Source: a virus
Strand: one strand, 5' to 3'
IMG/VR virus record: IMGVR_UViG_3300032770_000001
Span: 1 to 64,000 of that record
DNA: 64,000 nucleotides
The notes under the pieces: model-generated
Databases searched by the model: none
Seen by the model: the letters and a program-made list of their open reading frames with translations, nothing else
What the model was told of the DNA's origin: nothing
Translations under genes and position numbers: made by a program
Shown: piece after piece, positions 1 to 64,000 of the stretch
Layout of the letters: the number at the start of each line of letters is the position of its first letter
Numbering within the stretch: the first letter of the stretch is position 1

Positions 1-109
1 GGGTGTTCAGAGTCGCTTCCCAGTCATAATCCTGAAGCACGAACAGCCCTTTGCGGACGTTTTGCCAAAATGGTGAACCTTTGAAAAGGTCGGTTGTAGA
101 CGTTCCCAT
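1..109 (-). CDS. hypothetical protein, N-terminal part (runs off window)
   Basis: The first 36 codons of a minus-strand gene are visible, beginning MGTSTTDLFKGSPFWQ; the rest lies outside the window. No family is recognised. There is no Shine-Dalgarno; instead TATTGA sits six bases before the ATG, the leaderless-type arrangement seen at other starts here. It diverges from the plus-strand gene at 145. Confidence 0.6.
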   Translation of the reverse strand, partial: MGTSTTDLFKGSPFWQNVRKGLFVLQDYDWEATLNT

Positions 110-144
110 GCTTATTCAATACCAACTTTCGAGTATTAAATATT
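110..144. promoter_or_regulatory. divergent promoter region, leaderless type on both strands
   Basis: This 35-base gap separates two divergent genes. On the plus strand TATTAA precedes the GTG at 145 by five bases. On the minus strand TATTGA precedes the ATG at 109 by six. Both look like -10 elements placed so that transcription would start at or next to the start codon. No -35 consensus is obvious. Confidence 0.45.
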
Positions 145-603
145 GTGGGAAAGAAGAAAAAGGAACCGACAACCGCAGACCCGAAAGAGGAGCAAGTTCT
201 CACTATCGGCGAAGTCGGCGATGCCCCAAAAATCGTCACCGATTTTGAGGCCATGACTTGCCATGTCCTAGACGGCGGTTACGAAACCTCACGCACATTC
301 AGCCCGACCGAATTGGAGGCTCTGTGCTGCCGAGCCGCTGAACTATCTATCAACTGGCAAAAAGCGTCCTGTTACGAATGGATGGAGGATTTAGACATCC
401 CTTATCCAGTCGCGGTCGCCATCATGGACAAGCTGGAGAAGCGTGGAATCGTGGCACCGATCAAGTATGTGGATGGGGTTCCTACCGATCCCGGACCGCG
501 TAAAGTCCTCAGTAAGTCCCAAACCCCACTGTCGCTTCCGTCTCCCAGCGAGCCCCATCACAAGTCGCCGGACGGAAACGCCAAGAGCGCACAGCACGGA
601 TAA
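145..603 (+). CDS. FtsK gamma-like winged-helix protein
   Basis: A 152-residue protein with a GTG start and a lysine-rich N-terminus. Residues about 50-125 resemble the FtsK/SpoIIIE gamma winged helix: a helix with ELEALCCRAAELS, then VAVAIMDKLEKRGIVAPIK and a final PRKVL, matching the family pattern of a pair of helices, EEMEERGIVGP and REVL. That domain binds KOPS-type DNA motifs in host translocases. Here it stands alone without a motor, so a DNA-binding or regulatory role is inferred. The last about 30 residues are low in complexity and overlap the opposing TonB-like gene by 95 bases. Confidence 0.6.
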   Translation: MGKKKKEPTTADPKEEQVLTIGEVGDAPKIVTDFEAMTCHVLDGGYETSRTFSPTELEALCCRAAELSINWQKASCYEWMEDLDIPYPVAVAIMDKLEKRGIVAPIKYVDGVPTDPGPRKVLSKSQTPLSLPSPSEPHHKSPDGNAKSAQHG

Positions 604-904
604 CTTCCCGGTTGTTTTGAACTGTATCGCTGTTCAGAATCAGGGTGCTATGGACGCGCCCATCCTCGCCGATGATGAAATTGACCACAATCGGCTCTGC
701 GACATACCCTAGCACCGGGTTGGGCGTTGACAATCTATCAGGCTTGGTAAACTCCTCACAGTTTATGTTCTTGTAGGCTTCCAGCCGGGACACTACGTAG
801 TGGTGGAGTTGGGGCGCGGGTTTGGGGTTGGCGGGGATCGCGAATATTTGACCAGCAAAAGCCAGCGAGACGAACAGGGCTACGGCAATGGTGAGACGGC
901 TCAT
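509..904 (-). CDS. secreted TonB C-terminal-domain-like protein
   Basis: 131 residues beginning with a clear signal peptide (MSRLTIAVALFVSLAFAGQ, cleavage near residue 22). Residues about 70-131 resemble the TonB C-terminal fold: VNFIIGEDGRVHS, then a helix with REVIRAVRSWRFRPA and a last strand. TonB domains contact outer-membrane receptors in diderm bacteria. The protein lacks the usual transmembrane anchor and proline-rich spacer, so it would be periplasmic. The upstream gene at 923 ends with TAG in the same frame, six codons before this ATG. Confidence 0.65.
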   Translation of the reverse strand: MSRLTIAVALFVSLAFAGQIFAIPANPKPAPQLHHYVVSRLEAYKNINCEEFTKPDRLSTPNPVLGYVAEPIVVNFIIGEDGRVHSTLILNSDTVQNNREVIRAVRSWRFRPATCDGARWETEATVGFGTY

Positions 905-922
905 GTAAACAAATCCTATAGA

Positions 923-1381
923 CTACTTTCGGAGCATCTCACAGAAGCAGCCGAGATGTTTGGTGATGTCGTCGATGCACTCGTTGCGGAAGTAAATCCA
1001 GCCGATAAAAGACGGATGAGAGTCAATCGTTTCTATTCCGGGCGGTAACACCTTCGTTTCGCAAACCTCTTCGGATAAAGCCATCTCCAATCGAACGCTG
1101 TCGTACAGATGAGCAACCAGAGGACGAATTTCCTCAAATAAAACACGTGCCAACGGGTGGTAATCGTTGGGATCGTCCTTGTGGACGAAAGCAACATGCC
1201 CATAGAATCCGCCCTCATCCAGAATGCTGCCGGGGTTGCCCTGACAACTGCTGATGGTTTTGAGATCGAGCCTGTTTAGGAACTTGACCATCGGCACAAG
1301 CTGGCTATCGACATCGGCACCACGCCCGTCGTTCAACTCGGACATGAAAGTCGTTTCGTGTGGCGCTTGCATCACTTCCAT
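923..1381 (-). CDS. hypothetical protein, SSCQG family
   Basis: 152 residues. Around residues 43-65 it carries ISSCQGNP followed by GHVAFVHKDDP. A paralogue at 33656-34192 has TTSSCQGDP and GHVMFYVPHDP in the same order. The SSC-x-G plus downstream G-H-V layout recalls TYW3-type tRNA-modifying proteins, but similarity elsewhere is too weak for a call. It stops at TAG, and reading on would enter the next gene in frame. It overlaps the 1372 gene by ten bases. Confidence 0.65.
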   Translation of the reverse strand: MEVMQAPHETTFMSELNDGRGADVDSQLVPMVKFLNRLDLKTISSCQGNPGSILDEGGFYGHVAFVHKDDPNDYHPLARVLFEEIRPLVAHLYDSVRLEMALSEEVCETKVLPPGIETIDSHPSFIGWIYFRNECIDDITKHLGCFCEMLRK

Positions 1382-1809
1382 GTGATCTCCAGTTCTGCAT
1401 GATAGAGGCTGTAGTCGTAATCCGGCACCATGCTCTCGTGTTGAGTGGTGTGCCGGGTTTCTTTAACCTTGAACTCGATTTTGTAACCGAGTTTCTTGAA
1501 GCGGCGAATCACCAGTTTCATCTGCGGCAGGTAACGATGTTTGTCCCACGTGGCCTGCGCACGGTCGAAATCGTTGTGGTTGCTGCTGATGCAGTACGTG
1601 GCGCTTTTGTCGCCATCCTCAATCGCGTAATTGATGACCTCGTTGAGGTCATTGGAGAAGTCTCGAATGAAGCGTCTCTTGCCGTCGATGACGCCCTTCT
1701 TCGCGGCAGCGGATCGCTTGGCTTTCTCAGCAGCCGCTTTGCGTGCGTTATTGGCGGCAACGATATTGCTGGCTCGACGGGCCTCTCTAGCTGTCAGTAT
1801 CTTCGTCAT
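1372..1809 (-). CDS. hypothetical basic protein
   Basis: 145 residues. The ATG at 1809 was chosen because GAGGAAGAAG lies directly before it; a longer reading to 1980 would bury most of the upstream gene. The N-terminal 45 residues are Ala/Lys/Arg-rich and helical (EARRASNIVAANNARKAAAE). The rest is mixed, with YCISSNHNDFDRAQATWDKH. No family recognised. Confidence 0.6.
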   Translation of the reverse strand: MTKILTAREARRASNIVAANNARKAAAEKAKRSAAAKKGVIDGKRRFIRDFSNDLNEVINYAIEDGDKSATYCISSNHNDFDRAQATWDKHRYLPQMKLVIRRFKKLGYKIEFKVKETRHTTQHESMVPDYDYSLYHAELEITWK

Positions 1810-2005
1810 CTTCTTCCTCATCATGGCAGTTGCAGCAGCACTCTTTGTGTCCGTATTCACCGAGCGCGTCGAAAGCCGAACACAAAACTCTTGCACCGTG
1901 ACTACAGACGATAAAAGCAAAAAGCAGGATGAAAATCGCGAAGACAGCGGATGCGTCCGGATACTTCGCGAAAGTTTCAATCAAGTTGGAAATCGGTTCA
2001 ATCAC
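1787..2005 (-). CDS. small single-pass membrane protein
   Basis: 72 residues with one membrane segment (about 20-37, SAVFAIFILLFAFIVCSHG), then a Cys cluster ECCCNCH and an acidic tail EEEDDEDTDS. The Cys cluster may bind metal. It ends in TAG and overlaps the next gene by 23 bases. Function unknown; a holin-like role cannot be argued from one helix alone. Confidence 0.6.
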   Translation of the reverse strand: MIEPISNLIETFAKYPDASAVFAIFILLFAFIVCSHGARVLCSAFDALGEYGHKECCCNCHDEEEDDEDTDS

Positions 2006-2376
2006 GCCGTTACCTCGGCTGGAAGATTAGGAAGGGCTTTCCACCATTCGATCCCGGATGTTGGGGTAGAAGTGTAGCCCCAGTATCCAATCTCCTCTTC
2101 ATCCGGCACTGCTGGCACCATCCAACTAAATTGATCGCCGAACTGACCTTTGCCCCAATCTGGGAATTCGATCAGTTCGTGCTGACCATCAGGACGCATG
2201 GTCGCTAGAATCTTCTTGACCGGAATGTCCTTGTACCGTTCTTGGCACTTGATAGCACAGGGGGCGCAGTAAAGATCGGGGCAGAACGTCTGGTATTCGC
2301 GCCAGAGTTTGCACCCGTGAGCCCCACATTTAGAGCATTTGTACTTCTTCGGCGGTTTTGAATTGCTGTACTTCAT
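2002..2376 (-). CDS. zinc-ribbon protein
   Basis: 124 residues with an N-terminal zinc-ribbon-like region: CSKCGAHGC, then CPDLYCAPCAIKC. The middle has ATMRPDGQHELIEFPDWGKG, which loosely recalls the RPDG...IEVV segment of the gene at 23959. Its start overlaps the nadV stop as ATGA. No known function. Confidence 0.6.
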   Translation of the reverse strand: MKYSNSKPPKKYKCSKCGAHGCKLWREYQTFCPDLYCAPCAIKCQERYKDIPVKKILATMRPDGQHELIEFPDWGKGQFGDQFSWMVPAVPDEEEIGYWGYTSTPTSGIEWWKALPNLPAEVTA

Positions 2377-3806
2377 GCGAACTGTTCTTGTGCCGCCTCC
2401 ACGTAGAAGTCGGACTTGCGGCAGCGGTTCCAGACCTCATCATAGGTCGTTTCGACTTTCAGGTCGCCGTCCTCGAAGATGGTCTCCAGAACGTTGCCAT
2501 AGGCATTCGGGTCTTTCATGGTAACGAAGTCGCCGCTGCCATCCGTTGAGCGATCCACGAGACTCAGACGCCCACCAATTGATGCCTTGGAAGGATCGGT
2601 CTTGGGGTCTTTGTAAACGTCGTGCCAGATACCAGCGCGATTGATGGCGCAGCACTTGATGGCGAAACGCAGGGTGTCGCGATTCTGCTGTTGAAGCAGG
2701 GCACCGCCCATGCCGTATGCCCAGTTGTCCATCGACCATCCCGCACGAGTCAGGACGCCGTTGATGCGCTCGATGTTCTGGTAGTTGACACCGTCGCCCT
2801 GAATGGCGCGAACGGAGGGATTCAGAACCTTCCAGCCCTTGGCGTTCGTTTCGTAGCCGAACTTTTCAGCAAGCGAGATGAACATGTCGTCCAGCACGAC
2901 GCAGGGATCGCCGGAGTCCGGACGCAGCACTGTGGTACCGTTGCGACGGAGAACTTCCGCACGCAACTCTTCGCCGAAGATTTTGTCCACGGCATTCATG
3001 GTGTCGTAAGAATCCACGACGCAGGCGACAAGCCCGTTCGGGAACTTGCGCAGCATGTTGCGGTAGGCGTCGATCTCGTGATCCTTGCCCCACGACGTGA
3101 CCGTCGAGTGCTCCATCGCCGGGATGGAGTTCCCCGGCATCGAGGCACCGTAATACTGCTGGAGCCACTGAATGGCTTCCGGCGTATCCGTACCGTGGAA
3201 GTTAAACAGGTGAGCCGCACCACCGATGGCTGCCGAAACTTCCGAGGAGACGCCACGGTCGCCGAAATCGTGCAACTTGTAATCGATCAGATCGGGGTTC
3301 CCGGTGCGAACCAAATCCTTGCCGATGGTCTGACGGATCATGAACGACAGGGTGCCGACCGTCACCGGATACCACATACGCATCAGGCGGGTCTCTGTCC
3401 AGTTGGTGATCCACGGGAACTCTTTGTCGGTGTTCTCGATGGTCATCATCACCTGACGCTGCGGAACCAACGTGCCTTCTGGGACCGCACGGATGCGGAT
3501 CGGGAGACGACCGCCGTGCTTTTCCAGCATACGCATCCAGCCCTTGAAGTTGAACACGGTCGGATCGCCGAAGTGTTTCGCCGACCAATCAGCCGCATGA
3601 ATCACGTTCTGCTCATTGAAGAACTGCCCGACAAACTGGTTCTTCAGGATGCCCTGCAAGCCAGTCCAGAGCGCACGCTTCCACATGCCGCCACGGGAGC
3701 ACATGTACGAATAGACGTACTCGGTGTCCCACGGGTATTGTGGGTAATGGGTGAACTTGTAGCTGTCGGAGCCGAGGAGCGGATTAGGCTGAAACAGTAT
3801 CGGCAT
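2373..3806 (-). CDS. nadV: nicotinamide phosphoribosyltransferase
   Basis: 477 residues, the usual full length of NAMPT/NadV. The enzyme joins nicotinamide and PRPP to give NMN. Visible family signatures are LLGSDSYKFTHYPQYP at the N-terminus, LHDFGDRGVSS at about 180, VVDSYDT, LRPDSGDP (PRPP-binding signature) at about 295, and QGDGVNYQNIERI at about 335. The adenylyltransferase needed for the next step lies immediately upstream and overlaps it by 23 bases, so the pair is co-transcribed. Together they can rebuild NAD+ from nicotinamide, a known phage answer to NAD-depleting defences (NARP2). Confidence 0.95.
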   Translation of the reverse strand: MPILFQPNPLLGSDSYKFTHYPQYPWDTEYVYSYMCSRGGMWKRALWTGLQGILKNQFVGQFFNEQNVIHAADWSAKHFGDPTVFNFKGWMRMLEKHGGRLPIRIRAVPEGTLVPQRQVMMTIENTDKEFPWITNWTETRLMRMWYPVTVGTLSFMIRQTIGKDLVRTGNPDLIDYKLHDFGDRGVSSEVSAAIGGAAHLFNFHGTDTPEAIQWLQQYYGASMPGNSIPAMEHSTVTSWGKDHEIDAYRNMLRKFPNGLVACVVDSYDTMNAVDKIFGEELRAEVLRRNGTTVLRPDSGDPCVVLDDMFISLAEKFGYETNAKGWKVLNPSVRAIQGDGVNYQNIERINGVLTRAGWSMDNWAYGMGGALLQQQNRDTLRFAIKCCAINRAGIWHDVYKDPKTDPSKASIGGRLSLVDRSTDGSGDFVTMKDPNAYGNVLETIFEDGDLKVETTYDEVWNRCRKSDFYVEAAQEQFA

Positions 3807-4716
3807 GGAGTGTTTTTTCCTTTCTCAGGTTGAGCATCAGCATGTGGTAGAGCACGGAGTGCTCTTCAACCAACACGGCTGGTTGTAGTTTGGATACGTC
3901 GAACCATTTGACTTCTGCGAGATCGTCGCCTGCGGTCGCCGAGAGCGACGAAGCGTAACCACGGAAGAACAACGTGCGTAGCTTGCGGTCGGGCGTGGCG
4001 GCATAGCGCCAATCCGGAATGTTGGCCGAACCGACATAAGTCAGGTTGTCGAGACTGACGTGGGTTTCCTCAAAGAGTTCGCGACGGGCATCTTCCTCGA
4101 AGCTCTTGGTACGCGCTTCGGCGAATCCACCGGGGAAGCGCCACTTGGTTTCATTCGCTCTGCGACCGAGCAAGAGTTCCAGCTTGTCCTCGCTCTGATA
4201 GAGAGCGGCAATATCCACGGTCGGGAAAAGAATTGGATAGCCCTGCGCCGAGGCATAGATCATTCCGGCACGGAAGTCAGCCGACGCGATCACATTGTCG
4301 CTGCATTCGCGGCGGATGTCGGTGCCTTTGATGGCCGTGATCTTCGGGGGAAGATTCAGTTCGAGGGGCTTGAAGCGGCCCGTGTAGTGGGGAACAAAAG
4401 AGTCGCGACCACCATACAGAGTGACTTCGCTGTTGCCCTTGACGACCTTCTTGATCTCAGCGTCGAGTTGGTCGCTCCACTCCGGATCGCCGCGCATGTC
4501 GTCCAGCGGCAGGACTATGAAATCCGGGTACTCCGCTTTTATCATCTTTTCGCGGGTGATGAAATCGAGAGGGTGGTTGAGGCTGATACCACCCGGATTG
4601 ACGCCCACGAATACGATCACTCGTTTGTGGCGTTCCGCAACCTGATTGAACAGTTCGCGGTGTCCATCGTGAAGAGCGTTGACTTGAAAGCGTCCGACGA
4701 GTACGCCGTAGCTCAT
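3784..4716 (-). CDS. nadM: bifunctional NMN adenylyltransferase / Nudix hydrolase
   Basis: 310 residues. The N-terminal half is a nucleotidyltransferase: GRFQVNALHDGH near residue 8 is the (H/T)xGH-type ATP site and TAIKGTDIRRE near 130 matches the ISGTxxR-type motif. The C-terminal half (about 165-300) is a Nudix domain with a G-x5-E-x7-RELFEE box around residues 195-217. NadM makes NAD+ from NMN and ATP; the Nudix half of this known fusion is usually an ADP-ribose pyrophosphatase. Acts with nadV next door. AAAGGCGGA precedes the ATG. Confidence 0.93.
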   Translation of the reverse strand: MSYGVLVGRFQVNALHDGHRELFNQVAERHKRVIVFVGVNPGGISLNHPLDFITREKMIKAEYPDFIVLPLDDMRGDPEWSDQLDAEIKKVVKGNSEVTLYGGRDSFVPHYTGRFKPLELNLPPKITAIKGTDIRRECSDNVIASADFRAGMIYASAQGYPILFPTVDIAALYQSEDKLELLLGRRANETKWRFPGGFAEARTKSFEEDARRELFEETHVSLDNLTYVGSANIPDWRYAATPDRKLRTLFFRGYASSLSATAGDDLAEVKWFDVSKLQPAVLVEEHSVLYHMLMLNLRKEKTLHADTVSA

Positions 4717-4743
4717 ATTCCGCCTTTCAATATATTGATGACA

Positions 4744-4944
4744 TCAATCCGTGTAAGGAATCGAAATCATCGCGTGTTCGTAGTAACCGTTACGTAAATT
4801 TTGCGAGTTACGACGGCGCAGGAGACGACGCTGGTAGCGTTTCTGTTTTGCCCATTTACGAGCACCATCACGTGACCCCTTGAGCCAGCGCAAACCTGCC
4901 TTACAAGCGTGGCAGGTACAGCGGCGAAGAAAAGACTTTGACAT
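4744..4944 (-). CDS. small very basic protein
   Basis: 66 residues, extremely rich in Arg and Lys (KQKRYQRRLLRRRN), with CTCHACKAG near the N-terminus that could hold a metal. Likely to bind nucleic acid. Chosen over an overlapping reading in another frame because it fits between its neighbours without burying the gene at 4970. Confidence 0.5.
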   Translation of the reverse strand: MSKSFLRRCTCHACKAGLRWLKGSRDGARKWAKQKRYQRRLLRRRNSQNLRNGYYEHAMISIPYTD

Positions 4945-4969
4945 GCATAGCGAACCCCCTTGGGTCGCG

Positions 4970-5197
4970 CTAACGCATGACAGCCAGTTCTTCCTCCAGT
5001 TCCTTTTCCATGTTCGCCAGTGTGATGGGGTTGTTCAGTTGGAATCCGAGATTGGTGATTCTGTCCCACTGCTCCACCAATTTCATCGCTTCTTTCGACT
5101 CAGCCGGGCCGAGTCTGGAAGCATAGGCGTGTAGGACATTCGCCATCTTGGTGCCCACGAACTCCATCGGCGATACTTTTCTGCCGTTGTGTTTCAT
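4970..5197 (-). CDS. hypothetical helical protein
   Basis: 75 residues, mostly helical, ending in an acidic segment (NMEKELEEELAVMR). No family recognised. Ends in TAG. TACAAT lies seven bases before the ATG, overlapping the stop of the helicase gene; no Shine-Dalgarno is seen. Confidence 0.6.
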   Translation of the reverse strand: MKHNGRKVSPMEFVGTKMANVLHAYASRLGPAESKEAMKLVEQWDRITNLGFQLNNPITLANMEKELEEELAVMR

Positions 5198-5202
5198 GGG
5201 TT

Positions 5203-7164
5203 CTATTGTACACCAACCTCGGCTAAAAAGCGAGAGGGTTTTACTTGGATATTGTTCGGTCCCTGCCGTTGCATGTCGTGGATGCAGAGGACAAGCCAGT
5301 CACGGGCTCGCGTGGCAGCGACGTAGAAAAGACGCCGTTCTTCTTCGATTTCTTCCTCGGAGCCAACCGACCATTTGTGCGGCAGGTAGCCTTCCACCAC
5401 CCCGTGGACGTAGACCCGCTCCCACTCTAAACCCTTGGCAGAGTGGATGGTAGAGATGACCACGGCTCCCTCAGGGTCGTTGTCCCGTAGCTTGTCCATC
5501 GTAAGCAGGAAGATCAGGTCTTCAATGCTCATGCCGTCCGCGTGCAAAGCCTCGACCATCTGGATTAGGCGTTGAATATTCTCCAATTTGGTCTTGACTT
5601 TTTCCGGGTCTTTCTTGTACTTACCGCTGATGTATTCCGGGTATTTAGTAAGGGTCAGAATGTAGTTCAGGGCAGAAACCGGGGTGTCCCTAAACTGTGC
5701 CGCCACGTCAATGACCCCTACAAAGGCGACCAATTTAGTCTCCAATCGGGCAGCCTCCAGCAGGTTGCCCTTGAACTTCTCCCGTGCCGTATTGCGAAGC
5801 TTCTCCAAAGCCACGTCCCCGATGCCGCATTTGGGCACCCGCGAGGCGCGACAGAACGAAGCGAAGTCCTTCGTATTGACGGCGAACTTAAGGTACGCCA
5901 GAACGTCGCGGCATTCCTCAGTGTCTTTCAGACCGTAGCCGCCGCGCACCACGTACTTGATGCGACGGCGAACCAGTTCGGTTTCCAGTTCACGTATCTG
6001 GGAAGACGCCCGAACGAGGATGGCGTTATTGCGGAACGGAATAGGCTTGGCAGCCGAGACGCGGGGTTTATCGCCGCGTGCAATAGCCGCCTGATCTCGC
6101 TGGTACTTGTCGTTATCACGGGCGATCTCAGACGCAATACTGGCAGCGATATCTTCCGGCAGACAGGCTCGGAGCAACTGGGTCTCGCCGTGATCGCCCT
6201 GAGTACCCCGCCAGCTTTCCATCTTCAAGGGGATGGTCTGCGTCATCTTGGACTGGATCACGTTCGCCAGCTTGACGACCTCAGGCACGCTGCGGTGATT
6301 CCGGGCGATGCGGTACAGCTTAGGCCACATCCCGCGCCAGTCTTCACTGAAGTCCTTCAGGATTTTCGGCACGGCCCCATTGAATCCGTAGATCGATTGA
6401 GACATGTCCCCCACGACATAGAGATTTTTGTTGGACGGGCTAAGCAGGAAGTTGACAAACTCCCACTGCACTGGATTGGTGTCCTGAGCCTCATCCATGA
6501 GCACGTGTGCCCACATGCTTTGAATTGCCGCACGCCACTTCGCATCGTTGCGGAATCTGCGCACCGTCAGATGTAGCATGTCATCGAAATCCACAACCGA
6601 GTTCTTGGTCTTCTCTTCCTCGTAGAGCCGCCACAACTTCACATCGACTTTGTCGAGGGCGTGGTAGCCGCTGTGCTGCTTCAGAGCGAGTTCGTGAATT
6701 TCGTCGGTGTAGTCCTTGGCAAAGCCGACGCCGCGTGCTCGATGGAACTGAATCTTTTCCAGCACGGCGAAGTGGCTGGTGCCCTCGACCTTCTCACGTT
6801 CGATAATCCGCTTCATCAACTGCTTCTGATCGTAATCGTCGAGTGGAGAAATTTTGGCTTCAAAGCCGAAGCCTTCCGGGTTCTTGCGGATGGCACCCAA
6901 AGCCAGAGAATGGATGGTGGATACCCGTGGCATCTGCTCGAACGGGGTGCTTTCAGTCAGACCGAGACGGCTGACCAGTTCATCGGCTGCTTTATTGGTG
7001 AAGGTGATGGCGCAGATTTGCCGGGGGTTGAGACCTTTTTTGATGAGCCATCGAACACGTTCCGTCAGAACTCTAGTTTTACCGGACCCAGCCCCGGCGA
7101 TAAGACAGGCGGGGTAGTCGAGGGGATGTTCAACGGCTAAGGTTTGTTCTTCGTTTAGCTGCAT
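5203..7164 (-). CDS. UvrD/PcrA-type superfamily 1 helicase
   Basis: 653 residues from the ATG at 7164, which has GGAAG before it; a GTG at 7176 is possible. All SF1A motifs are visible in order: AGAGSGKT (Walker A, near 25), ITFTNKAADEL, VDFDDML, LMDEAQDTNP (Walker B), VVGDMSQSIYGF, RNHRSVPEVV, STIHSAKGLEW and EERRLFYVAATRA. A 3'-5' DNA helicase for phage replication, repair or recombination. It is a little shorter than cellular UvrD (about 720). Ends with TAG. Confidence 0.93.
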   Translation of the reverse strand: MQLNEEQTLAVEHPLDYPACLIAGAGSGKTRVLTERVRWLIKKGLNPRQICAITFTNKAADELVSRLGLTESTPFEQMPRVSTIHSLALGAIRKNPEGFGFEAKISPLDDYDQKQLMKRIIEREKVEGTSHFAVLEKIQFHRARGVGFAKDYTDEIHELALKQHSGYHALDKVDVKLWRLYEEEKTKNSVVDFDDMLHLTVRRFRNDAKWRAAIQSMWAHVLMDEAQDTNPVQWEFVNFLLSPSNKNLYVVGDMSQSIYGFNGAVPKILKDFSEDWRGMWPKLYRIARNHRSVPEVVKLANVIQSKMTQTIPLKMESWRGTQGDHGETQLLRACLPEDIAASIASEIARDNDKYQRDQAAIARGDKPRVSAAKPIPFRNNAILVRASSQIRELETELVRRRIKYVVRGGYGLKDTEECRDVLAYLKFAVNTKDFASFCRASRVPKCGIGDVALEKLRNTAREKFKGNLLEAARLETKLVAFVGVIDVAAQFRDTPVSALNYILTLTKYPEYISGKYKKDPEKVKTKLENIQRLIQMVEALHADGMSIEDLIFLLTMDKLRDNDPEGAVVISTIHSAKGLEWERVYVHGVVEGYLPHKWSVGSEEEIEEERRLFYVAATRARDWLVLCIHDMQRQGPNNIQVKPSRFLAEVGVQ

Positions 7165-7619
7165 TGGGGCTTCCACTTCATGATATACTGACTGACTTTC
7201 TGAAGTCGATGGATATCTTCACGAGCGTAGCCAATGATTGAATTACAGCCGCCACAGACGATGCCTCGAAATATTTTTAGCACATCATCATGGTCTAAAT
7301 GCCAATTTTTGCTGCCATGATCTAGGCCATCGCAACACGAACACCTACCTGTGAAGGTCTCCAAAGCTCGCTTTGCCTTTGCAATCTCAGATGCGGGAAG
7401 TCCTTTTTGACGCAGTCTATTCAAACGGCGATGAATCAGACAGTCGGAACAAACAACGCAACCGGAAGCCACGTCTCTATCTTGATGTCCATGTGAAACG
7501 CATTTTCCAGCATGTTTTGCTTCCAAATATGCTCGACGAGCATAATCGACGCACCGTTGACAGCATGTTTTATCATCTAAAAGGGGCTCGGCAGGATGTC
7601 GGGGGCATGTGGATTGCAT
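7155..7619 (-). CDS. recombination endonuclease VII
   Basis: 154 residues, close to T4 gp49 (157). The core HLDHDD plus GIVCGGCNSIIGYARED is the His-Me finger of endonuclease VII, and paired Cys motifs (CSCC, CGGC, and CCQRC further up) form its zinc site and extra ribbons. The family resolves Holliday junctions and trims branched DNA before packaging. The downstream helicase start overlaps its end. Confidence 0.88.
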   Translation of the reverse strand: MQSTCPRHPAEPLLDDKTCCQRCVDYARRAYLEAKHAGKCVSHGHQDRDVASGCVVCSDCLIHRRLNRLRQKGLPASEIAKAKRALETFTGRCSCCDGLDHGSKNWHLDHDDVLKIFRGIVCGGCNSIIGYAREDIHRLQKVSQYIMKWKPQCS

Positions 7620-8192
7620 TTATCTGAGAAGCTCTCGGATGCGTTTTTTGGTAATCAGTAGCCGCGATCCTTCCATTAAAGGGCTTTCATTGATGTAGTA
7701 ACGGGCTTCTTTTTCAATTTCGGAGCGGATTCTTACGAATCCGACCTCGTGCCGCTTAAGGACATCGATGGCTTCGATTATAAATCTTTCGACATCCTCG
7801 TCATTGAATCCGAAACTCTTGATGACCTCTATGTCTACCCTTGCGGCTGCGTCTTCTATTTCCATCAAATCTATACCAGCGACTTTGGTTCCGGCAATAC
7901 CTCCAGCTAAACGAACAGCGACCCGATACTTCTCTTCTGGGGTTGCTTTCTCAATCTGTTCTTTGGTTGGCACCACAATTGGATCAACCTGAGAGTTGCC
8001 GTATTGGGTGTAGGCTTTATACCTAGCCCCAGTTCGCCCATCGCGTTGAATTGGAATAGCTACGAGACGCACCCCCGTGACGTTCTCTCTTTGATCCCAT
8101 GCCACGACAACGTGTCCGCCTTCGTGCGAAGGCGTTAGGGAGAAAAAAACATCGTCATCGACTTTCGTCATTTTTAATTCGGAAAACTTCAC
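7620..8192 (-). CDS. M41 (FtsH)-like zinc metallopeptidase domain protein
   Basis: 190 residues with SHEGGHVVVAWDQ at residues 22-34, the HExxH zinc helix in the form used by FtsH peptidases (HEAGHAVVA). Further on, AVRLAGGIAGTKVAG fits the family's second helix with small residues. No AAA+ domain is attached, so it is a stand-alone peptidase module or an inactive relative. GTG start overlapping the PP2C stop (GTGA). A second HEAGH protein is encoded at 16668. Confidence 0.7.
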   Translation of the reverse strand: MKFSELKMTKVDDDVFFSLTPSHEGGHVVVAWDQRENVTGVRLVAIPIQRDGRTGARYKAYTQYGNSQVDPIVVPTKEQIEKATPEEKYRVAVRLAGGIAGTKVAGIDLMEIEDAAARVDIEVIKSFGFNDEDVERFIIEAIDVLKRHEVGFVRIRSEIEKEARYYINESPLMEGSRLLITKKRIRELLR

Positions 8193-8944
8193 CCGCGTCT
8201 CCAGAGAATCGCCGTAACGTTGTCGTGCGTTGGCACGTCCACGGCGTATTGTACTAGTTCCTCAGCGTCGGCACCGCCGTCGATCAATTCCTGCATCACT
8301 TCTGGAGAGCAAGATTCCTCGCCCCCATCATGACCGGGATCGACCAGACCATCGGAACCGATAAGAACCCAATCACCGACCGGGACTTCGATACATTCCG
8401 GTTCGCGGGTAATAATCTTGCCCATGTGCCCATCACCGAGAGCACGGGACATCTGAAGTCCACGAGCATGATCGCTGTATGAAAAATCATTCCAAATATA
8501 GCCACGCTCGTAAATACCGCCACGAGCTTCCGCCGCTTCGCGCTCTACTTGATTGGTGCGCACGTTGTGTTCCGGGCTAATCCAGAGGGTATCGTCGGGT
8601 TGATGAATGATGACCGGAGAGTCGCCAAGAATGGCGACATAGGCGGTAGTTGCACCCTCAGGGAGAAAAACAATCGAAAGGGTCGAACCCGCATCGACGA
8701 ACTTGGTGAGCAGATCGAAATCGTTGTACATCTCGGTGAAGACTTCCTGCATTGGTTTGGAAGAATCAAACCGCTTACGCCACACACCGGGAAAGTGCTT
8801 TTCGATGAGTTCCGAGGCTTCCGGGCCGCCATGCCCATCAGCGACCATCAGGACGAGACCTTCCGGTGCCACGATGCAGGCATAGGTGTCCTCTTGATAG
8901 CTACGCTGACCAACGTTTTGGTGCGCACTGATGAACTTATTCAT
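8189..8944 (-). CDS. PP2C-family protein phosphatase
   Basis: 251 residues. Motifs of metal-dependent Ser/Thr phosphatases are present: QRSYQEDTYA near the start, MVADGHGG (metal-binding Asp and Gly) near 50, LGDSPV, SRALGDGHMG, and LIGSDGLVD. Start placed at 8944, where TATTAC lies five bases upstream; a longer reading would overlap the Cys-rich gene and adds only low-complexity Lys/Pro/Thr sequence. It may reset host signalling; the substrate is unknown. Confidence 0.88.
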   Translation of the reverse strand: MNKFISAHQNVGQRSYQEDTYACIVAPEGLVLMVADGHGGPEASELIEKHFPGVWRKRFDSSKPMQEVFTEMYNDFDLLTKFVDAGSTLSIVFLPEGATTAYVAILGDSPVIIHQPDDTLWISPEHNVRTNQVEREAAEARGGIYERGYIWNDFSYSDHARGLQMSRALGDGHMGKIITREPECIEVPVGDWVLIGSDGLVDPGHDGGEESCSPEVMQELIDGGADAEELVQYAVDVPTHDNVTAILWRRG

Positions 8945-8960
8945 ACTACGTAATACTGGT

Positions 8961-9584
8961 TCACCCTTGGGGGCTGCCTGACTTTTTCGCGTCGTACTCC
9001 GCTTGGCAGTCGGGGCAGGTGTAGCCGGGGTCGCCTTCCATCGTGGGCGCTTCGCAGCTACAGGCTTTGCGGACGGGTTCTTGCTTGAGCCCTTCGTGGC
9101 AGATGTGGCATTCTTGGGGACTGATGCGCGTCCCGTGGATCGCTTGGGGGTTTGCTTTGTGTTCTTCATACGTTTTATCCTGCTGAATTATCAATGCACA
9201 AGACTCGCAGCACTTCTCCGGGTTCTCAGGGCTGGCACTGGGGTTTCCCGCCGCACGCCACTTATCGTGCTCTTCCTTGATCGGGCGACAATGTGAAATC
9301 CAATCCTCGTAGTCCTTGGGAACAAACGGCATCTCTTCCGACGCCTTGAGCGCCAACAAAAACATGCGCATGTGCGGACCGTTAGCCATCTCTTCAATGC
9401 GGTGATGACACACGCAGCCGCACATATCGAAAATTTCTGGGTTGTCGCCTCCCACATAGGTGATGCAGCAGCCGCAGTCGTATGCACCCCACTCGTCGGC
9501 GTTGTTGTTCCAGCAGAAGACGTAACGTCCTTTCATGCTGTGTAGAAGCTGCTCAAGAATGATGCCTTGCTTGGTTCGTCTCAT
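8961..9584 (-). CDS. cysteine-rich zinc-binding protein
   Basis: 207 residues with many Cys/His groups: YDCGCCITY, MCGCVCHHR, CCESCALI, CHICHEG and CTCPDC-like spacing near the end (CPDCQAEYDAKK). Probably several zinc knuckles. The start at 9584 overlaps the DUF3850 stop as ATGA and replaces a longer reading. No family recognised. Confidence 0.6.
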   Translation of the reverse strand: MRRTKQGIILEQLLHSMKGRYVFCWNNNADEWGAYDCGCCITYVGGDNPEIFDMCGCVCHHRIEEMANGPHMRMFLLALKASEEMPFVPKDYEDWISHCRPIKEEHDKWRAAGNPSASPENPEKCCESCALIIQQDKTYEEHKANPQAIHGTRISPQECHICHEGLKQEPVRKACSCEAPTMEGDPGYTCPDCQAEYDAKKSGSPQG

Positions 9585-9931
9585 GCCGCCGCACTCACAT
9601 CCCACCATTGAATTCGGAGCGACATCACACACAGATTTTCCGGCAGCCCAAAGGTGCCGCCCGGTGTGATGTAGCTGATGGTCGCCAGAATATGGCGTCC
9701 AGTATAACGTCCAGTATCAGGATCGTACTCCCGCAGGTAGAGTTCATCGCCCTCGCGAAAGTCCCGGTCGTTGACGCGAACCTCGTGTGTTTTGTTGCCG
9801 CCTAGTACCGCCGAGAACGGCTTAGGCCACGTCTTCAGTTCATGCCGCTTCGGACCGTTGCGCGGCTCGAACTTGATGACTTCTCGTTTGTAGGTGCCTG
9901 CAACCTCGTCAAACAGTTCCCGGTTGTCCAT
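9581..9931 (-). CDS. DUF3850 (ASCH-like) protein
   Basis: 116 residues. The stretch HELKTWPKPFSAVLGGNKTH followed by EVRVNDRDFREGDELYLREY and ISYITPGG matches DUF3850, a compact PUA/ASCH-like beta barrel expected to bind RNA or modified nucleic acid. Its start overlaps the upstream gene by 23 bases and its stop overlaps the next gene as ATGA, so it belongs to one operon. Confidence 0.85.
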   Translation of the reverse strand: MDNRELFDEVAGTYKREVIKFEPRNGPKRHELKTWPKPFSAVLGGNKTHEVRVNDRDFREGDELYLREYDPDTGRYTGRHILATISYITPGGTFGLPENLCVMSLRIQWWDVSAAA

Positions 9932-10193
9932 TTTCCATATCCGTTTGAACGGTGAACGAGACCTCGATCCAGTCCGGAATGAAAGTCACATCCAGAATGA
10001 TCGACTCATCTTTCCCTTTACGTCCTGTGACGCTAACCAGCCGATCTCCGAACAAGTTGCGGAACTTCTTGGCTTGTTGTTCGGCAAACTCGTTAACGTC
10101 GATGACTTCAAGGGGACGCCCGACAAATTGATCGAGCGCCTTTCTGAACTCCGACCTGATCTGTTCGTGAATCTGTTCTGGAGTCTGTTCCAT
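9909..10193 (-). CDS. hypothetical protein
   Basis: 94 residues, N-terminal half helical (EQIRSEFRKALDQFVGRP), C-terminal half of beta strands (SIILDVTFIPDWIEVSF). No family recognised. TATTAT lies exactly five bases before the ATG and no Shine-Dalgarno is present. First gene after the terminator at 10217. Confidence 0.6.
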   Translation of the reverse strand: MEQTPEQIHEQIRSEFRKALDQFVGRPLEVIDVNEFAEQQAKKFRNLFGDRLVSVTGRKGKDESIILDVTFIPDWIEVSFTVQTDMENGQPGTV

Positions 10194-10216
10194 ATCAAAT
10201 AATACTGCAAAAACGA

Positions 10217-10240
10217 AGCCCCGGCTACAGTGCCGGGGCT
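10217..10240 (-). terminator. Rho-independent terminator
   Basis: Perfect 9-bp stem AGCCCCGGC/GCCGGGGCT around a six-base loop. On the minus strand it is followed by TTCGTTTTT. It lies just after the stop of the OmpA-like gene and so ends that transcript. Confidence 0.85.
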
Positions 10241-10267
10241 ATTCGTTGGGGAGGGCGCGGGGGAGAA

Positions 10268-11596
10268 CTATTTCTCGGCTGGTTCCAGTGTGATCTGCAC
10301 CGTGCGGGTTTCCCCGGTGCCGACAATCGTCTTGATCTGGCTGGACTTGACGCCCTTGGCTTCGAACTGCTGTTTCACGCGGTTTGCGCGAGTAGTAGCC
10401 AGCAGTCTATCCTCGGACGGGTTGCGGTTGCCGCGCAGGACGATGACGTAGCCGGGGTGACGGGCAAGAGCCGCCGTCGCAGCATCAATCATTTCCTTGC
10501 AGACTGACGTTACATGGATCGGATCGACGATAGCCGCATCGCCGCCAGCCGGAACGCATTGCGTCTTGGAGGCGAAGGTGCAGATACCGACCGGGATGAT
10601 CTCCTCAACCACCGGAGGGTTGCTGACCGGAACCACGACAGCCGGAGTCGGCGCGGGAGCCGGAGCGGATTGGACTGGAACCACGACCACCTGAGGCGTT
10701 GTGGGGGCAGCCGCTACGACCTGAGGCTCTGGCTCTGGTTCCTTGTACATGCACTCATCGATCATTTTGGCGATAAGTTCGTCCTCGTTTAGACCCTTGT
10801 GGGCTTTCTTGTACGCTTTGAAGGCGTACTTGTCCGAAGCCATGATCGTGCAATAGGGGCGACGTGATCCGGAAATGGCGTAGTTGCGGGCCGTCTCCAA
10901 GATAGCGCAGTTCGGATCGATCTTGCCGCCGCCGAAGGATGCGCCAACAGGCATCGTCTGGACACCAGCGCCGAAACCCTTAAAGCAAGGGCTGGTTGGC
11001 AGTGCCGTGGGAGCGTAAGCCGTGTCCACGGGAATCTTGGAAGCAGCAACGTTCTCGGTCGAGGAGTAAGAGTTGCTGGAGTTGCCGCCGCTGTTGTTGG
11101 ACGAAGAGGACTGTGTCTGGCTCTGTCCCTGCTTCTGTCCCTGCGAAGCATTGCCGCCAGCACCACCCGCACCACCCTGAGCGGTGTTGTTGTTCGTATT
11201 CGTGTTGGACGAGTTGCCGCTGTTATTCACGCCGGATGAGGAAACAGCCGTGCCGCCCGTCGCAGTCGAAGTGGAACTTCCACCTGTTGCGGAGGAAGAC
11301 GAGGAAGATGAAGAACCGGAGTTCGAGGACGAGTTGCAGCTATGCCCCTTGCAGGCACCGCCGCCGCCCTTCGGGTCTTTGTGTGTCTTGGGGACTTCGC
11401 AAACGTAGTAGTGCCCCTTGGTGCCTTCCGACCCGGTGCCGAGGAAATATTGACCGTCGCCGTCTCCTGCTGAGCCGGAGGGTTTGGTCGTGCCCACGTC
11501 AACGCGAGATGCGAGAGGATCGCTGCAATTCCACGCGAACGCCGCGCTGGACATCAAAATCATTGCTACAAAACAGAAGAGACGAAGTGATTTCAT
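10268..11596 (-). CDS. secreted Ser/Asn-rich protein with OmpA-like domain
   Basis: 442 residues. Start at 11596 chosen for its Shine-Dalgarno AAAGGGAGC and a good signal peptide (MKSLRLFCFVAMILMSSAAF). Residues about 100-190 are a low-complexity Ser/Gly/Asn/Gln linker, followed by a region with Cys pairs, a Pro/Val-rich spacer, and a C-terminal domain (about 365-442) with EDRLLATTRANRVKQQF, like the peptidoglycan-binding helix of OmpA. Likely periplasmic or surface-exposed; a moron-type gene that remodels the host envelope is one reading. Flanked by terminators on both sides. Ends in TAG. Confidence 0.75.
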   Translation of the reverse strand: MKSLRLFCFVAMILMSSAAFAWNCSDPLASRVDVGTTKPSGSAGDGDGQYFLGTGSEGTKGHYYVCEVPKTHKDPKGGGGACKGHSCNSSSNSGSSSSSSSSATGGSSTSTATGGTAVSSSGVNNSGNSSNTNTNNNTAQGGAGGAGGNASQGQKQGQSQTQSSSSNNSGGNSSNSYSSTENVAASKIPVDTAYAPTALPTSPCFKGFGAGVQTMPVGASFGGGKIDPNCAILETARNYAISGSRRPYCTIMASDKYAFKAYKKAHKGLNEDELIAKMIDECMYKEPEPEPQVVAAAPTTPQVVVVPVQSAPAPAPTPAVVVPVSNPPVVEEIIPVGICTFASKTQCVPAGGDAAIVDPIHVTSVCKEMIDAATAALARHPGYVIVLRGNRNPSEDRLLATTRANRVKQQFEAKGVKSSQIKTIVGTGETRTVQITLEPAEK

Positions 11597-11677
11597 ATTG
11601 CTCCCTTTGTGGATTTTTGGTGTCAGACCGGGGAGGGCTGTCAACCTTACGTCAGTCACATCTTGAAGGTACTACGG
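11597..11677. other. short intergenic upstream region
   Basis: Upstream region of the OmpA-like gene. Besides the Shine-Dalgarno next to 11596, no gene is seen. Promoter elements are expected here but no clear consensus pair stands out. Confidence 0.3.
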
Positions 11678-11717
11678 GAAGGAAAAATTTGCAAGAAATT
11701 TTGCAAATTTTTCCTTC
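11678..11717 (-). terminator. long perfect hairpin, probable terminator
   Basis: A perfect 17-bp inverted repeat (GAAGGAAAAATTTGCAA and its complement) around six bases. On the minus strand the second arm holds TTTTT. It follows the stop of the dehydrogenase fragment and precedes the OmpA-like gene, so it probably insulates the two. Confidence 0.65.
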
Positions 11718-11732
11718 GGTTACTGAGGTAAC

Positions 11733-12312
11733 TTACACGCGGACAATCTTTTCGCTGGTAATGCCCTTGGTCGTGTTTCGGGAATCGACCACCAATTTGG
11801 CGGCGTTGACGATCTCCGAATAGTTATAGGACGAGTGATCGGTCAGGATGACTACGACATCGTATTTGTCGATGTCGGTCAACGGAACCGACTCCATGTT
11901 CAACCCGTGATCGCGCACCGCAGGGATGAAGGGATCGTTGTAGTCCACGGTCGCTCCCTCTTCCTGCATCAGCTTGATGATCTCGACTGACGGCGACTCA
12001 CGGTAATCGTCGATGTCCTTCTTGTACGCCATGCCGAGAACCAGCACCTTCGAGCCGTTGATGGCTTTCTTGTGCATGTTCAGGGACTTCGCCACAAAGT
12101 TGCACATGTGGTACGGCATCGCCACGTTGATCTCCCCGGCGAGTTCGATGAAGCGGGTGTGGAAATCGAATTCCTTCGCCTTCCACGAGAGATAGAACGG
12201 GTCGATGGGGATGCAGTGACCACCGAGCCCCGGACCGGGATAAAACGCTTGGAAGCCGAACGGCTTGGTCTTCGCCGCGTCGATGATCTCCCAGATGTCC
12301 AGACCCATGCGA
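11733..12312 (-). pseudogene. UDP-sugar 6-dehydrogenase, C-terminal fragment
   Basis: The frame encodes the middle and C-terminal domains of the UDP-glucose/UDP-ManNAc dehydrogenase family: MGLDIWEIIDAAKTKPFGF, then FYPGPGLGGHCIPIDPFY (active-site Cys in GGHC), LVLGMAYKKDIDDYRESPS and VVVILTDHSSYNY. The N-terminal NAD-binding Rossmann domain (about 220 residues) is missing. Upstream sequence in another frame belongs to a radical SAM gene, so the fragment has no natural start. An inactive remnant or an assembly chimera. Confidence 0.75.
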
Positions 12313-12541
12313 GCAGGGGATCGGTATTCGTTCCAGTCAAGCAGACCTCGGCAACCTTGCGTCGTCCGCACTCTTGCAGGAAGGCATCGAGGTTATCTGG
12401 AATCTTGTTCAGGTTGTTGAACGGATCGAGAGCCATCATGTGCTGCCCGATGCAGAAATAGCAGGAGCGATTGCACGGCCCGCTCAGGTGGATGTTTCCA
12501 AACCAGTGGGAGAACTTTCCCTCGTCGTTAAGGCAACCCAT
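12313..12541 (-). pseudogene. radical SAM protein, N-terminal fragment
   Basis: About 76 codons of a radical SAM enzyme: IHLSGPCNRSCYFCIGQ holds the CxxxCxxC iron-sulphur site and EVCLTGTNTDPLL the second strand. Directly after TDPLL the sequence changes into a dehydrogenase in another frame, so the SAM barrel is cut off. Its ATG at 12541 overlaps the previous stop (TAATG), so the 5' end is in a normal operon setting. Confidence 0.75.
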
Positions 12542-12741
12542 TATTCACCCGCCTCGTAAGCGCCGATGATTTCGCCCACACATTCATCACAAAGCCAGCG
12601 GCTATTGTCCCTGATGTGGGCGTCCCGGTCAGGGTGATAGGCACATTGATGATACTCGGCATCGCAGCCGTTGCAGACAAGCGTATCGCTACCTTGCTGC
12701 CGTGGGTAGACTTCAGGACTACCGCAGTTCGTACAGATCAT
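12541..12741 (-). CDS. small zinc-ribbon protein
   Basis: 66 residues with CTNCGS, VCNGCDAEYHQC and WLCDECVGE, two or more zinc sites. The start at 12741 overlaps the upstream stop as ATGA and the stop overlaps the next ATG by one base. Role unknown. Confidence 0.65.
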   Translation of the reverse strand: MICTNCGSPEVYPRQQGSDTLVCNGCDAEYHQCAYHPDRDAHIRDNSRWLCDECVGEIIGAYEAGE

Positions 12742-13082
12742 TTGCTTTTCTTCTCGAAATAATTCCAACCCATCGTCATGCTGGAATCGGCTGAATAAAC
12801 GGTTCCCTTGACATCGACGCAATCTTTCACTGGGATCGACAGAGTCCACGATTGCCCGTCTTCGCCCTCGTCGAGTTTTCTGCCTAGAGACTTGACGATG
12901 CAGGCCAAGCGACGGTCGTCGCTGTCTGCCCATTTGCTGACGGCTTCTTGAACCATGATCGCACCCGCTCTACGGGCACGGAGGGCAGTAGCCATCAAGG
13001 TATCGCCGAACGATTCTGCACGGTCGGCGTCACGTTCCAATCGATTGATTACGCTTTGAATTTCTTGGGAGAGTTGTGACAT
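12738..13082 (-). CDS. hypothetical protein
   Basis: 114 residues; the N-terminal half is helical with many Arg/Ala (LERDADRAESFGDTLMATAL). The rest is mixed with DVKGTVYSADSS. No family recognised. TACTAT lies six bases before the ATG and no Shine-Dalgarno is visible. Confidence 0.6.
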   Translation of the reverse strand: MSQLSQEIQSVINRLERDADRAESFGDTLMATALRARRAGAIMVQEAVSKWADSDDRRLACIVKSLGRKLDEGEDGQSWTLSIPVKDCVDVKGTVYSADSSMTMGWNYFEKKSK

Positions 13083-13116
13083 GCAGAAATAGTATCAGAT
13101 TCCTAATTCTTTTGTA

Positions 13117-13239
13117 AGCCCGTCGCGGGAAGAACCCGGAAGCGGCTGAAGGGCGGACGCGGCAATCATGCCGCCAACGTGGGAAGTGTTCCCACCTGCT
13201 TACCTAAGGCGCAAGCCCCAGATGGCACCGCGACGGGTT
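13117..13239 (-). ncRNA. candidate structured RNA
   Basis: A 12-bp closing helix (13117-13128 with 13228-13239, one G-U pair) encloses about 100 bases that hold further hairpins: GCGGCA/TGCCGC around four bases and GTGGGAA/TTCCCAC around three. It fills the gap between the 13244 gene and the 12738 gene. It matches no riboswitch or ribozyme I can recognise. The strand follows the neighbouring genes; either strand would fold. Reading past the TAG at 13244 gives only 26 codons. Confidence 0.4.
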
Positions 13240-13243
13240 GCCG

Positions 13244-13528
13244 CTAAGGTAGTCGGATCGCGAAGCCGATACTGAAGCTGCGGCGGCGAGTCCGAATGAT
13301 TCCGGGATGCGGGAAGCTCGGCCCGTTGAAACTATCAAAATTCATCTGGATGCGGCTCCCGGTATGCGGGATCGGTACGGAGTAGTTGGAGACTTTCTCC
13401 CCGGTGCGAACCATGGTCTTGAAACGAACGGCGGGTGCCTGATGAGGGTGGGGCTGTGGAGCGTCCGGCAGTTCCGCGAGAGCGGCGTTAATCAAAAGGA
13501 ACGCGACCAGTACGTGCCTCATCCGCAT
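13244..13528 (-). CDS. small secreted protein with LPDAP motif
   Basis: 94 residues with a signal peptide (MRMRHVLVAFLLINAALA) followed directly by ELPDAPQPHPHQ. A mature N-terminus beginning LPDAP is, from general knowledge, frequent in exported proteins of Acidobacteriota, a weak host hint. The remainder is beta-rich and ends in FAIRLP. TATGGT lies five bases before the ATG. Ends in TAG. Confidence 0.6.
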   Translation of the reverse strand: MRMRHVLVAFLLINAALAELPDAPQPHPHQAPAVRFKTMVRTGEKVSNYSVPIPHTGSRIQMNFDSFNGPSFPHPGIIRTRRRSFSIGFAIRLP

Positions 13529-13540
13529 AGTGTACCATAT

Positions 13541-13723
13541 TCACGCGGACATCATGATTCGTCTGGCTTCACATTCAAGCTCAACCAAACGCTGGATCGC
13601 GAGATCGCGGAGCCGTGTGGCTATCAGCTTCTCGCAGCCCTCACACGGGCAGTAGTTGACAATCGTGATCTCTTTACGCAGCTTCTCGATTGTCTTGGAG
13701 ATCAGTTCTTCGGGGAAGTCCAT
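13541..13723 (-). CDS. hypothetical small protein
   Basis: 60 residues, helical, with CPCEGCEKL in the middle as a possible metal site. TATTAA is placed five bases before the ATG without a Shine-Dalgarno. No known family. Confidence 0.55.
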   Translation of the reverse strand: MDFPEELISKTIEKLRKEITIVNYCPCEGCEKLIATRLRDLAIQRLVELECEARRIMMSA

Positions 13724-13749
13724 GTTCTTTAATACCGCACAAACGGCTG

Positions 13750-13947
13750 CTATGGGGATTCGACTCTCTCATAACCCGTCTCGGTCGCTTGCTCATCAGC
13801 CATGAATTCCAGTGGGTGTCTTTTGTGGTCGTGTAAGAATTCGCTGAGCCTCTCCATGTATTCCGGTGCGGAGTAGATCACCGACCCCTGTCCGATCCAC
13901 AGGCGTTTCCGACACCCGTGACAAACCAGTTCGTAACAAACGCTCAT
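13750..13947 (-). CDS. small zinc-ribbon protein
   Basis: 65 residues with CYELVCHGCRKRLW near the N-terminus and LHDHKRH in the middle, consistent with one zinc site. Unlike its neighbours it has a Shine-Dalgarno (GTGAGGAG), about 13 bases of leader downstream of a TATTGT box. Ends in TAG. Confidence 0.6.
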   Translation of the reverse strand: MSVCYELVCHGCRKRLWIGQGSVIYSAPEYMERLSEFLHDHKRHPLEFMADEQATETGYERVESP

Positions 13948-13996
13948 GTTTTACTCCTCACTTCTACAATACCATGCAAACGGTTGCTATGGAGGG

Positions 13997-14089
13997 CTAT
14001 TTCGTAGGTGGTTTGGTTCTCGCCAGTAGTTCAGCCAACGTTGCCGGACGCCGCCAAGGGAACAGCCATCGCATGAGTTTTCGGATCAT
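13997..14089 (-). CDS. 30-residue basic peptide
   Basis: A 30-codon frame, MIRKLMRWLFPWRR at the start and ARTKPPTK at the end, filling a gap between two genes. TTATAT lies five bases before its ATG. Its 3' end and downstream sequence (ACGAAATAGCCCTCC then AGCAACCGTT) repeat those of the gene at 14145, which ends QQPTK, so the two share a duplicated boundary. Short, so its reality rests on context. Confidence 0.4.
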   Translation of the reverse strand: MIRKLMRWLFPWRRPATLAELLARTKPPTK

Positions 14090-14144
14090 TACCTATATAA
14101 CCTGCGAAAGAGGCGAAAGTTTACAACGGTTGCTCTGGGGAGGG

Positions 14145-14300
14145 CTATTTCGTTGGCTGCTGTGCGGCTGGCTTCTTGTAATAGACAAAACCTTCAGGCT
14201 GGATGACCCGTGCCATGTACCCAGCACGTCCTGTCAGAATCACCTTGGCGGGGATTGTCACCATTACGGTGTCGCCGACCTTTGGCTTAGACTTTTTCAT
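14145..14300 (-). CDS. hypothetical small beta protein
   Basis: 51 residues beginning MKKSKPKVGDTVMVTIPAKV, resembling a small SH3-like barrel. The start at 14300 overlaps the upstream gene by 14 bases; a longer reading to 14351 would lie inside that gene. Ends in TAG followed by the repeat shared with 13997. Confidence 0.55.
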   Translation of the reverse strand: MKKSKPKVGDTVMVTIPAKVILTGRAGYMARVIQPEGFVYYKKPAAQQPTK

Positions 14301-14505
14301 AGGTCGGACAGAGAATAACAGCCACGGGTCTGCCCGTGCAGTGCAGGTCAATCATGGTGTAGCGGCTAATGATGTCTTTGACTTCCACGCCATTGTCCTG
14401 CTGGACGATGAGATAAGTCTGGGACGCATCAAGGCTGCGGTCTACGCCGACGACTGTGCCCTTCAACTGAGTGTTGTTATCTTGAACTCGAATGACGTAA
14501 TCCAT
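14287..14505 (-). CDS. hypothetical beta-rich protein
   Basis: 72 residues of alternating strands (LKGTVVGVDRSLDASQTYLI, then VEVKDIISRYTMIDL). No family recognised. A TATTTT box lies about 12 bases before the ATG. Confidence 0.55.
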   Translation of the reverse strand: MDYVIRVQDNNTQLKGTVVGVDRSLDASQTYLIVQQDNGVEVKDIISRYTMIDLHCTGRPVAVILCPTYEKV

Positions 14506-14510
14506 AGTCG

Positions 14511-14717
14511 TTATCCTAAAATACCAGCCCCACGCAGGAACGGCATCTCACCACGGTAGGCGAGCGTCTGCTGGATGGTTTTGGCGAGAAGTTCGTGTTT
14601 GTACCGCAGGTCGGTGTCGGTCACATTTTTAAGGGCGTCGTCATGGTAGTTCAAACGGAGCCGAAGTGTGGTGCTATCGGCGGTGAGATTGATGAGTGAA
14701 ACGTCAGTATAGTCCAT
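14511..14717 (-). CDS. hypothetical protein
   Basis: 68 residues; the first half is beta (LINLTADSTTLRLRLNYH), the second helical (YKHELLAKTIQQTLAY). No family recognised. Directly upstream lies the hairpin CGCTGG-TGAT-CCAGCG, just after the stop of the 14748 gene. Confidence 0.55.
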   Translation of the reverse strand: MDYTDVSLINLTADSTTLRLRLNYHDDALKNVTDTDLRYKHELLAKTIQQTLAYRGEMPFLRGAGILG

Positions 14718-14747
14718 TATTTCCGTGCCTTCGCTGGATCACCAGCG

Positions 14748-14924
14748 TTATTCGTTCAGTGCTTGCTCAAGCGAGCGTTTGATTGTGTTATGAAGCCGCT
14801 GTACCATCGGTACGTCTCGTTTGCGAATCAGATTCAGACGTTCGCATTCAGCCAGAGCACAAGATAGTGTGCCAGCTTGACGTTGTGTAATGGGTGGAAT
14901 TTGGACTTTCGTGCGTTTTGCCAT
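14748..14924 (-). CDS. 58-residue basic helical protein
   Basis: Begins MAKRTKVQIPPITQRQAG and ends SLEQALNE, with a Cys-containing helix between. A strong Shine-Dalgarno (AGGAAGG) precedes the ATG. It fills what would otherwise be a 265-base gap. No family recognised. Confidence 0.6.
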   Translation of the reverse strand: MAKRTKVQIPPITQRQAGTLSCALAECERLNLIRKRDVPMVQRLHNTIKRSLEQALNE

Positions 14925-15040
14925 ACTGTTACCTTCCTAGTACAATCTGACCGTGGTTACCGCCACTTTCGGGTAGTGTCTTCTATGATACGTTACCTTC
15001 GCAAGTTCTTGCAAGTACAGGAAACGTCCGATAAGCCGCC

Positions 15041-15205
15041 TTATGGAAAATAGGGCCGGAGAATTCGTTGCGGCACATCTCCGAATTTCTCTTTAGCCCA
15101 TGCTTCGGCTTCGGCTTGTGAACCGTATTCGTAGGCGTACCCTTTGATGATCGTCCATTTGTCATCGGCTGTGCGAATGACGAGCACTTGTTCATCGATG
15201 TTCAT
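15041..15205 (-). CDS. 54-residue hypothetical protein
   Basis: Begins MNIDEQVLVIRTADDKWTII and ends ILRPYFP, with a helix AEAEAWAKEKFG. This frame was preferred over a slightly longer overlapping frame because it starts two bases after the preceding stop and has normal protein composition. No family recognised. Confidence 0.6.
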   Translation of the reverse strand: MNIDEQVLVIRTADDKWTIIKGYAYEYGSQAEAEAWAKEKFGDVPQRILRPYFP

Positions 15206-15207
15206 CG

Positions 15208-15429
15208 TTAAACATACCCCTCTGATTTTAGTCGAGCCCTGACCCGTTTCCAGTTCGCTCTGAGCAGGAGCTTGTCTTTCTTACTGAGCTTCGATTCAAC
15301 CACCCTCATTTGACGCCCCATCCACTTCAAGTCCGCTCCGCTGACCAGCGTCATCCCAAGAGCCAAGTACCTGTACATCCGCTCCGGGTCTTTTAGTCTG
15401 TCCTGCAATGGTTGAGTTTTAAGTGTCAT
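15208..15429 (-). CDS. hypothetical basic helical protein
   Basis: 73 residues, helical and basic, ending KRVRARLKSEGYV. Start at 15429 overlaps the upstream stop as ATGA, which replaces a longer reading. No family recognised. Confidence 0.55.
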   Translation of the reverse strand: MTLKTQPLQDRLKDPERMYRYLALGMTLVSGADLKWMGRQMRVVESKLSKKDKLLLRANWKRVRARLKSEGYV

Positions 15430-15674
15430 ATCAACTCGACGAGAGTTTCCAACTCTTGAATCTCCTGCGTCCGTTGTTGTGGTGGTTCTCCTGCAAGGTA
15501 CATCCAAGCGGGGTGATGCGTCAAGTCTTCGTTAAACTCGATCTCGATCTGACGCCACGAAATGTAATGCTTGGAGCACATCCAAATCGGACCGAACTTG
15601 GCGAAGGCATGGTCGCCGCAATACTGGTTGTTCCGCAGGTACATGATGACTTGGCAAGTGGGTGCGTCTGTCAC
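15426..15674 (-). CDS. hypothetical Cys/His-containing protein
   Basis: 82 residues from a GTG that overlaps the upstream TGA. YLRNNQYCGDHAFAKF and WMCSKHY suggest a C..H..C..H metal site. No family recognised. Confidence 0.55.
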   Translation of the reverse strand: MTDAPTCQVIMYLRNNQYCGDHAFAKFGPIWMCSKHYISWRQIEIEFNEDLTHHPAWMYLAGEPPQQRTQEIQELETLVELI

Positions 15675-15925
15675 GGTGTCTCCACGGTTGGGTCGATGCC
15701 TTTCACTCCCAGCGCCTTCAATTTCTTCTTGATCTCGTAAACTTTATCGTCGGAATACAACTTCACGCCAATCGGTCGAACGACCTCTTCATAGGTCTTA
15801 CCCTCGTTGCCGGGATCGGAGATTGCTTCAAGCATCTGCTGATGTGCCGCTAAACAGATGCGGGACAGCCGCCTGTTCAGGCGAGCAATGACGTTGCGTT
15901 TTGCTCTACTAAGCCGCCGTGTCAC
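15671..15925 (-). CDS. hypothetical basic protein
   Basis: 84 residues, GTG start, Arg-rich N-terminus (RRLSRAKRNVIARLNRR). Ends DPTVETP. The neighbouring gene ends HPTVETP, and both carry the same bases across stop and next start (GTGGAGACACCGTGAC), a duplicated gene junction. Confidence 0.55.
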   Translation of the reverse strand: MTRRLSRAKRNVIARLNRRLSRICLAAHQQMLEAISDPGNEGKTYEEVVRPIGVKLYSDDKVYEIKKKLKALGVKGIDPTVETP

Positions 15926-16200
15926 GGTGTCTCCACAGTCGGGTGATCGTATTTAACTGAATGCCCACCGCACCCGCCGCAGCGGTTCAGCGGCACCCAC
16001 TCTTCGCCTTTGCTCTTGTTGACCTCGCCAGCACCATCCCAGCCAATGACGCTGCTGTCGATGTACCAGAACCTCGTCAGGCAGCACTCACACGTGCTCC
16101 ACGGGGCAGCGATCACATACCCGTCATACAGCCCGTGCAGATGTTCTTCGAGGGTTTGCCCGTGCTTACACTTGGTTCGATCTAAACCCATACCGTACAA
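15922..16200 (-). CDS. zinc-binding hypothetical protein
   Basis: 92 residues with CKHGQTLEEHLHG, CECCLTRFW and CGGCGGH, likely two zinc sites. TATTGT lies five bases before the ATG and there is no Shine-Dalgarno. Shares its 3' junction with the 15671 gene. Confidence 0.6.
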   Translation of the reverse strand: MYGMGLDRTKCKHGQTLEEHLHGLYDGYVIAAPWSTCECCLTRFWYIDSSVIGWDGAGEVNKSKGEEWVPLNRCGGCGGHSVKYDHPTVETP

Positions 16201-16210
16201 TACGGGCGAT

Positions 16211-16633
16211 TTAGGAGAGTCCGAGGGCCTTCTTTTCGACAGCTATGCGGTTCAGGGCACGCTGGAGATCGCCGCAGGCGGCTTGATAGCCGTGGTTCGG
16301 CTGGAATCCACACAACCACCAGTCCATCGCCTTGCCCCAGAGCTTGCCTTCGCAGGACGCACGCCACGCATGGGCTGACATGGTCTCATCGTTCTGCCCG
16401 TTCATGAAGGTCACGTTCAGGAAGATGTCGAAAGCGTCTAGCCAGCGATGGATACGCCCCTCGTGGTTGGACTTCGCCATGGCGATGGCGATGTTCTCCG
16501 GCGTCATGGGCATGGAGTTTGAAGTGCCCCGGATCAGATGGTAAAGACGGAAGAGAAGGCTGACGATGACGAGGGCAGTTGCCGCGATCAGGTAGATTTC
16601 GACGCCCAGCAGAACCTTGTGCAAGATGTCCAT
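16211..16633 (-). CDS. membrane-anchored hypothetical protein
   Basis: 140 residues. One long hydrophobic segment at about residues 5-32 (VEIYLIAATALVIVSLLFRL), then a soluble part with WLDAFDIFLNVTF and a Trp/Cys-containing helix. Start uncertain (16633 or 16654); both lie close to the divergent plus-strand gene. No family recognised. Confidence 0.5.
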   Translation of the reverse strand: MDILHKVLLGVEIYLIAATALVIVSLLFRLYHLIRGTSNSMPMTPENIAIAMAKSNHEGRIHRWLDAFDIFLNVTFMNGQNDETMSAHAWRASCEGKLWGKAMDWWLCGFQPNHGYQAACGDLQRALNRIAVEKKALGLS

Positions 16634-16667
16634 ACAGAAGGGTCTGGAAGTCATGGTATCATCGGGA

Positions 16668-17288
16668 ATGCAACGCAATTCCATCCATGAGGCGGGGCAC
16701 GTAATCGCCAATATCGCCCTCGGCATTCGTTTCTACGACGTGCATATCGGACGAACTTGGTACACGGACGAGAAGACCGGGCTCGTGCCGATGACGAGTC
16801 CACCAAACTCATTAGGGCATTGTGGCAGTGGGAAGGGAAAGGAACCTTTTCATCGGGAAATCGTTAAAGCCTCCGGGTACATCGCGGAATGGTTGTGGTG
16901 CAAACATAACAACCGCAGGTGGGGACGCACTTTCCGGAACATCCAGTACAGCCGGGATCGAAAGGGCATCACCAACCTTCAGCGTGCCAAACGAGCCAGC
17001 CTGAAGCTCCTCGAAGCGAACTACAAGTACCTAACAAAGCTCGCCGAACTATTCGACGCCAACCAGAACCACACGTTTAAGGAATCGGAGATTTTGCCCC
17101 TATGCGACATCTGGGAGACGAACCCGGTCTCGATGCACATGGCACTGGTGCTGAACGACAAAGGTACGTGGGACGAAGTGCCGAACGATCCCAACATGGA
17201 ATTTCATCGATACACGAGGAAGTTCAAGTGGTATCGTCCGAACTATCCGAAGCCGGAGGAAGTGCCGGACCACTGTCCGCTCAAATAA
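16668..17288 (+). CDS. M41-like HEAGH metallopeptidase domain protein
   Basis: 206 residues; MQRNSIHEAGHVIANIALG places HExxH in the first dozen residues, as in isolated FtsH-type peptidase modules. A following region with SGYIAEWLW may be the second helix. No ATPase part. The ATG at 16668 has TATCAT exactly five bases upstream; a longer frame begins at 16617. One of the few plus-strand genes; it runs up to tRNA cluster 1. Confidence 0.6.
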   Translation: MQRNSIHEAGHVIANIALGIRFYDVHIGRTWYTDEKTGLVPMTSPPNSLGHCGSGKGKEPFHREIVKASGYIAEWLWCKHNNRRWGRTFRNIQYSRDRKGITNLQRAKRASLKLLEANYKYLTKLAELFDANQNHTFKESEILPLCDIWETNPVSMHMALVLNDKGTWDEVPNDPNMEFHRYTRKFKWYRPNYPKPEEVPDHCPLK

Positions 17289-17290
17289 AT

Positions 17291-17366
17291 TGGCAGGGGG
17301 TGAGGGCAACGATCCCCCAACCTTCCGGGTCAAAGCCGGGTGCTCTGCCGATTGAGCTAACCCCCT
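17291..17366 (-). tRNA. tRNA-Gln(TTG), copy 1
   Basis: Cloverleaf with acceptor AGGGGGT/ACCCCCT, D stem GCTC/GAGC, anticodon loop CTTTGAC (anticodon TTG) and encoded CCA. The 27-43 pair is mismatched and the T loop (ATCGTTG) lacks the usual first T. Confidence 0.8.
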
Positions 17367-17369
17367 GTT

Positions 17370-17443
17370 TGGCTGCCGGGGAGGGATTCGAACCCCCATA
17401 CACTGATCCAAAGTCAGCGGTCCTGCCTTTGAACGACCCGGCA
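17370..17443 (-). tRNA. tRNA-Gln(TTG), copy 2
   Basis: Canonical cloverleaf: acceptor TGCCGGG/CCCGGCA, anticodon stem GCTGA/TCAGT around CTTTGGA (TTG), T arm GGGGG-TTCGAAT-CCCTC, CCA encoded. Different in sequence from copy 1, three bases away. Confidence 0.9.
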
Positions 17444-17525
17444 TCATGTGACTTCTACATCACATTTTTGCGATTTGTATCATAAAAGTGACGTGGGACG
17501 CACTTTTTGCGATATAAATCAATCT

Positions 17526-17611
17526 TGGAGCCGATGGAGGGATTCGAACCCCCGTGGGATTTCTCCGGCAGTTTACAAAACTGCTGCAATCGTCCGCTAT
17601 GCGACATCGGC
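17526..17611 (-). tRNA. tRNA-Thr(TGT) with long variable region
   Basis: Acceptor GCCGATG/CATCGGC, anticodon stem GCAGT/ACTGC around TTTGTAA (TGT), T arm GGGGG-TTCGAAT-CCCTC, CCA encoded. At 86 bases, with a three-pair D stem and a long variable region, it has class II proportions, unusual for Thr. Identity is therefore less certain. Confidence 0.75.
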
Positions 17612-17863
17612 CTATGCGCGTCGGGCAAACCCGGTAAAGTCCACCACTGGTTTCGCCTTCGGCTGCGGAGGGTTCTCAATCACGAACTTGAGTTGCTCCG
17701 CAAAAATCTTTTCGTACTCGGCTTTGAGAGCATTCCCTTCGTCGATCAACTTCTGATCTCCGGTGCGGTAGCCCTCGGCTAATCTTTTAGTGAAGGCACG
17801 TCTTGCCTCCAACACTTTGGAACACAGGTAGAGTAGGTCTGACTGCTCATCTGTCAGTTGCAC
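17612..17863 (-). CDS. hypothetical helical protein
   Basis: 83 residues, largely helical (LLYLCSKVLEARRAFTKRLA). GTG start behind a strong GGAGG. Its TAG stop abuts the tRNA-Thr 5' end. No family recognised. Confidence 0.6.
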   Translation of the reverse strand: MQLTDEQSDLLYLCSKVLEARRAFTKRLAEGYRTGDQKLIDEGNALKAEYEKIFAEQLKFVIENPPQPKAKPVVDFTGFARRA

Positions 17864-17885
17864 GATCCCTCCACTTAAGGAATCG

Positions 17886-18098
17886 TTAGCAACATACTCC
17901 GTTCATAGTTTCATGTCGGGGAACGTAACAGCCGGGGCAATCAACGCTCTCATACCAGTCAATCATTTCCTTGACGAACTGTTCCTTTGTCTTGCCCAGC
18001 CGTGCGATTCGTTCCGCCGAGTACATCGGGTGATCGAAACTGCGAATCACCTGCACATGCCCACAACGGTGCTTTACTTCTTGCTGCCCTTCTCTCAT
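17886..18098 (-). CDS. hypothetical zinc-site protein
   Basis: 70 residues with HRCGHVQVIRSFDHP, then DCPGCYVPRHETMNGVCC; spacing fits a zinc ribbon split across the protein. Similar C-G-H-x-Q openings occur in phage and bacterial ribbon proteins. Function unknown. Confidence 0.6.
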   Translation of the reverse strand: MREGQQEVKHRCGHVQVIRSFDHPMYSAERIARLGKTKEQFVKEMIDWYESVDCPGCYVPRHETMNGVCC

Positions 18099-18163
18099 AC
18101 GCTTTTCCTAATTAGGCGCTTTTCCGCCTATTTCCGAAATATATCAAAAACCGCCTAAGAACT

Positions 18164-18240
18164 TGGAGCCGCCGAGTGGATTCGAACCACCAACCTCGTC
18201 CCTTACCAAGGGAGTGTTCTACCGTTGAAACTACGGCGGC
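18164..18240 (-). tRNA. tRNA-Thr(GGT)
   Basis: Acceptor GCCGCCG/CGGCGGC, anticodon loop TTGGTAA (GGT), T arm GGTGG-TTCGAAT-CCACT, CCA encoded. The outermost anticodon-stem pair is a mismatch, as in tRNA-Gln copy 1. Confidence 0.9.
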
Positions 18241-18241
18241 A

Positions 18242-18317
18242 TGGAGCCAGCGGGGAGGATCGAACTCCCGACCCCCGCGTTACGAGTGCGGTGCTCTACC
18301 AACTGAGCTACGCTGGC
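18242..18317 (-). tRNA. tRNA-Thr(CGT)
   Basis: Acceptor GCCAGCG/CGCTGGC, D arm GCTC/GAGC, anticodon stem CCGCA/CGCGG around CTCGTAA (CGT) with an A31-C39 mismatch, T arm GGGAG-TTCGATC-CTCCC, CCA encoded. It is one base from the previous tRNA. With TGT and GGT it gives three Thr isoacceptors. Confidence 0.9.
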
Positions 18318-18360
18318 ATGTTATTCTGTGTCACGAAACCCCTTAAATCGAGGGGTTTTG

Positions 18361-18591
18361 TTACGCAGAATGTTTGGCGTTCTTCCGTGGGCCTTTACGA
18401 CCTTCCCACTGCGGCAGGTTCTTCCCCGCCACGAACGCCGCTATTCCTTCATACTTCTCACAAAGCCACTTCACGTATGCGCAATCTTTCATGTGCATCC
18501 GCAAATTCCCACCTGTCCGAAGCCCACACCACCCACAGGGTGGTTCTGAGCAATCATTCGGCTCACGTCGAAATGTGGGCTCCGGTAACAT
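18361..18591 (-). CDS. C2HC zinc-finger-like protein
   Basis: 76 residues. CGWCGLRTGGNLRMHMKDC is a compact C-x2-C-x9-H-x3-C finger, the form seen in small phage DNA-binding proteins. The C-terminus is basic (EGRKGPRKNAKHSA). No specific function. Confidence 0.6.
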   Translation of the reverse strand: MLPEPTFRREPNDCSEPPCGWCGLRTGGNLRMHMKDCAYVKWLCEKYEGIAAFVAGKNLPQWEGRKGPRKNAKHSA

Positions 18592-18596
18592 GATCT

Positions 18597-18673
18597 TGGT
18601 CCGCCCGGAGGGATTCGAACCCCCGAATGACCACGCTAATCAGGCGTGCGCTTTACCAACTGGCTACAGGCGG
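18597..18673 (-). tRNA. tRNA-Ile(GAT), copy 1
   Basis: Acceptor CCGCCTG/CGGGCGG, anticodon stem CACGC/GCGTG around CTGATTA (GAT), T arm GGGGG-TTCGAAT-CCCTC, CCA encoded. The D stem is weak. The 3' end of the 18636 gene runs into its 5' half. Confidence 0.85.
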
Positions 18674-18935
18674 AAAACTTTTCAAAAATCGCTTTGCACT
18701 CGCAGGACTCAACACTGTCGGAACCCAGCCCGAAACAATTCGGGTTCTTCCTCCACGTGCACGCTTCGACCGGATCATCCGGCAGACCGTAAGCTTCCTG
18801 CAATTTCTCCATCGCTTGAATCACTCGCTTGTACGAGCTAATCAGGGCACCAGCCTTGCTGAAGCCATCGCCGCGTACTGCTCGGCGTGCCTCTCGCATT
18901 TGCTCGATAATGTCGCCGACCTGATCCCTGTCCAT
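18636..18935 (-). CDS. hypothetical helical protein ending inside a tRNA
   Basis: 99 residues from the ATG at 18935, five bases after the CCA of the next tRNA. Helical with a Cys-bearing C-terminal part (SDSVESCECKAIFEKF). The frame continues 38 bases into tRNA-Ile copy 1 and stops at a TAG that is part of that anticodon arm. The last dozen residues are thus encoded by tRNA sequence. Either a true overlap or a gene whose end was replaced. Confidence 0.5.
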   Translation of the reverse strand: MDRDQVGDIIEQMREARRAVRGDGFSKAGALISSYKRVIQAMEKLQEAYGLPDDPVEACTWRKNPNCFGLGSDSVESCECKAIFEKFSACSQLVKRTPD

Positions 18936-18940
18936 AAACT

Positions 18941-19017
18941 TGGTGGGCACGGTTGGATTTGAACCAACAGCCTTCCGGTTATCAGCCGGATGCTCTAAAC
19001 CATTGAGCTACGCGCCC
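18941..19017 (-). tRNA. tRNA-Ile(GAT), copy 2
   Basis: Acceptor GGGCGCG/CGTGCCC, D arm GCTC/GAGC, anticodon stem TCCGG/CCGGA around CTGATAA (GAT), T arm GTTGG-TTCAAAT-CCAAC, CCA encoded. Confidence 0.88.
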
Positions 19018-19388
19018 TAAAACCCTCTCAACTCATCCCACTTCTTCCAGTCGGCCTCGACAGCCTTCCGGAACTTCTCGAACGCCGTCTCATTCGCGCC
19101 GTCATACAACAGATACTCCGGAGCGATCACGATGCCGAGGTTCGTTTCATCATACGTGCGCTGCGCTGGCACCGCACCGCAGTCTCGCACGATGTGAACG
19201 ATGGCAGCCTTGGCACCGTCCTCCCCGTACAGTCGGAGAGCCTCTCTCACACCCGCCCAACAATGGCGGTGACGCCGATGCTTCGGGCCGAACTTTTTGA
19301 ACAGTTCGTCCATCCAGTGATTCACGTTCTCGTGTCGGGCTCCCAAGAGCCTCTCACAGTCCCGGCAATGGTCATTGAAGTGTGCCAT
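19017..19388 (-). CDS. hypothetical protein with N-terminal zinc motif
   Basis: 123 residues from the ATG at 19388. HFNDHCRDCERLLGARH suggests a small metal site; KKFGPKHRRHRHC is basic. A C-terminal helix FEKFRKAVEADWKKWDEL follows. Ends in TAG at the tRNA-Ile boundary. No family recognised. Confidence 0.6.
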   Translation of the reverse strand: MAHFNDHCRDCERLLGARHENVNHWMDELFKKFGPKHRRHRHCWAGVREALRLYGEDGAKAAIVHIVRDCGAVPAQRTYDETNLGIVIAPEYLLYDGANETAFEKFRKAVEADWKKWDELRGF

Positions 19389-19398
19389 AAACGTCAAA

Positions 19399-19416
19399 AG
19401 CCGCCTTTCGGCGGCT
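19399..19416 (-). terminator. hairpin with T-run, probable terminator
   Basis: Perfect 7-bp stem AGCCGCC/GGCGGCT with a GAAA loop on the minus strand, followed by TTTGACG. It follows the small frame at 19443 and also contains the AAAGGCGGC that could serve the gene at 19388. Confidence 0.5.
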
Positions 19417-19442
19417 CATCTGTTTGATTCTGTTCGGGTTAT

Positions 19443-19541
19443 TTAGCCATCCCAACCATCTTCAAACGTAAAGCCGCCCGTCGTCGCAGTTGTAATTCGT
19501 TGCGTCGATGTCGTAGTTCGCGTTTGAGATGTCATGTTCAT
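19443..19541 (-). CDS. candidate 32-residue Thr-rich peptide
   Basis: Starts MNMTSQTRTTTSTQR and ends FTFEDGWDG. It lies between a consensus promoter (19580-19608) and a terminator hairpin, which argues for expression. It lacks a convincing Shine-Dalgarno and is very short. Confidence 0.35.
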   Translation of the reverse strand: MNMTSQTRTTTSTQRITTATTGGFTFEDGWDG

Positions 19542-19579
19542 CGTCAGTTCTCAGCAGTCAACACTAATGCCACTCTCTA

Positions 19580-19608
19580 TAAATACCACACCGTAGTCCA
19601 TTTGTCAA
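19580..19608 (-). promoter_or_regulatory. sigma-70-type promoter
   Basis: TTGACA, 17 bases, TATTTA on the minus strand: a near-consensus promoter. Its -35 box lies inside direct-repeat copy A. It would drive the short 19443 frame and perhaps the genes and tRNAs beyond. Confidence 0.65.
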
Positions 19609-19621
19609 CACTTGCGGAAAA
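19597..19621. repeat. 25-bp direct repeat, copy A
   Basis: Begins TCCATTTGTCAACACTT and ends GCGGAAAA. Identical to 21530-21554. The two copies bracket the DUF4365-type gene. This copy keeps the -35 box of a promoter whose -10 box is still present beside it. Confidence 0.85.
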
Positions 19622-19626
19622 ATAAT

Positions 19627-21522
19627 TTATGTTCCTTTATTCCAAAATTCGTGGAGAAGGGGGGCGATACGCCGTCGATCTGCCTCTAGTTGTTCGAAAG
19701 AAAACTCCCAATTAGCAGGTCGAGGACACTTATCCGGACAGGACGAGCAGAACTTTTTATCAAACTCTGCAAAGGTGGGGTTCAAAGAATGGCCCGAAAG
19801 TCCATATTTGTGTTTTTCACAAAAAATCAACTTTTCCCCAACAGGCACAGTCGTCGTGTTGCGCACTAAAACTTCGAGAGGACTAGATCGACCCAACGAA
19901 GTGTGAATAAACTGACAAGTTCTAAGGATGTCTGCGGGTTTTCTATCCTTGATGCCCTGCCGAATCAATCTTGCGTAGTAATCATTTGGATTATTGATGT
20001 CAACGCCCCAACTTCGAGCCACGTTCAATAGTGCTTGGTCAGCTAATTCATCATCATTTCGAGCTTCGTAATCACCATCAACATGTTCCCCGCGTATACG
20101 TTTGAGATTTCGTTCGAGAAAGTCGAGTGCTATCCTACGTTGACTGGGGTCAATTATCCTCCGTGCCATCTCCCTCCCCCACTCTGAATATTCCTCCGTG
20201 TTTAATGATGCGACTGTGCCGCAAATTAACGTCAAAGCATCTGCATCGTCATATCGTTCAGAAATAGAAGCTGCGATTTGGCAGATGTGAAAAGCGGTTT
20301 TCCTAATCTGCTTTGCAGTATCGATCCTTCCGTCGTTATCCAGAACGTGGAGGTAACCTACTAAATCCGCACAAACGGCGCACATTACTTTTGGTAAAAA
20401 AGCTCGGTAGGGAGAGTTACGAGCAATCTGAATCAGCCTAACCATTTGCTTGAATTTAGACCACAGACGAAGCTCTGCTTTTCTTTGCAAAATCAAATTG
20501 ATTAGGAGGAACGATCTGTCCGATTCACCCATCCTCATCATTTCCAACAGCAACTTTCGAGCCATCAAAAGACTCAGTATGTAACTCCCGGCATAGCCAA
20601 TTTCCGCTGATCTTTCATTTAACATTGCGTACAACTTCAAAGCACCGTAAGCGTGTTGAGTTAATTTTCGCAATTCTCGTGAGTAGTGCATTCGAACCTC
20701 ACTGAATTTACCAGTGGAGCCTTCACTGGAAGCGGCGACTATTTGCGCGGCTGTGCGTTCAGCGTACAGCAGAGCGAAAAATCGAACCTTCAAGGCTATC
20801 TCATTGTCGTCCACAACAGACATAAGCTTGGCTTTTATTTCCTGCAATTCAATCAGTCCGGGCTTATCGTTATCACGGAAAAATTCAGCCACTTCTCGAA
20901 TTGACTGACTTTGTTTGTCTTTTGGATCGAGAGCTACTCGTTCCGTTTCAAGCTCCCCATGCGTGGAGTTATTTGTATTTCGCACGATCTTCGCTGCTGC
21001 GGCTGCGGTTGAAGACCCACTTTTCACTATAATTACATCCCATGAACGCTCAATGGCGACCAACAGAGCTTCTGAAGTGACTGGCAATTCTTGATCGGTT
21101 GGAACTTCGACCACCAAGGTTTTTTCTTTTTTATTTCCCAGTTTTTCAGCGGGGAATTCCGCGAGATGGATAGATGCCCAAAATAAACGTTCACTAGTGA
21201 TGTCGGCGTGGACTAGAAACATAGGAGTACGGAGTTTTCTCCAATGAAGAAGGTGTTTTTTCTTTACGCGCACGCGCACGTAGCTTCCATCTTTCGCATA
21301 GTCCGATTGACATGAACTCTTAAGCTGCGCCTTGAACTCGGACTCTGATGGCTCTTTTTTACCGTCAGCGGTAACAACAGGAATCCAAACCTCAAAATCC
21401 ACGCCGAAAAGATCGCGATCACGTGGAATTTTAACGACAATCCAACGTAATTGAACTCCTAATACGCGCTCGAAGAGATTTTCACCCGCTACGTCAACTT
21501 CATAAGTAATTGGGATAGTCAT
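19627..21522 (-). CDS. DUF4365-type nuclease-like protein with large helical C-terminus
   Basis: 631 residues. Residues about 15-145 match DUF4365, a PD-(D/E)xK-like fold: ENLFERVLG..LRW, LFGVDFEVWIPVV (acidic residue), FKAQLKSSC (Q-x-K motif) and the closing RTPMFLVHADITSERLFWASI. The following about 400 residues are helical, with no repeat family I can name. A C-terminal Cys/His segment (CEKHKYGLSGHS..FCSSCPDKC) may bind zinc. Visibly more AT-rich than its neighbours and bracketed by direct repeats, so probably acquired. A defence, exclusion or restriction role is inference only. Confidence 0.6.
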   Translation of the reverse strand: MTIPITYEVDVAGENLFERVLGVQLRWIVVKIPRDRDLFGVDFEVWIPVVTADGKKEPSESEFKAQLKSSCQSDYAKDGSYVRVRVKKKHLLHWRKLRTPMFLVHADITSERLFWASIHLAEFPAEKLGNKKEKTLVVEVPTDQELPVTSEALLVAIERSWDVIIVKSGSSTAAAAAKIVRNTNNSTHGELETERVALDPKDKQSQSIREVAEFFRDNDKPGLIELQEIKAKLMSVVDDNEIALKVRFFALLYAERTAAQIVAASSEGSTGKFSEVRMHYSRELRKLTQHAYGALKLYAMLNERSAEIGYAGSYILSLLMARKLLLEMMRMGESDRSFLLINLILQRKAELRLWSKFKQMVRLIQIARNSPYRAFLPKVMCAVCADLVGYLHVLDNDGRIDTAKQIRKTAFHICQIAASISERYDDADALTLICGTVASLNTEEYSEWGREMARRIIDPSQRRIALDFLERNLKRIRGEHVDGDYEARNDDELADQALLNVARSWGVDINNPNDYYARLIRQGIKDRKPADILRTCQFIHTSLGRSSPLEVLVRNTTTVPVGEKLIFCEKHKYGLSGHSLNPTFAEFDKKFCSSCPDKCPRPANWEFSFEQLEADRRRIAPLLHEFWNKGT

Positions 21523-21529
21523 CTCTTAC

Positions 21530-21554
21530 TCCATTTGTCAACACTTGCGGAAAA
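21530..21554. repeat. 25-bp direct repeat, copy B
   Basis: Identical to 19597-19621. It lies just upstream of the DUF4365-type gene. Its TTGACA is only 13 bases from that ATG, with no -10 box between, so this copy is not a working promoter. Confidence 0.85.
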
Positions 21555-21560
21555 TTATTT

Positions 21561-21773
21561 TTACTGCCTGCGTGCCGCCCGAACCCGAACTCTACCGTCT
21601 ATGAAGTAGGCTTCGAGGTTCCCGGCGTCCATGTGGTTGAACAAACCGCCCATCATCTTGACCGCTTTGGCGTGAACTTCTTCCTTGCTTTCGATGTCGA
21701 GAGGGAAGCCGTACCGCCTCTTGAACGCCGACATCAACAAATCGCAGGCTTCTTCCTTCGTAAGCAATCTCAT
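21561..21773 (-). CDS. hypothetical protein
   Basis: 70 residues, begins MRLLTKEEACDLLMSAFKRR, then GRVRVRAARRQ at the end. No family recognised. Its ATG overlaps the upstream stop (ATGA). Confidence 0.55.
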   Translation of the reverse strand: MRLLTKEEACDLLMSAFKRRYGFPLDIESKEEVHAKAVKMMGGLFNHMDAGNLEAYFIDGRVRVRAARRQ

Positions 21774-22504
21774 ACCGTGTAATCAGGCAATTTCAATTTG
21801 CGGTCACGCCAATGTAGGGGCTCGTCCGGTGGAATCTTTGCCATGCGCTCCGGAGTGAAGTTGAACTTCTCAGCCTCGGTCGGATCGATCAACTCTGTAT
21901 TCGGGCCGCAAAAGACTTTGTGTGACCGTAGATGCAAATTGTCTCTCATGCAGATGCCAGTATCACAGGCACCGCAGGATCGACCGAACGCCCACTGCCG
22001 GAAGCATACTTCCTTCCCGCAACACATGCAATGGAACGGAGCACGAAACCGCCAGCCCTTGAAATCGAAGTGAAGATCAGGAGGCGACGGCGAATGCAGA
22101 TAGCCGAGACATCCCGGACATGCCGGGTGTTCGGCGGTCGGGAGATGATAACCTGAACAGGTGCCGCAGAACTTCAGGGTCTTGCGTTGTTCTGGGGTCG
22201 GATCAGCCGTGTAGCCATTCCGAGTTCGCATGTCTTCGAAGTTTTGCTTTCGCCGTAAAGCGTCCTCGGTGATGATCCTGTACCGCTCGGCATCGCACAA
22301 ATCTTCGATGGTGTATTCGACACCCGTGCAGTCTATTACGCCCCGGCAGCAGTAGCCGGAGACTCTGCCTAAACCGATAATGGTTGCCATGCGGTTGCCA
22401 CAGCACGGGCAGTCCAGTTTGGGGGCGTTCTCGGCGTCTTTCATCGCCTTTCCGAGATCGGAAGACCACTGCTCGAATTCAGGAGAATCAAAAATTCCGT
22501 TCAT
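21770..22504 (-). CDS. cysteine-rich zinc-ribbon protein
   Basis: 244 residues with five or more Cys pairs: LDCPCCGNRMATI, YCCRGVIDCTG, LKFCGTCSGYH, HPACPGCLGY, CMCCGKEVCF and SCGACDTGICM. An array of zinc ribbons, suggesting nucleic-acid or protein binding. Part of a run of overlapping small genes reaching to 25809. No named family. Confidence 0.6.
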   Translation of the reverse strand: MNGIFDSPEFEQWSSDLGKAMKDAENAPKLDCPCCGNRMATIIGLGRVSGYCCRGVIDCTGVEYTIEDLCDAERYRIITEDALRRKQNFEDMRTRNGYTADPTPEQRKTLKFCGTCSGYHLPTAEHPACPGCLGYLHSPSPPDLHFDFKGWRFRAPFHCMCCGKEVCFRQWAFGRSCGACDTGICMRDNLHLRSHKVFCGPNTELIDPTEAEKFNFTPERMAKIPPDEPLHWRDRKLKLPDYTV

Positions 22505-22833
22505 CAGTCATCCATCAGTTGGCAGTTGGTCATGCCGTGACAAGCGCAAATGTTTGGGTTGTTGTAAACCTTCTGCCAGCCTCTCAGTTCCGGCTTCGCT
22601 TTCCACCGATCCACGGAGGCTTTGACCAGCGCACGCCATTCATCGGCGTCCGCCTGTGTCCAGCGACCCTCTGCTACCAACCATTCTAACATAGAAGTGA
22701 CGGCTACGACGCAACGGTCGCATACGTCCATCGGATTGCCCTGCACGGTGTGGTAGTTCCAGCACCGGGGACATTTGATGCCGGGGGCTCGCTCGACTTT
22801 AACCTCTACGCTCACGCAGCCGCCCCATGCCAT
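22504..22833 (-). CDS. protein with IleRS-type C-terminal zinc finger
   Basis: 109 residues. VEVKVERAPGIKCPRCWNYH, then VCDRCVVAV, closely follows the zinc finger at the end of isoleucyl-tRNA synthetases (GEKCERCW...LCERCVxxV). The rest is a short helical part with GRWTQADADEW and a final CACHGMTNC. No synthetase core, so a stand-alone RNA-binding finger is inferred. Two tRNA-Ile genes lie nearby. Confidence 0.55.
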   Translation of the reverse strand: MAWGGCVSVEVKVERAPGIKCPRCWNYHTVQGNPMDVCDRCVVAVTSMLEWLVAEGRWTQADADEWRALVKASVDRWKAKPELRGWQKVYNNPNICACHGMTNCQLMDD

Positions 22834-23030
22834 GGGTCAGGCGTACTGTACTCGCACAGGACTCGCTTGTAGTCCTTGAACGGCGAACGGCACTTGGGAC
22901 ACATCTTCCCCGCCTTGATGTCTCGTTCGTCCTGCTCGGCTTCACGTATATCCCGCTGCCGACCGCAATCAGGACAGTAGGCGCAATCGCTCTCGCAGAA
23001 GTCTCCGCATTTGATACATCGAGCACTCAT
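22812..23030 (-). CDS. double zinc-ribbon protein
   Basis: 72 residues: CIKCGDFCESDCAYCPDCG and MCPKCRSPFKDYKRVLC give two ribbons. Overlaps neighbours on both sides. Function unknown. Confidence 0.6.
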   Translation of the reverse strand: MSARCIKCGDFCESDCAYCPDCGRQRDIREAEQDERDIKAGKMCPKCRSPFKDYKRVLCEYSTPDPWHGAAA

Positions 23031-23275
23031 TCAATTTCCCCCGACCGTAAATAAAGTTCCTCAAGCTGATCGACTTCGTGCTTTTCGCGGGTCGGCATCC
23101 GCCAGCCATTGCCTACAGTGCAGGTGCCGTCCGGATGTACTTCCCAGCCCACTTTCTCGCAATATATCCGGTCTGGAAACGGGTTCCAGTTGGCGAACAT
23201 TGCCTCGATGAGGCTCTTGTCGAACTCTGGAAACTCCATCTTCTGAAAATCTTCGCGGCTGTAGTTCTCACTCAT
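23027..23275 (-). CDS. hypothetical protein
   Basis: 82 residues from 23275, where ATGA overlaps the upstream stop. Contains REDFQKMEFPEFD, YCEKVGWEVHPDGTCTVGNG and an acidic C-terminus. No family recognised. Confidence 0.55.
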   Translation of the reverse strand: MSENYSREDFQKMEFPEFDKSLIEAMFANWNPFPDRIYCEKVGWEVHPDGTCTVGNGWRMPTREKHEVDQLEELYLRSGEIE

Positions 23276-23571
23276 GACAAGAAGATCGGAACCTCTTCTT
23301 CCTTCAACTCGAACACCGGAACGTATCGGGCAACGATTCTCATGTACGGATAGCCGTAACGACGGGCATCCATAAATTCGCAGAACGCCCCGCAACGGCA
23401 ATTCTCGGAGATGCGCCCCTGATATTTCATCTCCATCAGACGATTAAGAATCAGGAAACTGATCTCGTCTCCAGTACGCTGGGTCATGGCTTTGCCCTCG
23501 TAAGATGAGCAGACCTCGTACATCATCGCCTTGACAGCCTCTTTGAGTTCTTCCGGCGTCTCAATTGGCAT
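23272..23571 (-). CDS. hypothetical protein
   Basis: 99 residues from 23571; the longer frame upstream lies in the neighbouring gene. Helical start (MPIETPEELKEAVKAMMYE), then ENCRCGAFCEFMDARRYG and VPVFELKEEEVP. No family recognised. Confidence 0.55.
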   Translation of the reverse strand: MPIETPEELKEAVKAMMYEVCSSYEGKAMTQRTGDEISFLILNRLMEMKYQGRISENCRCGAFCEFMDARRYGYPYMRIVARYVPVFELKEEEVPIFLS

Positions 23572-23962
23572 GAGCGAAATTCTCCTGCATCTCCTCCAGC
23601 CATTTCGTGTGGTTGGAAACGTCCTTTTTGTATTGTTGAATTGCAGCTTTGACCGCATCGTTGGGGTCGCGATACTCTTTGTCATAACCCAACGTGAATG
23701 ACAGGGCCGGGACGGAAGTGGTGACGTAAAAGGAACAGTGGGATGCAGAGCGTCCCTGAGACCCGCCGAGAAAAAGCCGAAGTGGGGCACCAACCATAAC
23801 CAACTCGTAGTGCCAAGCGTCTTTATCTGCGGAGATTCGACGAGCCCAGCAACGAACCTCCCACTTGCCAAATTTCATGGCCTTGAGGAGTTCTTTGCCC
23901 TTCGCCAACGCTTCCGCTTTGGTTTCGGTGCCGACTGCGCTGCTCAGTTCTTCATAATTCAT
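23561..23962 (-). CDS. hypothetical protein
   Basis: 133 residues. N-terminal helices (ELSSAVGTETKAEALAKGKE), a beta middle (WEVRCWARRISADKDAWHYE) and a C-terminal helix. No family recognised. ATGA overlap with the upstream gene. Confidence 0.55.
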   Translation of the reverse strand: MNYEELSSAVGTETKAEALAKGKELLKAMKFGKWEVRCWARRISADKDAWHYELVMVGAPLRLFLGGSQGRSASHCSFYVTTSVPALSFTLGYDKEYRDPNDAVKAAIQQYKKDVSNHTKWLEEMQENFAHAN

Positions 23963-24210
23963 GCGCACCCACCATCATGTCCCTTTCCAAGCGTACAGAA
24001 TTGCGGGGCGGAATTCATGCCGCCCAGTACAAGTTCCTTGCCACAGAGGACGCCTTGCTTACCGCGATAGCGCCAGCCGGGAGGGGCGACGACTTCTATC
24101 GAACCGTCATTATAGTGGGCTTCCAGTAGACCGTCAGGTCGCCCACCAGCCATGTGTACCAGCTTGCGATCCGGATTCGGATGAATCTCATTGCAACAGG
24201 GACATTTCAT
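23959..24210 (-). CDS. zinc-ribbon protein
   Basis: 83 residues starting MKCPCCNEIHPNPDRK. GGRPDGLLEAHYNDGSIEVV is followed by Cys/His near the end. The start at 24210 overlaps the upstream stop (ATGA). Function unknown. Confidence 0.55.
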   Translation of the reverse strand: MKCPCCNEIHPNPDRKLVHMAGGRPDGLLEAHYNDGSIEVVAPPGWRYRGKQGVLCGKELVLGGMNSAPQFCTLGKGHDGGCA

Positions 24211-24299
24211 TGACTTGCCCATTTCCACCAAATCGCAACAATTGCGACGATGGCTGCCGGGATAATCAGGGATGCAAGTATTTCACGAATTTTGTTCAT
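24207..24299 (-). CDS. 30-residue membrane peptide
   Basis: MNKIREILASLIIPAAIVAI then a Trp-rich end (WWKWASQ): one hydrophobic helix. The TAATG and ATGA junctions on either side show it is read within the operon. Could be a small membrane-targeting or regulatory peptide. Confidence 0.6.
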   Translation of the reverse strand: MNKIREILASLIIPAAIVAIVAIWWKWASQ

Positions 24300-24628
24300 T
24301 ACAATCCCAGTCTTTCTTTGCGGCACACCTTGCAGGAGTTCTCCCACATGATGATTCCGTGGGGGCAGCGACGGGCTTCCATCTCCGGTGTGATGACATG
24401 CTTCCCGTAGTTCGGGTCTTTGGCGTTCTTGAGGTACCGTTTGATCGAGTCCACGGTAATCATGGAACATTGCTGATCGGAGCAGTGGTTGGGTTCCCCA
24501 TCGCAGGTGCAATGCCAGCGCCAGCCGAAAATGCCGTCGTACCACTTCGGCTTGCAGCCAGCGGCGACGGCCATCTCGAAGAGCTTGTCGTTTGTTGCTT
24601 TCTTATCTTTAATGACGAAAGTCATCAT
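24299..24628 (-). CDS. hypothetical Cys/His-rich protein
   Basis: 109 residues; WRWHCTCDGEPNHCSDQQC and RRCPHGIIMWENSCKVC give metal sites at the middle and end. Start at 24628 or 24625, both behind GAGGAAGAAG. No family recognised. Confidence 0.6.
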   Translation of the reverse strand: MMTFVIKDKKATNDKLFEMAVAAGCKPKWYDGIFGWRWHCTCDGEPNHCSDQQCSMITVDSIKRYLKNAKDPNYGKHVITPEMEARRCPHGIIMWENSCKVCRKERLGL

Positions 24629-24752
24629 CTTCTTCCTCTTCTTCCTGCTTCGGTGGAATCACGAAAATGTTCTTGCTCGGACAGTACGGATTTTTGCACT
24701 CCGGGTGTCCGTTGTAAAACCACATGGGATGTTCACAGTGCGAACAGGTCAT
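24609..24752 (-). CDS. 47-residue zinc-ribbon peptide with acidic tail
   Basis: Begins MTCSHCEHPMWFYNGHPECK, then NPYCPSK, and ends in a run of Glu and Asp (EEEEEDDDFRH). It overlaps both neighbours by 20 bases in other frames; the acidic tail's codons double as the Shine-Dalgarno of the next gene. Confidence 0.55.
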   Translation of the reverse strand: MTCSHCEHPMWFYNGHPECKNPYCPSKNIFVIPPKQEEEEEDDDFRH

Positions 24753-24951
24753 AATCCAGCATTTCGTCCGTGCTCATGGCGTCCACACGGTCATAGAGTT
24801 CCTGTCGATAAAGTGCATTCGGGAGGCTCTGAGCCTCGCCACGGCGAACCTTACCGATCTCTTCCCAGAAGATTGCCAGCTTGACCCGGTGCCGCATCTG
24901 TGACGCCCGGTAGTCCCGGTACGAGTTCCAAACGTCCCTGAGGATTCCCAT
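24733..24951 (-). CDS. hypothetical protein
   Basis: 72 residues, helical (VWNSYRDYRASQMRHRVKLA) with an acidic C-terminus. Its ATG overlaps the upstream TAA by one base. No family recognised. Confidence 0.55.
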   Translation of the reverse strand: MGILRDVWNSYRDYRASQMRHRVKLAIFWEEIGKVRRGEAQSLPNALYRQELYDRVDAMSTDEMLDYDLFAL

Positions 24952-25337
24952 TACTCTTTCCAGTCGTGTTCCCAGACGTTATTTTCGGTCGGACACATCT
25001 TGCAGAAGTTTCCTACCTCACAACCGAAATGAGCGTCCTTGGGATGGTTACAGCACTTTCCAATGCCCATCGCCTTCTTGACCACGATCTCAGCCGCTTT
25101 GCGGGCCATGCCTCGTCCTTCAACCAGACGGGTGACGCGACGTTCGAAATCGCTGTGCCATTGAGGATCGACTTTCTCCAGAGCCTTGCCGAGGTCGGAT
25201 GGATAGACTACAGCGATGTCGTAATCCACTTCGGCTTTTTCGTCATCGTTTGTGGCGGCGAAGTGGATGCCGTTATGGTTCCGCGTCAGATTCGCAACCT
25301 CATCGAAGAACGCTTCGAGCTTTTCGAGTCTAGTCAT
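24951..25337 (-). CDS. hypothetical protein with C-terminal zinc site
   Basis: 128 residues. A helical start, a beta middle (EVDYDIAVVYPSDLG), and a C-terminal HPKDAHFGCEVGNFCKMCP that probably binds zinc. Its ATG overlaps the preceding gene's TAG. No family recognised. Confidence 0.55.
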   Translation of the reverse strand: MTRLEKLEAFFDEVANLTRNHNGIHFAATNDDEKAEVDYDIAVVYPSDLGKALEKVDPQWHSDFERRVTRLVEGRGMARKAAEIVVKKAMGIGKCCNHPKDAHFGCEVGNFCKMCPTENNVWEHDWKE

Positions 25338-25809
25338 CGTCGTCTACAACCCCCTTCAGATACTCCGGGCTTTCTGGGTTGTAAAAATCATCCGTATAGA
25401 TGGACATGATGCGTTCCTCTTTGTAGCCGAACGCACGACCGAGGTTGCGGTGAGCTTCGACCGCAATGTTCGCCGGAGACCCAGTTTCACGTTGTTTCCA
25501 CAGATCGGTTAGATCGTCGCCCCATACAATCACGTCACCGCCACTGGAATCTTCTTTAGCGAATCGAACGTCAGGAAAGCCGTGGGGACGCATACGGAGC
25601 TTGCGCAGCACTTCATCCATTGCTTCATCACTGACAACAACGGAGCCCGCACGACGGTATTTGCCACAAGGAATGATAAGAGTGGGTTCTGTACGCCAGC
25701 GTTCGACTACCAGAATCGAACGATCCACCAGTTCTTCCTCGCGTAGGAGGAGTCTCCACCAGCGAAGCACTTCTTCTTTGTTGGGGACGATGATCTCTAT
25801 GGACGCCAC
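25330..25809 (-). CDS. hypothetical protein
   Basis: 159 residues, GTG start with TATTAT six bases upstream and no Shine-Dalgarno. N-terminal IEIIVPNKEEVLRWWRLL, a central VIVWGDDLTDLWKQRE, and an acidic tail (VVDDDD). First gene after tRNA cluster 2. No family recognised. Ends in TAG. Confidence 0.55.
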   Translation of the reverse strand: MASIEIIVPNKEEVLRWWRLLLREEELVDRSILVVERWRTEPTLIIPCGKYRRAGSVVVSDEAMDEVLRKLRMRPHGFPDVRFAKEDSSGGDVIVWGDDLTDLWKQRETGSPANIAVEAHRNLGRAFGYKEERIMSIYTDDFYNPESPEYLKGVVDDDD

Positions 25810-25851
25810 ATAGAAATAATACCGCGAGAGGAGGTTCCTTGGGAAGAGAGT

Positions 25852-25929
25852 TGGTGCCCTCGGCGGGATTTGAACCCACGACGCACGAGTTTAGAATTCG
25901 CCGCTCTGACCTGACTGAGCTACGAGGGC
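25852..25929 (-). tRNA. tRNA with anticodon CTA (amber suppressor), copy 1
   Basis: Acceptor GCCCTCG/CGAGGGC, D stem GCTC/GAGC with ten-base loop, T arm GTGGG-TTCAAAT-CCCGC, CCA encoded. The anticodon stem fits GCGAA/CTCGT (A31-C39 mismatch, as in tRNA-Thr(CGT)), giving loop TTCTAAA and anticodon CTA, which pairs with UAG. Shifting by one to read TCT (Arg) destroys the stem. Confidence 0.65.
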
Positions 25930-25931
25930 TT

Positions 25932-25977
25932 TGGTGGGGCAGCGGTGAATCAACACCTGCGCTTGCGCTACTGCCCC
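25932..25977 (-). ncRNA. mini-tRNA-like element 1 (no anticodon arm)
   Basis: 46 bases within the tRNA array: perfect 7-bp acceptor GGGGCAG/CTGCCCC, TA linker, hairpin GCGC-AA-GCGC, hairpin GGTG-TTGATT-CACC, discriminator A and CCA. The anticodon arm and variable loop of a cloverleaf are absent. Two bases from one tRNA and one from the next. Confidence 0.65.
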
Positions 25978-25978
25978 A

Positions 25979-26052
25979 TGGCACACCCGGTGGGATTCGG
26001 ACCCACATGCGCGGTGTTAGAGACCGCTGTTCTGCCAGTGAACCACGGGTGT
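25979..26052 (-). tRNA. tRNA with anticodon CTA (amber suppressor), copy 2
   Basis: Canonical 74-base cloverleaf: acceptor ACACCCG/CGGGTGT, D arm GTTC/GAAC, perfect anticodon stem GCGGT/ACCGC around CTCTAAC, hence anticodon CTA reading UAG, T arm GTGGG-TCCGAAT-CCCAC, CCA encoded. There is no ambiguity in the loop position. Confidence 0.88.
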
Positions 26053-26092
26053 ATTTTCAAAAAGACAATCGTCTTTTATTCCGTACAAAACT

Positions 26093-26142
26093 TGGTGGGC
26101 GGTGATGATTTGACTCACCCAGCTTTCGCTGTTTTACCGCCC
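26093..26142 (-). ncRNA. mini-tRNA-like element 2 (no anticodon arm)
   Basis: 50 bases: perfect acceptor GGGCGGT/ACCGCCC, AAAA linker, hairpin CAGC-GAAA-GCTG, hairpin GGTGA-GTCAAA-TCATC (one G-T pair), discriminator A and CCA. The stems and loops use every base of the insert. It sits one base from tRNA-Lys. Confidence 0.65.
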
Positions 26143-26143
26143 G

Positions 26144-26225
26144 TGGCACGCTCGGAAGGACTCGAACCTTCGACCCCTCAGTTAAATACTGAGTGCTCTG
26201 AACAAACCAACTGAGCTACGAGCGT
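26144..26225 (-). tRNA. tRNA-Lys(TTT)-like
   Basis: Acceptor ACGCTCG/CGAGCGT, 14-base D loop, anticodon stem CTCAG/CTGAG around TATTTAA, T arm GAAGG-TTCGAGT-CCTTC, CCA encoded. By position the anticodon is TTT (Lys), but base 33 is A instead of the near-universal U. Confidence 0.75.
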
Positions 26226-26444
26226 ATGGTGCGCGGTGAAGGAATCAAACCCCCGACCTCCGGGTCTTGCGACCCGGCGCTCTAACACTGAGCTAACCGC
26301 GCATGGTGGGCACCCCAACTTTCGCCAGAGCACCCGTACAAACTTGGAGCAGACGCCGTGACTTTCGTCTCGGTCGCGAATAGAATCTCTTCGCCGTAGC
26401 AATCCGTCGAAGCAATCCCTCAACGCCTTTTCGTCCGCGTGCAT
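26178..26444 (-). CDS. doubtful frame running into the tRNA array
   Basis: Starts with TAATATG right after the PTH2-like stop: MHADEKALRDCFDGLLRRRD. It continues through mini-element 3 and one tRNA before stopping at 26178 inside the next. Only the first 30-45 residues look like protein. Possibly a gene whose 3' part was replaced by tRNA genes. Confidence 0.3.
   Translation of the reverse strand: MHADEKALRDCFDGLLRRRDSIRDRDESHGVCSKFVRVLWRKLGCPPCAVSSVLERRVARPGGRGFDSFTAHHTLVAQLVCSEHSVFN
26227..26302 (-). tRNA. tRNA with eight-base anticodon loop (identity uncertain)
   Basis: Acceptor GCGCGGT/ACCGCGC, D arm GCTC/GAGC, T arm GGGGG-TTTGATT-CCTTC, CCA encoded. The anticodon stem CCGGG/CCCGG leaves an eight-base loop TCGCAAGA (or a 6-bp stem with a six-base loop). 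GCA (Cys) or CGC (Ala) are both possible readings. Confidence 0.65.
26304..26335 (-). ncRNA. mini-tRNA-like element 3 (single hairpin with CCA)
   Basis: 32 bases: acceptor-like pairing GGGTGCT/GGTGCCC (three G-U pairs), one hairpin CTGGC-GAAA-GTTGG, discriminator A and CCA, one base from the next tRNA. Weaker than elements 1 and 2 because of the wobble pairs and overlap with a possible frame. Confidence 0.35.
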
Positions 26445-26445
26445 A

Positions 26446-26880
26446 TTAAGCCCCGATACGATCCTGTATCGGATAGCCTCCCTCAAACTTCAAAAAAAGA
26501 TTTGGAGCAGGAGCAGCCTCCGCGTGTCTCCACAAACCGTAGTTCGAGAGTACACGGCGCTGCTCCTGCGTGAGCGGGACCGTGGCGACAGCCGTCAAAC
26601 CAAGGTTGTCGTCCGGCTCCGAAAACACGGAGTACCCGATTTCTTTGTCTTTCAACTTGTTGATAACACGGAGTAAAGCGGACTTGTCCGGCACGCCGAT
26701 CACCACGAGATGCGGAATCTGATCGTAAGACGGATCGAGACCCTTCGCCATTTCAAACGTGGCGTGGTTGCTTTGAACTATCTGTTGTGCTAGGGAAATG
26801 TCTTGCCGAACGAAGACGTAGAAGTAGTGTGGTGCTGGTTGCTGCTGATTAACCTACAGATCGCCGATTGCTTTACGCAT
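26446..26880 (-). CDS. PTH2-like peptidyl-tRNA hydrolase-type protein with in-frame UAG
   Basis: The domain HYFYVFVRQDISLAQQIVQS, then HLVVIGVPDKSALL, GYSVFSEPDDNLGLTAVAT and EQRRVLSNYGLW, follows the PTH2-like phage family (RQD..AAQ..VQ..HA, EPD...LTA.AT). Between the nearest Shine-Dalgarno-preceded ATG (26880, MRKAIGDL) and the domain lies a TAG at 26854-26856; no ATG, GTG or TTG follows it before the first conserved strand. A start at 26751 would remove that strand. With readthrough the protein is 144 residues. Two CTA-anticodon tRNAs are encoded just downstream. Confidence 0.7.
26854..26856 (-). other. in-frame amber codon, candidate readthrough site
   Basis: Codon 9 of the PTH2-like frame (CTG TAG GTT). 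The Shine-Dalgarno AGGAG and the ATG lie upstream; the conserved domain lies downstream without a start of its own. Confidence 0.6.
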
Positions 26881-26927
26881 TTGGTTTGCGCTCCTAAACA
26901 TGAGATGTGGTAGTTCTCGAAAAGGTT

Positions 26928-27209
26928 TCACGTGCGAAAAAATAATTTCTTGAAAAAGCCGACCAACCGTTCACGCCATGAGAGATTGATCCAAACCGCT
27001 TTCCACGTTCCCTCATGTGGCAGTACAATCACGCCCCGGCATGGCGGCACAACCAGAACACTCAACCCGTCAATCGAGCCTTGAATCGTAAGGCAGCCGC
27101 CGCCGAGATTCTTGATGACCATCTCACGACCGAACTCCGAGACTGGCAGCGTGATAGTCAATAGCGGCTCCGGCCCATGCGTTCTTTTTCGTTGTTCGTC
27201 CGAAGCCAT
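26928..27209 (-). CDS. hypothetical beta-rich protein
   Basis: 93 residues, mostly strands (PLLTITLPVSEFGREMVIKN, GCLTIQGSIDGLSVLVVPP), with a basic amphipathic C-terminus (RLVGFFKKLFFRT). No family recognised. Between it and 26880 only the PTH2 leader is seen. Confidence 0.55.
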   Translation of the reverse strand: MASDEQRKRTHGPEPLLTITLPVSEFGREMVIKNLGGGCLTIQGSIDGLSVLVVPPCRGVIVLPHEGTWKAVWINLSWRERLVGFFKKLFFRT

Positions 27210-27424
27210 TCCAGACGCTTTGCGATAGCAGCGTCGATCAGCTTCTCCTCAAACCGATCAATTACGAAATCTGTGAGTGACGGGATAGGACACGTCAGAC
27301 GGGTATGAATTTCCAGTTGTCCGATGCGCACTTCAAGATTGCGAAGTCTATTTCGCTTTCTTTGTAAGCTCGGCACGGTACTCTTTGAAGAACGGCGTTG
27401 CCCAGACTTTCCTGTCGATGCCAT
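27158..27424 (-). CDS. hypothetical basic protein
   Basis: 88 residues if started at 27424: basic N-terminus (KSGQRRSSKSTVPSLQRKRN), then LEVRIGQLEIHTRL and an amphipathic helix with EEKLIDAAIAKRLEWL. It overlaps the upstream gene by 77 bases, so an internal GTG start is possible. Confidence 0.45.
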   Translation of the reverse strand: MASTGKSGQRRSSKSTVPSLQRKRNRLRNLEVRIGQLEIHTRLTCPIPSLTDFVIDRFEEKLIDAAIAKRLEWLRTNNEKERMGRSRY

Positions 27425-27704
27425 TTTGATCCGCGTGAATCCAGAACCCAAAAGCTTCTTCGGTAAAAACCGGATGCGGCTTCAGGTTGATTTCGCCCTC
27501 CCAATACACACTACCATCGGGCGAGAAAATTTTCAAGTGATCGCCGTCGCGAAGATAATGCAGCCCGTCATACGACCAGCGTTCGTGAGGCCAATCCTCG
27601 GTCGGCGGCTGAATGAAACGTTCGTCCTGAATCGCCCACCACCCACCCTCAGTTCCGGTCTCGGAATGCAGGTGGAGTTTGCCGTGGATTACTTGTGGAG
27701 CCAT
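27348..27704 (-). CDS. hypothetical protein with repeated Trp/Gly strands
   Basis: 118 residues from the ATG at 27704. Strands GGWWAIQDERF, GDHLKIFSPDGSVYWEGEI and a C-terminal helix FFKEYRAELTKKAK. Resembles small phage proteins of unknown role. Confidence 0.55.
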   Translation of the reverse strand: MAPQVIHGKLHLHSETGTEGGWWAIQDERFIQPPTEDWPHERWSYDGLHYLRDGDHLKIFSPDGSVYWEGEINLKPHPVFTEEAFGFWIHADQNGIDRKVWATPFFKEYRAELTKKAK

Positions 27705-28435
27705 CTGCGTGCCCACTCCGTGAGGGAACCCGTCTTGCCCGTCGTTGGTGTCGTCACGATGCCCTCGTCTTCCAGTTTCGTTTCCGGAACTTCGGTAGTT
27801 GTCTCTTCGCCGGAAGGCGTCTCCACCGTTTTTTCAGCGACCATGCCAGTTGCTTTTGCGAACTCTCGGCCCTCTTCTTCAACGTCGTAGCCGGGTTTGA
27901 ACAGGTCTTTCTTGTTCACCTTGCCTACAATGCAAATAGCCTCAGCGTCAAGAGCCCCGACACCGGAGAGATTAACCGTATCCTGTGCTCTGTTTTGTGA
28001 AACATGGGCACCATAGGTACGCATGATCCGCTGCTCTTCAATCCATTCCTTGATTTTCTGCTCTTTTTCTTCGTCAGTTTCGGCCTCTTCGGGAGCGGAG
28101 GGAAAATTGACTTGATCGTAGGTGAGTCCGGCTACTTCATTCGCCTTAAAACGATCTGCCTTGTTGAGCGAACGCTTGGATTGTGCGTCAGGATCGAATG
28201 GAACGTCAAAGGTCGGAGGCGTGGGGGCTTCTTTTTCTTTCCCCGCCGCCCACTCTAGCGCCCGTGTGCCGATGATGAGAGCAGTATTTACATCCTCCCG
28301 CGTTTCGGCGAGAGATTGTTCGCCAGAAGGTGGAAAGAATTCTTCCAACTCGGCGGGTGTAATACGAGCAGGGCAGTCGGACGCATGGCTATGCGTAATC
28401 TCGGCTGCCCCACAGGTGCAGGAGAACTGGGACAT
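27689..28435 (-). CDS. hypothetical acidic protein
   Basis: 248 residues. N-terminal FSCTCGAAEITHSHASDCP may bind zinc. A charged helical region (EEAETDEEKEQKIKEWIEEQ) and a Thr/Glu-rich C-terminus follow. Mostly low-complexity; no family recognised. Its ATG overlaps the upstream TAA (TAATG). Confidence 0.55.
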   Translation of the reverse strand: MSQFSCTCGAAEITHSHASDCPARITPAELEEFFPPSGEQSLAETREDVNTALIIGTRALEWAAGKEKEAPTPPTFDVPFDPDAQSKRSLNKADRFKANEVAGLTYDQVNFPSAPEEAETDEEKEQKIKEWIEEQRIMRTYGAHVSQNRAQDTVNLSGVGALDAEAICIVGKVNKKDLFKPGYDVEEEGREFAKATGMVAEKTVETPSGEETTTEVPETKLEDEGIVTTPTTGKTGSLTEWARRWLHK

Positions 28436-28983
28436 TAGAGTTTCTCGATCTCGTCCTTCACTTCCGTGGCGACCTTCTTCGCTTCACCTTCAACGTCAGC
28501 GACGACGGTCTTGGCTTCGTTCTCGGCATCCTTGACGCCAGTGGAAACCGCCGCCTTTGCTACGGCAACGATCTTCTCGGCTTCTTCCTTCGCATCGGCG
28601 ATGATCTTCTCGGCTTCGGTCTTAGCGTCTGCCTTGATCTTCGCAGCTTCAGCTTGCGCGTCGGCGATGATCGACTTCGATCTCGCGTCGGCGGTGGAAG
28701 CGGCGTTCTTTGCCTGAAGCACGATTGCCTTGGCTTGTTCCTTGGCATCGCTGATCCACTTCCCGGCTTCATGCTGACCATCAACGATGGCCTTCTCCAC
28801 ATCGGACTCAACTACTCCGGTGCCGTTCAGGAATGCTGCGTATGCTTCCGCCATCGTCTTGGCGAAAACCACATTGGGAAAATTGACTTCGGTCACGATG
28901 CCGGACACGTGGTGCTGCACGCGAACGGAATAGGTGCCGTCTGGGTTCTTCTGTACTGTTGCGTCTCCAACGATTGGAATCAT
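28435..28983 (-). CDS. Ala/Lys/Glu-rich coiled-coil protein
   Basis: 182 residues; start at 28983 behind AGGAG. The first 60 residues are beta (VGDATVQKNPDGTYSVRVQH). The remainder is a long heptad-like helix built from AKTEAEKIIADAKEEAEKI-type units, resembling late-embryogenesis-type or ATP synthase b-like stalks. Structural or chaperone role cannot be told. Confidence 0.6.
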   Translation of the reverse strand: MIPIVGDATVQKNPDGTYSVRVQHHVSGIVTEVNFPNVVFAKTMAEAYAAFLNGTGVVESDVEKAIVDGQHEAGKWISDAKEQAKAIVLQAKNAASTADARSKSIIADAQAEAAKIKADAKTEAEKIIADAKEEAEKIVAVAKAAVSTGVKDAENEAKTVVADVEGEAKKVATEVKDEIEKL

Positions 28984-29083
28984 TGCTGTTCTCCTAAATT
29001 GGTATTGCCTCAGCCGAGGAGTTCCTAGTGTGTCACCCCGGCTCAACTGCTTAACCGCCGCTACTCCACCAGCCAACCCCTTT

Positions 29084-29257
29084 TTACCAGTGCGGGCCTA
29101 GTTTGCATTCGACCCGAACGACGTTTACAGTGCGTCTGCAAACCGTCACCGGAGGGACACCATCGATCCCTTTATCCAGTGCAAAGCCATCTACGCCCAC
29201 GGGACTACTATCGGGGTACACTCGTCTGCTGCCCGTGGTCACTGAGGCTATACCTAT
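29084..29257 (-). other. open extension downstream of a TAG stop
   Basis: The 29258 gene ends with TAG and the same frame then stays open for 57 codons to a TAA, with protein-like composition (GVDGFALDKGIDGVPP). No other gene is seen in this gap. It could be a readthrough extension, or a separate gene starting at the GTG at 29242, before which GGTATAG lies. Confidence 0.4.
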
Positions 29258-29485
29258 CTATTCAATACCGGAGGTTTTGACTTTTTCGTAGGCTTTTTCT
29301 GCGGTGCAGTGGGGAAATCCGAGGCAGCCATCTCCTAGAGGACACGGCTCAAACGTGTCGTTGTCGGTGCGGCGGGTATAGTGTTTCCAGTGCTCCCAAA
29401 AATCGTGAAAAGTTTCGGTGATGGTAAAGTCAATAGTGCGGAGATCAGGATGGTTGGAATCGGAACCGTTTGGGGAAATGGTCAT
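29258..29485 (-). CDS. hypothetical protein (possible UAG readthrough)
   Basis: 75 residues to TAG, with HDFWEHWKHYTRRTDND and PCPLGDGCLGFPHC. TATTTC lies five bases before the ATG. Reading through the TAG would give 133 residues. No family recognised. Confidence 0.55.
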   Translation of the reverse strand: MTISPNGSDSNHPDLRTIDFTITETFHDFWEHWKHYTRRTDNDTFEPCPLGDGCLGFPHCTAEKAYEKVKTSGIE

Positions 29486-29509
29486 ACCATGAAATACCGA
29501 CTTGATCGG

Positions 29510-29725
29510 TTATTTCACCAACAATAGTTGCCAGCAGACTCCGAGGGAATGCAGGATCAACTTGTCCTGCTCAGTGACGTGGTCGGGGTTCATTGTGATG
29601 TCGTAGGCGTAGTAGACCGCCTTATTTTCAGTCAGACACCACTTGGTATGACGGATGATTCCTTCACAGTGGGGGCACGCAGCAGGACGATTATATCGAC
29701 TGGAGTGAAATAGCGCGTCCTGCAT
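29510..29725 (-). CDS. hypothetical zinc-site protein
   Basis: 71 residues with RPAACPHCEGIIRHTKWC and a C-terminal hydrophobic helix (LILHSLGVCWQLLLV). No family recognised. Confidence 0.55.
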   Translation of the reverse strand: MQDALFHSSRYNRPAACPHCEGIIRHTKWCLTENKAVYYAYDITMNPDHVTEQDKLILHSLGVCWQLLLVK

Positions 29726-29737
29726 GGGAGAACCCCC

Positions 29738-30832
29738 TTAGCTGCGCCAGTACACCCCACCGCTTGGAAGATCGTAGCTATTCCCATCGTAGCGGCATAG
29801 GAAGTGCTGCCAACCATCGGCAGCGACCGCATCAGATGCGGCTTCATCGATGTTCAGTCCGGCAATACGCATCGCCTCTTTGACGGCGTCCTGCTTGCCA
29901 TAAATGTCCGCCAGATACTCGACCGGGTCTTTCAGACGCTCGGCGGCTTTCGCCTCAACCCATTCGTCGGATGGTTCAGTCTGCTCTTCAAACGGCTGAC
30001 CTTCGGAGTCGAACTCGCCCTCGTCGTCCTCTTCACCTTCGGCATTGTAGCGGACGATCTCATTGCCCTCGGCGTCCTCGGTTGGGTCCCAACCGTAGCT
30101 GTCCGGGTTATTGCGGACATCTTCCTCCATGTCGCTCATAAGTTGATCGCGGAGGTTGTCAGTGTCGATGTAGCTTTCCAGCCAGTCCTGATTGAAAATT
30201 TCGGGTTCACTTTCGAGGTCTTGCTTTACCTGCGCGAGAGCTATTGCTTCGGCATCTTCCTCGGTTTTGGCGACGTAGTAATAGTCGCCGCTGATGCCGT
30301 CGATACGGGCGAGATTGTTGCTCTCCAGTTCGACTTTGATACCATAATCGTCGAGATCAACGTTCTCTTCCTTAAAAAATTCGATGACAGCAGTGACCAG
30401 ATCGTCGTCGCCCAACTCGGTGTCCAGTTCTTCGCGCATACGCGCTTCTTTCTGCTCTTCCGATTCCTCTGGCTCGGCTTCTGGCTCTGGAGCCGGAGCA
30501 GCCGGAGCGGGGGTTGCGGGCTGTGCCGCTGGTTGAGCGGGCTGAGCAGGCTGTGCGGGTGTCGGCGGTGCCGGGGGTGTTGCGGGAGCGGCTGGTTCGG
30601 TGCGCTCTACCTGAGAATCGTCTTGCTTACGTGCGTTGTCGAGCAGTTCTTGTTCGCGGCGGTCGCGTTCTTCATCTTCACGCCACTGCTCGGAAGGCTG
30701 ATCTTCGTCTTGGGGAGGGGCTGCTTTCTTTGCTTCGAAATCTGCAACTACTGCGAGGGCGGCTTTCTTGATACCGCGTGCCTTAAAGCTCGTGGCGGCG
30801 TCCAGTGCTTGCTTGATGATATCCTGTGCCAT
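29738..30832 (-). CDS. acidic protein with Pro/Ala linker
   Basis: 364 residues. A helical head, a Pro/Ala/Gln linker (about 85-130), an acidic middle (EELDTELGDDDLVTAVIEFF), and a short C-terminal beta segment with GWQHFLCRYDGNSYDLP. Shine-Dalgarno GAGGGAACG. Highly negative overall; may bind a basic partner. No family recognised. Confidence 0.55.
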   Translation of the reverse strand: MAQDIIKQALDAATSFKARGIKKAALAVVADFEAKKAAPPQDEDQPSEQWREDEERDRREQELLDNARKQDDSQVERTEPAAPATPPAPPTPAQPAQPAQPAAQPATPAPAAPAPEPEAEPEESEEQKEARMREELDTELGDDDLVTAVIEFFKEENVDLDDYGIKVELESNNLARIDGISGDYYYVAKTEEDAEAIALAQVKQDLESEPEIFNQDWLESYIDTDNLRDQLMSDMEEDVRNNPDSYGWDPTEDAEGNEIVRYNAEGEEDDEGEFDSEGQPFEEQTEPSDEWVEAKAAERLKDPVEYLADIYGKQDAVKEAMRIAGLNIDEAASDAVAADGWQHFLCRYDGNSYDLPSGGVYWRS

Positions 30833-30860
30833 GTTCGTTCCCTCTCAGGCAACCTTCTGT

Positions 30861-30892
30861 TCACAAAATCCAACTGTTCATTACGAATGAAC
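30861..30892 (-). terminator. hairpin after tmRNA
   Basis: GTTCATT-CGT-AATGAAC, a perfect 7-bp stem on the minus strand, followed by AGTTGGATTTT. It lies beyond the tmRNA coding piece and probably ends its transcript. Confidence 0.45.
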
Positions 30893-30894
30893 GT

Positions 30895-31290
30895 CCGGGG
30901 ACCGAAGTCCCCGGTTCTGTTGCAAGGTGCCGTTCAAACCCCGCCAGCAAACCGCAATTAAGCGGCTGCTGCCATTGCCATTGCCTTTGGAGCGTTAGCA
31001 GTTATGTTTTCCGTGTCCGTTGTACGCCGCCGCCGTGTTGCAAATTAACGGTGGTCGCCAGCACCACATCGGTGCCTCGGTAGGCCACAGCATCCGGGGT
31101 CGTCGCTCTCTGTCTCATGCATCTCCGTCGAAGCCTTGTCACGCCCATATCGCGGTGCAAGTGTCCATCAATTTGAATTGGTGGACGTGCCCGGAATCGA
31201 ACCGGGGTCCGAAAATGTGAATCAGCGCGTTTCTCCATCCGGTATGACGTATGCCCAGCCTGTACGCCGAAACGTCAGGCCAAACGGTTC
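30895..31290 (-). ncRNA. ssrA: circularly permuted (two-piece) tmRNA
   Basis: Minus-strand order is acceptor piece, spacer, coding piece. The acceptor piece ends CCCGG-TTCGATT-CCGGG, CACGTCC, A, CCA at 31179. A 32-base spacer follows. The coding piece starts at 31146 with GGGCGTGACAAGGCTTCGAC, the tmRNA 5' signature, and GGGCGTG pairs with CACGTCC. The tag frame at 30999-30961 reads ANAPKAMAMAAAA then TAA, with a GCT AAC resume region typical of tags. A UUCG hairpin (30895-30914) closes the piece. The 5' end of the acceptor piece is estimated. tmRNA rescues stalled ribosomes and tags their products. Confidence 0.9.
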
Positions 31291-31344
31291 TCCGGATGGT
31301 ATACGACCATCACTACTATAGTACCAGAAAGTTGGGGTATTTAG
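31291..31344 (-). promoter_or_regulatory. tmRNA upstream region
   Basis: Contains TACTATAGTAGTG on the minus strand, a plausible -10 region for the tmRNA, between the stop of the 31345 frame and the acceptor piece. No good -35 match. Confidence 0.3.
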
Positions 31345-32266
31345 TTAGAAAGTTTCCATCTGGTAAGGATCGACGTTTTCCTTGCCTTTTTCCAACCACT
31401 TACGGACGGGCCCGGCGATGCCCTCAAACTGCTCAAGCGGGAATCCGAGGTAGCCGATGACTTGCCCGTTGTAGTCCAACCGGAGCGCCCCGTTGGTGAT
31501 TCCGACGCCGGGGACTTTCTTGAGTTCGACCTTGCTCAAGGCATCCCGACCCTGTGCTTTTAGCTGATCCCACCACTTTTTGAATGTGGGGAAGTCAAAG
31601 AGACCCCGCAGTCTTTACAGCCCCGGTCTTTTGGGACTGCTTCCACTCCCAATTCTGGAGAGCGGCCATCGCTGGCATACGGTACATGTTGTTTTTCTGC
31701 CACGCTGGATCGAGGAACTCGATGTTGTGAACCTTGCCGTCCGACCCCGGCACACCAGCACATACGGTGCCGAGACGGGGGTGTTTGACCTTCACGTAGC
31801 CGTCTTCCTCGACGACCGTCATAGTCATCTTCTGCTTGGCTCCAGTGCGAGGCTGCTGGGGAGCCTTCGGCTGAAACCCTTTGGGGAAGTTGATGCGGCT
31901 CTGACCGGGTTGCTGAGCCGTGGGGCACGCCCCGGCGTGCGCCTCGACGCCGCCTGACCACTCCACCATAGCTCCGGGAGCGATGGGTTTGCCGCACTTC
32001 GGGCAAACCGTATTCTGGTTCGGCTGATTGACCAGACCGTAGCCGATCTGTCTGAAATACTTGGCGATCTTGCTGACAAGGGCGGCTTCTTTGACACAGG
32101 AAGCCCCGCGCATCCCCAATGCTTTCATCAGGCGAGCCTCATCTTCCCCGTTCGGGGGAACACCGGGGGCCATATAACCTTGATCGCCTCGATCCTGCGG
32201 GAGAAGTGCAGGTTGACCCTGCGGCGGTTCGTCTTGTTCAGCTTTACGTTGAAGTAGGGGATTCAT
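31345..32266 (-). CDS. hypothetical protein made by +1 ribosomal frameshifting
   Basis: Frame 1 (32266 to 31595) gives 223 residues: a Pro/Gln-rich start, CVKEAALVSKIAKYFRQIGY, a CPKCGKPIAPGAMVEW zinc motif, and a beta part ending KTAGSL before TGA. The last codons are GGG TCT CTT TGA C, the same layout as the prfB frameshift site. A +1 shift at CTT enters frame 2 at GAC and adds 83 residues (DFPTFKKWWDQLKAQG, then GVGITNGALRLDYNGQ and GPVRKWLEKGKENV) to a TAA at 31345. Frame 2 has no ATG near its start. Full product 306 residues. Family unknown. Confidence 0.65.
31594..31607 (-). other. RF2-type +1 frameshift site (CTT TGA C)
   Basis: GCGGGG, three bases, then CTTTGAC. In prfB the signal is AGGGGG, three bases, CTTTGAC: a Shine-Dalgarno-like stretch at exactly this distance plus a slow UGA makes tRNA-Leu slip +1. 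Spacing and heptamer are the same here. Confidence 0.65.
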
Positions 32267-32316
32267 GGGAAAAACGTCCTCACTTCAAGTATATGAAAAT
32301 TAGGGAATTTATCCGC

Positions 32317-32823
32317 CTACGCTAAAATACTTTGCGGAAACGGAAAGGCTGTCTTTGGACGCCCTTTCTTACCCGTGATTCCCATCCCCTTGGCTACATC
32401 GGAAACCATGTCGGACGAGACGCCCACCTGTGCCGCCACGTGAGTAAACTTTGCCGTGGGGTTAGCAGCCAGAACCGCCGCGATCTGACGGCGACGTTCC
32501 GAGATGGGACGGTGTGGGATCAACCCAGCCGCACGACCTTGATCGATCACGTAGCTTTTTGACATTCCCAGCGTAGAAGCTAAAACCTCCGGATCGATGT
32601 CCGGCATCTGCTTCAGAGATTCAACGACAAGATTGCGGCGATAGCCATGAGGCAAACCGCCAGTTTTCAGACGCCCGTATTGGCGTTGCTTTTCGAGATG
32701 GTAATCACAAAGCTGAACACTGTCCTCGGAGAGAGGCAGGGTGCAGAAGCGGCAGAGTCCAGCGGCAATATTCTTGAGTTGGTGTTTGCGTGTGTTGATC
32801 GTATCGCGATTCGTGGTAGGCAC
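32317..32823 (-). CDS. HTH DNA-binding protein with zinc motif
   Basis: 168 residues from a GTG behind GGAG. LCRFCTLPLSEDSVQLCDYH is a likely zinc site; later parts, EVLASTLGMSKSYVIDQGRA and HVAAQVGVSSDMVSDVAKGM, look like two helix-turn-helix units. Probably a phage regulator, or an HNH-associated DNA-binding module. Confidence 0.6.
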   Translation of the reverse strand: MPTTNRDTINTRKHQLKNIAAGLCRFCTLPLSEDSVQLCDYHLEKQRQYGRLKTGGLPHGYRRNLVVESLKQMPDIDPEVLASTLGMSKSYVIDQGRAAGLIPHRPISERRRQIAAVLAANPTAKFTHVAAQVGVSSDMVSDVAKGMGITGKKGRPKTAFPFPQSILA

Positions 32824-32825
32824 GT

Positions 32826-33659
32826 TTACACTCCGGAATAATTATTTCGTGGTCGCCCCTCACCCAGTCTGACACGTTCGTACTTGTCAAACTCGCAGAG
32901 GCAGTTTTGAAGGTCTTGAGCCGACAGCTTCGGATATTTGAAGTCCAGTTCTACGTAAGGACTGATGAGGGCTTTCAACTTCAGCAACTCTACCCGCCAT
33001 TCGCTATCATCCCAGCGGTAGTCTACCGGACGATTCGTAACGCGAGCAAGCCCACGACGGCTGCCCGGTCCGGGAACGGCGAACTCCCACCAGTCAAGGC
33101 ATCGCTCCAACCAAGGCGTGAACTTCGCGTCGGCTATGATCTGCCCGGAGATGAATTCACCCATACCATTGAACTGCGTCAGCCAATGGTGGATGGCGTG
33201 GAGGCTGCTGGAGTAACCGTTGATCTCATCCCTATGTTCGTAGAGTGGATCGAGAACTTTTTGAGCCAGATATTGCGCTTTGGAAGGGAATCCCTTCTTG
33301 GCGGGAACGATGTAAACGCCAGTGAACGCTTTCTGGTGGTCAGCAACCAGAGAGTCAATCACATCGATGAAATTTTTCGGATTCCACGGTATCGGATAGC
33401 CCATGCGTTCCAACGTCGGAGGCCAATTCACGAGGCGTGCGACCGCCATTGCAAACCAGACATCGGAATCGTACTTGTGCGGTTCGCGCCACTCGTTGGC
33501 AATCCACTGCGTCACCTTGTCGAGTTCGCGGTAGACGTTGCAGAAGCGATAGTCACGAAGGATCGGATCAGTCGTCCAAGGCTTCGGTTGTCCATCTGCT
33601 TTACGCAGGTAGATAGCGTGGCGTTCTTTGATCCAATTTGCGAGGGCTTCGACTCTCAT
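32826..33659 (-). CDS. alpha-glutamyl/putrescinyl-thymine pyrophosphorylase-like protein (clade 3)
   Basis: 277 residues. The N-terminal block RHAIYLRKADGQPKPWTTDP, followed by RFCNVYRELDKVTQWI, and later FISGQIIADAKFTPW, fits the helical family that converts pyrophosphorylated 5-hydroxymethyl-dU in DNA to hypermodified thymine. From the family this predicts modified DNA in the virion, protecting against restriction. The dUMP hydroxymethylase and hmdU kinase expected with it are not in this window. Confidence 0.7.
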   Translation of the reverse strand: MRVEALANWIKERHAIYLRKADGQPKPWTTDPILRDYRFCNVYRELDKVTQWIANEWREPHKYDSDVWFAMAVARLVNWPPTLERMGYPIPWNPKNFIDVIDSLVADHQKAFTGVYIVPAKKGFPSKAQYLAQKVLDPLYEHRDEINGYSSSLHAIHHWLTQFNGMGEFISGQIIADAKFTPWLERCLDWWEFAVPGPGSRRGLARVTNRPVDYRWDDSEWRVELLKLKALISPYVELDFKYPKLSAQDLQNCLCEFDKYERVRLGEGRPRNNYSGV

Positions 33660-34192
33660 AGCAGTTTGTAAGAAACAGTCGCTCCACCGTTGGTGCGGCT
33701 CCCGCCGATATACTCCGCTCGGAGAATCGGCTTCACGCTTTTGTATTTCAGATTCGTTTTGCCCGTTTCCACATAATACCGCAGACGAGCCTCGATCTCC
33801 GGGATGTGGGCTTTGCGAAATTTGAAAGTGCCATCGACCGGGGATTCCGGATTGTTATCATCGGAGATTGAAAAACCAACTTCGCAACCGAGATGACCGA
33901 CCAATCCTCGCAGGAAACGAAACATGAAATTCGCCAGTTTCTCTCCGTATGGGTCATGGGGAACGTAGAACATCACGTGACCACGATTGCGAAAATTTGC
34001 GCTTAGTGTGTCGAACCCCTTGAGTTTAGTTAAATCTGGATCAGGATCGCCCTGACAACTGCTGGTGGTTACGACACCGAGATCATTGAGCAAACGCACG
34101 ATGCCGACGACTTCAACATCGATCTCTGCACCGGGGAGTCCCGCTTCGTTTAAGAGTTCTGGAATAACAACAGAGGGATGATCTACTCGCAT
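33656..34192 (-). CDS. hypothetical protein, SSCQG family
   Basis: 178 residues from 34192. TTSSCQGDPDPDLTKLKGFD and GHVMFYVPHDPYG mirror the 923 protein (SSCQGNP, GHVAFVHKDDP), so the two are paralogues. A longer C-terminus ends in GGATVSYKLL. ATGA-type overlap with the pyrophosphorylase-like gene. Confidence 0.65.
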   Translation of the reverse strand: MRVDHPSVVIPELLNEAGLPGAEIDVEVVGIVRLLNDLGVVTTSSCQGDPDPDLTKLKGFDTLSANFRNRGHVMFYVPHDPYGEKLANFMFRFLRGLVGHLGCEVGFSISDDNNPESPVDGTFKFRKAHIPEIEARLRYYVETGKTNLKYKSVKPILRAEYIGGSRTNGGATVSYKLL

Positions 34193-34193
34193 T

Positions 34194-34376
34194 TCAAGAG
34201 TGTAGCATAGCGAGTATCGCCAAGCCAACACCGATTGAAAGACCAGTTGCAATTGCAAGAAGACGAATCTGCAAACGACCGTGGTTTGCGTATCGACGCA
34301 TCGCCTTGAAGTATTTCTCCCAGTGTTCTGGAGGAGAGTTGGGGAGGGGCATTAACGGTGGAATTGGGATTCCCAT
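34194..34376 (-). CDS. small membrane protein
   Basis: 60 residues: Pro-rich start (MGIPIPPLMPLPNSPPEHW), a basic stretch, then a C-terminal membrane helix (LLAIATGLSIGVGLAILAML). A tail-anchored protein. TAATG junction with the upstream gene. Confidence 0.55.
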   Translation of the reverse strand: MGIPIPPLMPLPNSPPEHWEKYFKAMRRYANHGRLQIRLLAIATGLSIGVGLAILAMLHS

Positions 34377-34567
34377 TAGACCTCTTCAGCGTGACCAGTT
34401 CGAGCGGCGGTCACATCATTCAAACGGCGTCTCAGTTCGTCCGCCTCTTTTTCCTTGCGGCGGCGTTCGCTTTCCTCACGAAGAAGATCAAGCTCTTCCT
34501 GCGTGCAAATGATGCTTTGATCTGGATCGACTTTGCTCGGATTGCCGAATTTCTTAAAGAACGACAT
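34376..34567 (-). CDS. hypothetical charged helical protein
   Basis: 63 residues; a long charged helix (EELDLLREESERRRKEKEAD). No family recognised. Confidence 0.5.
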   Translation of the reverse strand: MSFFKKFGNPSKVDPDQSIICTQEELDLLREESERRRKEKEADELRRRLNDVTAARTGHAEEV

Positions 34568-34805
34568 GGCTGAAACCTAAGACCTCGACTTCATTCTGAA
34601 GACTATTGTCTTTCTGGAAGACAGCACCGAAACACCAGATGTCACCATTCTCCAAGATAGTCCATTCTTGGCAGAGCTTCAGTGTTCTGCTCATGACCTT
34701 CTTCGGCATCTTGATTGTATCGACGGCGAAACCAGTGTTGTGAAGCGCCGTGAACCAATTGAGCACGTCATCCAAAGTGATCGGAAATTTGACGGGAATA
34801 CGCAT
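34554..34805 (-). CDS. hypothetical protein
   Basis: 83 residues, mixed alpha/beta (VKFPITLDDVLNWFTALHNT, then ENGDIWCFGAVFQKDN). No family recognised. Overlaps both neighbours slightly. Confidence 0.5.
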   Translation of the reverse strand: MRIPVKFPITLDDVLNWFTALHNTGFAVDTIKMPKKVMSRTLKLCQEWTILENGDIWCFGAVFQKDNSLQNEVEVLGFSHVVL

Positions 34806-34999
34806 TAAGAAATCAACCCCGTCTTCAGAATGCCTTCACGGTAAGCATCCATCATGTTCATCATCGCCCAAACCGGAACGGGAATTGGTTCGTGCTTTTC
34901 GTCCACGAACTTCACGTTGCCGTTCTCGTCTTTCTTGAATTGCCCGACAACGACATACTGATTGCCTTCCGTCAACAACCATTCTTCGGCAGTGTACAT
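34805..34999 (-). CDS. hypothetical protein
   Basis: 64 residues from 34999, with GGAGG ahead of the ATG; the longer frame to 35095 lies in the virion gene. Contains GNQYVVVGQFKKDENGNVKF and MMNMMDAYREG. No family recognised. Confidence 0.55.
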   Translation of the reverse strand: MYTAEEWLLTEGNQYVVVGQFKKDENGNVKFVDEKHEPIPVPVWAMMNMMDAYREGILKTGLIS

Positions 35000-35009
35000 A
35001 AAACCTCCG

Positions 35010-35639
35010 TTAGAAACCGAGCACCCAGCTAATGATGACGTTGACGCCGGAAGGTAGAACCAGCGGCGGCAGCGTGTAGTAGTTGATGAGCACAACCGAG
35101 TTCGCCGGGCCGGGAGGAATCGCAGCCGGATTGAAATACGGAGCCGTCAGCATATTGGTTTCAGTGCTTGGCGGGTTGCTGCCGTAAGTGCCGCCGCCAA
35201 TCAAACCCATCTCGCGGATGCCTTGCGTGATATTGTCAGTCGTGGCGTTGATAGTGGTCTGGAAATTGACCATGGTCGAGAGCGTAGTCAGCGGATTCTG
35301 GTTGCTGTCAACAAAATTGATCTTGGAAACCTGCTTGCGCAGGAACTCGGAAAAAAGTGCAGTCTGCACTGGAGTAGGGTCGGGCTGAGTTTCTGGTGCC
35401 CATGTGTTTAGTCCGGCACCGAGCGCCAGTCCCCAGACTCCGTACAGAGGATCATGTCCTTGCAAGTAAGGCGGATTTGGGTCAGTTGGAAACACGTTCG
35501 CCATCAATCGGGCAAAGAGCCACTTCGACACGTTCACGATGACGTTGTGTCCCTCGTGCAGGACTTCTCCGTTGTCCTCACGGTAAATCTTGACGTTCAC
35601 TTCCTTCACGATTTGTCCGAACTCATCGTATAAACGCAT
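35010..35639 (-). CDS. putative virion protein
   Basis: 209 residues rich in Asn, Pro, Thr and beta strands, as typical of tail-associated proteins (VSKINFVDSNQNPLTTLSTM; ATTDNITQGIREMGLIGGGT). It is the last gene of the virion block in transcription order. Specific role unknown; a fibre or collar part is possible. Confidence 0.55.
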   Translation of the reverse strand: MRLYDEFGQIVKEVNVKIYREDNGEVLHEGHNVIVNVSKWLFARLMANVFPTDPNPPYLQGHDPLYGVWGLALGAGLNTWAPETQPDPTPVQTALFSEFLRKQVSKINFVDSNQNPLTTLSTMVNFQTTINATTDNITQGIREMGLIGGGTYGSNPPSTETNMLTAPYFNPAAIPPGPANSVVLINYYTLPPLVLPSGVNVIISWVLGF

Positions 35640-35645
35640 CAGTCT

Positions 35646-35789
35646 TTATCCCTTCCGAATGTACAAGTTGCAGCGATCCAACGTGAACCAAATGAGCAAA
35701 AGAAACAGGATGCCTGCATCCAACCTGTCACCGCGAGTCCACGGTTGCCACGGCGCTTGTACCGATGACCACCAGTTTATCAAGCCCAT
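35646..35789 (-). CDS. 47-residue single-pass membrane protein
   Basis: Trp-rich N-terminus (MGLINWWSSVQAPWQPW), then a helix DAGILFLLLIWFTLDRC and a basic end. It overlaps the upstream gene by ten bases and lies among virion genes. A lysis-related role is possible but not shown. Confidence 0.5.
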   Translation of the reverse strand: MGLINWWSSVQAPWQPWTRGDRLDAGILFLLLIWFTLDRCNLYIRKG

Positions 35790-36031
35790 GCCTGCCACTC
35801 TTTGGCTCTAATATGCTCCAAGATAGTCCCCAAACGCATTTTCACGCCCGAAGACTTGACCTTGTCCGAATACTCGCCGAGCACTTGACGGATCATCAAA
35901 TGGGCAAGCACGCCTTCTTCCGCCAGAATGACTCGGTCACCGACTTCGAAGTGCTCGCCGTTGCGAGCTTCTGACTCCAGCCAATACACCAAATCGGCGT
36001 TAGAGTGTTGTAAGACTACCTGCGTCAGCAT
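35780..36031 (-). CDS. hypothetical protein
   Basis: 83 residues, EVGDRVILAEEGVLAHLMIR resembles a small beta barrel followed by helices. Shine-Dalgarno AGGAAGAGGG; a TATTAA box lies farther up. No family recognised. Confidence 0.55.
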   Translation of the reverse strand: MLTQVVLQHSNADLVYWLESEARNGEHFEVGDRVILAEEGVLAHLMIRQVLGEYSDKVKSSGVKMRLGTILEHIRAKEWQAWA

Positions 36032-37064
36032 TTTGACCCTCTTCCTGTTTAATACCGGGCTCTTCCTGAACTTCCGGTGACTCCTCTGGAACCTCTGGCA
36101 TTTGCTCTTCGCGAATATTGCGCCAGCGATAGCGGGGGGTAGGAATAGGATAGTTCAGACGACGCAGTGTGTAAATAGGGGGACGGGTCGGGAAAATCGC
36201 CGAACGCCCATCGATAAACTTGACCAGATAATCCCCGGACTCACCGCGATACAAAGCCATGTCCGGACCTGCCATTGCTTCCGGTACGTACTTGCGACCA
36301 TCGACGGTCACCAGAGATGGGGTGCCGGAAATCGACGTGTACTTCATTTCCTGTTCATCGTTGAACTGTACCGGAGCCGTGAATTCGACCGATGCTGTGC
36401 GCCCTTTGAGCAGTTGGTTCTTGAATTTGCCGATGGGAACTGTGCCCGTAGGACGCCCGGTCTGATCGAAAACCAGCACGTACATCGGACGAGGCTGATT
36501 CTTAATCGTCTTGCCGCGATACTCGCGGATCAGGCGAGCCACGTCATTGGTGGTCGTCTTCCCCGGCTTCTCATAGGTCAATTCGAGGCGTTTGTACGGT
36601 GGGCTCTTGCGGATCGTCTTCCCGGACGCGGCGGTCACAACCTTGTCCTGCGTCTCATTAACAAAACCCTGCGGAATGTTGAAAGTGCCCTCGAAGACCT
36701 TCACAAAATCGTCTTCAGTCAGATCGTCATGCTGCTTATCCGAATCCGCTTCATTAGACATACCACGGAAGCAAGTGAGGATCGTGGCGTAGGTCTGAAC
36801 GATGACTTCGTGCTCATAGCCCATCGTAATCATGAACGCCGACATTTCGTCGCACAGGGCATGGAGAGCCTCGGCGATCAGTTCCGACATGGTCGCGGGT
36901 TGTTCCTCAACCAGCGGTAAGGTGATAGAAAACACAGTAAAATTGGGAATTCCGAGGTCAATGCTGATGTTGACACGTGGGTTGTTGTCCCGGATAACCG
37001 TGATTTCCAGATTGCCTTGCGGCGGCGAGATGTATCCCAATTTTACTGTGTCGTTTTCGTTCAT
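36000..37064 (-). CDS. hypothetical protein in virion block
   Basis: 354 residues from 37064. Globular N-terminal two thirds (IDLGIPNFTVFSITLPLVEE; EGTFNIPQGFVNETQDKV; RPMYVLVFDQTGRPTGTVPI), then an acidic Pro/Glu tail. No family recognised. Position suggests a virion or assembly protein. Confidence 0.5.
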   Translation of the reverse strand: MNENDTVKLGYISPPQGNLEITVIRDNNPRVNISIDLGIPNFTVFSITLPLVEEQPATMSELIAEALHALCDEMSAFMITMGYEHEVIVQTYATILTCFRGMSNEADSDKQHDDLTEDDFVKVFEGTFNIPQGFVNETQDKVVTAASGKTIRKSPPYKRLELTYEKPGKTTTNDVARLIREYRGKTIKNQPRPMYVLVFDQTGRPTGTVPIGKFKNQLLKGRTASVEFTAPVQFNDEQEMKYTSISGTPSLVTVDGRKYVPEAMAGPDMALYRGESGDYLVKFIDGRSAIFPTRPPIYTLRRLNYPIPTPRYRWRNIREEQMPEVPEESPEVQEEPGIKQEEGQNADAGSLTTL

Positions 37065-37071
37065 GCTTTCC

Positions 37072-37683
37072 TTATGCGTGGAAGAATGAAGCAATCACCA
37101 TCCCGTTCCAAACGCCCTTACCGTTCGAGACGGACCACGAGGAATTGCTGATGCTGCCACTTGAAGACTGAACCTGCCATCCATCCTGAATGGTCACGTC
37201 AAAGCCCTCAATATTTACTTCTGCGTTTTTGCCAGCCGTCCACCCAGACCCAACGGAGATGGTCGGATATGTCGGGTTGTCCGCATAGTTGTCCATGCTA
37301 GAGAAAACCAATTCCCCACTTGCGGTTGTTGTGATCGAAACTGAAGAACCGTAACCACCCGCAGCCTTGTCCAAGGCCCCGGTCGTTTTCAACCCGCTAA
37401 ACTCGTAAATCGAGATGGTGTTCGGGTCATCACTGCCCGTAAATTCGACAGTATTTGCACCGCCAGCACAATTCATTGCGTAAAACAGGATGACTGCTGT
37501 CCCGTCTACGCTCGAAGTACAAGCGAGGTTCCACGTATTTCCCTGCGTGTCAACAGGCACTTGGTCATACGTATCTTCGTTATCAATAACACAGATGAGA
37601 AGGTTCCCGGCTGTGTTATTGCTGGGGAAGGCGAGTGTGTTGTGGTTAGTGTTTACGGCTGATTGTACGAGCGAAATGGACAT
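37072..37683 (-). CDS. putative virion adhesin-like protein
   Basis: 203 residues from 37683. Beta-sandwich-like sequence rich in Ser, Thr, Asn, Gly (NLLICVIDNEDTYDQVPVDT; TISVGSGWTAGKNAEV). Related in style to bacteriophage and bacterial surface domains. The start overlaps the GIY-YIG stop as TAATG. Confidence 0.5.
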   Translation of the reverse strand: MSISLVQSAVNTNHNTLAFPSNNTAGNLLICVIDNEDTYDQVPVDTQGNTWNLACTSSVDGTAVILFYAMNCAGGANTVEFTGSDDPNTISIYEFSGLKTTGALDKAAGGYGSSVSITTTASGELVFSSMDNYADNPTYPTISVGSGWTAGKNAEVNIEGFDVTIQDGWQVQSSSGSISNSSWSVSNGKGVWNGMVIASFFHA

Positions 37684-38393
37684 TATTGAGTCCCTCCTAC
37701 TAAAGAAATTGAGTAGTCGGGGGACTGACATAGAGGACAATTTTGACTTTTGATTCTACGATTTACGTGCCATCTAGTATGTTGTCCTTTGACGGCGGCT
37801 TGTCGGAGAATGGGTGTCAATTCGGGTGGGTGGGTTTTACCGTAGAACGGGTTCTTTTCTCCACTAACTCGATCAGAAATTGCTTGCCGCCAACTATCAT
37901 CCATGAAAGCACGATTAACTTTTGCGTCACGCCGTTTCGTTGACCAAGGCTTTCCGATATGAGAATCAGAAAGGATTTTTCTGACTTCTTCTGAAACAGG
38001 CGGTTTAGGGCGTCCTTTCATTGCCAACGACTGTTTGCGTCTTTGTTCTTTTGATAGGGAATGCCCTGCTCGACTCTCAGCAGAGGGAAGAACATTGTAA
38101 CCATTTTCACGTCGATAAGGTTGAATGTCATTTAACCAGAGTTGTTCTCGAAGCATCAGCCAAATACGATCCGGGACTTCTTCAAGAACGAAAAAATCAA
38201 AAGCGACTTCTCCATATTTATTCCACGCAGCCTGTAGTATCGGGTTCGTATGAGTGCCGACACGAAGACGATGTACGTGACGAATCCAACGTCGCTTGAT
38301 GTCTACGGCTGAACCTATGTACAACTTTCCATTCGTGACATTCAAAATCGCATAGATGCCAGAAACTCCGTATTGTAAACCCAAGTAATTCAT
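37683..38393 (-). CDS. GIY-YIG homing endonuclease with NUMOD3-type motifs
   Basis: 236 residues. SGIYAILNVTNGKLYIGSAV is the GIY-YIG pair, followed by RRWIRHVHRLR and the catalytic Glu region LEEVPD. Middle part LSKEQRRKQSLAMKGRPKPP and later GEKNPFYGKTHPPE are DNA-binding NUMOD3-type repeats. A free-standing selfish nuclease between two virion genes. Differs in codon style from its neighbours. Confidence 0.9.
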   Translation of the reverse strand: MNYLGLQYGVSGIYAILNVTNGKLYIGSAVDIKRRWIRHVHRLRVGTHTNPILQAAWNKYGEVAFDFFVLEEVPDRIWLMLREQLWLNDIQPYRRENGYNVLPSAESRAGHSLSKEQRRKQSLAMKGRPKPPVSEEVRKILSDSHIGKPWSTKRRDAKVNRAFMDDSWRQAISDRVSGEKNPFYGKTHPPELTPILRQAAVKGQHTRWHVNRRIKSQNCPLCQSPDYSISLVGGTQ

Positions 38394-38397
38394 GCTC

Positions 38398-40740
38398 TTA
38401 TGTTAATCCAAATACAGAGAGTTCGTCACCACCGGAAATCTCCCACACAGCGTCAAGTCGGGGCGATACAAGCCCAGCCGGATGCGTCGAATCCCAGCCC
38501 GCCACTTCACCTGTCGGCAAACTTGTCACCCTATCGACGATCTGTACCCACTGCGATGGAATCGTAAATGTTGGGGTTGGCGGCATGTTCGCAGGGTTCG
38601 GCGTAGCAATAAGCGGCGGTGCCTGAAGTAGCACATACTGCCCAAATGAAAGCTGGTATGCCGATGAGAGTGTCGGAGCGACATTTCCAAATCCAGACTG
38701 AGGCGTATCCGACAACGCCAGTGTATTCGAAATCTGGAATGTTCCTCCGGAACTCACCACACTCCATGAACTGGGACTCGTGGCGGGTGGTTGGTTAAGG
38801 CTTGTAACCAAAGCTATGTAAAGCAGTCCGTTCGAGGCGGTGACAATTTGTCCCTGCGTATAGGTCACGGTTGCATTCCACGGTGCTGGAGGAGCAACTA
38901 CTTTGATTCGAGCAGTGCCGTTCAACGCGCCCGTACAGCCTGTGATTGTAACCAACTCACCATCATGCAACTGAAGCTCAGGTGGTACTAGCGTGCCGCC
39001 GATGCCGCCTTGCAGGGCGGTATAGGTGTAGGTCGCGTTGTTGCCATCAGACACGGTGTTCGTGACCGTGAACTGAATCAACGGAAGGTTTGCCCATCCA
39101 GTAGGTGACAGCGTTGGCGATAGCTGTTGACCCCACGCCGACAGCGTTGTAGTCGGATTGATGGGGTTAAGCACGGGAGCCTGAATCAACATCTGCTGGA
39201 ATGGCGGCTGCTCGATCTGTTCAATGATGATCGTTAACGTGTCCTGAATGCCTGTGCCTGTGCAGTTTGAGTTCAACCACTGTTTCTGATACAGGGGCTT
39301 AAGCTGTGACGGTAACGCATCGTACTCATCAACGGTCAACGCGGGTGCCGGAGTATACGCCACAGTGCCCTGCGTCTCAGCAGTGGATGGGTATGTAGTC
39401 ACGGTGATAGTGCCCGAATCGGGAGTTCCCACATAAAGAGCGTGAGTAAAGTTGGCGGTAAACTGTGTCGAGGACAACCCACTGGGGAGTACAGTTACCG
39501 TTTGCCCGTTCAGGAAAGTCGCGGTCTGCATGTTTGAAAACGTGACTGTCATTCCTGCCACGAAGTCATTGTCAGCCGTCACAGTCAATACGTTTGAACC
39601 GTCAATGGCAATTTCGGAAATGACCGCCTGATCGGTATAACTCGCCGTGAACTGTGTTGGCGATACTGTGAGTACGGTTGCCTGCTTACGGATCGGCAGC
39701 ACACTATTCAACCATGTCGCGTTGCCGAGATTGACGAAGATGACTTTCTGACCCGGCAACAGAGTCGTAACGGCGTCCGCTGTTATTACGCCGCCAGCAT
39801 ACGAGATGTTGGTAACCGGAGGAGAAATGTTCTCGTAGGTAACGTTGTGGTCGATGGTGATCGCTCCAGACGTGAAGCTCCAACCGGGTACGGACGAACC
39901 GGACGTGCCGTCGCCCTGAACGGCAGTGACCAACTGGAGATTGCCATTTGAATCCACCAGAAACAGATCGACGAGATACTGAGTGTTTTTCTTCCAGAAC
40001 AGCGGCGGGTTAATCAGCACGTAGCCGTTCAGCGTGTAATACGCTTGCTGTGTGGGTGGGATGACTTGGTAGCCCTGATCTGTTAAATAGGTCGGACTAA
40101 GTAAGCAGTCGAGGTTATCGTCAGTGCCGAAAACGGTCGTGAACTCCAACCCCACGTGCGCGGGCTTGGCGAGATCGATGGCACCGTACAAACTCTGGGT
40201 GATCTGTTGCAATTGGTTCAAACTGGTGATGTCTTGCAGCGGGTTATTACCACCGATGTTGACCGAGACCTTGATAGCGTTGCGGTCGGACTGATCGTAA
40301 AATGTTCCGATCTGTTTGTAGAGTTCCTCGACCACGATTTGTTTGCCTGTGTAGGCTTCGATCACGTCCTGAATCGCCTGAACCGTACCGCCCTGACGAT
40401 ACGCAGCGATTAAATCCACCAGCATGGTCTGAAAATCGTTGTCGAACTGCGTCGGCGAAGGCCAATTGTTCGATACATAGAGCGGGTCGGCCCAACGGCG
40501 ACGGATGTCAGGCGGCGTCAGGAAAGCCGGATTCTTGTTGACCAGATCGTAAGCGTAGAAATACTCGAAGCGAGCGAGTTCTATCGCAACGGCTCGCAGG
40601 ATGTTACCCCACGTGCTCTGATCGTTGGCGGTCAGGTAGAAATTCGCCACGCCCTGAATCAATGAGTTAAGACGGGCGTCTTCATAAATCAGGAGGTCTT
40701 CGCGTGTCCGCTGATATAGCTCATCGGGAGGAATCGTCAT
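38398..40740 (-). CDS. gpI-like tail protein with extended beta domains
   Basis: 780 residues. The first about 200 are helical, like P2 gpI-type baseplate proteins (IYEDARLNSLIQGVANFYLT; RRRWADPLYVSNNWPSPTQF; IQDVIEAYTGKQIVVEEL). The rest is beta-rich with a module (about 430-500) also found in the gpJ-like protein. It directly follows that gene, the usual J-I order. Ends in TAA. Confidence 0.65.
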   Translation of the reverse strand: MTIPPDELYQRTREDLLIYEDARLNSLIQGVANFYLTANDQSTWGNILRAVAIELARFEYFYAYDLVNKNPAFLTPPDIRRRWADPLYVSNNWPSPTQFDNDFQTMLVDLIAAYRQGGTVQAIQDVIEAYTGKQIVVEELYKQIGTFYDQSDRNAIKVSVNIGGNNPLQDITSLNQLQQITQSLYGAIDLAKPAHVGLEFTTVFGTDDNLDCLLSPTYLTDQGYQVIPPTQQAYYTLNGYVLINPPLFWKKNTQYLVDLFLVDSNGNLQLVTAVQGDGTSGSSVPGWSFTSGAITIDHNVTYENISPPVTNISYAGGVITADAVTTLLPGQKVIFVNLGNATWLNSVLPIRKQATVLTVSPTQFTASYTDQAVISEIAIDGSNVLTVTADNDFVAGMTVTFSNMQTATFLNGQTVTVLPSGLSSTQFTANFTHALYVGTPDSGTITVTTYPSTAETQGTVAYTPAPALTVDEYDALPSQLKPLYQKQWLNSNCTGTGIQDTLTIIIEQIEQPPFQQMLIQAPVLNPINPTTTLSAWGQQLSPTLSPTGWANLPLIQFTVTNTVSDGNNATYTYTALQGGIGGTLVPPELQLHDGELVTITGCTGALNGTARIKVVAPPAPWNATVTYTQGQIVTASNGLLYIALVTSLNQPPATSPSSWSVVSSGGTFQISNTLALSDTPQSGFGNVAPTLSSAYQLSFGQYVLLQAPPLIATPNPANMPPTPTFTIPSQWVQIVDRVTSLPTGEVAGWDSTHPAGLVSPRLDAVWEISGGDELSVFGLT

Positions 40741-40742
40741 GA

Positions 40743-43700
40743 TTAGCTCCCCTGAATGTAGCTGATGGTGATCTTCCCGGTCGTCAGATATTCCGTAGAC
40801 GATACGGTGATGTCCTTAGTTCCGGTTTCATCGAATACCTGATAGGTGCAGAAGTAAGACAGAAGGCCGGGGCTGGCAACATCGTTCGGAATTACGATGG
40901 CGATGCGTTGGTCGTAATTGGAGCCCAACGGAGTGGTCGAATTGATCTCGTCATTGACACCGAAGATGTAGAACGAACCCGGCGTTTGCGTACTTGCAAT
41001 CGAGGTTGCAGCCGGGGAATTGGTCAGGAAGTCCTGCACGGAAGACGCACGGCGGAATTGCTGACCTTGATACAGCAGTGAAACCACGGCGTTTGATTCA
41101 CCACCCGATGGAATCGTGGTGTCCGGCAGGACAGCCACGGTCGTAATGAAGCTGTTGGCTGGCAAACCATTTACACCCAGCGGGGCAAATGCGGGGTCTT
41201 GAATCAGCGGCATCCACGCCGTTCCAGTGGGAATGACTACGCCGATGTCGTAAGAAGCATCGGATTTCGCCATCTTGAGGAATGGGACTTCCACACTCTG
41301 AACACCGTTGACCGCCTGAATCGCGGCGATAACGGTAGACTGATCGAGTGTGCCGCTCGCATTGTCGAACACGATGCTGATAGCGGTACGGATATTCTGA
41401 TCCACCACATCTGCCGAGGCGTTAGCCTGCAATGTAACCGCGATGGTCAGATCGACCGGACTCGCAACCATTGCTTTGACCAGTACGTCGGCTGCTGCGG
41501 CTTTAGTCTGATTGATCTGGTTGACGAGAATCTGTACGAACGCCGGATAAAGTGTGGAGATCGTGAACGTCTCCACTGTAAAGTAGGAAACGATGACGGT
41601 GCCGCCGTTGGCGATTGAGCCCGTCGCGATACGCGCCAAATTCCACGCTCCGGTTGCGTCCTGCGTAAGAGTGAAATCGAGATTCTCACGCATTACCTTG
41701 CCGTTGAAAGTGACTTTGATGTAACGGTTCTGAATCGGAATCAGAGCGCCAACGAGACCCGTAGAGCCCGTGACATCCAGACCGCCATCAGTAGTGTTGT
41801 ACTGTCCATCCCAACCATCGAGCGTGAGAGCCGTTCCCAGCACGGTGCCGCCAGCCGAATTGGGGATCAATTGGTTCAGATAACTCTGCGGCAACCACGT
41901 GTTGTGTACGAAACCGAAAGCGTTGTCCAGCGGCGTCGGCAGCGTGCCTGTGAGCACTTGTGTCTCATCAGAGATGAACTGCAAACGTTCATAGACCACG
42001 AACTTGTTGTAGCTGACGAGCACGTTTTGGTTGTTCTGAATTGCGGAACCCGTTGCTATGCCTGTATCCGATGTCGGGCCGTAGTTGGCGTGAGTAAAGA
42101 CTGCCGTAAATTGTGTCGGTGACGCGGTTGCAATCGTGACGACTTGGTTGTTGAGGAATGTCGCGGTTGTTAACCCAGTCAGCGTAATCGGGGCTCCCTG
42201 CCCGAAGACGTTATTGCACGTGACCGTCAGCACATTGTTCAAGATGGCAATTTGCGTGATCGTCACCGACGAGGTCAAGACATTCAGACCGTATGCATGA
42301 TACGGGCCGAGAACTACGATGTTGTAGTCCACACCGAACTGGTAAAGCGTCGATTGATCGGTGCTGCGAACTGAGAGAACGTTTTGCGGAACGCCGTTCA
42401 AGTCGGTCGGCACGAGCATTGCCGTATCGATCTGTACCGGATTCGCCAACAGAGCCGTGATCGTGGATGTAGTGGGCACCGTAGAAGTGGTTGAAACTTC
42501 CACCACATCACCTGCGTTCTGCGATCCGCCCTCAAGCAAGAAATCGGACGTGTGGATCAACTCAATAAGAGAAGAATCCACGTTACCCGTCTCACCGCTT
42601 TCGCCCGTCACCGAAGATATCGAAATGATCGGCTGTAACGATGGGGTTTCGCTCAGCGGTGTCTGTTCGCGAGCAATCAGAGAAATTGTGTAAGTACCAG
42701 CCGATACGCCAATGATCGTAGCCACAGCCTGCAAGTTCGTGGCTGCGGTGGTCTGCTGGTTAAGGACGTAAGGAACCTTCGCCTGCGTAATGTTTGAACC
42801 GACGTACACGTAGGCCAGATCATTCGGATTGACCAGAATGTTGCCGTTCACGTTGTCGAATTGTGCACGCTCCAAACCGAGGTAGAACGTGTTGGTGCCG
42901 CGAGAGATCGCCAACTCCACCGCCGAGTACAAATTGGCTGGCAGGCTGCTGAAATTGTTGACTGTGAAACGGATAATGCGCGGGTCACTGAGTGTAAGCT
43001 GAAGATACGTGGCCTGCTGACCATAATTTCCGGTCACGCCGTATTCGAATGGAACTTGGCTGTCCTGCTGAGAGAACTGAGTGCCGCGAGTGTAGATGTC
43101 TACCGTACCGAAAACGTGTTTCTGACGGATCGGGTCCCAATCACGGAGCATGTCTACATCACCCGCCGCCACAACCTGCACGGCGATGATGCCCGGTGTT
43201 GCCAATGCGGTACCCTCGTAACCATGACGAGTTCCGGTGTCCACGCCCGTGACATTCTTAAGCTGAATGCGAGCCGCGAACGAAGAGTTGCTCTCGATAT
43301 CCGTACCGAAAGCGAATGCCGTGGTATTGGTGACGTTAACGCCAGCAGGAAGACCATTGACCACCTGACGGATGGTTCCAGCCCCCACATTGCCAATCGA
43401 GCCTGCGGTGGAACATTCTGCTGGTACGGTAATTGCCCACCAGCCCTGTACTGGGTTGTAGAAGGATGCCAGATTCGCAACGTCGAGAACCGCCGAGCCA
43501 CGAGTCAGGAAATTCAAAGCCGGAGTGTTGGCGTCCGCAACAGTGGCTACTGTGGCGTTCTCCGGAATCACGATATCAGCCGTAGGAGGCGTGTACACGT
43601 AGAAGGTCAGGATGCCCGTAGCTGTAGTGGCCCCATTACGAGTCAACCCAGCCGCCTCACCCAGCAGGTTGAATTGCGTGTCGATCAAATTCTGCGTGTT

Positions 43701-44951
43701 CTGCGCGTTCAAGCCAAAAGCACGGGCAATCTGCTGCTTGTATTGACTGCTGTTGAACGGATCGGACACACCGTCGCCGTTCGCATCGTCTATTTGTGAG
43801 ATGGCGCTGATTGAAGTTGAATCGCGAGCGAACCATTCGCGCACAGACATCTGAGACAGTTCGAGAGCGATGGGATCAACAACTACGTCTCGAATTTCAG
43901 AACGCGGCGATAGATCGAGATCGGGTTGTTGCTTGTTGATCTGCGCAATAAGGCGTCCGGCGATGTCTTCCTTACGCTGGAGGTACGGGAAATCAGTAGG
44001 ATTCGCCAGCTTGAGATTGACATAGCCGCACTGCAACGGGCCGCTCTGTTGCGATTCGTAAACCGTGCCGCTGCCGGGGTCTTGGATGACTGTCGAGAAC
44101 AATGCGTAGAAAGTATCCGACTGGATAAAGCTGTTGGGTACGTTCACGCTGCTGTAATTCGTCGGCAGTGTCGTGTTGACCGTAGTGACCGTGGTGGTGT
44201 TGCCATTTACTGTGGTGCTCGTCTCCGAGTCCACAATGGTGTTTACGGAACTGGTGACGTTGTTGACCAATTCTCCGAACTGCGTGTATGGCGGATTGAT
44301 GCCAGCCGAATCGGTCGAAAGCATGACACGCACGCCGATGAAACCATTAAAGGTTGGGGTAGCCCATTGCAGCGTGCAGTCTGTTTGATCCTTGCCAGCC
44401 GTAAGACCAGACGGCGGCCCGATTTGGACTGCCAAATTGCTTTGGAAGAAAATCAGGCTGAACTTAAAGGTCGGTGTGATCGCCAGCGGCCCGAGACACG
44501 TCCAAGTAATCTGGGTTGCCCCCACACCATCCGTAGTCGTAGCTCCCACGGTCGTCGCCCATGTCGGCTGCGTGCCCCCGGAGGTTCCGGGAACTGTACA
44601 AACCTGAACGTTGCCGTTTGGATCGACAAAGGTATAGCCAACCGCAAATGCGCTATTGCTTGCCCATGCCCCTTGTGGATTGTAGTTGCGTCCGAGGATG
44701 ATAACGGGCACTTCCTGAACCGATGGAACCAGCGGCACCGAAGTCGTAAACGTGTTTACGTTGTTGGCGGTTGTAAATGTGGTTAAGACGTGGGTCTGAT
44801 TGTAAATTGAAATCTCAAGCCGAGTCGTGTTGACATCAGCCTCAACGACAAATGGCAGGACGGACGAATCCACCGAAATGGTCTGGCTTCCCAGCGCAAG
44901 CTGAGGAGTGACCATCGTCAGAGCCGAAAGTGATACGACTGGTGTAGGCAT
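40743..44951 (-). CDS. baseplate J-like protein
   Basis: 1402 residues. A baseplate-J core is visible around residues 450-640 (VIPENATVATVADANTPALN; ESNSSFAARIQLKNVTGVDT; GYEGTALATPGIIAVQVVAA) and its C-terminal part around 1200 (DLTIAVTLQANASADVVDQN; AIQAVNGVQSVEVP). Large insertions of Ser/Thr/Val-rich beta domains make it far longer than P2 gpJ (about 300). Part of the contractile tail's baseplate. Confidence 0.75.
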   Translation of the reverse strand: MPTPVVSLSALTMVTPQLALGSQTISVDSSVLPFVVEADVNTTRLEISIYNQTHVLTTFTTANNVNTFTTSVPLVPSVQEVPVIILGRNYNPQGAWASNSAFAVGYTFVDPNGNVQVCTVPGTSGGTQPTWATTVGATTTDGVGATQITWTCLGPLAITPTFKFSLIFFQSNLAVQIGPPSGLTAGKDQTDCTLQWATPTFNGFIGVRVMLSTDSAGINPPYTQFGELVNNVTSSVNTIVDSETSTTVNGNTTTVTTVNTTLPTNYSSVNVPNSFIQSDTFYALFSTVIQDPGSGTVYESQQSGPLQCGYVNLKLANPTDFPYLQRKEDIAGRLIAQINKQQPDLDLSPRSEIRDVVVDPIALELSQMSVREWFARDSTSISAISQIDDANGDGVSDPFNSSQYKQQIARAFGLNAQNTQNLIDTQFNLLGEAAGLTRNGATTATGILTFYVYTPPTADIVIPENATVATVADANTPALNFLTRGSAVLDVANLASFYNPVQGWWAITVPAECSTAGSIGNVGAGTIRQVVNGLPAGVNVTNTTAFAFGTDIESNSSFAARIQLKNVTGVDTGTRHGYEGTALATPGIIAVQVVAAGDVDMLRDWDPIRQKHVFGTVDIYTRGTQFSQQDSQVPFEYGVTGNYGQQATYLQLTLSDPRIIRFTVNNFSSLPANLYSAVELAISRGTNTFYLGLERAQFDNVNGNILVNPNDLAYVYVGSNITQAKVPYVLNQQTTAATNLQAVATIIGVSAGTYTISLIAREQTPLSETPSLQPIISISSVTGESGETGNVDSSLIELIHTSDFLLEGGSQNAGDVVEVSTTSTVPTTSTITALLANPVQIDTAMLVPTDLNGVPQNVLSVRSTDQSTLYQFGVDYNIVVLGPYHAYGLNVLTSSVTITQIAILNNVLTVTCNNVFGQGAPITLTGLTTATFLNNQVVTIATASPTQFTAVFTHANYGPTSDTGIATGSAIQNNQNVLVSYNKFVVYERLQFISDETQVLTGTLPTPLDNAFGFVHNTWLPQSYLNQLIPNSAGGTVLGTALTLDGWDGQYNTTDGGLDVTGSTGLVGALIPIQNRYIKVTFNGKVMRENLDFTLTQDATGAWNLARIATGSIANGGTVIVSYFTVETFTISTLYPAFVQILVNQINQTKAAAADVLVKAMVASPVDLTIAVTLQANASADVVDQNIRTAISIVFDNASGTLDQSTVIAAIQAVNGVQSVEVPFLKMAKSDASYDIGVVIPTGTAWMPLIQDPAFAPLGVNGLPANSFITTVAVLPDTTIPSGGESNAVVSLLYQGQQFRRASSVQDFLTNSPAATSIASTQTPGSFYIFGVNDEINSTTPLGSNYDQRIAIVIPNDVASPGLLSYFCTYQVFDETGTKDITVSSTEYLTTGKITISYIQGS

Positions 44952-45748
44952 TAACTATTCACCTGCATCTGGAACGCTAAAGGCACCGTTGTGTTGTTGA
45001 ACGTGGTAACAGCCGCCGACACCTTAATGGTGGTCGGATCGTCTGTCGCAACATTCGCCGTCACGAACTGAATGTCCTTAATCATCTCTAACGGATCGAG
45101 ACTCTGAATGGTCTGCTGAGCCTGCTGTACCTGTTGCATAGTGCTCAGAGCCTTCGTCACCGACGTTTGAATATCTGCGTCTGTTAGATTGATACCCAAT
45201 TTTCGACCCACATAAGACTTCAATGGGCAGACAAATGTTGGGTAGAAAGCGCACCGGGAACTCAAAATCCACTTCAAGCTCTTCTGAGCCAATTTGGGTT
45301 GGCGATAAACCCGCAACCAAGCCCCTGAAGTCGTGGGCTTCAAATCATTTAGAACACCCAGCGCACTGCACTTCAAGCAGTAATCCTGCCGGGTAATATA
45401 TGAAATCTCGATCAATGGCGTCGTAATTCTGACTGGTTTGTTGAACAGGATTTTGTAGAAGATGTCACCCGTGGCGTCTGCATCCATGGAGCGACTGTTG
45501 TCACGAATCAGCGACCAACCATAGGTCGGGTCGTTGGATTGGACTTCTTCATTGTGAATCCACATCCGAATGAGGTCCGCACCATTGATCGGAGCACGGA
45601 TGTTCAGTGTCGTATCCCCAGCGTAGTGCAGTGTGCGAAAGTCGTTGAAGTCTACGACATACCGCTCGAAGGACTGCTGGTGGTCACAACTCCCAATCGT
45701 GCGCTGCGTCATGGGATCGATGATGAGAACGTTGTAATCGTAGCTCAT
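44951..45748 (-). CDS. putative baseplate-associated protein
   Basis: 265 residues. Mixed fold (MTQRTIGSCDHQQSFERYVV; AWLRVYRQPKLAQKSLKWIL), a helical segment rich in Gln (STMQQVQQAQQTIQSLDPLE) and a C-terminal beta part. Immediately upstream of the gpJ-like gene. No family recognised. Confidence 0.5.
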   Translation of the reverse strand: MSYDYNVLIIDPMTQRTIGSCDHQQSFERYVVDFNDFRTLHYAGDTTLNIRAPINGADLIRMWIHNEEVQSNDPTYGWSLIRDNSRSMDADATGDIFYKILFNKPVRITTPLIEISYITRQDYCLKCSALGVLNDLKPTTSGAWLRVYRQPKLAQKSLKWILSSRCAFYPTFVCPLKSYVGRKLGINLTDADIQTSVTKALSTMQQVQQAQQTIQSLDPLEMIKDIQFVTANVATDDPTTIKVSAAVTTFNNTTVPLAFQMQVNS

Positions 45749-45749
45749 G

Positions 45750-46412
45750 TTAGCTCTGCGGCTGCGGCTCCTCTTTCAACGTGACCGCGTCACCCGGTAT
45801 CGCCACGCGACCTACCTGCTCCTGCTCGAACTGCGTCGGGTTATCCAACTGCTTGACGCGGTAGCGCGGATTCGATGAACCAGCCGGGTAAACGTCGGTT
45901 TGATCGTTCACTAAAACAGCCGAGAAGCGTGGAATGGCAAAATAACCGTTGATTTGACCGATGAGTTCCGGCACTCCGGTCGAAGCGTCGTTGGCACTTT
46001 GTGCCTTATCTTCAGTCTTTTCAATAAGATTACGGACGTGGTTCATGTGGAAAACCGAGTCATCCTGCCGCTGAAGCTGCTCTTTCAGGTAAGCTTTGAT
46101 CGAGGACATGGCGACCATCGGAAGTTGGTCGTCTCGCTGAACATAGGGGAACCAGCCGGAAGTCGGCGGCTGCCACGTCGCTTTACCAAACGTCGGCGAC
46201 AACTTGTCGTCATTGGCAGTCTGATAGAACTGTTCGAGAGCCCCAGCCGTCTTTCTTAGCTGTTGCGCACGAATTTGGTAGTGCAGCTTGATCCCATTCC
46301 AACGTCCGGCAGGGTTGCCGCCGTACCACGTCTGGAAGCTATCCCACTGTGTCTTGGAGAAGTTGCCAAGCCAGTTGAATGGTGGACCGGAATAAGCATA
46401 ACGATAGGCCAC
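45750..46412 (-). CDS. putative virion protein
   Basis: 220 residues beginning MAYRYAYSGPPFNWLGNFSK; a helical middle (YLKEQLQRQDDSVFHMNHVR) and a beta end. No family recognised. Between the Hint-domain and baseplate genes. Confidence 0.5.
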   Translation of the reverse strand: MAYRYAYSGPPFNWLGNFSKTQWDSFQTWYGGNPAGRWNGIKLHYQIRAQQLRKTAGALEQFYQTANDDKLSPTFGKATWQPPTSGWFPYVQRDDQLPMVAMSSIKAYLKEQLQRQDDSVFHMNHVRNLIEKTEDKAQSANDASTGVPELIGQINGYFAIPRFSAVLVNDQTDVYPAGSSNPRYRVKQLDNPTQFEQEQVGRVAIPGDAVTLKEEPQPQS

Positions 46413-46421
46413 GGTTCTCCC

Positions 46422-49196
46422 TTACGACACAATCTGAAGGTTATGTGTGTAGACGCGCATCTTCGGGTTGACACCACAAGCGAAGGTGCGTCCACCTACG
46501 TCAATGTGAGCGATACGACGCATTCCCACTGAGATGGTCTCGGTAATCATCGACCATTCAGGTCCGTTACCGACCTCGACCGCAACATGCATTCCAGCGC
46601 GAATATCGTGCGCACGGATCGCGATCTCGTCGTAAGGTGCGCCTTGAGCCAATTGACTCATAGCTTCAAGCGTCGGAATCGGAGTGGTCGCGGACACCAC
46701 AACCTCAGCCCCGCTTTCCGTGATGAAATGGATGCACGGTGCTTCGGTAAACATGAAGTTCTGAACTGGCTGCGTCTGATTGACGAGACCATTCTTCACA
46801 AAGTCCGCGTCTTCACCGACGAGACAATCCAGACCCAGACCGATCTCCACGTCACAGACCTGATGTGCATCATCCAGCCACATCTCGATGGCAGGGCATC
46901 CGCCGCCGCCCCCACCACCGCCGCCCGGAATCGGATTGCCGTTGGTGTACGAAGTCGTATCGTTGTAAGTGACCGACAATGTGCTCAGCCCGTCCGTTGC
47001 CGTGTAGCCGAATGTGAGTGGAGTACCCCACGCATACAGCGAAGTCACAGTTTGTGAAATGGTGGTGTGGTACCCGCCGCTGACCGCCACTGGAGCACCG
47101 ATTGTCGGAGTTCCGAGACTGGTTTTTGTGCCGGAATGAATGCGGAAGAAGTTTGTGCCCGGACTCGTTTGGTTGAAAGTCCCATTGTCTTTCGAGAACA
47201 CGACCGCCGTAAGGGTAATAGACCCTGTGATCGTAGTGCCCGACACGCCGCCAGTGATGGCGAACGAATAGTTCGTCGGGTTTTGATAAGTGACGCCCGT
47301 TGTCGCGATTGTCGCGGCGGTGCCGTTGAAATACGTGATTGCACCAGCGTTGACGAACGATGTACCACTCAGGTATGTCAACACGCCCGTGCAGTTAAGG
47401 TTCAACTGGAACGAACTATTCGTGGTTGAGTGCGGCACTGTGATGGAGGTCGTCCATCCAGTCAGCCAACCGGAACCATCCAACACAGGCGTCAACTGAG
47501 ATGCGAACGTGGCACCATTGGTTAACGATCCGGCGATTGCGACCGAATTACCAGTCCCGAAGAGACCCTGCTGTTCAGGACTCATGGGTTTGGCAAGACT
47601 GATCGTGAGAGAATGTGATGCACCATCGGCTGGCATCGTTAGCGGAGCAACCGTAAGCGATCCCAGTGTCGGGTGAACCATGTAAGCAACTTGGATTGGG
47701 TACAGATTGCCGCCGCCAGAAGCCGATGTTGCGAATAGATCGTACTTTTTGTTCGAACTGTTAAACCACGCGATATCTTCCGACTTGATCGTCAAGTTGG
47801 TGACATCAACGTGAGATGTCGGAGAAGCACCGTTGTACGCTAACGACAGCGCCGTAGGCGAGCCGGATGGATACGGTGCGATAGACAACAATCCCTGCCA
47901 TGCAGTGTTATCGCCACTGATGCCCGTCTGTCCGGCAGATAGTGCGGATGTATAATCCGGTGCCGTGCCGCCAGATGGCGGATAAACCACGCCGCCAAAG
48001 TTGAAAGTATTGCCCACGTTGTCATAGAGCGGAACCGAACCAGAGGTTCCCTCCAAAACTGGAACATACGGGATAGTCGTGTATTGAATGCCAGTGACAC
48101 TCAGACTCAAAGTCTCACTCTGACCCTGCACTTTCAAATTCGTCGAACCACCGGATGGGGTCAACTGGAGAGACCCTGACGGTGTTGTCGAAGTCGGTGC
48201 GGTAGAGATGGATGATACGGGAAGATTCTGTGCGCCGACACCGAGCGGGTTAGCGTTGTTCCCGATACCAGTGTTCAGTTGCCCCTGACCGTAAGTGATC
48301 TGGAAATAACCGTTGTCGTCGCCGGAGAACTGAATTGCGTCGAACTGGTTGTAAATCGCGTAGAACGGATAAATACCCGGTGCCGGGAATTTGATGTACG
48401 CCCACGTTGTGTTCGGTTGCAGTGCTAACTTACCGTTTGCATTTGCAACCATCAACGGATAGCCGACCCCGTTCGGTGCCGTGCCCGGATATGGATTTTG
48501 AACGTTGGCTGCATTGCCACTGGAAGTGCACGTAGCACCGCCGCCGATGTAAAGAGCGAAGCTACCCACATCGCAATTCGAGATGTAAAATGTGAATGTC
48601 TGACTGGCATCCTTGACAACGAAATTGCCAGTGATGTCAAGCTGAAAGCCGGGTTGGTCGCTGCCGTTGTTGCCGTTATTCTGGGTAGAGACCGGAACGT
48701 TGCCAGCAAATGCGCCAGCCGAAGTCTGGTTCTGCGCGGCCATCGGCTGCGTTTTATAAGCACCACCCTGTCCAATATTGGTTGAATAGGTGCCTGTGCC
48801 TGAAATCGGAACGTTCGGGGAGACGGTATTGAAGACCAATGAATTGATGGTCGTAGTTTTCGACGGACCTGACGGATAGCTGACAAGGTCGGATGGGAAC
48901 CACCCGCTCTTGTTGGCTGTGTTATGCAGATAAAATTTCACCGTGACCGGGCCGACAGCGATAAGGCCGTTGGTTGCCTGCCAGACGATGTCCGCCTGAT
49001 TAGACGGAGCCACACCAGCGTGTGACGGCATCGTGGCAATAATGTTGTCGGTGCCTGAATTCGCGCCACTCAGCGGAATGCTGAGTGGGTTGCTGACAGC
49101 ATTGCCCGTGACGGTGTCAACCAACACGTTGAAGTGGTACGTGTTGTGGTTCGCACCTGTAACGGTTACCGTGATTTGTTCTGATACCTGAGCCAT
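46422..49196 (-). CDS. virion beta-domain protein with C-terminal Hint (intein-like) domain
   Basis: 924 residues. Up to about 757 it is beta-sandwich sequence rich in Asn/Thr/Ser with Ig-like segments. A run of nine Gly leads to residue 767, where CPAIEMWLDDAHQVCDVEIG starts a Hint-like domain: a first Cys, then PCIHFITESGAEVVVSATTP, IRAGMHVAVEVGNG, and the end FACGVNPKMRVYTHN. Cys at the start and His-Asn near the end are the intein-type catalytic positions; the usual T-x-x-H block appears as TTPI and lacks the His. Self-cleavage is possible but unproven. Confidence 0.65.
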   Translation of the reverse strand: MAQVSEQITVTVTGANHNTYHFNVLVDTVTGNAVSNPLSIPLSGANSGTDNIIATMPSHAGVAPSNQADIVWQATNGLIAVGPVTVKFYLHNTANKSGWFPSDLVSYPSGPSKTTTINSLVFNTVSPNVPISGTGTYSTNIGQGGAYKTQPMAAQNQTSAGAFAGNVPVSTQNNGNNGSDQPGFQLDITGNFVVKDASQTFTFYISNCDVGSFALYIGGGATCTSSGNAANVQNPYPGTAPNGVGYPLMVANANGKLALQPNTTWAYIKFPAPGIYPFYAIYNQFDAIQFSGDDNGYFQITYGQGQLNTGIGNNANPLGVGAQNLPVSSISTAPTSTTPSGSLQLTPSGGSTNLKVQGQSETLSLSVTGIQYTTIPYVPVLEGTSGSVPLYDNVGNTFNFGGVVYPPSGGTAPDYTSALSAGQTGISGDNTAWQGLLSIAPYPSGSPTALSLAYNGASPTSHVDVTNLTIKSEDIAWFNSSNKKYDLFATSASGGGNLYPIQVAYMVHPTLGSLTVAPLTMPADGASHSLTISLAKPMSPEQQGLFGTGNSVAIAGSLTNGATFASQLTPVLDGSGWLTGWTTSITVPHSTTNSSFQLNLNCTGVLTYLSGTSFVNAGAITYFNGTAATIATTGVTYQNPTNYSFAITGGVSGTTITGSITLTAVVFSKDNGTFNQTSPGTNFFRIHSGTKTSLGTPTIGAPVAVSGGYHTTISQTVTSLYAWGTPLTFGYTATDGLSTLSVTYNDTTSYTNGNPIPGGGGGGGGGCPAIEMWLDDAHQVCDVEIGLGLDCLVGEDADFVKNGLVNQTQPVQNFMFTEAPCIHFITESGAEVVVSATTPIPTLEAMSQLAQGAPYDEIAIRAHDIRAGMHVAVEVGNGPEWSMITETISVGMRRIAHIDVGGRTFACGVNPKMRVYTHNLQIVS

Positions 49197-49206
49197 CCAC
49201 TTATCC

Positions 49207-52200
49207 TTATGTTGCGGTCGTCAACTTCGTCGGGAGGTTGCCTGAAGTCGGCTTCAGAACCAACGCCCCGTCGTTGTAGACATACCACTTAAATGTTGCC
49301 GTAGCCGTGACACCGGAATCCGTTACCGAAACCGAGAAGTTATTCGCGGTCGGGTACGCCGATCCCGTGGTAAACGGTCCGGAAAGCTGAATCTTAGCCG
49401 TGCCGGAGACCAGCGATATCACAGTTGCACTGAAAGTCGCTGGTACCGTGATCGTCAACTGACTTGGACTCGTGCTGATAACGCCTGTTGCGACCACGTA
49501 GAACGCCAAGTTCGGGTTCTGAGGCGGAATCGATGTAACGTTTCCGTTGTCGATATAGCCCAGAATGTTGTTGCTCGTAGAATCAGCGAAATCAATACCC
49601 GTCTGCAACGTCAAACCTGAAACCACGTTGATCGTATACACATGCGTGTTGATAGCGCCTGTGTTGTCAGTGACCTTAAGAGTCACGCTTGTGCTGCCAG
49701 TCGCCGTGGTGGTACCGGAAATGACACCGCTGCTCGCATTCAAATTCAAGCCGTTTGGCAATTGACCGGAGGCAACGCTGAAGCTGTATGGCGTGAATCC
49801 ACCACTTGCCGTAATGGTCTGCGTACCAGCGCGACCTGATGTGAAACTCAGGGTGAATGGTGCCTGAAGCGCCAACGTTGAGTTCTGAACTGTCAGGTTC
49901 AGAGCTTTTGTCACCGTGTTGGGCGGTATCAACGAGTCGCTCACTTGGAACGTGACGTTGCTGTTAAACACCGCAGTCGGCGAACCAGTGATTAAACCGC
50001 TCGACGAGATGCTCAAACCATCGACCGGAGGCGTTGGGCTGGTGATCGACCACGTATACGGAGCCACACCACCGGAAGCCGTCATCTGATAGCCGCCGCC
50101 AGACGGGGGCGGATACGAACCGCCGACGCTGCCAACCGGGAGCGAAGTATTGGTGATTGCAAGATCGGTACCCGTGTTCAAATCGACAATGATAACCGCA
50201 GTGTGACCCACGGAATCCGTCGCCAGAATTTCAACCGGGTAATTCACAAGTGCAGCACCGGAGTACGTGCCCGTGATGGCTGCCGTAAGACCGAAATTCG
50301 AGGCGTTTGCCTGTAAGTTCAAGCCAGTCGGCAAGGGGTTCGAAGCGCAAGTTGAAGTCACGACCTGCCACGTAATCGCATTGGCTGCCGAAGTTGGCAT
50401 GACGAACGTTCCGGTAGCCATGAGCGTGCCGAGATAAGGAACGCCGCGATTGATGACACCCACGCCACTGTCATCGATAGTCATACCAGATGCCGCGCCC
50501 GTTGCCAAGGTGCCGGAAGCGGATGCGGTAGCTGCGACTGCGTCAGTTACCTGCACAGTTACGCTGGACGTGAAACTTGGGTTAGATGTGACGCCGCTGA
50601 ATGCACCACCCGGAACGCAAGCTACGGGCGTACCGTTTTGCGTATTGAACAGGATGCCGGACGGTAAGCTGCCGCCAGTGATTGCCCAATTGTACGGGCC
50701 GCTCGGCCCGGTGAATTGGGTGCCGCCCTCAGCCAGCACTTGATAGAAGTACGGCTGACCCGGAATGATTGCCGGGAATGGCGGAACGTTGACAATGCGC
50801 AGCGTGTTGTTGATGTTCAGATTGATGATTGCCTGAACCGTAACAGTCGGGGTCTCGCTATCAGTCAGATTGACTACGATGTTCTGGTTGTAAGCACCGA
50901 CTGCTGTGGTGCCGGAAAGGACACCAGCAGACGACAGCGTAATGCCTGTCGGCAGAGCCGGGGACGTAATGTCCAGAGCCCATGTGTACGGAGGTACCCC
51001 GCCCGTTCCTTGGAACGTTGCGAAGTACGGCTGACCAGTCACGATGGACGGCAGTGAAGTCGTCACAATCGTGAGCGGGTTGATATAATCGACCGTCAGG
51101 CGGTAGTAGATGTACGCCGACTGCGAGTTGGCGTTTGTCGCCGAAATCCAAATGTCGAAGAACCCAGCCTCAGTTGGGGTACCGGACAGGATCACGTTCG
51201 GCGGTGTATTGGCGTCGAACGAGAACGTCATACCCAGAGGTAGACGACCGCGATAGGCGGACGCCGCCGTCAGCGGGACAGGCGAAGTGGTTGGAAGCGT
51301 GATACTGCCATACGCTTGCAAAATCTGAGCCGAAACCAAGTTCTGCGTCGAGAGGTTGAATGCGCTCGCCTGTGTATCCCAAGTGATAGTCACGGTGCCG
51401 TGAATCGTACCGGAAGCATCCACATACTCGATCACGCTGGTGGGTGTTACCGCCACGCCAACCAACTGACCGTAGATCAGGCTGGTATTGGCATCGAGCG
51501 AAAGACCCGGAGGCAACTGAGAGCCTTTCTGAACACGTGCAGTCCAGTTGATGTTCTTGAAGATATTTGGAGAGTTAAACCACGGTTTCTGCGGGTTCAA
51601 ACCGACCGCATCGCCAACGATGTACGGACGAGTCTGAATCGCTACCTGACCAATATCTCCGGCAACACCGAGGTCATCGTGTGCAAGCAAGGTGTACTGA
51701 CGAGTCAGGGTAGCTGCGAGCGTTGCACCCTGTTGAATAGCGAGCGGAATGAAGACTTCGGAGTTGTTGAAGCTCGTCGGAGCACCAGCCGTCGAAACAA
51801 TAGGAGCCGATGGGTTCGTGTTGTTGAGTGAAACCACCAAGCCGTTGCTTGGCAGCGGCGGATTGAATGTGCCGATGGAGTAACCCGCACCCGGAGGGGT
51901 GATGGGCAACGGCACGGACGTAATGTCGTTCTCAGTCCAGTAATGATCGAAATACGCAGTCTCCTGCGTCGTCGATCCGGCACCGATACCGATAACTGCA
52001 ATCGGAGACGCAGCGTTGTAGTTGAATTGCTGAGCCAAGGTTTGAGGGCTGACAGGATTGCTATCGCGCACCGTCACGGTAAAAGTATGTCCGCCAGTCT
52101 GAGCCGGGGTCGGAGCGGCCATGATTTCAATCTGACCGTCAGCAAGCTGGAATGGACGAGACAGCAACACCGTCAACAGCAGCGTTGTCGTGAGTGTGTT

Positions 52201-55200
52201 ACCCAACGTGTCCGTAACCTGAAGACCAACTGTCCACGAACCGAAGCCGGGGAAGCTGAAAGTCAATAGCGTGTTGGCACCGCTGCCGAGGAGCGAGGCT
52301 CCCGGCATCGAGGTTGTCGCAGGATCGATTGCCCATGTCGCCACGGGATTCGGGCCGACCGCACTGAGCGGGATGATCGTCTGACCAACATACGGAGCCC
52401 AGTAGTTGACGTTGGGCGGAATTTGCGCCGAGTTTATAGCAATGGCGATGTAGTTGTTGCCGCCACTGGAGACCACATCACCCACGAGGTAGGTGAAACC
52501 AGTATTCCACGCAGCCGGGTTCGTGATATTCGGGGTTGCGTATTCCTGATTCTGTGTCAGGATTTGGAAAATCGTTGGATCAGCGACGGTAATCGGAATC
52601 TTAACGTTCGCCGAGTTCGCCGGAGTCGCACTATCGATCACGACGAAACGAGTCTCGTATTGCCCAACCGCAATGCCAGTCGTACCAAATGCGAACTGAT
52701 TTGCCAACGCCTGCGGGGTGATCGTACCACCAGAACCACGGAACGGTGGGAAGTCCAGCGAAGTTTCCGCAGCGAGGGCGAAGGTATACGGCGGCACGCC
52801 GCCTGCGGCTGTCAGTTCGACCAGAGTCGAAGCAATGTTGTGAACGACATCCACATCAATCGGATTGATGATGGTCAAGCCACTGCCGACCACGCCGTCA
52901 TCCACAAAACTGACGAGTGTGTAGGGAGAGAATCCACCGAAGACCGGGACAGTCAGTTTGAAGTCCTGATCGCAATAGATCGTGGGCTGATCGACCTTAC
53001 CAGCGTAGCCGAGCGTAAGGGCTTCAGGCAGCAACGAGATGCTGTAAGTGCGCGAAGCTTTGGCACCGATGGAGTCGGTGACCTGAACCGTCGCAGTAAA
53101 CAGGAAGCCTGTCGCGAAGTCAGAAGTCGAGTTGTACGTGCAAGGCACGCCGGACAGCAGACCCGTATTCGGGTCGATGATGATGCCGATTGGCAAAGCG
53201 CCTGCGGCGATGTTCCATGTGTACGGAGCCAGACCACCGACCGTCGAACCGCCCACAGCGTTGCCGAGAGTCATCTGATGGTTGTATGGAGTACCGACTG
53301 TGGCATTCGGGATCGATGTATCCGCGATCAGCAAGTCAGTCTGGACAAGCATGGTCAATGTAGTTTCAGCAATGTAGAACGGCGTGCTGGAATCCTGCAC
53401 AGCAAAGTTGATGGAGAAAGTGCCCAATTGCAGCGGGGTGCCGCTGAGTACACCGTTGACGCTCAGTCTTACGCCCGGAGGCAGCGAGTCGCTAAACCAG
53501 ATGTACGGCTGCGTGCCGCCATTATTGGTTTGAAGCTGGAATTCCGCCATCGGCTTGCCGACTACGATGTTACCCGGCAGCGCAGTGGTTGTGATCTTAA
53601 CCGGAGTTGCTGACGTGGTTGAAGTGACCGTGTTGATATACACCGGGGTGATGAATTCGAGAGCTTTCGGACGGCCCTCAATCGGGAACACGTCGAAGGC
53701 ACCTGTGCCGAGTAACGAACTTGCATTCGAGAAGCGGGTGTCGCCAACAACGAGCTTGAGTTCATTGGTCTGAGTGTCGCGAACAACGCCGCGAGCAACC
53801 ACTAACCAAGGATTCGGTGTCACCGTTCCGCTCGTGGCGTCCACAATCTCGAAGCCCTGCGCACCGCCGATACCGAGTGTGCCAGTAAGAGCACTCTGAA
53901 TTGCCGCTTGTGGGTTGAATTCTTGATCGAGCACGAACAACTGGAACGTGCGTTGACGGAGCAGCACAACCTGCGGAATGTATCCAACCGAGTTGTATAG
54001 CTTACGGGTCTGTACGATGATTGGCAAACCACCAGCCGTCTGGAACTGTTTTGCGACGACCGAAGAGGACAATGGCAGCCAGCCAGTTGTCGTATTGTCT
54101 GGGAAGACGATCTGCCACTGATCCGCACCTGTATATGTCGGTTGCAGCGTGATATTGACGGTCTGACCGAGTTCGACAGTCGTGTTGTCGAAAGTGACAT
54201 CCGTCGATCCAATCGCATTCGGGAACTGAAGGTTCGTAACTGTACCGTTGAATTCCCACAGATTGCTGTTCAACGCCTGTGTCGTGTCGTTGGACAATCC
54301 CTGCATATTCAACTGGTATGTGCCGGAAGTCAGGATCGTGTTGTAGACACGGCTCGATTCCGTTTCACCAGCATTCAGAGCCGCTGGCTTGAACGTGATG
54401 ACCGGGGCTGATGGCGGGTTGATAGTGGTGATGTTCCAACCCTTGTATTGATCGTAAGTGCCATCCGGCCCTACGAGCGGCTGGAAGTTCAACGTGAAAT
54501 TGAAATTTTCATCGATCAGGCCGACAGCGGGGGCTGACGGGAGTTGTCCGGTTGTCGAAGCGGAGCTTGAAATGACAATGATCGGCACGCCGTAAGATGT
54601 GCCGTAGAAACTGGTGCCATACACGCTATAGACGCAAGTACCGATCTGCGTGACGTTGTAGGTCGTATCGCCCAGTACGTTGTAAATCGGAGTTGCGGAC
54701 GGCGACTGGAGCAAGTCCAAAGTCTGCGCGTTCCCACTCGTTGCCCAATTGATTGTGAACAGCGAGTTGTCCGGGATGTTCTGTACGTTAGCTGCTACTC
54801 CGGAAACCACCAACGGAGTCTGCACCGTGGACACGGTCAACGTAATCGTTGGCGTGTAACTGCGCTGGAAACCTGACGCAGTCATTGAAATCTGGAACGG
54901 GTACGAACCAGCCTGCAAAGCGTTGCCCTGAAGCTGGAAACCACCACCGACCTGCTGGATAAATAGACCGTCAGGCGCACCTACGAGTTCCCAGAGAACC
55001 GGGCTGACCGGATTCTGGTAATTCGGAGAGTTCGGATCGTTGTTGATGGCGACCAGCGGAACTGGGACAATGCTCGAACCTGTATTCGAAGCAATCGCGG
55101 TCGGAATCGTGTGAGCCGGGTTACCGTCCGTAGTGCCCAGTAACGGTGCGGCACCATTCGCGAGGAAGAGCGCCTGTGCGTAGCCCAAACGACCCGCAAC

Positions 55201-56841
55201 CGAAGATGTAGCAAAAGCCTCAAGATTCCACTTGTAGCCGATCAGCGAACCTGTCGGGAACGTGATGGGCACCGTGACAGACGGGGTCGTCGAATTCAAG
55301 ACGATGTTGCTCGGAGCAGCAATCGTAGGTTCCAACGCCGAACCCTTGGTCACCGTGAAAGTGATGGTGATATTTTCACCACCTGCAAGTTCCGCAACCG
55401 GGGTCGAGAACGTAGCATTGATCGTATCGCCCGTGTAACCCTGCTCGGCTGCCGCACTGAGACCAATTTTGACCGCATTGGTGCCAAGCCATGTCGTGCC
55501 GCCGTTATAGACGTAGAAGTCTGTAATCGGAATAGAGAACGTATCCAGAGGGTTGTTCAAATGGTCTTGAACTTGGAGTGTTGCCGTAACTTGAGTTGCA
55601 CTTGCGGCACCCGATACCGAGATTGCCAATGTTGGGATGGTGCCGTTCGCAGGGATCGAGCCGGACAATGCACCACCGACAACGTTGACCGTACCACTGG
55701 TTGTGGTGATGGTGTATAGATAATTCAAACCCAGAGGATCAGCGGTGAGCCCTTGCAGGTAATGAACCTGAGAATCAAAGTAGACCTGACCTTCGGTCGG
55801 ACCTGTGGTTTGATCGGTATAAACGTTGATGCCTACGTCAAGCGTACCCGCTTTGATCGTGTTCGATTTGTAAGTCAGCGTCGTCTGGAATGCACGATCC
55901 GGCTCATCATAGAACGAACCCACCTGATAGGCAGCAATCGGAATCGAAACCGTTGCGGGGCTGCCACTGTCAAGCGTAATGCCGCCTGCGAGGGCAGTAT
56001 TCGAACCGAAACTCGGATCGGTAACACGGAACAACAGATTGTTCTGCGAGCCCGTAATCCACTTCAGTCCGGGCACCAAAGCGTTCAACGGAGCAGCCGG
56101 GGACGTGAAGCCCTGCATCAAGAACTGAACTGGACTGGCTGGTGAACCGAACAGACCCAGCGGATTGATGACCACGTCGGCAACTGTGCTATCGTATGAC
56201 TGTGCCGTGATGGTCGAGCCGCTGACCGTCAGGTTCGTATTCGTTGCGGTCGCAACATGGGTTTCGACAACAGCGGAGGCGTTATTCAAAGTCAGCGTAG
56301 TAGCTGTTGAAGCAACACACAGAAATGTTCCATTATTTGCGGAAGTTACAAAACCTAAGACTGCAAAAGAATCCCCCGCGAATGCGTTGTTTGCACCGCC
56401 AGTAATCGTACCCGTGTAAACAGCGGTTGAACCGACCGATGTGGCGACGGATGTCAGTTGTAAAGAGGCATTAGGTGTGAGCGACAAGGATAACGGGGTC
56501 TTGACTTCGAGGAAAATCGGATAACGAACCGTGGTTGCACCATCGGTCGCCTGAATGTAGAACTCGTAAGGAACCGCTTGGAATGTCGCAGTCGTGAAAT
56601 TGATGGTGCAGATTGTGTTCTGTACGCCGGAAATGACGATTGCGATCCAAGATGGGGCATTCACCAATGACCAAGTGATGCCTGCGATCTGCCCTGCACC
56701 CGTCAATGTGCCGAGTGTGCCGGACTGTTGAGAAGCGACACGTACTGACAGACCGCTACCGCTGGTGACGGGCGGCGTCGGATTCAGAGGCAGCACCAAG
56801 TTCGGTTGGTGCGTAAAGTTCGGTGTTATTCCCAGTGCCAT
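49207..56841 (-). CDS. giant adhesin/tail-fibre protein with Ig-like repeats
   Basis: 2544 residues. Many repeats of the putative-Ig (He_PIG) type: a strand, then LPPGVRLSVNGVLSGTPLQ, LPTGITLSSAGVLSGTTAVG, LPNGLNLNASSGVISGTTTA and similar, each about 90 residues, following phrases such as GGVPPYTWAL. No signal peptide or membrane anchor. Such repeat ladders build long fibres or adhesins that reach the host surface. Ends in TAA. Confidence 0.7.
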   Translation of the reverse strand: MALGITPNFTHQPNLVLPLNPTPPVTSGSGLSVRVASQQSGTLGTLTGAGQIAGITWSLVNAPSWIAIVISGVQNTICTINFTTATFQAVPYEFYIQATDGATTVRYPIFLEVKTPLSLSLTPNASLQLTSVATSVGSTAVYTGTITGGANNAFAGDSFAVLGFVTSANNGTFLCVASTATTLTLNNASAVVETHVATATNTNLTVSGSTITAQSYDSTVADVVINPLGLFGSPASPVQFLMQGFTSPAAPLNALVPGLKWITGSQNNLLFRVTDPSFGSNTALAGGITLDSGSPATVSIPIAAYQVGSFYDEPDRAFQTTLTYKSNTIKAGTLDVGINVYTDQTTGPTEGQVYFDSQVHYLQGLTADPLGLNYLYTITTTSGTVNVVGGALSGSIPANGTIPTLAISVSGAASATQVTATLQVQDHLNNPLDTFSIPITDFYVYNGGTTWLGTNAVKIGLSAAAEQGYTGDTINATFSTPVAELAGGENITITFTVTKGSALEPTIAAPSNIVLNSTTPSVTVPITFPTGSLIGYKWNLEAFATSSVAGRLGYAQALFLANGAAPLLGTTDGNPAHTIPTAIASNTGSSIVPVPLVAINNDPNSPNYQNPVSPVLWELVGAPDGLFIQQVGGGFQLQGNALQAGSYPFQISMTASGFQRSYTPTITLTVSTVQTPLVVSGVAANVQNIPDNSLFTINWATSGNAQTLDLLQSPSATPIYNVLGDTTYNVTQIGTCVYSVYGTSFYGTSYGVPIIVISSSASTTGQLPSAPAVGLIDENFNFTLNFQPLVGPDGTYDQYKGWNITTINPPSAPVITFKPAALNAGETESSRVYNTILTSGTYQLNMQGLSNDTTQALNSNLWEFNGTVTNLQFPNAIGSTDVTFDNTTVELGQTVNITLQPTYTGADQWQIVFPDNTTTGWLPLSSSVVAKQFQTAGGLPIIVQTRKLYNSVGYIPQVVLLRQRTFQLFVLDQEFNPQAAIQSALTGTLGIGGAQGFEIVDATSGTVTPNPWLVVARGVVRDTQTNELKLVVGDTRFSNASSLLGTGAFDVFPIEGRPKALEFITPVYINTVTSTTSATPVKITTTALPGNIVVGKPMAEFQLQTNNGGTQPYIWFSDSLPPGVRLSVNGVLSGTPLQLGTFSINFAVQDSSTPFYIAETTLTMLVQTDLLIADTSIPNATVGTPYNHQMTLGNAVGGSTVGGLAPYTWNIAAGALPIGIIIDPNTGLLSGVPCTYNSTSDFATGFLFTATVQVTDSIGAKASRTYSISLLPEALTLGYAGKVDQPTIYCDQDFKLTVPVFGGFSPYTLVSFVDDGVVGSGLTIINPIDVDVVHNIASTLVELTAAGGVPPYTFALAAETSLDFPPFRGSGGTITPQALANQFAFGTTGIAVGQYETRFVVIDSATPANSANVKIPITVADPTIFQILTQNQEYATPNITNPAAWNTGFTYLVGDVVSSGGNNYIAIAINSAQIPPNVNYWAPYVGQTIIPLSAVGPNPVATWAIDPATTSMPGASLLGSGANTLLTFSFPGFGSWTVGLQVTDTLGNTLTTTLLLTVLLSRPFQLADGQIEIMAAPTPAQTGGHTFTVTVRDSNPVSPQTLAQQFNYNAASPIAVIGIGAGSTTQETAYFDHYWTENDITSVPLPITPPGAGYSIGTFNPPLPSNGLVVSLNNTNPSAPIVSTAGAPTSFNNSEVFIPLAIQQGATLAATLTRQYTLLAHDDLGVAGDIGQVAIQTRPYIVGDAVGLNPQKPWFNSPNIFKNINWTARVQKGSQLPPGLSLDANTSLIYGQLVGVAVTPTSVIEYVDASGTIHGTVTITWDTQASAFNLSTQNLVSAQILQAYGSITLPTTSPVPLTAASAYRGRLPLGMTFSFDANTPPNVILSGTPTEAGFFDIWISATNANSQSAYIYYRLTVDYINPLTIVTTSLPSIVTGQPYFATFQGTGGVPPYTWALDITSPALPTGITLSSAGVLSGTTAVGAYNQNIVVNLTDSETPTVTVQAIINLNINNTLRIVNVPPFPAIIPGQPYFYQVLAEGGTQFTGPSGPYNWAITGGSLPSGILFNTQNGTPVACVPGGAFSGVTSNPSFTSSVTVQVTDAVAATASASGTLATGAASGMTIDDSGVGVINRGVPYLGTLMATGTFVMPTSAANAITWQVVTSTCASNPLPTGLNLQANASNFGLTAAITGTYSGAALVNYPVEILATDSVGHTAVIIVDLNTGTDLAITNTSLPVGSVGGSYPPPSGGGYQMTASGGVAPYTWSITSPTPPVDGLSISSSGLITGSPTAVFNSNVTFQVSDSLIPPNTVTKALNLTVQNSTLALQAPFTLSFTSGRAGTQTITASGGFTPYSFSVASGQLPNGLNLNASSGVISGTTTATGSTSVTLKVTDNTGAINTHVYTINVVSGLTLQTGIDFADSTSNNILGYIDNGNVTSIPPQNPNLAFYVVATGVISTSPSQLTITVPATFSATVISLVSGTAKIQLSGPFTTGSAYPTANNFSVSVTDSGVTATATFKWYVYNDGALVLKPTSGNLPTKLTTAT

Positions 56842-56850
56842 TGTTTATCC

Positions 56851-59800
56851 TTACAACTGCGTTACGATGTTCGAGGAGGAGTCTGCCGTGACGCCGCCAA
56901 GGAACGGATTCGTTTGTACTGTACGTGCCAAGGTTGAGTTCGCTTCCAGCACCGCTGAACCAGCCGTCTGGAAGTCTGCCGAGACCGTGATGTTGCTGTT
57001 TAATTCAGCCTGAGCCACAACAGTAGTAGCCACGATATTTGTTTCTTCCAAATTGCTGGTGTTGTGGCTTTCCAGAACCAGACTCGATCCACGCTCAGCA
57101 ATATAGAACGGGCCGGGGTTGGCTCCAGCGTCCACAGCCAGATTGATGCTGTTCGCCGTCAAAGTCGTGCCGCCCGTGATGATGAAACCCAAACCGGAAT
57201 CCGGTAGCTGGATCAAACCGCTGTCCAAGATTACGCCACAAGCTTCTTCAAACGACCCGGCTTGGAGGTTATCCACGAAGCTGCAATTGACGAACTGAAC
57301 GTCTGCGTTCTTCGCCTTAATCGCCGCGTTCGCACCGCCACTGAAACCAACGAACTTAATGCCGTTGAAAATGCAGCGGCTTGTGTCTGTGTAGAATGCA
57401 TACGTCGGGCCGTTACCGAATCCAGCGAAGCCTGTCGCATCGATGGTGATCTGATCGTTGGTCGGTGCTCCGGACTGAATTGAAATGACCAGACGACCTT
57501 CGTCATGAATTACACGGGACAAATTAGCCAGTGCGTAAACAACCGAACTTTCGCTCACGCCGTCTCCCAACGCAATTTGCTCCATGTTGTTCTGGAGGTT
57601 TTTGATGAGATATGGTGAGCCGTTGTCGATAAGTTCGATGACGCATGGGTGACGGAGCACTGGAGGCAACTCAGCAACAGCCGACTGAATAGTCAGCTTC
57701 GCTGTGCTCGGTGTCAAACCAGTGTTGTTATCGTTGCCAGTGTTGTTATTCACATACAGCGTGATCGGAGCAATCGTAGACTGCAAATTCTGTCCCAAAA
57801 CTGTCTTGACTGTCGGGGACGCAATCGCAAAACCGATGTGCGGAATTGCCGTGGCAAAACCACGTCCGCCTGTGGCGGTTGAAATCATACGGATCGTCTT
57901 GCGAGTGTCTTTGTTCATCGGCGGAATGAAATCATTCGTGTGCAATGGAGCTAAAAACGTATGCTCTACGTTGTTCACGCGCATGGCGACGTAGTTAGAG
58001 TCGAAGAACGAAGCCAGCGGCTCATTCGTCAGAGTCGCGTCATTCCAACCGGACTGCTTGGGAAGCATCAAGGCAATTGGCAGTTCACGGTTGTACGGGT
58101 AAATGTCCTGCAAACCGACAATCGGTGCCGTGCCTGTGCCGTTGGTCGTAATGAGTGCGTTGTCTTCCGCGTGTACGAATTCGTAATCGCGATTCAACAC
58201 GGCCTCACCCTGATATGGAACGTAATGAGATTGCACGACCAGATAAGACGCTGGATCGAATGCCGGAAGAATCGAGCCGACGAGGAAGAACTTGCTGGTA
58301 GTCAGATTGCCCGGAGCAACGAGGGTGATAATTCCGTTGCTGAATGTTGCACTCTGCAACTGAACGGCATTGAGGTTGCCCGTGTTGTCCGAAACCCAAA
58401 GCAGACGATTCGCGTCATCACCAGCCACGCCTTTGATTTCGCAGCCATTGGAATCGAGGATGATCGTGGTTGTATTTGCTGTGGCGTCATAACCTGCCTG
58501 TGTGATTGGGTTAGGCTGAATCACGCTTATGCGCTGATCTATCGGGAAGTTCGGATCGGTGGTGTAGTTACCCATCAGAACCGTCTCTTCCACCTGCGTC
58601 ACGCCGCGAACCGGAGCATTGTATGCCAACTGCGCCGTGTTCTGAGCAAGCACGGAAGCAATCACCGTAGTCGGTGCCACACCCTGAATAGTGAAGATCG
58701 ACTGGGTGCCGTTCATGACGCGGGACGAGATCGTCAAATTGGTTCCTGTGTTCGCATCCCAACAAGTCGTAACGTACAGACCGTCCACGTTCTCATTTAG
58801 ATTGATGCGATCAATAACGAAGGTTGTGATCGTGTTACCGCCGACCGTTTGCTGCGTGCCGGAAGAACCCGGAATTGACAACCAAATCTTGGTGCCGAAA
58901 ATGATGTCCGAGTATTCCGGACTGACCGCCCATACCTGAAGTGCCTGCAAAGCATTTTGTGGAGCTTGCGCCTGATATTCCGAGATGCCGTACACGGGCA
59001 TCGTGATGCCAGAGATACTGTCAAACAGAACGCCGCCATCCACCACGTAGGGAACTTGATGCAGGTCGATGCCAGAACCAGCCGGGTACTGGACGCCGAT
59101 AGTGGCGTAGAGGTTGTTGGTGCCGGGATCGAATTGGGTGCCGCCCAGAGCCTTAATTAACTGCACCGTCACCGACTTGGAACCCAGTCCATTGATCGAT
59201 ACCTGACCTTGAAGCAGTGCCGCAGGGGTAGTAAATCCTGTAACGGAATCTGTGTGCAGCGCCGTCACCGTGATCGTTGAAATCACAGCGTTAGAGGACT
59301 GTGGCAGCGTGATGGTGAATGAGTCACCTTGTGGCGGACCACTGACCCACGGCGATCCGTTGGTACCGAGAGATTTCTGATTGATCGAGATCGCCTGCGT
59401 GGATGTATAAGTACGCACGTCGCTGCTGAAACCGTTGGCGAATCCATCCCATGTGCCGACACGATCCACGTTGGTAGAAACGAAAGTCGTTGGAGCCATC
59501 GCAGTGTAGTAACTCAAAGCCGAGCCTACAACCTCAGGCTTGTTGCCCGGTGCTTGACCGCGAGACAGAGCCAACTGCGTCTTACCCTGTACAAGGTCAC
59601 CGAACCCATTGCGGCAAAGCAAATCCATATCCCAGCCGACAAGACTCGAAGTAGAGCGAGTGTCCACAACATTGTCAGGAAGAATCTGATCGGCAAGACG
59701 TGAGTCGTAACGACCCGACAGGCCGGACGAAAGCATACCATTCACCGTACCCGGAGGAGCCGGGAAGGGTGGATTGGGATCGGCGCAACCCAGCGGGTTG

Positions 59801-60696
59801 TTCACGATGTCGAAGTATCCACGGTTGCGCTGGAAGATAACTGCCAGCGGGAATGCGTAGCTGTAGCCGTCCATCGTGCCCAATGAGTTGTTGACATTGC
59901 CATCGCCTGCACGCCACACGCCCGTGTCGCCATTGATCGATCCCATGTTCGTGAACTGATAAATCGTCTGCTGGATCGGATTTGGGTTGGTGGTCTGTGC
60001 GTACACGATCTCGGTCGGAAGTGCGCCCGGATCGAGACCGTACTGATACTTCGTGAAATCATAACTGACCGCGACGGGCTGGATGTTGATGTTCCATTGG
60101 ATTTGCGCACGTTCGGTAGTGAACAATCCTTGGAACGGATCAATGCTGTCATCAGGAATCAGGTTGGCATTTGTGGTCGCCGGACTGATGCCGCCATACG
60201 GGAAAAAGTAACGCAGCCCTGTGTTGATGTCGGTGTAATAACCTGCTCCGGTGGTCGGATTCAATGTCTGGTACCACAGTTCGACAAACGCGATGTAGAT
60301 GTTGCAGTCCTGAGAGGTCTGCCCCAGTGCCCAGAACTGAGGTTGCTGATTCGGGCCGAGCACAACCTGATTCTTGGTCAGATCGGTGGAGTCTTGTCCG
60401 GCGATGGTGATGACCTCGCCACGGAAGAGGATGTCGAACGCTGGAACCACGAAACTGCTTGGAGCCAGAGGCGTGAACTGAAATGGTGTGTACGTCAGGC
60501 AGCCGGAGGTCGTTGTGTCGTTAAGAAGTCGCTGACGTTTGTAGCTCTGAAGGTCTTGGGTAAGGTTTATGTCGGCGTCAGTGATTTGTTTGTCGTGAAG
60601 TGCGACAACCGTAACCAGAGCCTTGTTCGTCGGATCAAGTGTCCGGCTGACGATTCCGGGGTAAGTGATCTGCGTGTCGAAAGTGTTGCTTGCCAT
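56851..60696 (-). CDS. large virion protein with C-terminal beta-helix
   Basis: 1281 residues. The N-terminus (ALHDKQITDADINLTQDLQS; CLTYTPFQFTPL; FDILFRGEVITIAGQ) loosely recalls DUF4815-type phage baseplate/fibre proteins. Residues about 1000-1250 read as a right-handed parallel beta-helix (ITLYVNNNTGNDNNTGLTPS; RCIFNGIKFVGFSGGANAAI; ADVQFVNCSFVDN), a fold of tailspikes. Enzyme activity is not evident. Confidence 0.6.
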   Translation of the reverse strand: MASNTFDTQITYPGIVSRTLDPTNKALVTVVALHDKQITDADINLTQDLQSYKRQRLLNDTTTSGCLTYTPFQFTPLAPSSFVVPAFDILFRGEVITIAGQDSTDLTKNQVVLGPNQQPQFWALGQTSQDCNIYIAFVELWYQTLNPTTGAGYYTDINTGLRYFFPYGGISPATTNANLIPDDSIDPFQGLFTTERAQIQWNINIQPVAVSYDFTKYQYGLDPGALPTEIVYAQTTNPNPIQQTIYQFTNMGSINGDTGVWRAGDGNVNNSLGTMDGYSYAFPLAVIFQRNRGYFDIVNNPLGCADPNPPFPAPPGTVNGMLSSGLSGRYDSRLADQILPDNVVDTRSTSSLVGWDMDLLCRNGFGDLVQGKTQLALSRGQAPGNKPEVVGSALSYYTAMAPTTFVSTNVDRVGTWDGFANGFSSDVRTYTSTQAISINQKSLGTNGSPWVSGPPQGDSFTITLPQSSNAVISTITVTALHTDSVTGFTTPAALLQGQVSINGLGSKSVTVQLIKALGGTQFDPGTNNLYATIGVQYPAGSGIDLHQVPYVVDGGVLFDSISGITMPVYGISEYQAQAPQNALQALQVWAVSPEYSDIIFGTKIWLSIPGSSGTQQTVGGNTITTFVIDRINLNENVDGLYVTTCWDANTGTNLTISSRVMNGTQSIFTIQGVAPTTVIASVLAQNTAQLAYNAPVRGVTQVEETVLMGNYTTDPNFPIDQRISVIQPNPITQAGYDATANTTTIILDSNGCEIKGVAGDDANRLLWVSDNTGNLNAVQLQSATFSNGIITLVAPGNLTTSKFFLVGSILPAFDPASYLVVQSHYVPYQGEAVLNRDYEFVHAEDNALITTNGTGTAPIVGLQDIYPYNRELPIALMLPKQSGWNDATLTNEPLASFFDSNYVAMRVNNVEHTFLAPLHTNDFIPPMNKDTRKTIRMISTATGGRGFATAIPHIGFAIASPTVKTVLGQNLQSTIAPITLYVNNNTGNDNNTGLTPSTAKLTIQSAVAELPPVLRHPCVIELIDNGSPYLIKNLQNNMEQIALGDGVSESSVVYALANLSRVIHDEGRLVISIQSGAPTNDQITIDATGFAGFGNGPTYAFYTDTSRCIFNGIKFVGFSGGANAAIKAKNADVQFVNCSFVDNLQAGSFEEACGVILDSGLIQLPDSGLGFIITGGTTLTANSINLAVDAGANPGPFYIAERGSSLVLESHNTSNLEETNIVATTVVAQAELNSNITVSADFQTAGSAVLEANSTLARTVQTNPFLGGVTADSSSNIVTQL

Positions 60697-60699
60697 TCG

Positions 60700-61236
60700 T
60701 TATGCCTTTGCCGACTTTTTGTTTGCCTGAAAGCTTCCGGCTCTCAGCAGAAAATCAATGAACCCCTGATATGACATGTCCGACTTCGCGTGACTGCATA
60801 TCTTGCAGCAGCTAACCACGTTGTCAGCGACGTAGCCCCGGCTGTTTTCCTTCCGGTCGATGCCGTTGTAAGCGAAGGTCACGTTCGTCCATTTCACGAT
60901 CTGAAGAATTGAAGGCTCAGCACCGCAGTAATGACAATTGCCTACCAGCAGCGCATTTGCTTCATCCTCGCTCAATGACCATTCAAGCCCCCGCTTCCCG
61001 GCGTTGCTTCTATACCGGGAAAGTACCATGTTCCGAAGAACGTAAAACGGGGCACTGTACTTTCGCCGCAACTCGCGTCTCAAACAGCCGCAACTTCTGG
61101 TGCGCCCACGCTTTAGGGCGTCATAGGCCACGACTTTTCGAGGACTGCCGCAGTCGCACTGGACAACCGCATCTGATCCGATACGCTGCCAAATGACTAG
61201 GCGTCCGAACCTCTCCAGTTTCGGCATCTCTACCAT
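60700..61236 (-). CDS. HNH homing endonuclease
   Basis: 178 residues from 61236 (61227 also possible). N-terminal AP2-like DNA-binding part ending GRTRSCGCLRREL, then CHYCGAEP, YNGIDRKENSRGYVADN and CCKICSHAKSDMSYQGFIDF, the HNH core with two zinc Cys pairs. Paralogous to the gene at 63368. Selfish element at the edge of the virion genes. Confidence 0.88.
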   Translation of the reverse strand: MVEMPKLERFGRLVIWQRIGSDAVVQCDCGSPRKVVAYDALKRGRTRSCGCLRRELRRKYSAPFYVLRNMVLSRYRSNAGKRGLEWSLSEDEANALLVGNCHYCGAEPSILQIVKWTNVTFAYNGIDRKENSRGYVADNVVSCCKICSHAKSDMSYQGFIDFLLRAGSFQANKKSAKA

Positions 61237-61324
61237 AGGGGTCGATAGTTCGAATTTCTCTTCCGACCGATAAAACAAAGTCGAAGCCCGAATTTTGGCT
61301 ACCTCATTCCTTAACAGAGGCACC

Positions 61325-61876
61325 ATGGCATACGACTATCTCGATCAGGACATCATCGCAACGGCGCTCATCCAGCCTTACGATAACGACAGCTTTTACA
61401 ATCCCGTCGTGAACCTGCATACTGGATTCGCGGTGGACGGGACGCACTACACGAACGGGGTGCAGGATGCTGGTCCGGTTTACGCCTCGTGGTACACCGA
61501 GTTCGGAACACCCAATGACCCATACCGGGACGATCAGGCAGTATTCCCCACCTATGGTTTAATACTGCTCTCAAAGGTCTCGATGGTGATCTTGGATGAA
61601 ACGACTCCGGCAACGAACGCCAACCAATTGAAGCTCTGGATGCAGTTCCTCCTGTCAGACAACTTCATGTTGGCAAACAACTTCAATAGCTCTCTTCAGG
61701 GCTTTACCCCTTCCGGACTTGCTTACGCGGATGGCATCGTCTCAGTCATCTACACGCCCGATGCCGGGAACCAGTCGCCGAGCAGCCCTCCGGTACCGAC
61801 CGATAGCGCACAGTCCACAATGGTGGTAAGTATCGATTTCTCAACCGATAGCGCCTATCTCGACGTAGCTTTGTAA
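61325..61876 (+). CDS. putative virion protein
   Basis: 183 residues from the ATG at 61325. Asn/Thr/Ser-rich (VVNLHTGFAVDGTHYTNGVQ; MQFLLSDNFMLANNFNSSLQ). One of two plus-strand genes here. CTTAACAGAGG lies just upstream, and almost the same box precedes the endolysin, so the two may share a regulatory signal. Confidence 0.5.
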   Translation: MAYDYLDQDIIATALIQPYDNDSFYNPVVNLHTGFAVDGTHYTNGVQDAGPVYASWYTEFGTPNDPYRDDQAVFPTYGLILLSKVSMVILDETTPATNANQLKLWMQFLLSDNFMLANNFNSSLQGFTPSGLAYADGIVSVIYTPDAGNQSPSSPPVPTDSAQSTMVVSIDFSTDSAYLDVAL

Positions 61877-61932
61877 ATTTCCGGATTCTTCCACTAACTT
61901 CCAGATTCTCTTAACAGAAGGGATTGAAGGAC

Positions 61933-62721
61933 ATGGCACTCACCGACCAGCAACAACTCGAACTTTGCGTTCAAATCACAGGCTCATTTGAGGGCGGCAC
62001 GCCCCACTACACGGACCTCACAGGCAATCAGGATGGGCAGGGGCTCTCCGCAGGCGTCCTCCAGTGGAACGCCGGACAGGGTACCCTCCAAAGCCTGCTC
62101 GTGAACAACATCGCCCCCAAGATGGGTTGGGACAAGATGCAGACCTTTTTCAAGTCCGACATCCACCACTTCGCCATGCTCCGGGGACAAGACGCCATTC
62201 AATGGTGTCTGGATCACTACATCGAATCCGGCTCAACGCACGTCGCGGCAGCGGCGGCTCAGTGCTGGACTGCGATGCTCGGTCAACCGGAATCGGTAGC
62301 CGGACAAGTGGAAGCCGCCAAGAACTGGCAGTTGATGCGTGCCAACAAATTAGCAGCGCAGTACGCTCCAGACTTTCCGGGCTCCAGCCGCGTGCTGGCT
62401 TTCTTCTTCGATGTGGTAGTTCAGGAAGGTGGAATGATTACGCAGCACGGCTCAGTACAGCCGCTCCCGGCTGGCAGCGATCCTGACTGTTCCGCAGCCC
62501 TGCAACTGGCTCAGGCTAACAGCCCCCACACCCAAGCGATTTGGCAAGCAGCCACAGGCGGGGATCGACTGGCACGTTTGCTCCTGTACTACGGCTATCA
62601 GCGTGCGCTTTTGGGGAATCCGACCTACTTGTGGGATGCGTGTTCTCGACGTGGCTCGATTGCCTGTCGAGGCGGGATCGTGCACAACACGAAGGTGGAC
62701 TTTACTTCGTTGCTGGATTAA
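61933..62721 (+). CDS. endolysin-like peptidoglycan hydrolase (chitosanase/lysozyme fold)
   Basis: 262 residues; ATG at 61933 with AAGGA before it. CVQITGSFEGGTPHYTDLTG followed by NQDGQGLSAGVLQWNAGQG has the Glu and Asp of GH46-like phage hydrolases (FE..., then G-D/G-x-G-x-S-x-G-x-x-Q). The C-terminal half is helical (VLAFFFDVVVQEGGM; LLYYGYQRALLG). No signal peptide, so it would need a holin. Confidence 0.65.
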   Translation: MALTDQQQLELCVQITGSFEGGTPHYTDLTGNQDGQGLSAGVLQWNAGQGTLQSLLVNNIAPKMGWDKMQTFFKSDIHHFAMLRGQDAIQWCLDHYIESGSTHVAAAAAQCWTAMLGQPESVAGQVEAAKNWQLMRANKLAAQYAPDFPGSSRVLAFFFDVVVQEGGMITQHGSVQPLPAGSDPDCSAALQLAQANSPHTQAIWQAATGGDRLARLLLYYGYQRALLGNPTYLWDACSRRGSIACRGGIVHNTKVDFTSLLD

Positions 62722-63079
62722 GCGACCGTTCCCACTCACTGATCTCGGCATCGACAATGCCGATGTCAATCGCGTGCTCTTCTTGAAGACGCTTACGGTA
62801 CGATCTCAATTCATTGATGCGGGTCTCTGCCTGAATTCCGGGCATCTTGTCCTTGCGATACGCCCGTGCAAGACAACGGCCTAACGCACAATCCGGGCAA
62901 CTGATGATGTCCTCTCCCGATGCACTGGTGAAGTTCAATTTGCAACGTTCACAGACATAGTCGTACATGGTGACGCTCATAGATTCCTCTCGTACACGGG
63001 CGGACAAATGAGTCAGTGGGTGATCCTTACCGAAAAAGTCAGTCAATACGTCGCCTAGATCGAAGGGTCTGTCTTTCAC
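62702..63079 (-). CDS. zinc-ribbon protein
   Basis: 125 residues. The middle YDYVCERCKLNFTSASGEDI with SCPDCALGRC is a zinc ribbon of the FmdB type (YDYxCxxC...CPxC). A helical C-terminus follows (INELRSYRKRLQEEHAIDIG). Converges with the endolysin gene, overlapping by 20 bases. Confidence 0.65.
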   Translation of the reverse strand: MKDRPFDLGDVLTDFFGKDHPLTHLSARVREESMSVTMYDYVCERCKLNFTSASGEDIISCPDCALGRCLARAYRKDKMPGIQAETRINELRSYRKRLQEEHAIDIGIVDAEISEWERSLNPATK

Positions 63080-63366
63080 GGAAGCGGCCCGCCTGCTTCG
63101 GCACGAACTCGATTGGTTTCCTCGCGATCTTCAATGGCAGCGAGTTCGTCGGCGTTCGTGGCTCCAGTTCGAGGATCAGGTTGACGGACGGTACGAGCCA
63201 TCGCTTGAAGCTGCTCATCGGTGTAATGCTGAGCCTTCTTGACAGCGAAGTCGTTGAGGTAATAGAGGGCTTGCCCCTCTTCCGGGTCAATGCCCCCTGC
63301 TGAGTATCGCTTGATGACCAACTGCAAATACTCGTGCAGGTCATCGGGTAATTGAATCACGACCAT
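63076..63366 (-). CDS. hypothetical protein
   Basis: 96 residues. MVVIQLPDDLHEYLQLVIKR suggests a short strand-helix (ribbon-helix-helix-like) start, then a helical part and an acidic C-terminus. ATGA overlap with the next gene. Confidence 0.55.
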   Translation of the reverse strand: MVVIQLPDDLHEYLQLVIKRYSAGGIDPEEGQALYYLNDFAVKKAQHYTDEQLQAMARTVRQPDPRTGATNADELAAIEDREETNRVRAEAGGPLP

Positions 63367-63367
63367 T

Positions 63368-63916
63368 TCAACAATCCTTTCGAGCTAGATGAGCGGCACT
63401 CCGTTGCACCCACATAACGAAATCCTCATACGACATATCGCTTTTCGCTCGATTACACACGTGACAGCACGGAACAACGTTGGTCTCGGTGTAACCAATC
63501 GAGTTCTTAACTCTGTCAATACCATTGTAAGTGAATTTTCCGGATTTCACAACATAGGTTTTGAGTGGCTCCACTCCACAGTAATGACAGGGGCTTGCAG
63601 TGAGAACATCGAACTGCTCCGACGTTAGCTCCCAAGACAATCCTCGGTTCTGCGCTGAGCGAATGTAGTTTGCCCAAATTTGATTTCTCGCCCGTACTCC
63701 CGGTTCCAGCAAGCGATTGACTTTCCGGCTTTCGGCCCAAAGGCACCCGCAGCTTCGGGTTCTGCCTTTACGTAGTGCACTTCCCGGCACTACCTTTTCA
63801 ACACCGCAGGCGCAGAGAACTCGCCATTGAACTTCGCCCCACGGCGAATCCTCGCTCCTGCTAAGGACGGTAAGTCTTTCGAACTGCTTCCCAACGAGAT
63901 CGATAAATCTACCCAT
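63368..63916 (-). CDS. HNH homing endonuclease
   Basis: 182 residues. AP2-like start (GKQFERLTVLSRSEDSPWGE; RTRSCGCLWAE), then PCHYCGVEP, YNGIDRVKNSIGYTETN and CCHVCNRAKSDMSYEDFV, the HNH core. Paralogue of the 60700 gene. TATTGT lies five bases before the ATG, without a Shine-Dalgarno. Confidence 0.88.
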   Translation of the reverse strand: MGRFIDLVGKQFERLTVLSRSEDSPWGEVQWRVLCACGVEKVVPGSALRKGRTRSCGCLWAESRKVNRLLEPGVRARNQIWANYIRSAQNRGLSWELTSEQFDVLTASPCHYCGVEPLKTYVVKSGKFTYNGIDRVKNSIGYTETNVVPCCHVCNRAKSDMSYEDFVMWVQRSAAHLARKDC

Positions 63917-63946
63917 ACATTACAATACTGGATAGTCGATCAATTA

Positions 63947-64000
63947 CTACTCCTGCTGGAGAATGGGAAGAGTAGTCGGCGTATTGAGAATCGCCGGGTC
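63947..64000 (-). CDS. C-terminal end of a gene entering from outside the window
   Basis: The frame ends DPAILNTPTTLPILQQE and then has TAG immediately followed by TAA. Only 17 residues are visible, so no identification is possible. Confidence 0.4.
   Translation of the reverse strand, partial: DPAILNTPTTLPILQQE

What the first reader, a model, noticed from the sequence alone, without database searches (positions are those of the whole stretch)
25852..26901. Amber-suppressor tRNAs beside a gene with an in-frame UAG
Two tRNAs (25852-25929 and 25979-26052) have anticodon CTA, the second unambiguously. Directly beyond the cluster the PTH2-like protein has its conserved first strand (YFYVFVRQD) encoded downstream of a TAG at 26854, with no start codon between the TAG and the domain, while a Shine-Dalgarno and ATG lie eight codons before the TAG. 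The simplest reading is that this phage translates UAG here by its own suppressor tRNA, perhaps making an RNA-metabolism protein only once suppressor tRNA is present, a feed-forward switch.
Basis: partly seen in the sequence, partly recalled or inferred. Interest (0 to 1): 0.9.

Follow-up and report, generated by a model that had tools for sequence, protein, structure and literature searches.

The report
Suppressor-tRNA-gated phage PTH2 gene
Many large phages place a stop codon at the very start of one small gene (a peptidyl-tRNA-hydrolase-like protein) and carry a matching tRNA that reads through that stop, so the protein can probably be made only once the phage's own suppressor tRNA is present; this gives phage suppressor tRNAs a concrete target that earlier authors looked for and did not find.

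Summary
The window (455,708-bp phage record) has two CUA tRNAs and, upstream on the same strand, a PTH2-fold gene read SD-ATG-7 codons-TAG-domain, with no start codon before the domain. An in-frame stop shortly after the start recurs in about 50 non-redundant relatives, down to ~30% identity: metagenomic phages, and isolates such as GAP32, CBB, ME3, Arash, XacN1, CM1, pT24 and mycobacteriophages. Nearly all encode a CUA tRNA, often next to or overlapping the gene. In three phages the stop is UGA and the tRNA is UCA; one (Atu_ph07) I predicted from a published UCA tRNA before looking. Homologues with ordinary starts in RaK2, Hallingskeid, Ahp1 and S-CBWM1 come with no suppressor tRNA found. The base after the stop is a purine in 54/56; codons before the first usable start are under protein-level selection. 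TAG still ends ~18-20% of conserved genes: no global recoding. Best reading: a single-gene stop-codon gate opened by the phage's suppressor tRNA. Unproven: expression, the inserted amino acid, and the protein's function (its catalytic lysine is missing). About ten homologues have a CUA tRNA but no gate.

The parts
26446..26880 (-). PTH2-fold gene, read from ATG 26880 through the in-frame TAG
   Evidence: conserved in about 50 non-redundant phages
26854..26856 (-). in-frame UAG gate, codon 9
   Evidence: stop kept in all 31 rows of the window's clade
26891..26895 (-). Shine-Dalgarno AGGAG, 10 nt before the ATG
   Evidence: Read from the sequence
26752..26826 (-). 25 codons of conserved domain before the first in-frame start codon
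   Evidence: pN/pS 0.05-0.27 against nine relatives
25979..26052 (-). suppressor tRNA, anticodon CUA; A1-U72, G73 and anticodon arm resemble tRNA-Trp
   Evidence: the tRNA-Trp likeness is from own knowledge of E. coli tRNA-Trp
25852..25929 (-). suppressor tRNA, anticodon CUA; G1-C72, A73
30867..31271 (-). permuted tmRNA about 4 kb upstream of the gene; possible part of the same rescue region
   Evidence: a tmRNA lies in the fetched flank in 19 of 60 loci

Best explanation
This is a single-gene stop-codon gate. The phage keeps the standard code, but its divergent PTH2-fold gene carries an in-frame UAG within the first codons of the reading frame. Without the phage's CUA tRNA the ribosome terminates there and no protein is made; once the suppressor tRNA, encoded just downstream on the same strand, has accumulated, a fraction of ribosomes decode UAG as an amino acid and make the full protein. 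Shown by comparison: the stop is kept by selection, it matches the anticodon of the phage's own suppressor tRNA, and the gene is under protein-level selection from directly behind the stop. Inferred: that readthrough happens in infected cells, and its timing. Inferred, less sure: the protein acts on peptidyl-tRNA or stalled ribosomes, so that its dose follows the level of suppression, either as a delayed switch (feed-forward) or as a homeostat that deals with the damage suppression does at ordinary UAG terminators.
For: Gate in about 50 representatives at 90% identity, 46 of them with a CUA tRNA found. UGA gate with UCA tRNA in three phages and UCA nowhere else in the set, one of them predicted in advance from PMC6102473. 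The gate stays at codon 3 of the frame when another domain is fused in front of PTH2 (XacN1, CM1). Purine after the stop 54/56 versus 40/87 background. Selection upstream of any start codon. Only credible case among 303 conserved frames. No global recoding. CUA tRNA abuts or overlaps the gene's 3' end in several phages.
Against: No expression data of any kind. About 11 of 53 representatives at 60% identity have a CUA tRNA but an ungated gene, including L189-L192 where the tRNA directly follows the gene. In nine gated rows a start codon also lies between stop and domain, so another start is possible there. Some gated genes lack a detected CUA tRNA (L090, L091, L111 on partial contigs; LR745206; LR756504 has only an odd UCUA-loop tRNA). 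Assignment of unclear rows was made by hand.
Confidence: 0.88

Rival explanations
1. The UAG encodes one specific amino acid that the protein needs at this place (a chemical rather than a regulatory role).
For: The stop always lies N-terminal to the domain.
Against: Distance from stop to domain varies from 1 to 16 codons, and reaches 183 codons in the fused proteins; the CUA tRNAs are diverse (median identity 0.68, discriminator A, G or T), so the amino acid probably varies; UGA/UCA replaces UAG/CUA in three phages.
Confidence: 0.04
2. The AUG-X-UAG is a minigene or leader meant to terminate: drop-off or slow termination at UAG senses peptidyl-tRNA or RF1 status (as in the lambda bar minigenes), the suppressor tRNA tunes it, and the PTH2 part is made from some other start.
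For: Codon 3 is the commonest place of the stop (35 of 57), giving two-codon frames; the product is related to peptidyl-tRNA metabolism; nine rows have a start codon behind the stop.
Against: In 46 of 81 rows no ATG, GTG or TTG lies between stop and domain; the window and L079 have eight codons before the stop; the stop tracks the suppressor anticodon; a purine follows the stop.
Confidence: 0.05
3. Translation starts at a non-AUG codon behind the TAG, or the TAG is an error or marks a pseudogene.
For: Codons after the TAG are sometimes AUU, AUA, GUG or CUG; GenBank annotators start several of these genes downstream.
Against: In others the next codon is AAU, AAC, AAG or ACC; where an SD is seen it precedes the ATG; about 50 representatives share the stop; purifying selection.
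Confidence: 0.02
4. Genome-wide recoding of UAG (code 15 or similar), of which this gene is one case among many.
For: The phages encode CUA tRNAs, as recoded phages do.
Against: TAG ends 68 of 384, 62 of 307 and 69 of 375 conserved genes in G000, G002 and G003; no second credible gene with an early conserved in-frame TAG was found.
Confidence: 0.01

Closest known systems
Stop-codon recoding phages (code 15; Borges et al. 2022, Peters et al. 2022 PMC9523058, theta-ribozyme paper PMC10879173)
   Same: Phage suppressor tRNA with anticodon CUA decodes UAG; proposed to time gene expression.
   Different: There many late genes contain in-frame UAG; here one gene has a single start-proximal UAG while TAG still terminates about a fifth of conserved genes.
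Synthetic suppressor-tRNA feed-forward loop (Ho et al. 2020, PMC7969014)
   Same: A suppressor tRNA permits readthrough of a nonsense codon placed in a regulated gene; made with amber and opal stops.
   Different: Engineered; here natural, conserved, and joined to a PTH2-fold gene.
PTH2 of jumbo phages (PMC7824862)
   Same: Same fold superfamily; suggested role in ribosome rescue.
   Different: That survey, where searched, does not mention in-frame stops or suppressor tRNAs; the gated paralogue is divergent and mostly lacks the catalytic lysine.
lambda bar minigenes and Pth (own knowledge)
   Same: Very short AUG-X-stop reading frames tied to peptidyl-tRNA metabolism.
   Different: Here the frame continues into a conserved gene and a cognate suppressor tRNA is encoded.

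Membership tests
Peptidyl-tRNA hydrolase 2 (PF01981) | PTH2 fold | tested here: met
   AlphaFold model; all 14 PDB matches with E<=0.001 are PTH2 or PTH2-fold proteins
Peptidyl-tRNA hydrolase 2 (PF01981) | score above Pfam's gathering cut-off | tested here: not met
   Window protein 15 bits against a cut-off of 23; 9 of 17 relatives match PTH2 at E<=0.1, best 2e-6
Peptidyl-tRNA hydrolase 2 (PF01981) | catalytic lysine seven residues before the conserved histidine (GK...Q..HA) | tested here: not met
   Glutamine in the window protein, lysine in the PDB relative; lysine present in the Atu_ph07 protein. That this lysine is catalytic is from own knowledge
Peptidyl-tRNA hydrolase 2 (PF01981) | peptidyl-tRNA hydrolysis | not testable with these tools
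   needs an enzyme assay
Stop-codon readthrough by suppressor tRNA | cognate suppressor tRNA encoded by the phage | tested here: met
Stop-codon readthrough by suppressor tRNA | product spanning the stop codon | not testable with these tools
   needs mass spectrometry
Code-15 recoded phages | TAG avoided as terminator, in-frame TAG in many genes | tested here: not met
Pyrrolysine system | pyrrolysyl-tRNA synthetase in the genome | tested here: not met
   No PylS match in the record; 'tRNA-Pyl' is only ARAGORN's label for anticodon CUA

The most novel reading that the evidence does not exclude
A natural, code-switchable gate: phages of very different lineages keep one PTH2-fold gene locked by a start-proximal stop codon whose identity (UAG or UGA) has co-evolved with the anticodon of a phage suppressor tRNA, forming an autoregulatory circuit in which the protein, itself acting on tRNA or stalled ribosomes, is made in proportion to suppression.
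Probability: 0.6. Interest if true: 0.95.

Novelty: new variant of a known kind. Interest (0 to 1): 0.92.

Why it matters
It gives a specific, testable target and purpose for suppressor tRNAs in phages that use the standard code, a question left open in the XacN1 paper. It shows a kind of regulation that gene callers miss: the gene is annotated from an internal start in several GenBank phages (GAP32, CBB, Kaldavass, Arash, Atu_ph07) or not at all (SNUABM phages). It can be tested at once in cultured phages, including mycobacteriophages of M. smegmatis, and it supplies natural stop/anticodon pairs for synthetic biology.

Tried and rejected
Sequencing error: identical sequence in a second record and about 50 non-redundant relatives. 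Genome-wide recoding. Pyrrolysine. A second gated gene at about 143,924(-): antisense to what reads as a DNA polymerase gene. Raw readthrough BLAST of all frames: swamped by antisense frames. Cellular relatives: none in one genome-contig scan, whose only pattern was [AP]QQIVQSN, and none in plasmids. Lak phages: Lak-B5 is open from an ATG; Lak-A2 appears frame-broken at an A10 run, so the TAA before it is not counted as a gate. Two alignment searches failed for lack of conserved blocks. No RsoM2USA record appeared among the listed hits, so that prediction is untested.

Full report
Observation. The window is the first 64 kb of a 455,708-bp virus record. Two tRNAs at 25852-25929 and 25979-26052, minus strand, have anticodon CUA. 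Upstream on the same strand, AGGAG-N10-ATG opens the frame MRKAIGDL-TAG-VNQQQPAPHYFYVFVRQD..., ending at 26446. The first ATG, GTG or TTG after the TAG is at 26751, behind the first strand and most of the first helix. The protein is PTH2-fold: Pfam PTH2 E 0.02-0.03 for the window protein and 2e-6 for the best relative, AlphaFold core pLDDT about 95-98, and all 14 PDB hits with E<=0.001 are PTH2 or PTH2-fold proteins.

Conservation. The first ten relatives in viral contigs, 43-99% identical, all had an in-frame TAG a few codons after an ATG. GenBank relatives ME3, Kaldavass, LR756511, Arash and GAP32 had it too, with CUA tRNAs in locus or record. Enlarging the set to 81 rows gave 76 representatives at 90% identity: 50 UAG-gated, 2 UGA-gated, 24 open. 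I set the class of unclear rows by hand: nine rows with a start codon behind the stop were kept as gated, three (L137, L190, L202) were moved to open. In 46 of 81 rows no start codon lies between stop and domain. The stop is most often codon 3 counted from the nearest ATG (35 of 57). All 31 rows of the window's clade are UAG (support 100/99), and the label needs 6 changes on the tree against 22 when shuffled.

Matching of stop and anticodon. At 60% identity, after adding four later phages by hand, 29 of 32 UAG-gated representatives have a CUA tRNA in locus or record against 11 of 25 others (p=3e-4). L121 and L128 carry TGA at the gate and a UCA tRNA, with no CUA pattern match in their contigs; they sit apart on the tree, and their closest GenBank relatives are UAG/CUA phages. 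The Atu_ph07 paper reports a single UCA suppressor and peptidyl-tRNA hydrolases (PMC6102473). I predicted an in-frame UGA; of its three PTH2 loci one reads AAAGG-N8-ATG-ATT-GGC-GAA-CAC-TTT-TGA, then 22 codons without a start codon, then the domain. Its UCA tRNA was confirmed and the GenBank CDS there starts inside the domain. UGA with UCA is thus 3 of 3 against 0 of 54, p=3e-5.

Architecture. In XacN1 and CM1 another domain precedes PTH2; the frame begins SD-ATG-AAG-TAG and runs 183 codons to the PTH2 strand. The gate therefore belongs to the start of the frame, not to a fixed place in the domain. XacN1 has two CUA tRNAs and CM1 one. The XacN1 authors wrote that they could not identify genes targeted by these tRNAs (PMC5852040). 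In mycobacteriophages IkeLoa, I3 and Gabriel (ATG-TAG-GTG) and ScoobyDoobyDoo and Phabba (GTG-TAG-GTG), -35/-10-like boxes place the likely transcript start at the first codon, which suggests leaderless messages (inference), and a CUA tRNA lies within a few hundred nt of the gene. In several viral contigs the CUA tRNA abuts or overlaps the gene's 3' end.

Selection. The base after the gate is a purine in 54 of 56 distinct contexts, against 40 of 87 for TAG ending open frames over 250 codons in G000, G002 and G003 (p=4e-11); a purine there favours suppression over termination (own knowledge). In the 25 codons before the first start codon pN/pS against nine relatives is 0.05-0.27. Of 303 frames conserved in the three related genomes this is the only credible one with a shared in-frame stop near an ATG. 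TAG ends 18-20% of conserved genes, so there is no global recoding.

Controls and exceptions. Homologues in RaK2, Hallingskeid, Ahp1, S-CBWM1, L112, L140, L141 and L186 have ordinary starts and no suppressor tRNA was found (for some only the fetched locus or parts of the record were examined). Against a simple rule, about 11 homologues have a CUA tRNA but no gate, four of them (L189-L192) with the tRNA directly behind the gene, and LR745208 and the Lak phages have a UUA tRNA and no gate. PTH2-like genes thus travel with suppressor tRNAs more widely than the gate itself. A few gated genes lack a detected CUA tRNA (L090, L091 and L111 on partial contigs, LR745206), and LR756504 has only a tRNA with an odd UCUA loop.

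Mechanism. Shown by comparison: the stop is selected and matched to a phage tRNA. Inferred: readthrough during infection. The CUA tRNAs are diverse (median identity 0.68, three discriminator bases), so the inserted amino acid is probably not constant, which argues for regulation rather than chemistry. Since TAG ends about a fifth of conserved phage genes, suppression should also cause readthrough elsewhere; a PTH2-fold protein made only when suppression is active, near a tmRNA in 19 of 60 loci, may deal with the consequences. The window protein lacks the PTH2 lysine, so binding rather than hydrolysis is possible.

Novelty. Searches of the paper library and passages read gave suppressor tRNAs in phages, PTH2 in jumbo phages, code-15 recoding and a synthetic feed-forward loop, but no report of this gate. 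Preprints and most subscription papers are not held there.

Noticed in passing
window 25932-25977(-) and about 26093-26142(-): Two 46-50 nt tRNA-like minihelices with an encoded CCA end and no anticodon arm, lying between and next to the CUA tRNAs.
   Followed up: partly
window 26143-26225(-) and 26227-26302(-): Two further odd tRNA-like genes, one with loop UAUUUAA and no U33, one called with a four-base anticodon GCAA.
   Followed up: no
window 30867-31271(-): Permuted tmRNA near the gene; a tmRNA is present in the fetched flank in 19 of 60 related loci.
   Followed up: partly
L108:6851-6954 and L113:6434-6536: CUA tRNAs of 103-104 nt with an extra segment that looks like a second D-arm plus anticodon arm.
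   Followed up: no
L189, L190, L191, L192; L204; L258, L259: Ungated PTH2-like genes with a CUA tRNA directly behind them, or a UUA tRNA nearby; why the tRNA stays linked without a gate is unexplained.
   Followed up: partly
L259 (Lak-A2) upstream of 6001: The PTH2-like frame appears broken at an A10 run compared with Lak-B5: slippage or assembly error.
   Followed up: no
L126:9358-9806: GOLLD RNA (RF02032) in the same locus as a PTH2-like gene.
   Followed up: no
L207:3468-3538 (Phabba): A tRNA annotated as Arg(tct) in GenBank is read as CUA by ARAGORN.
   Followed up: no
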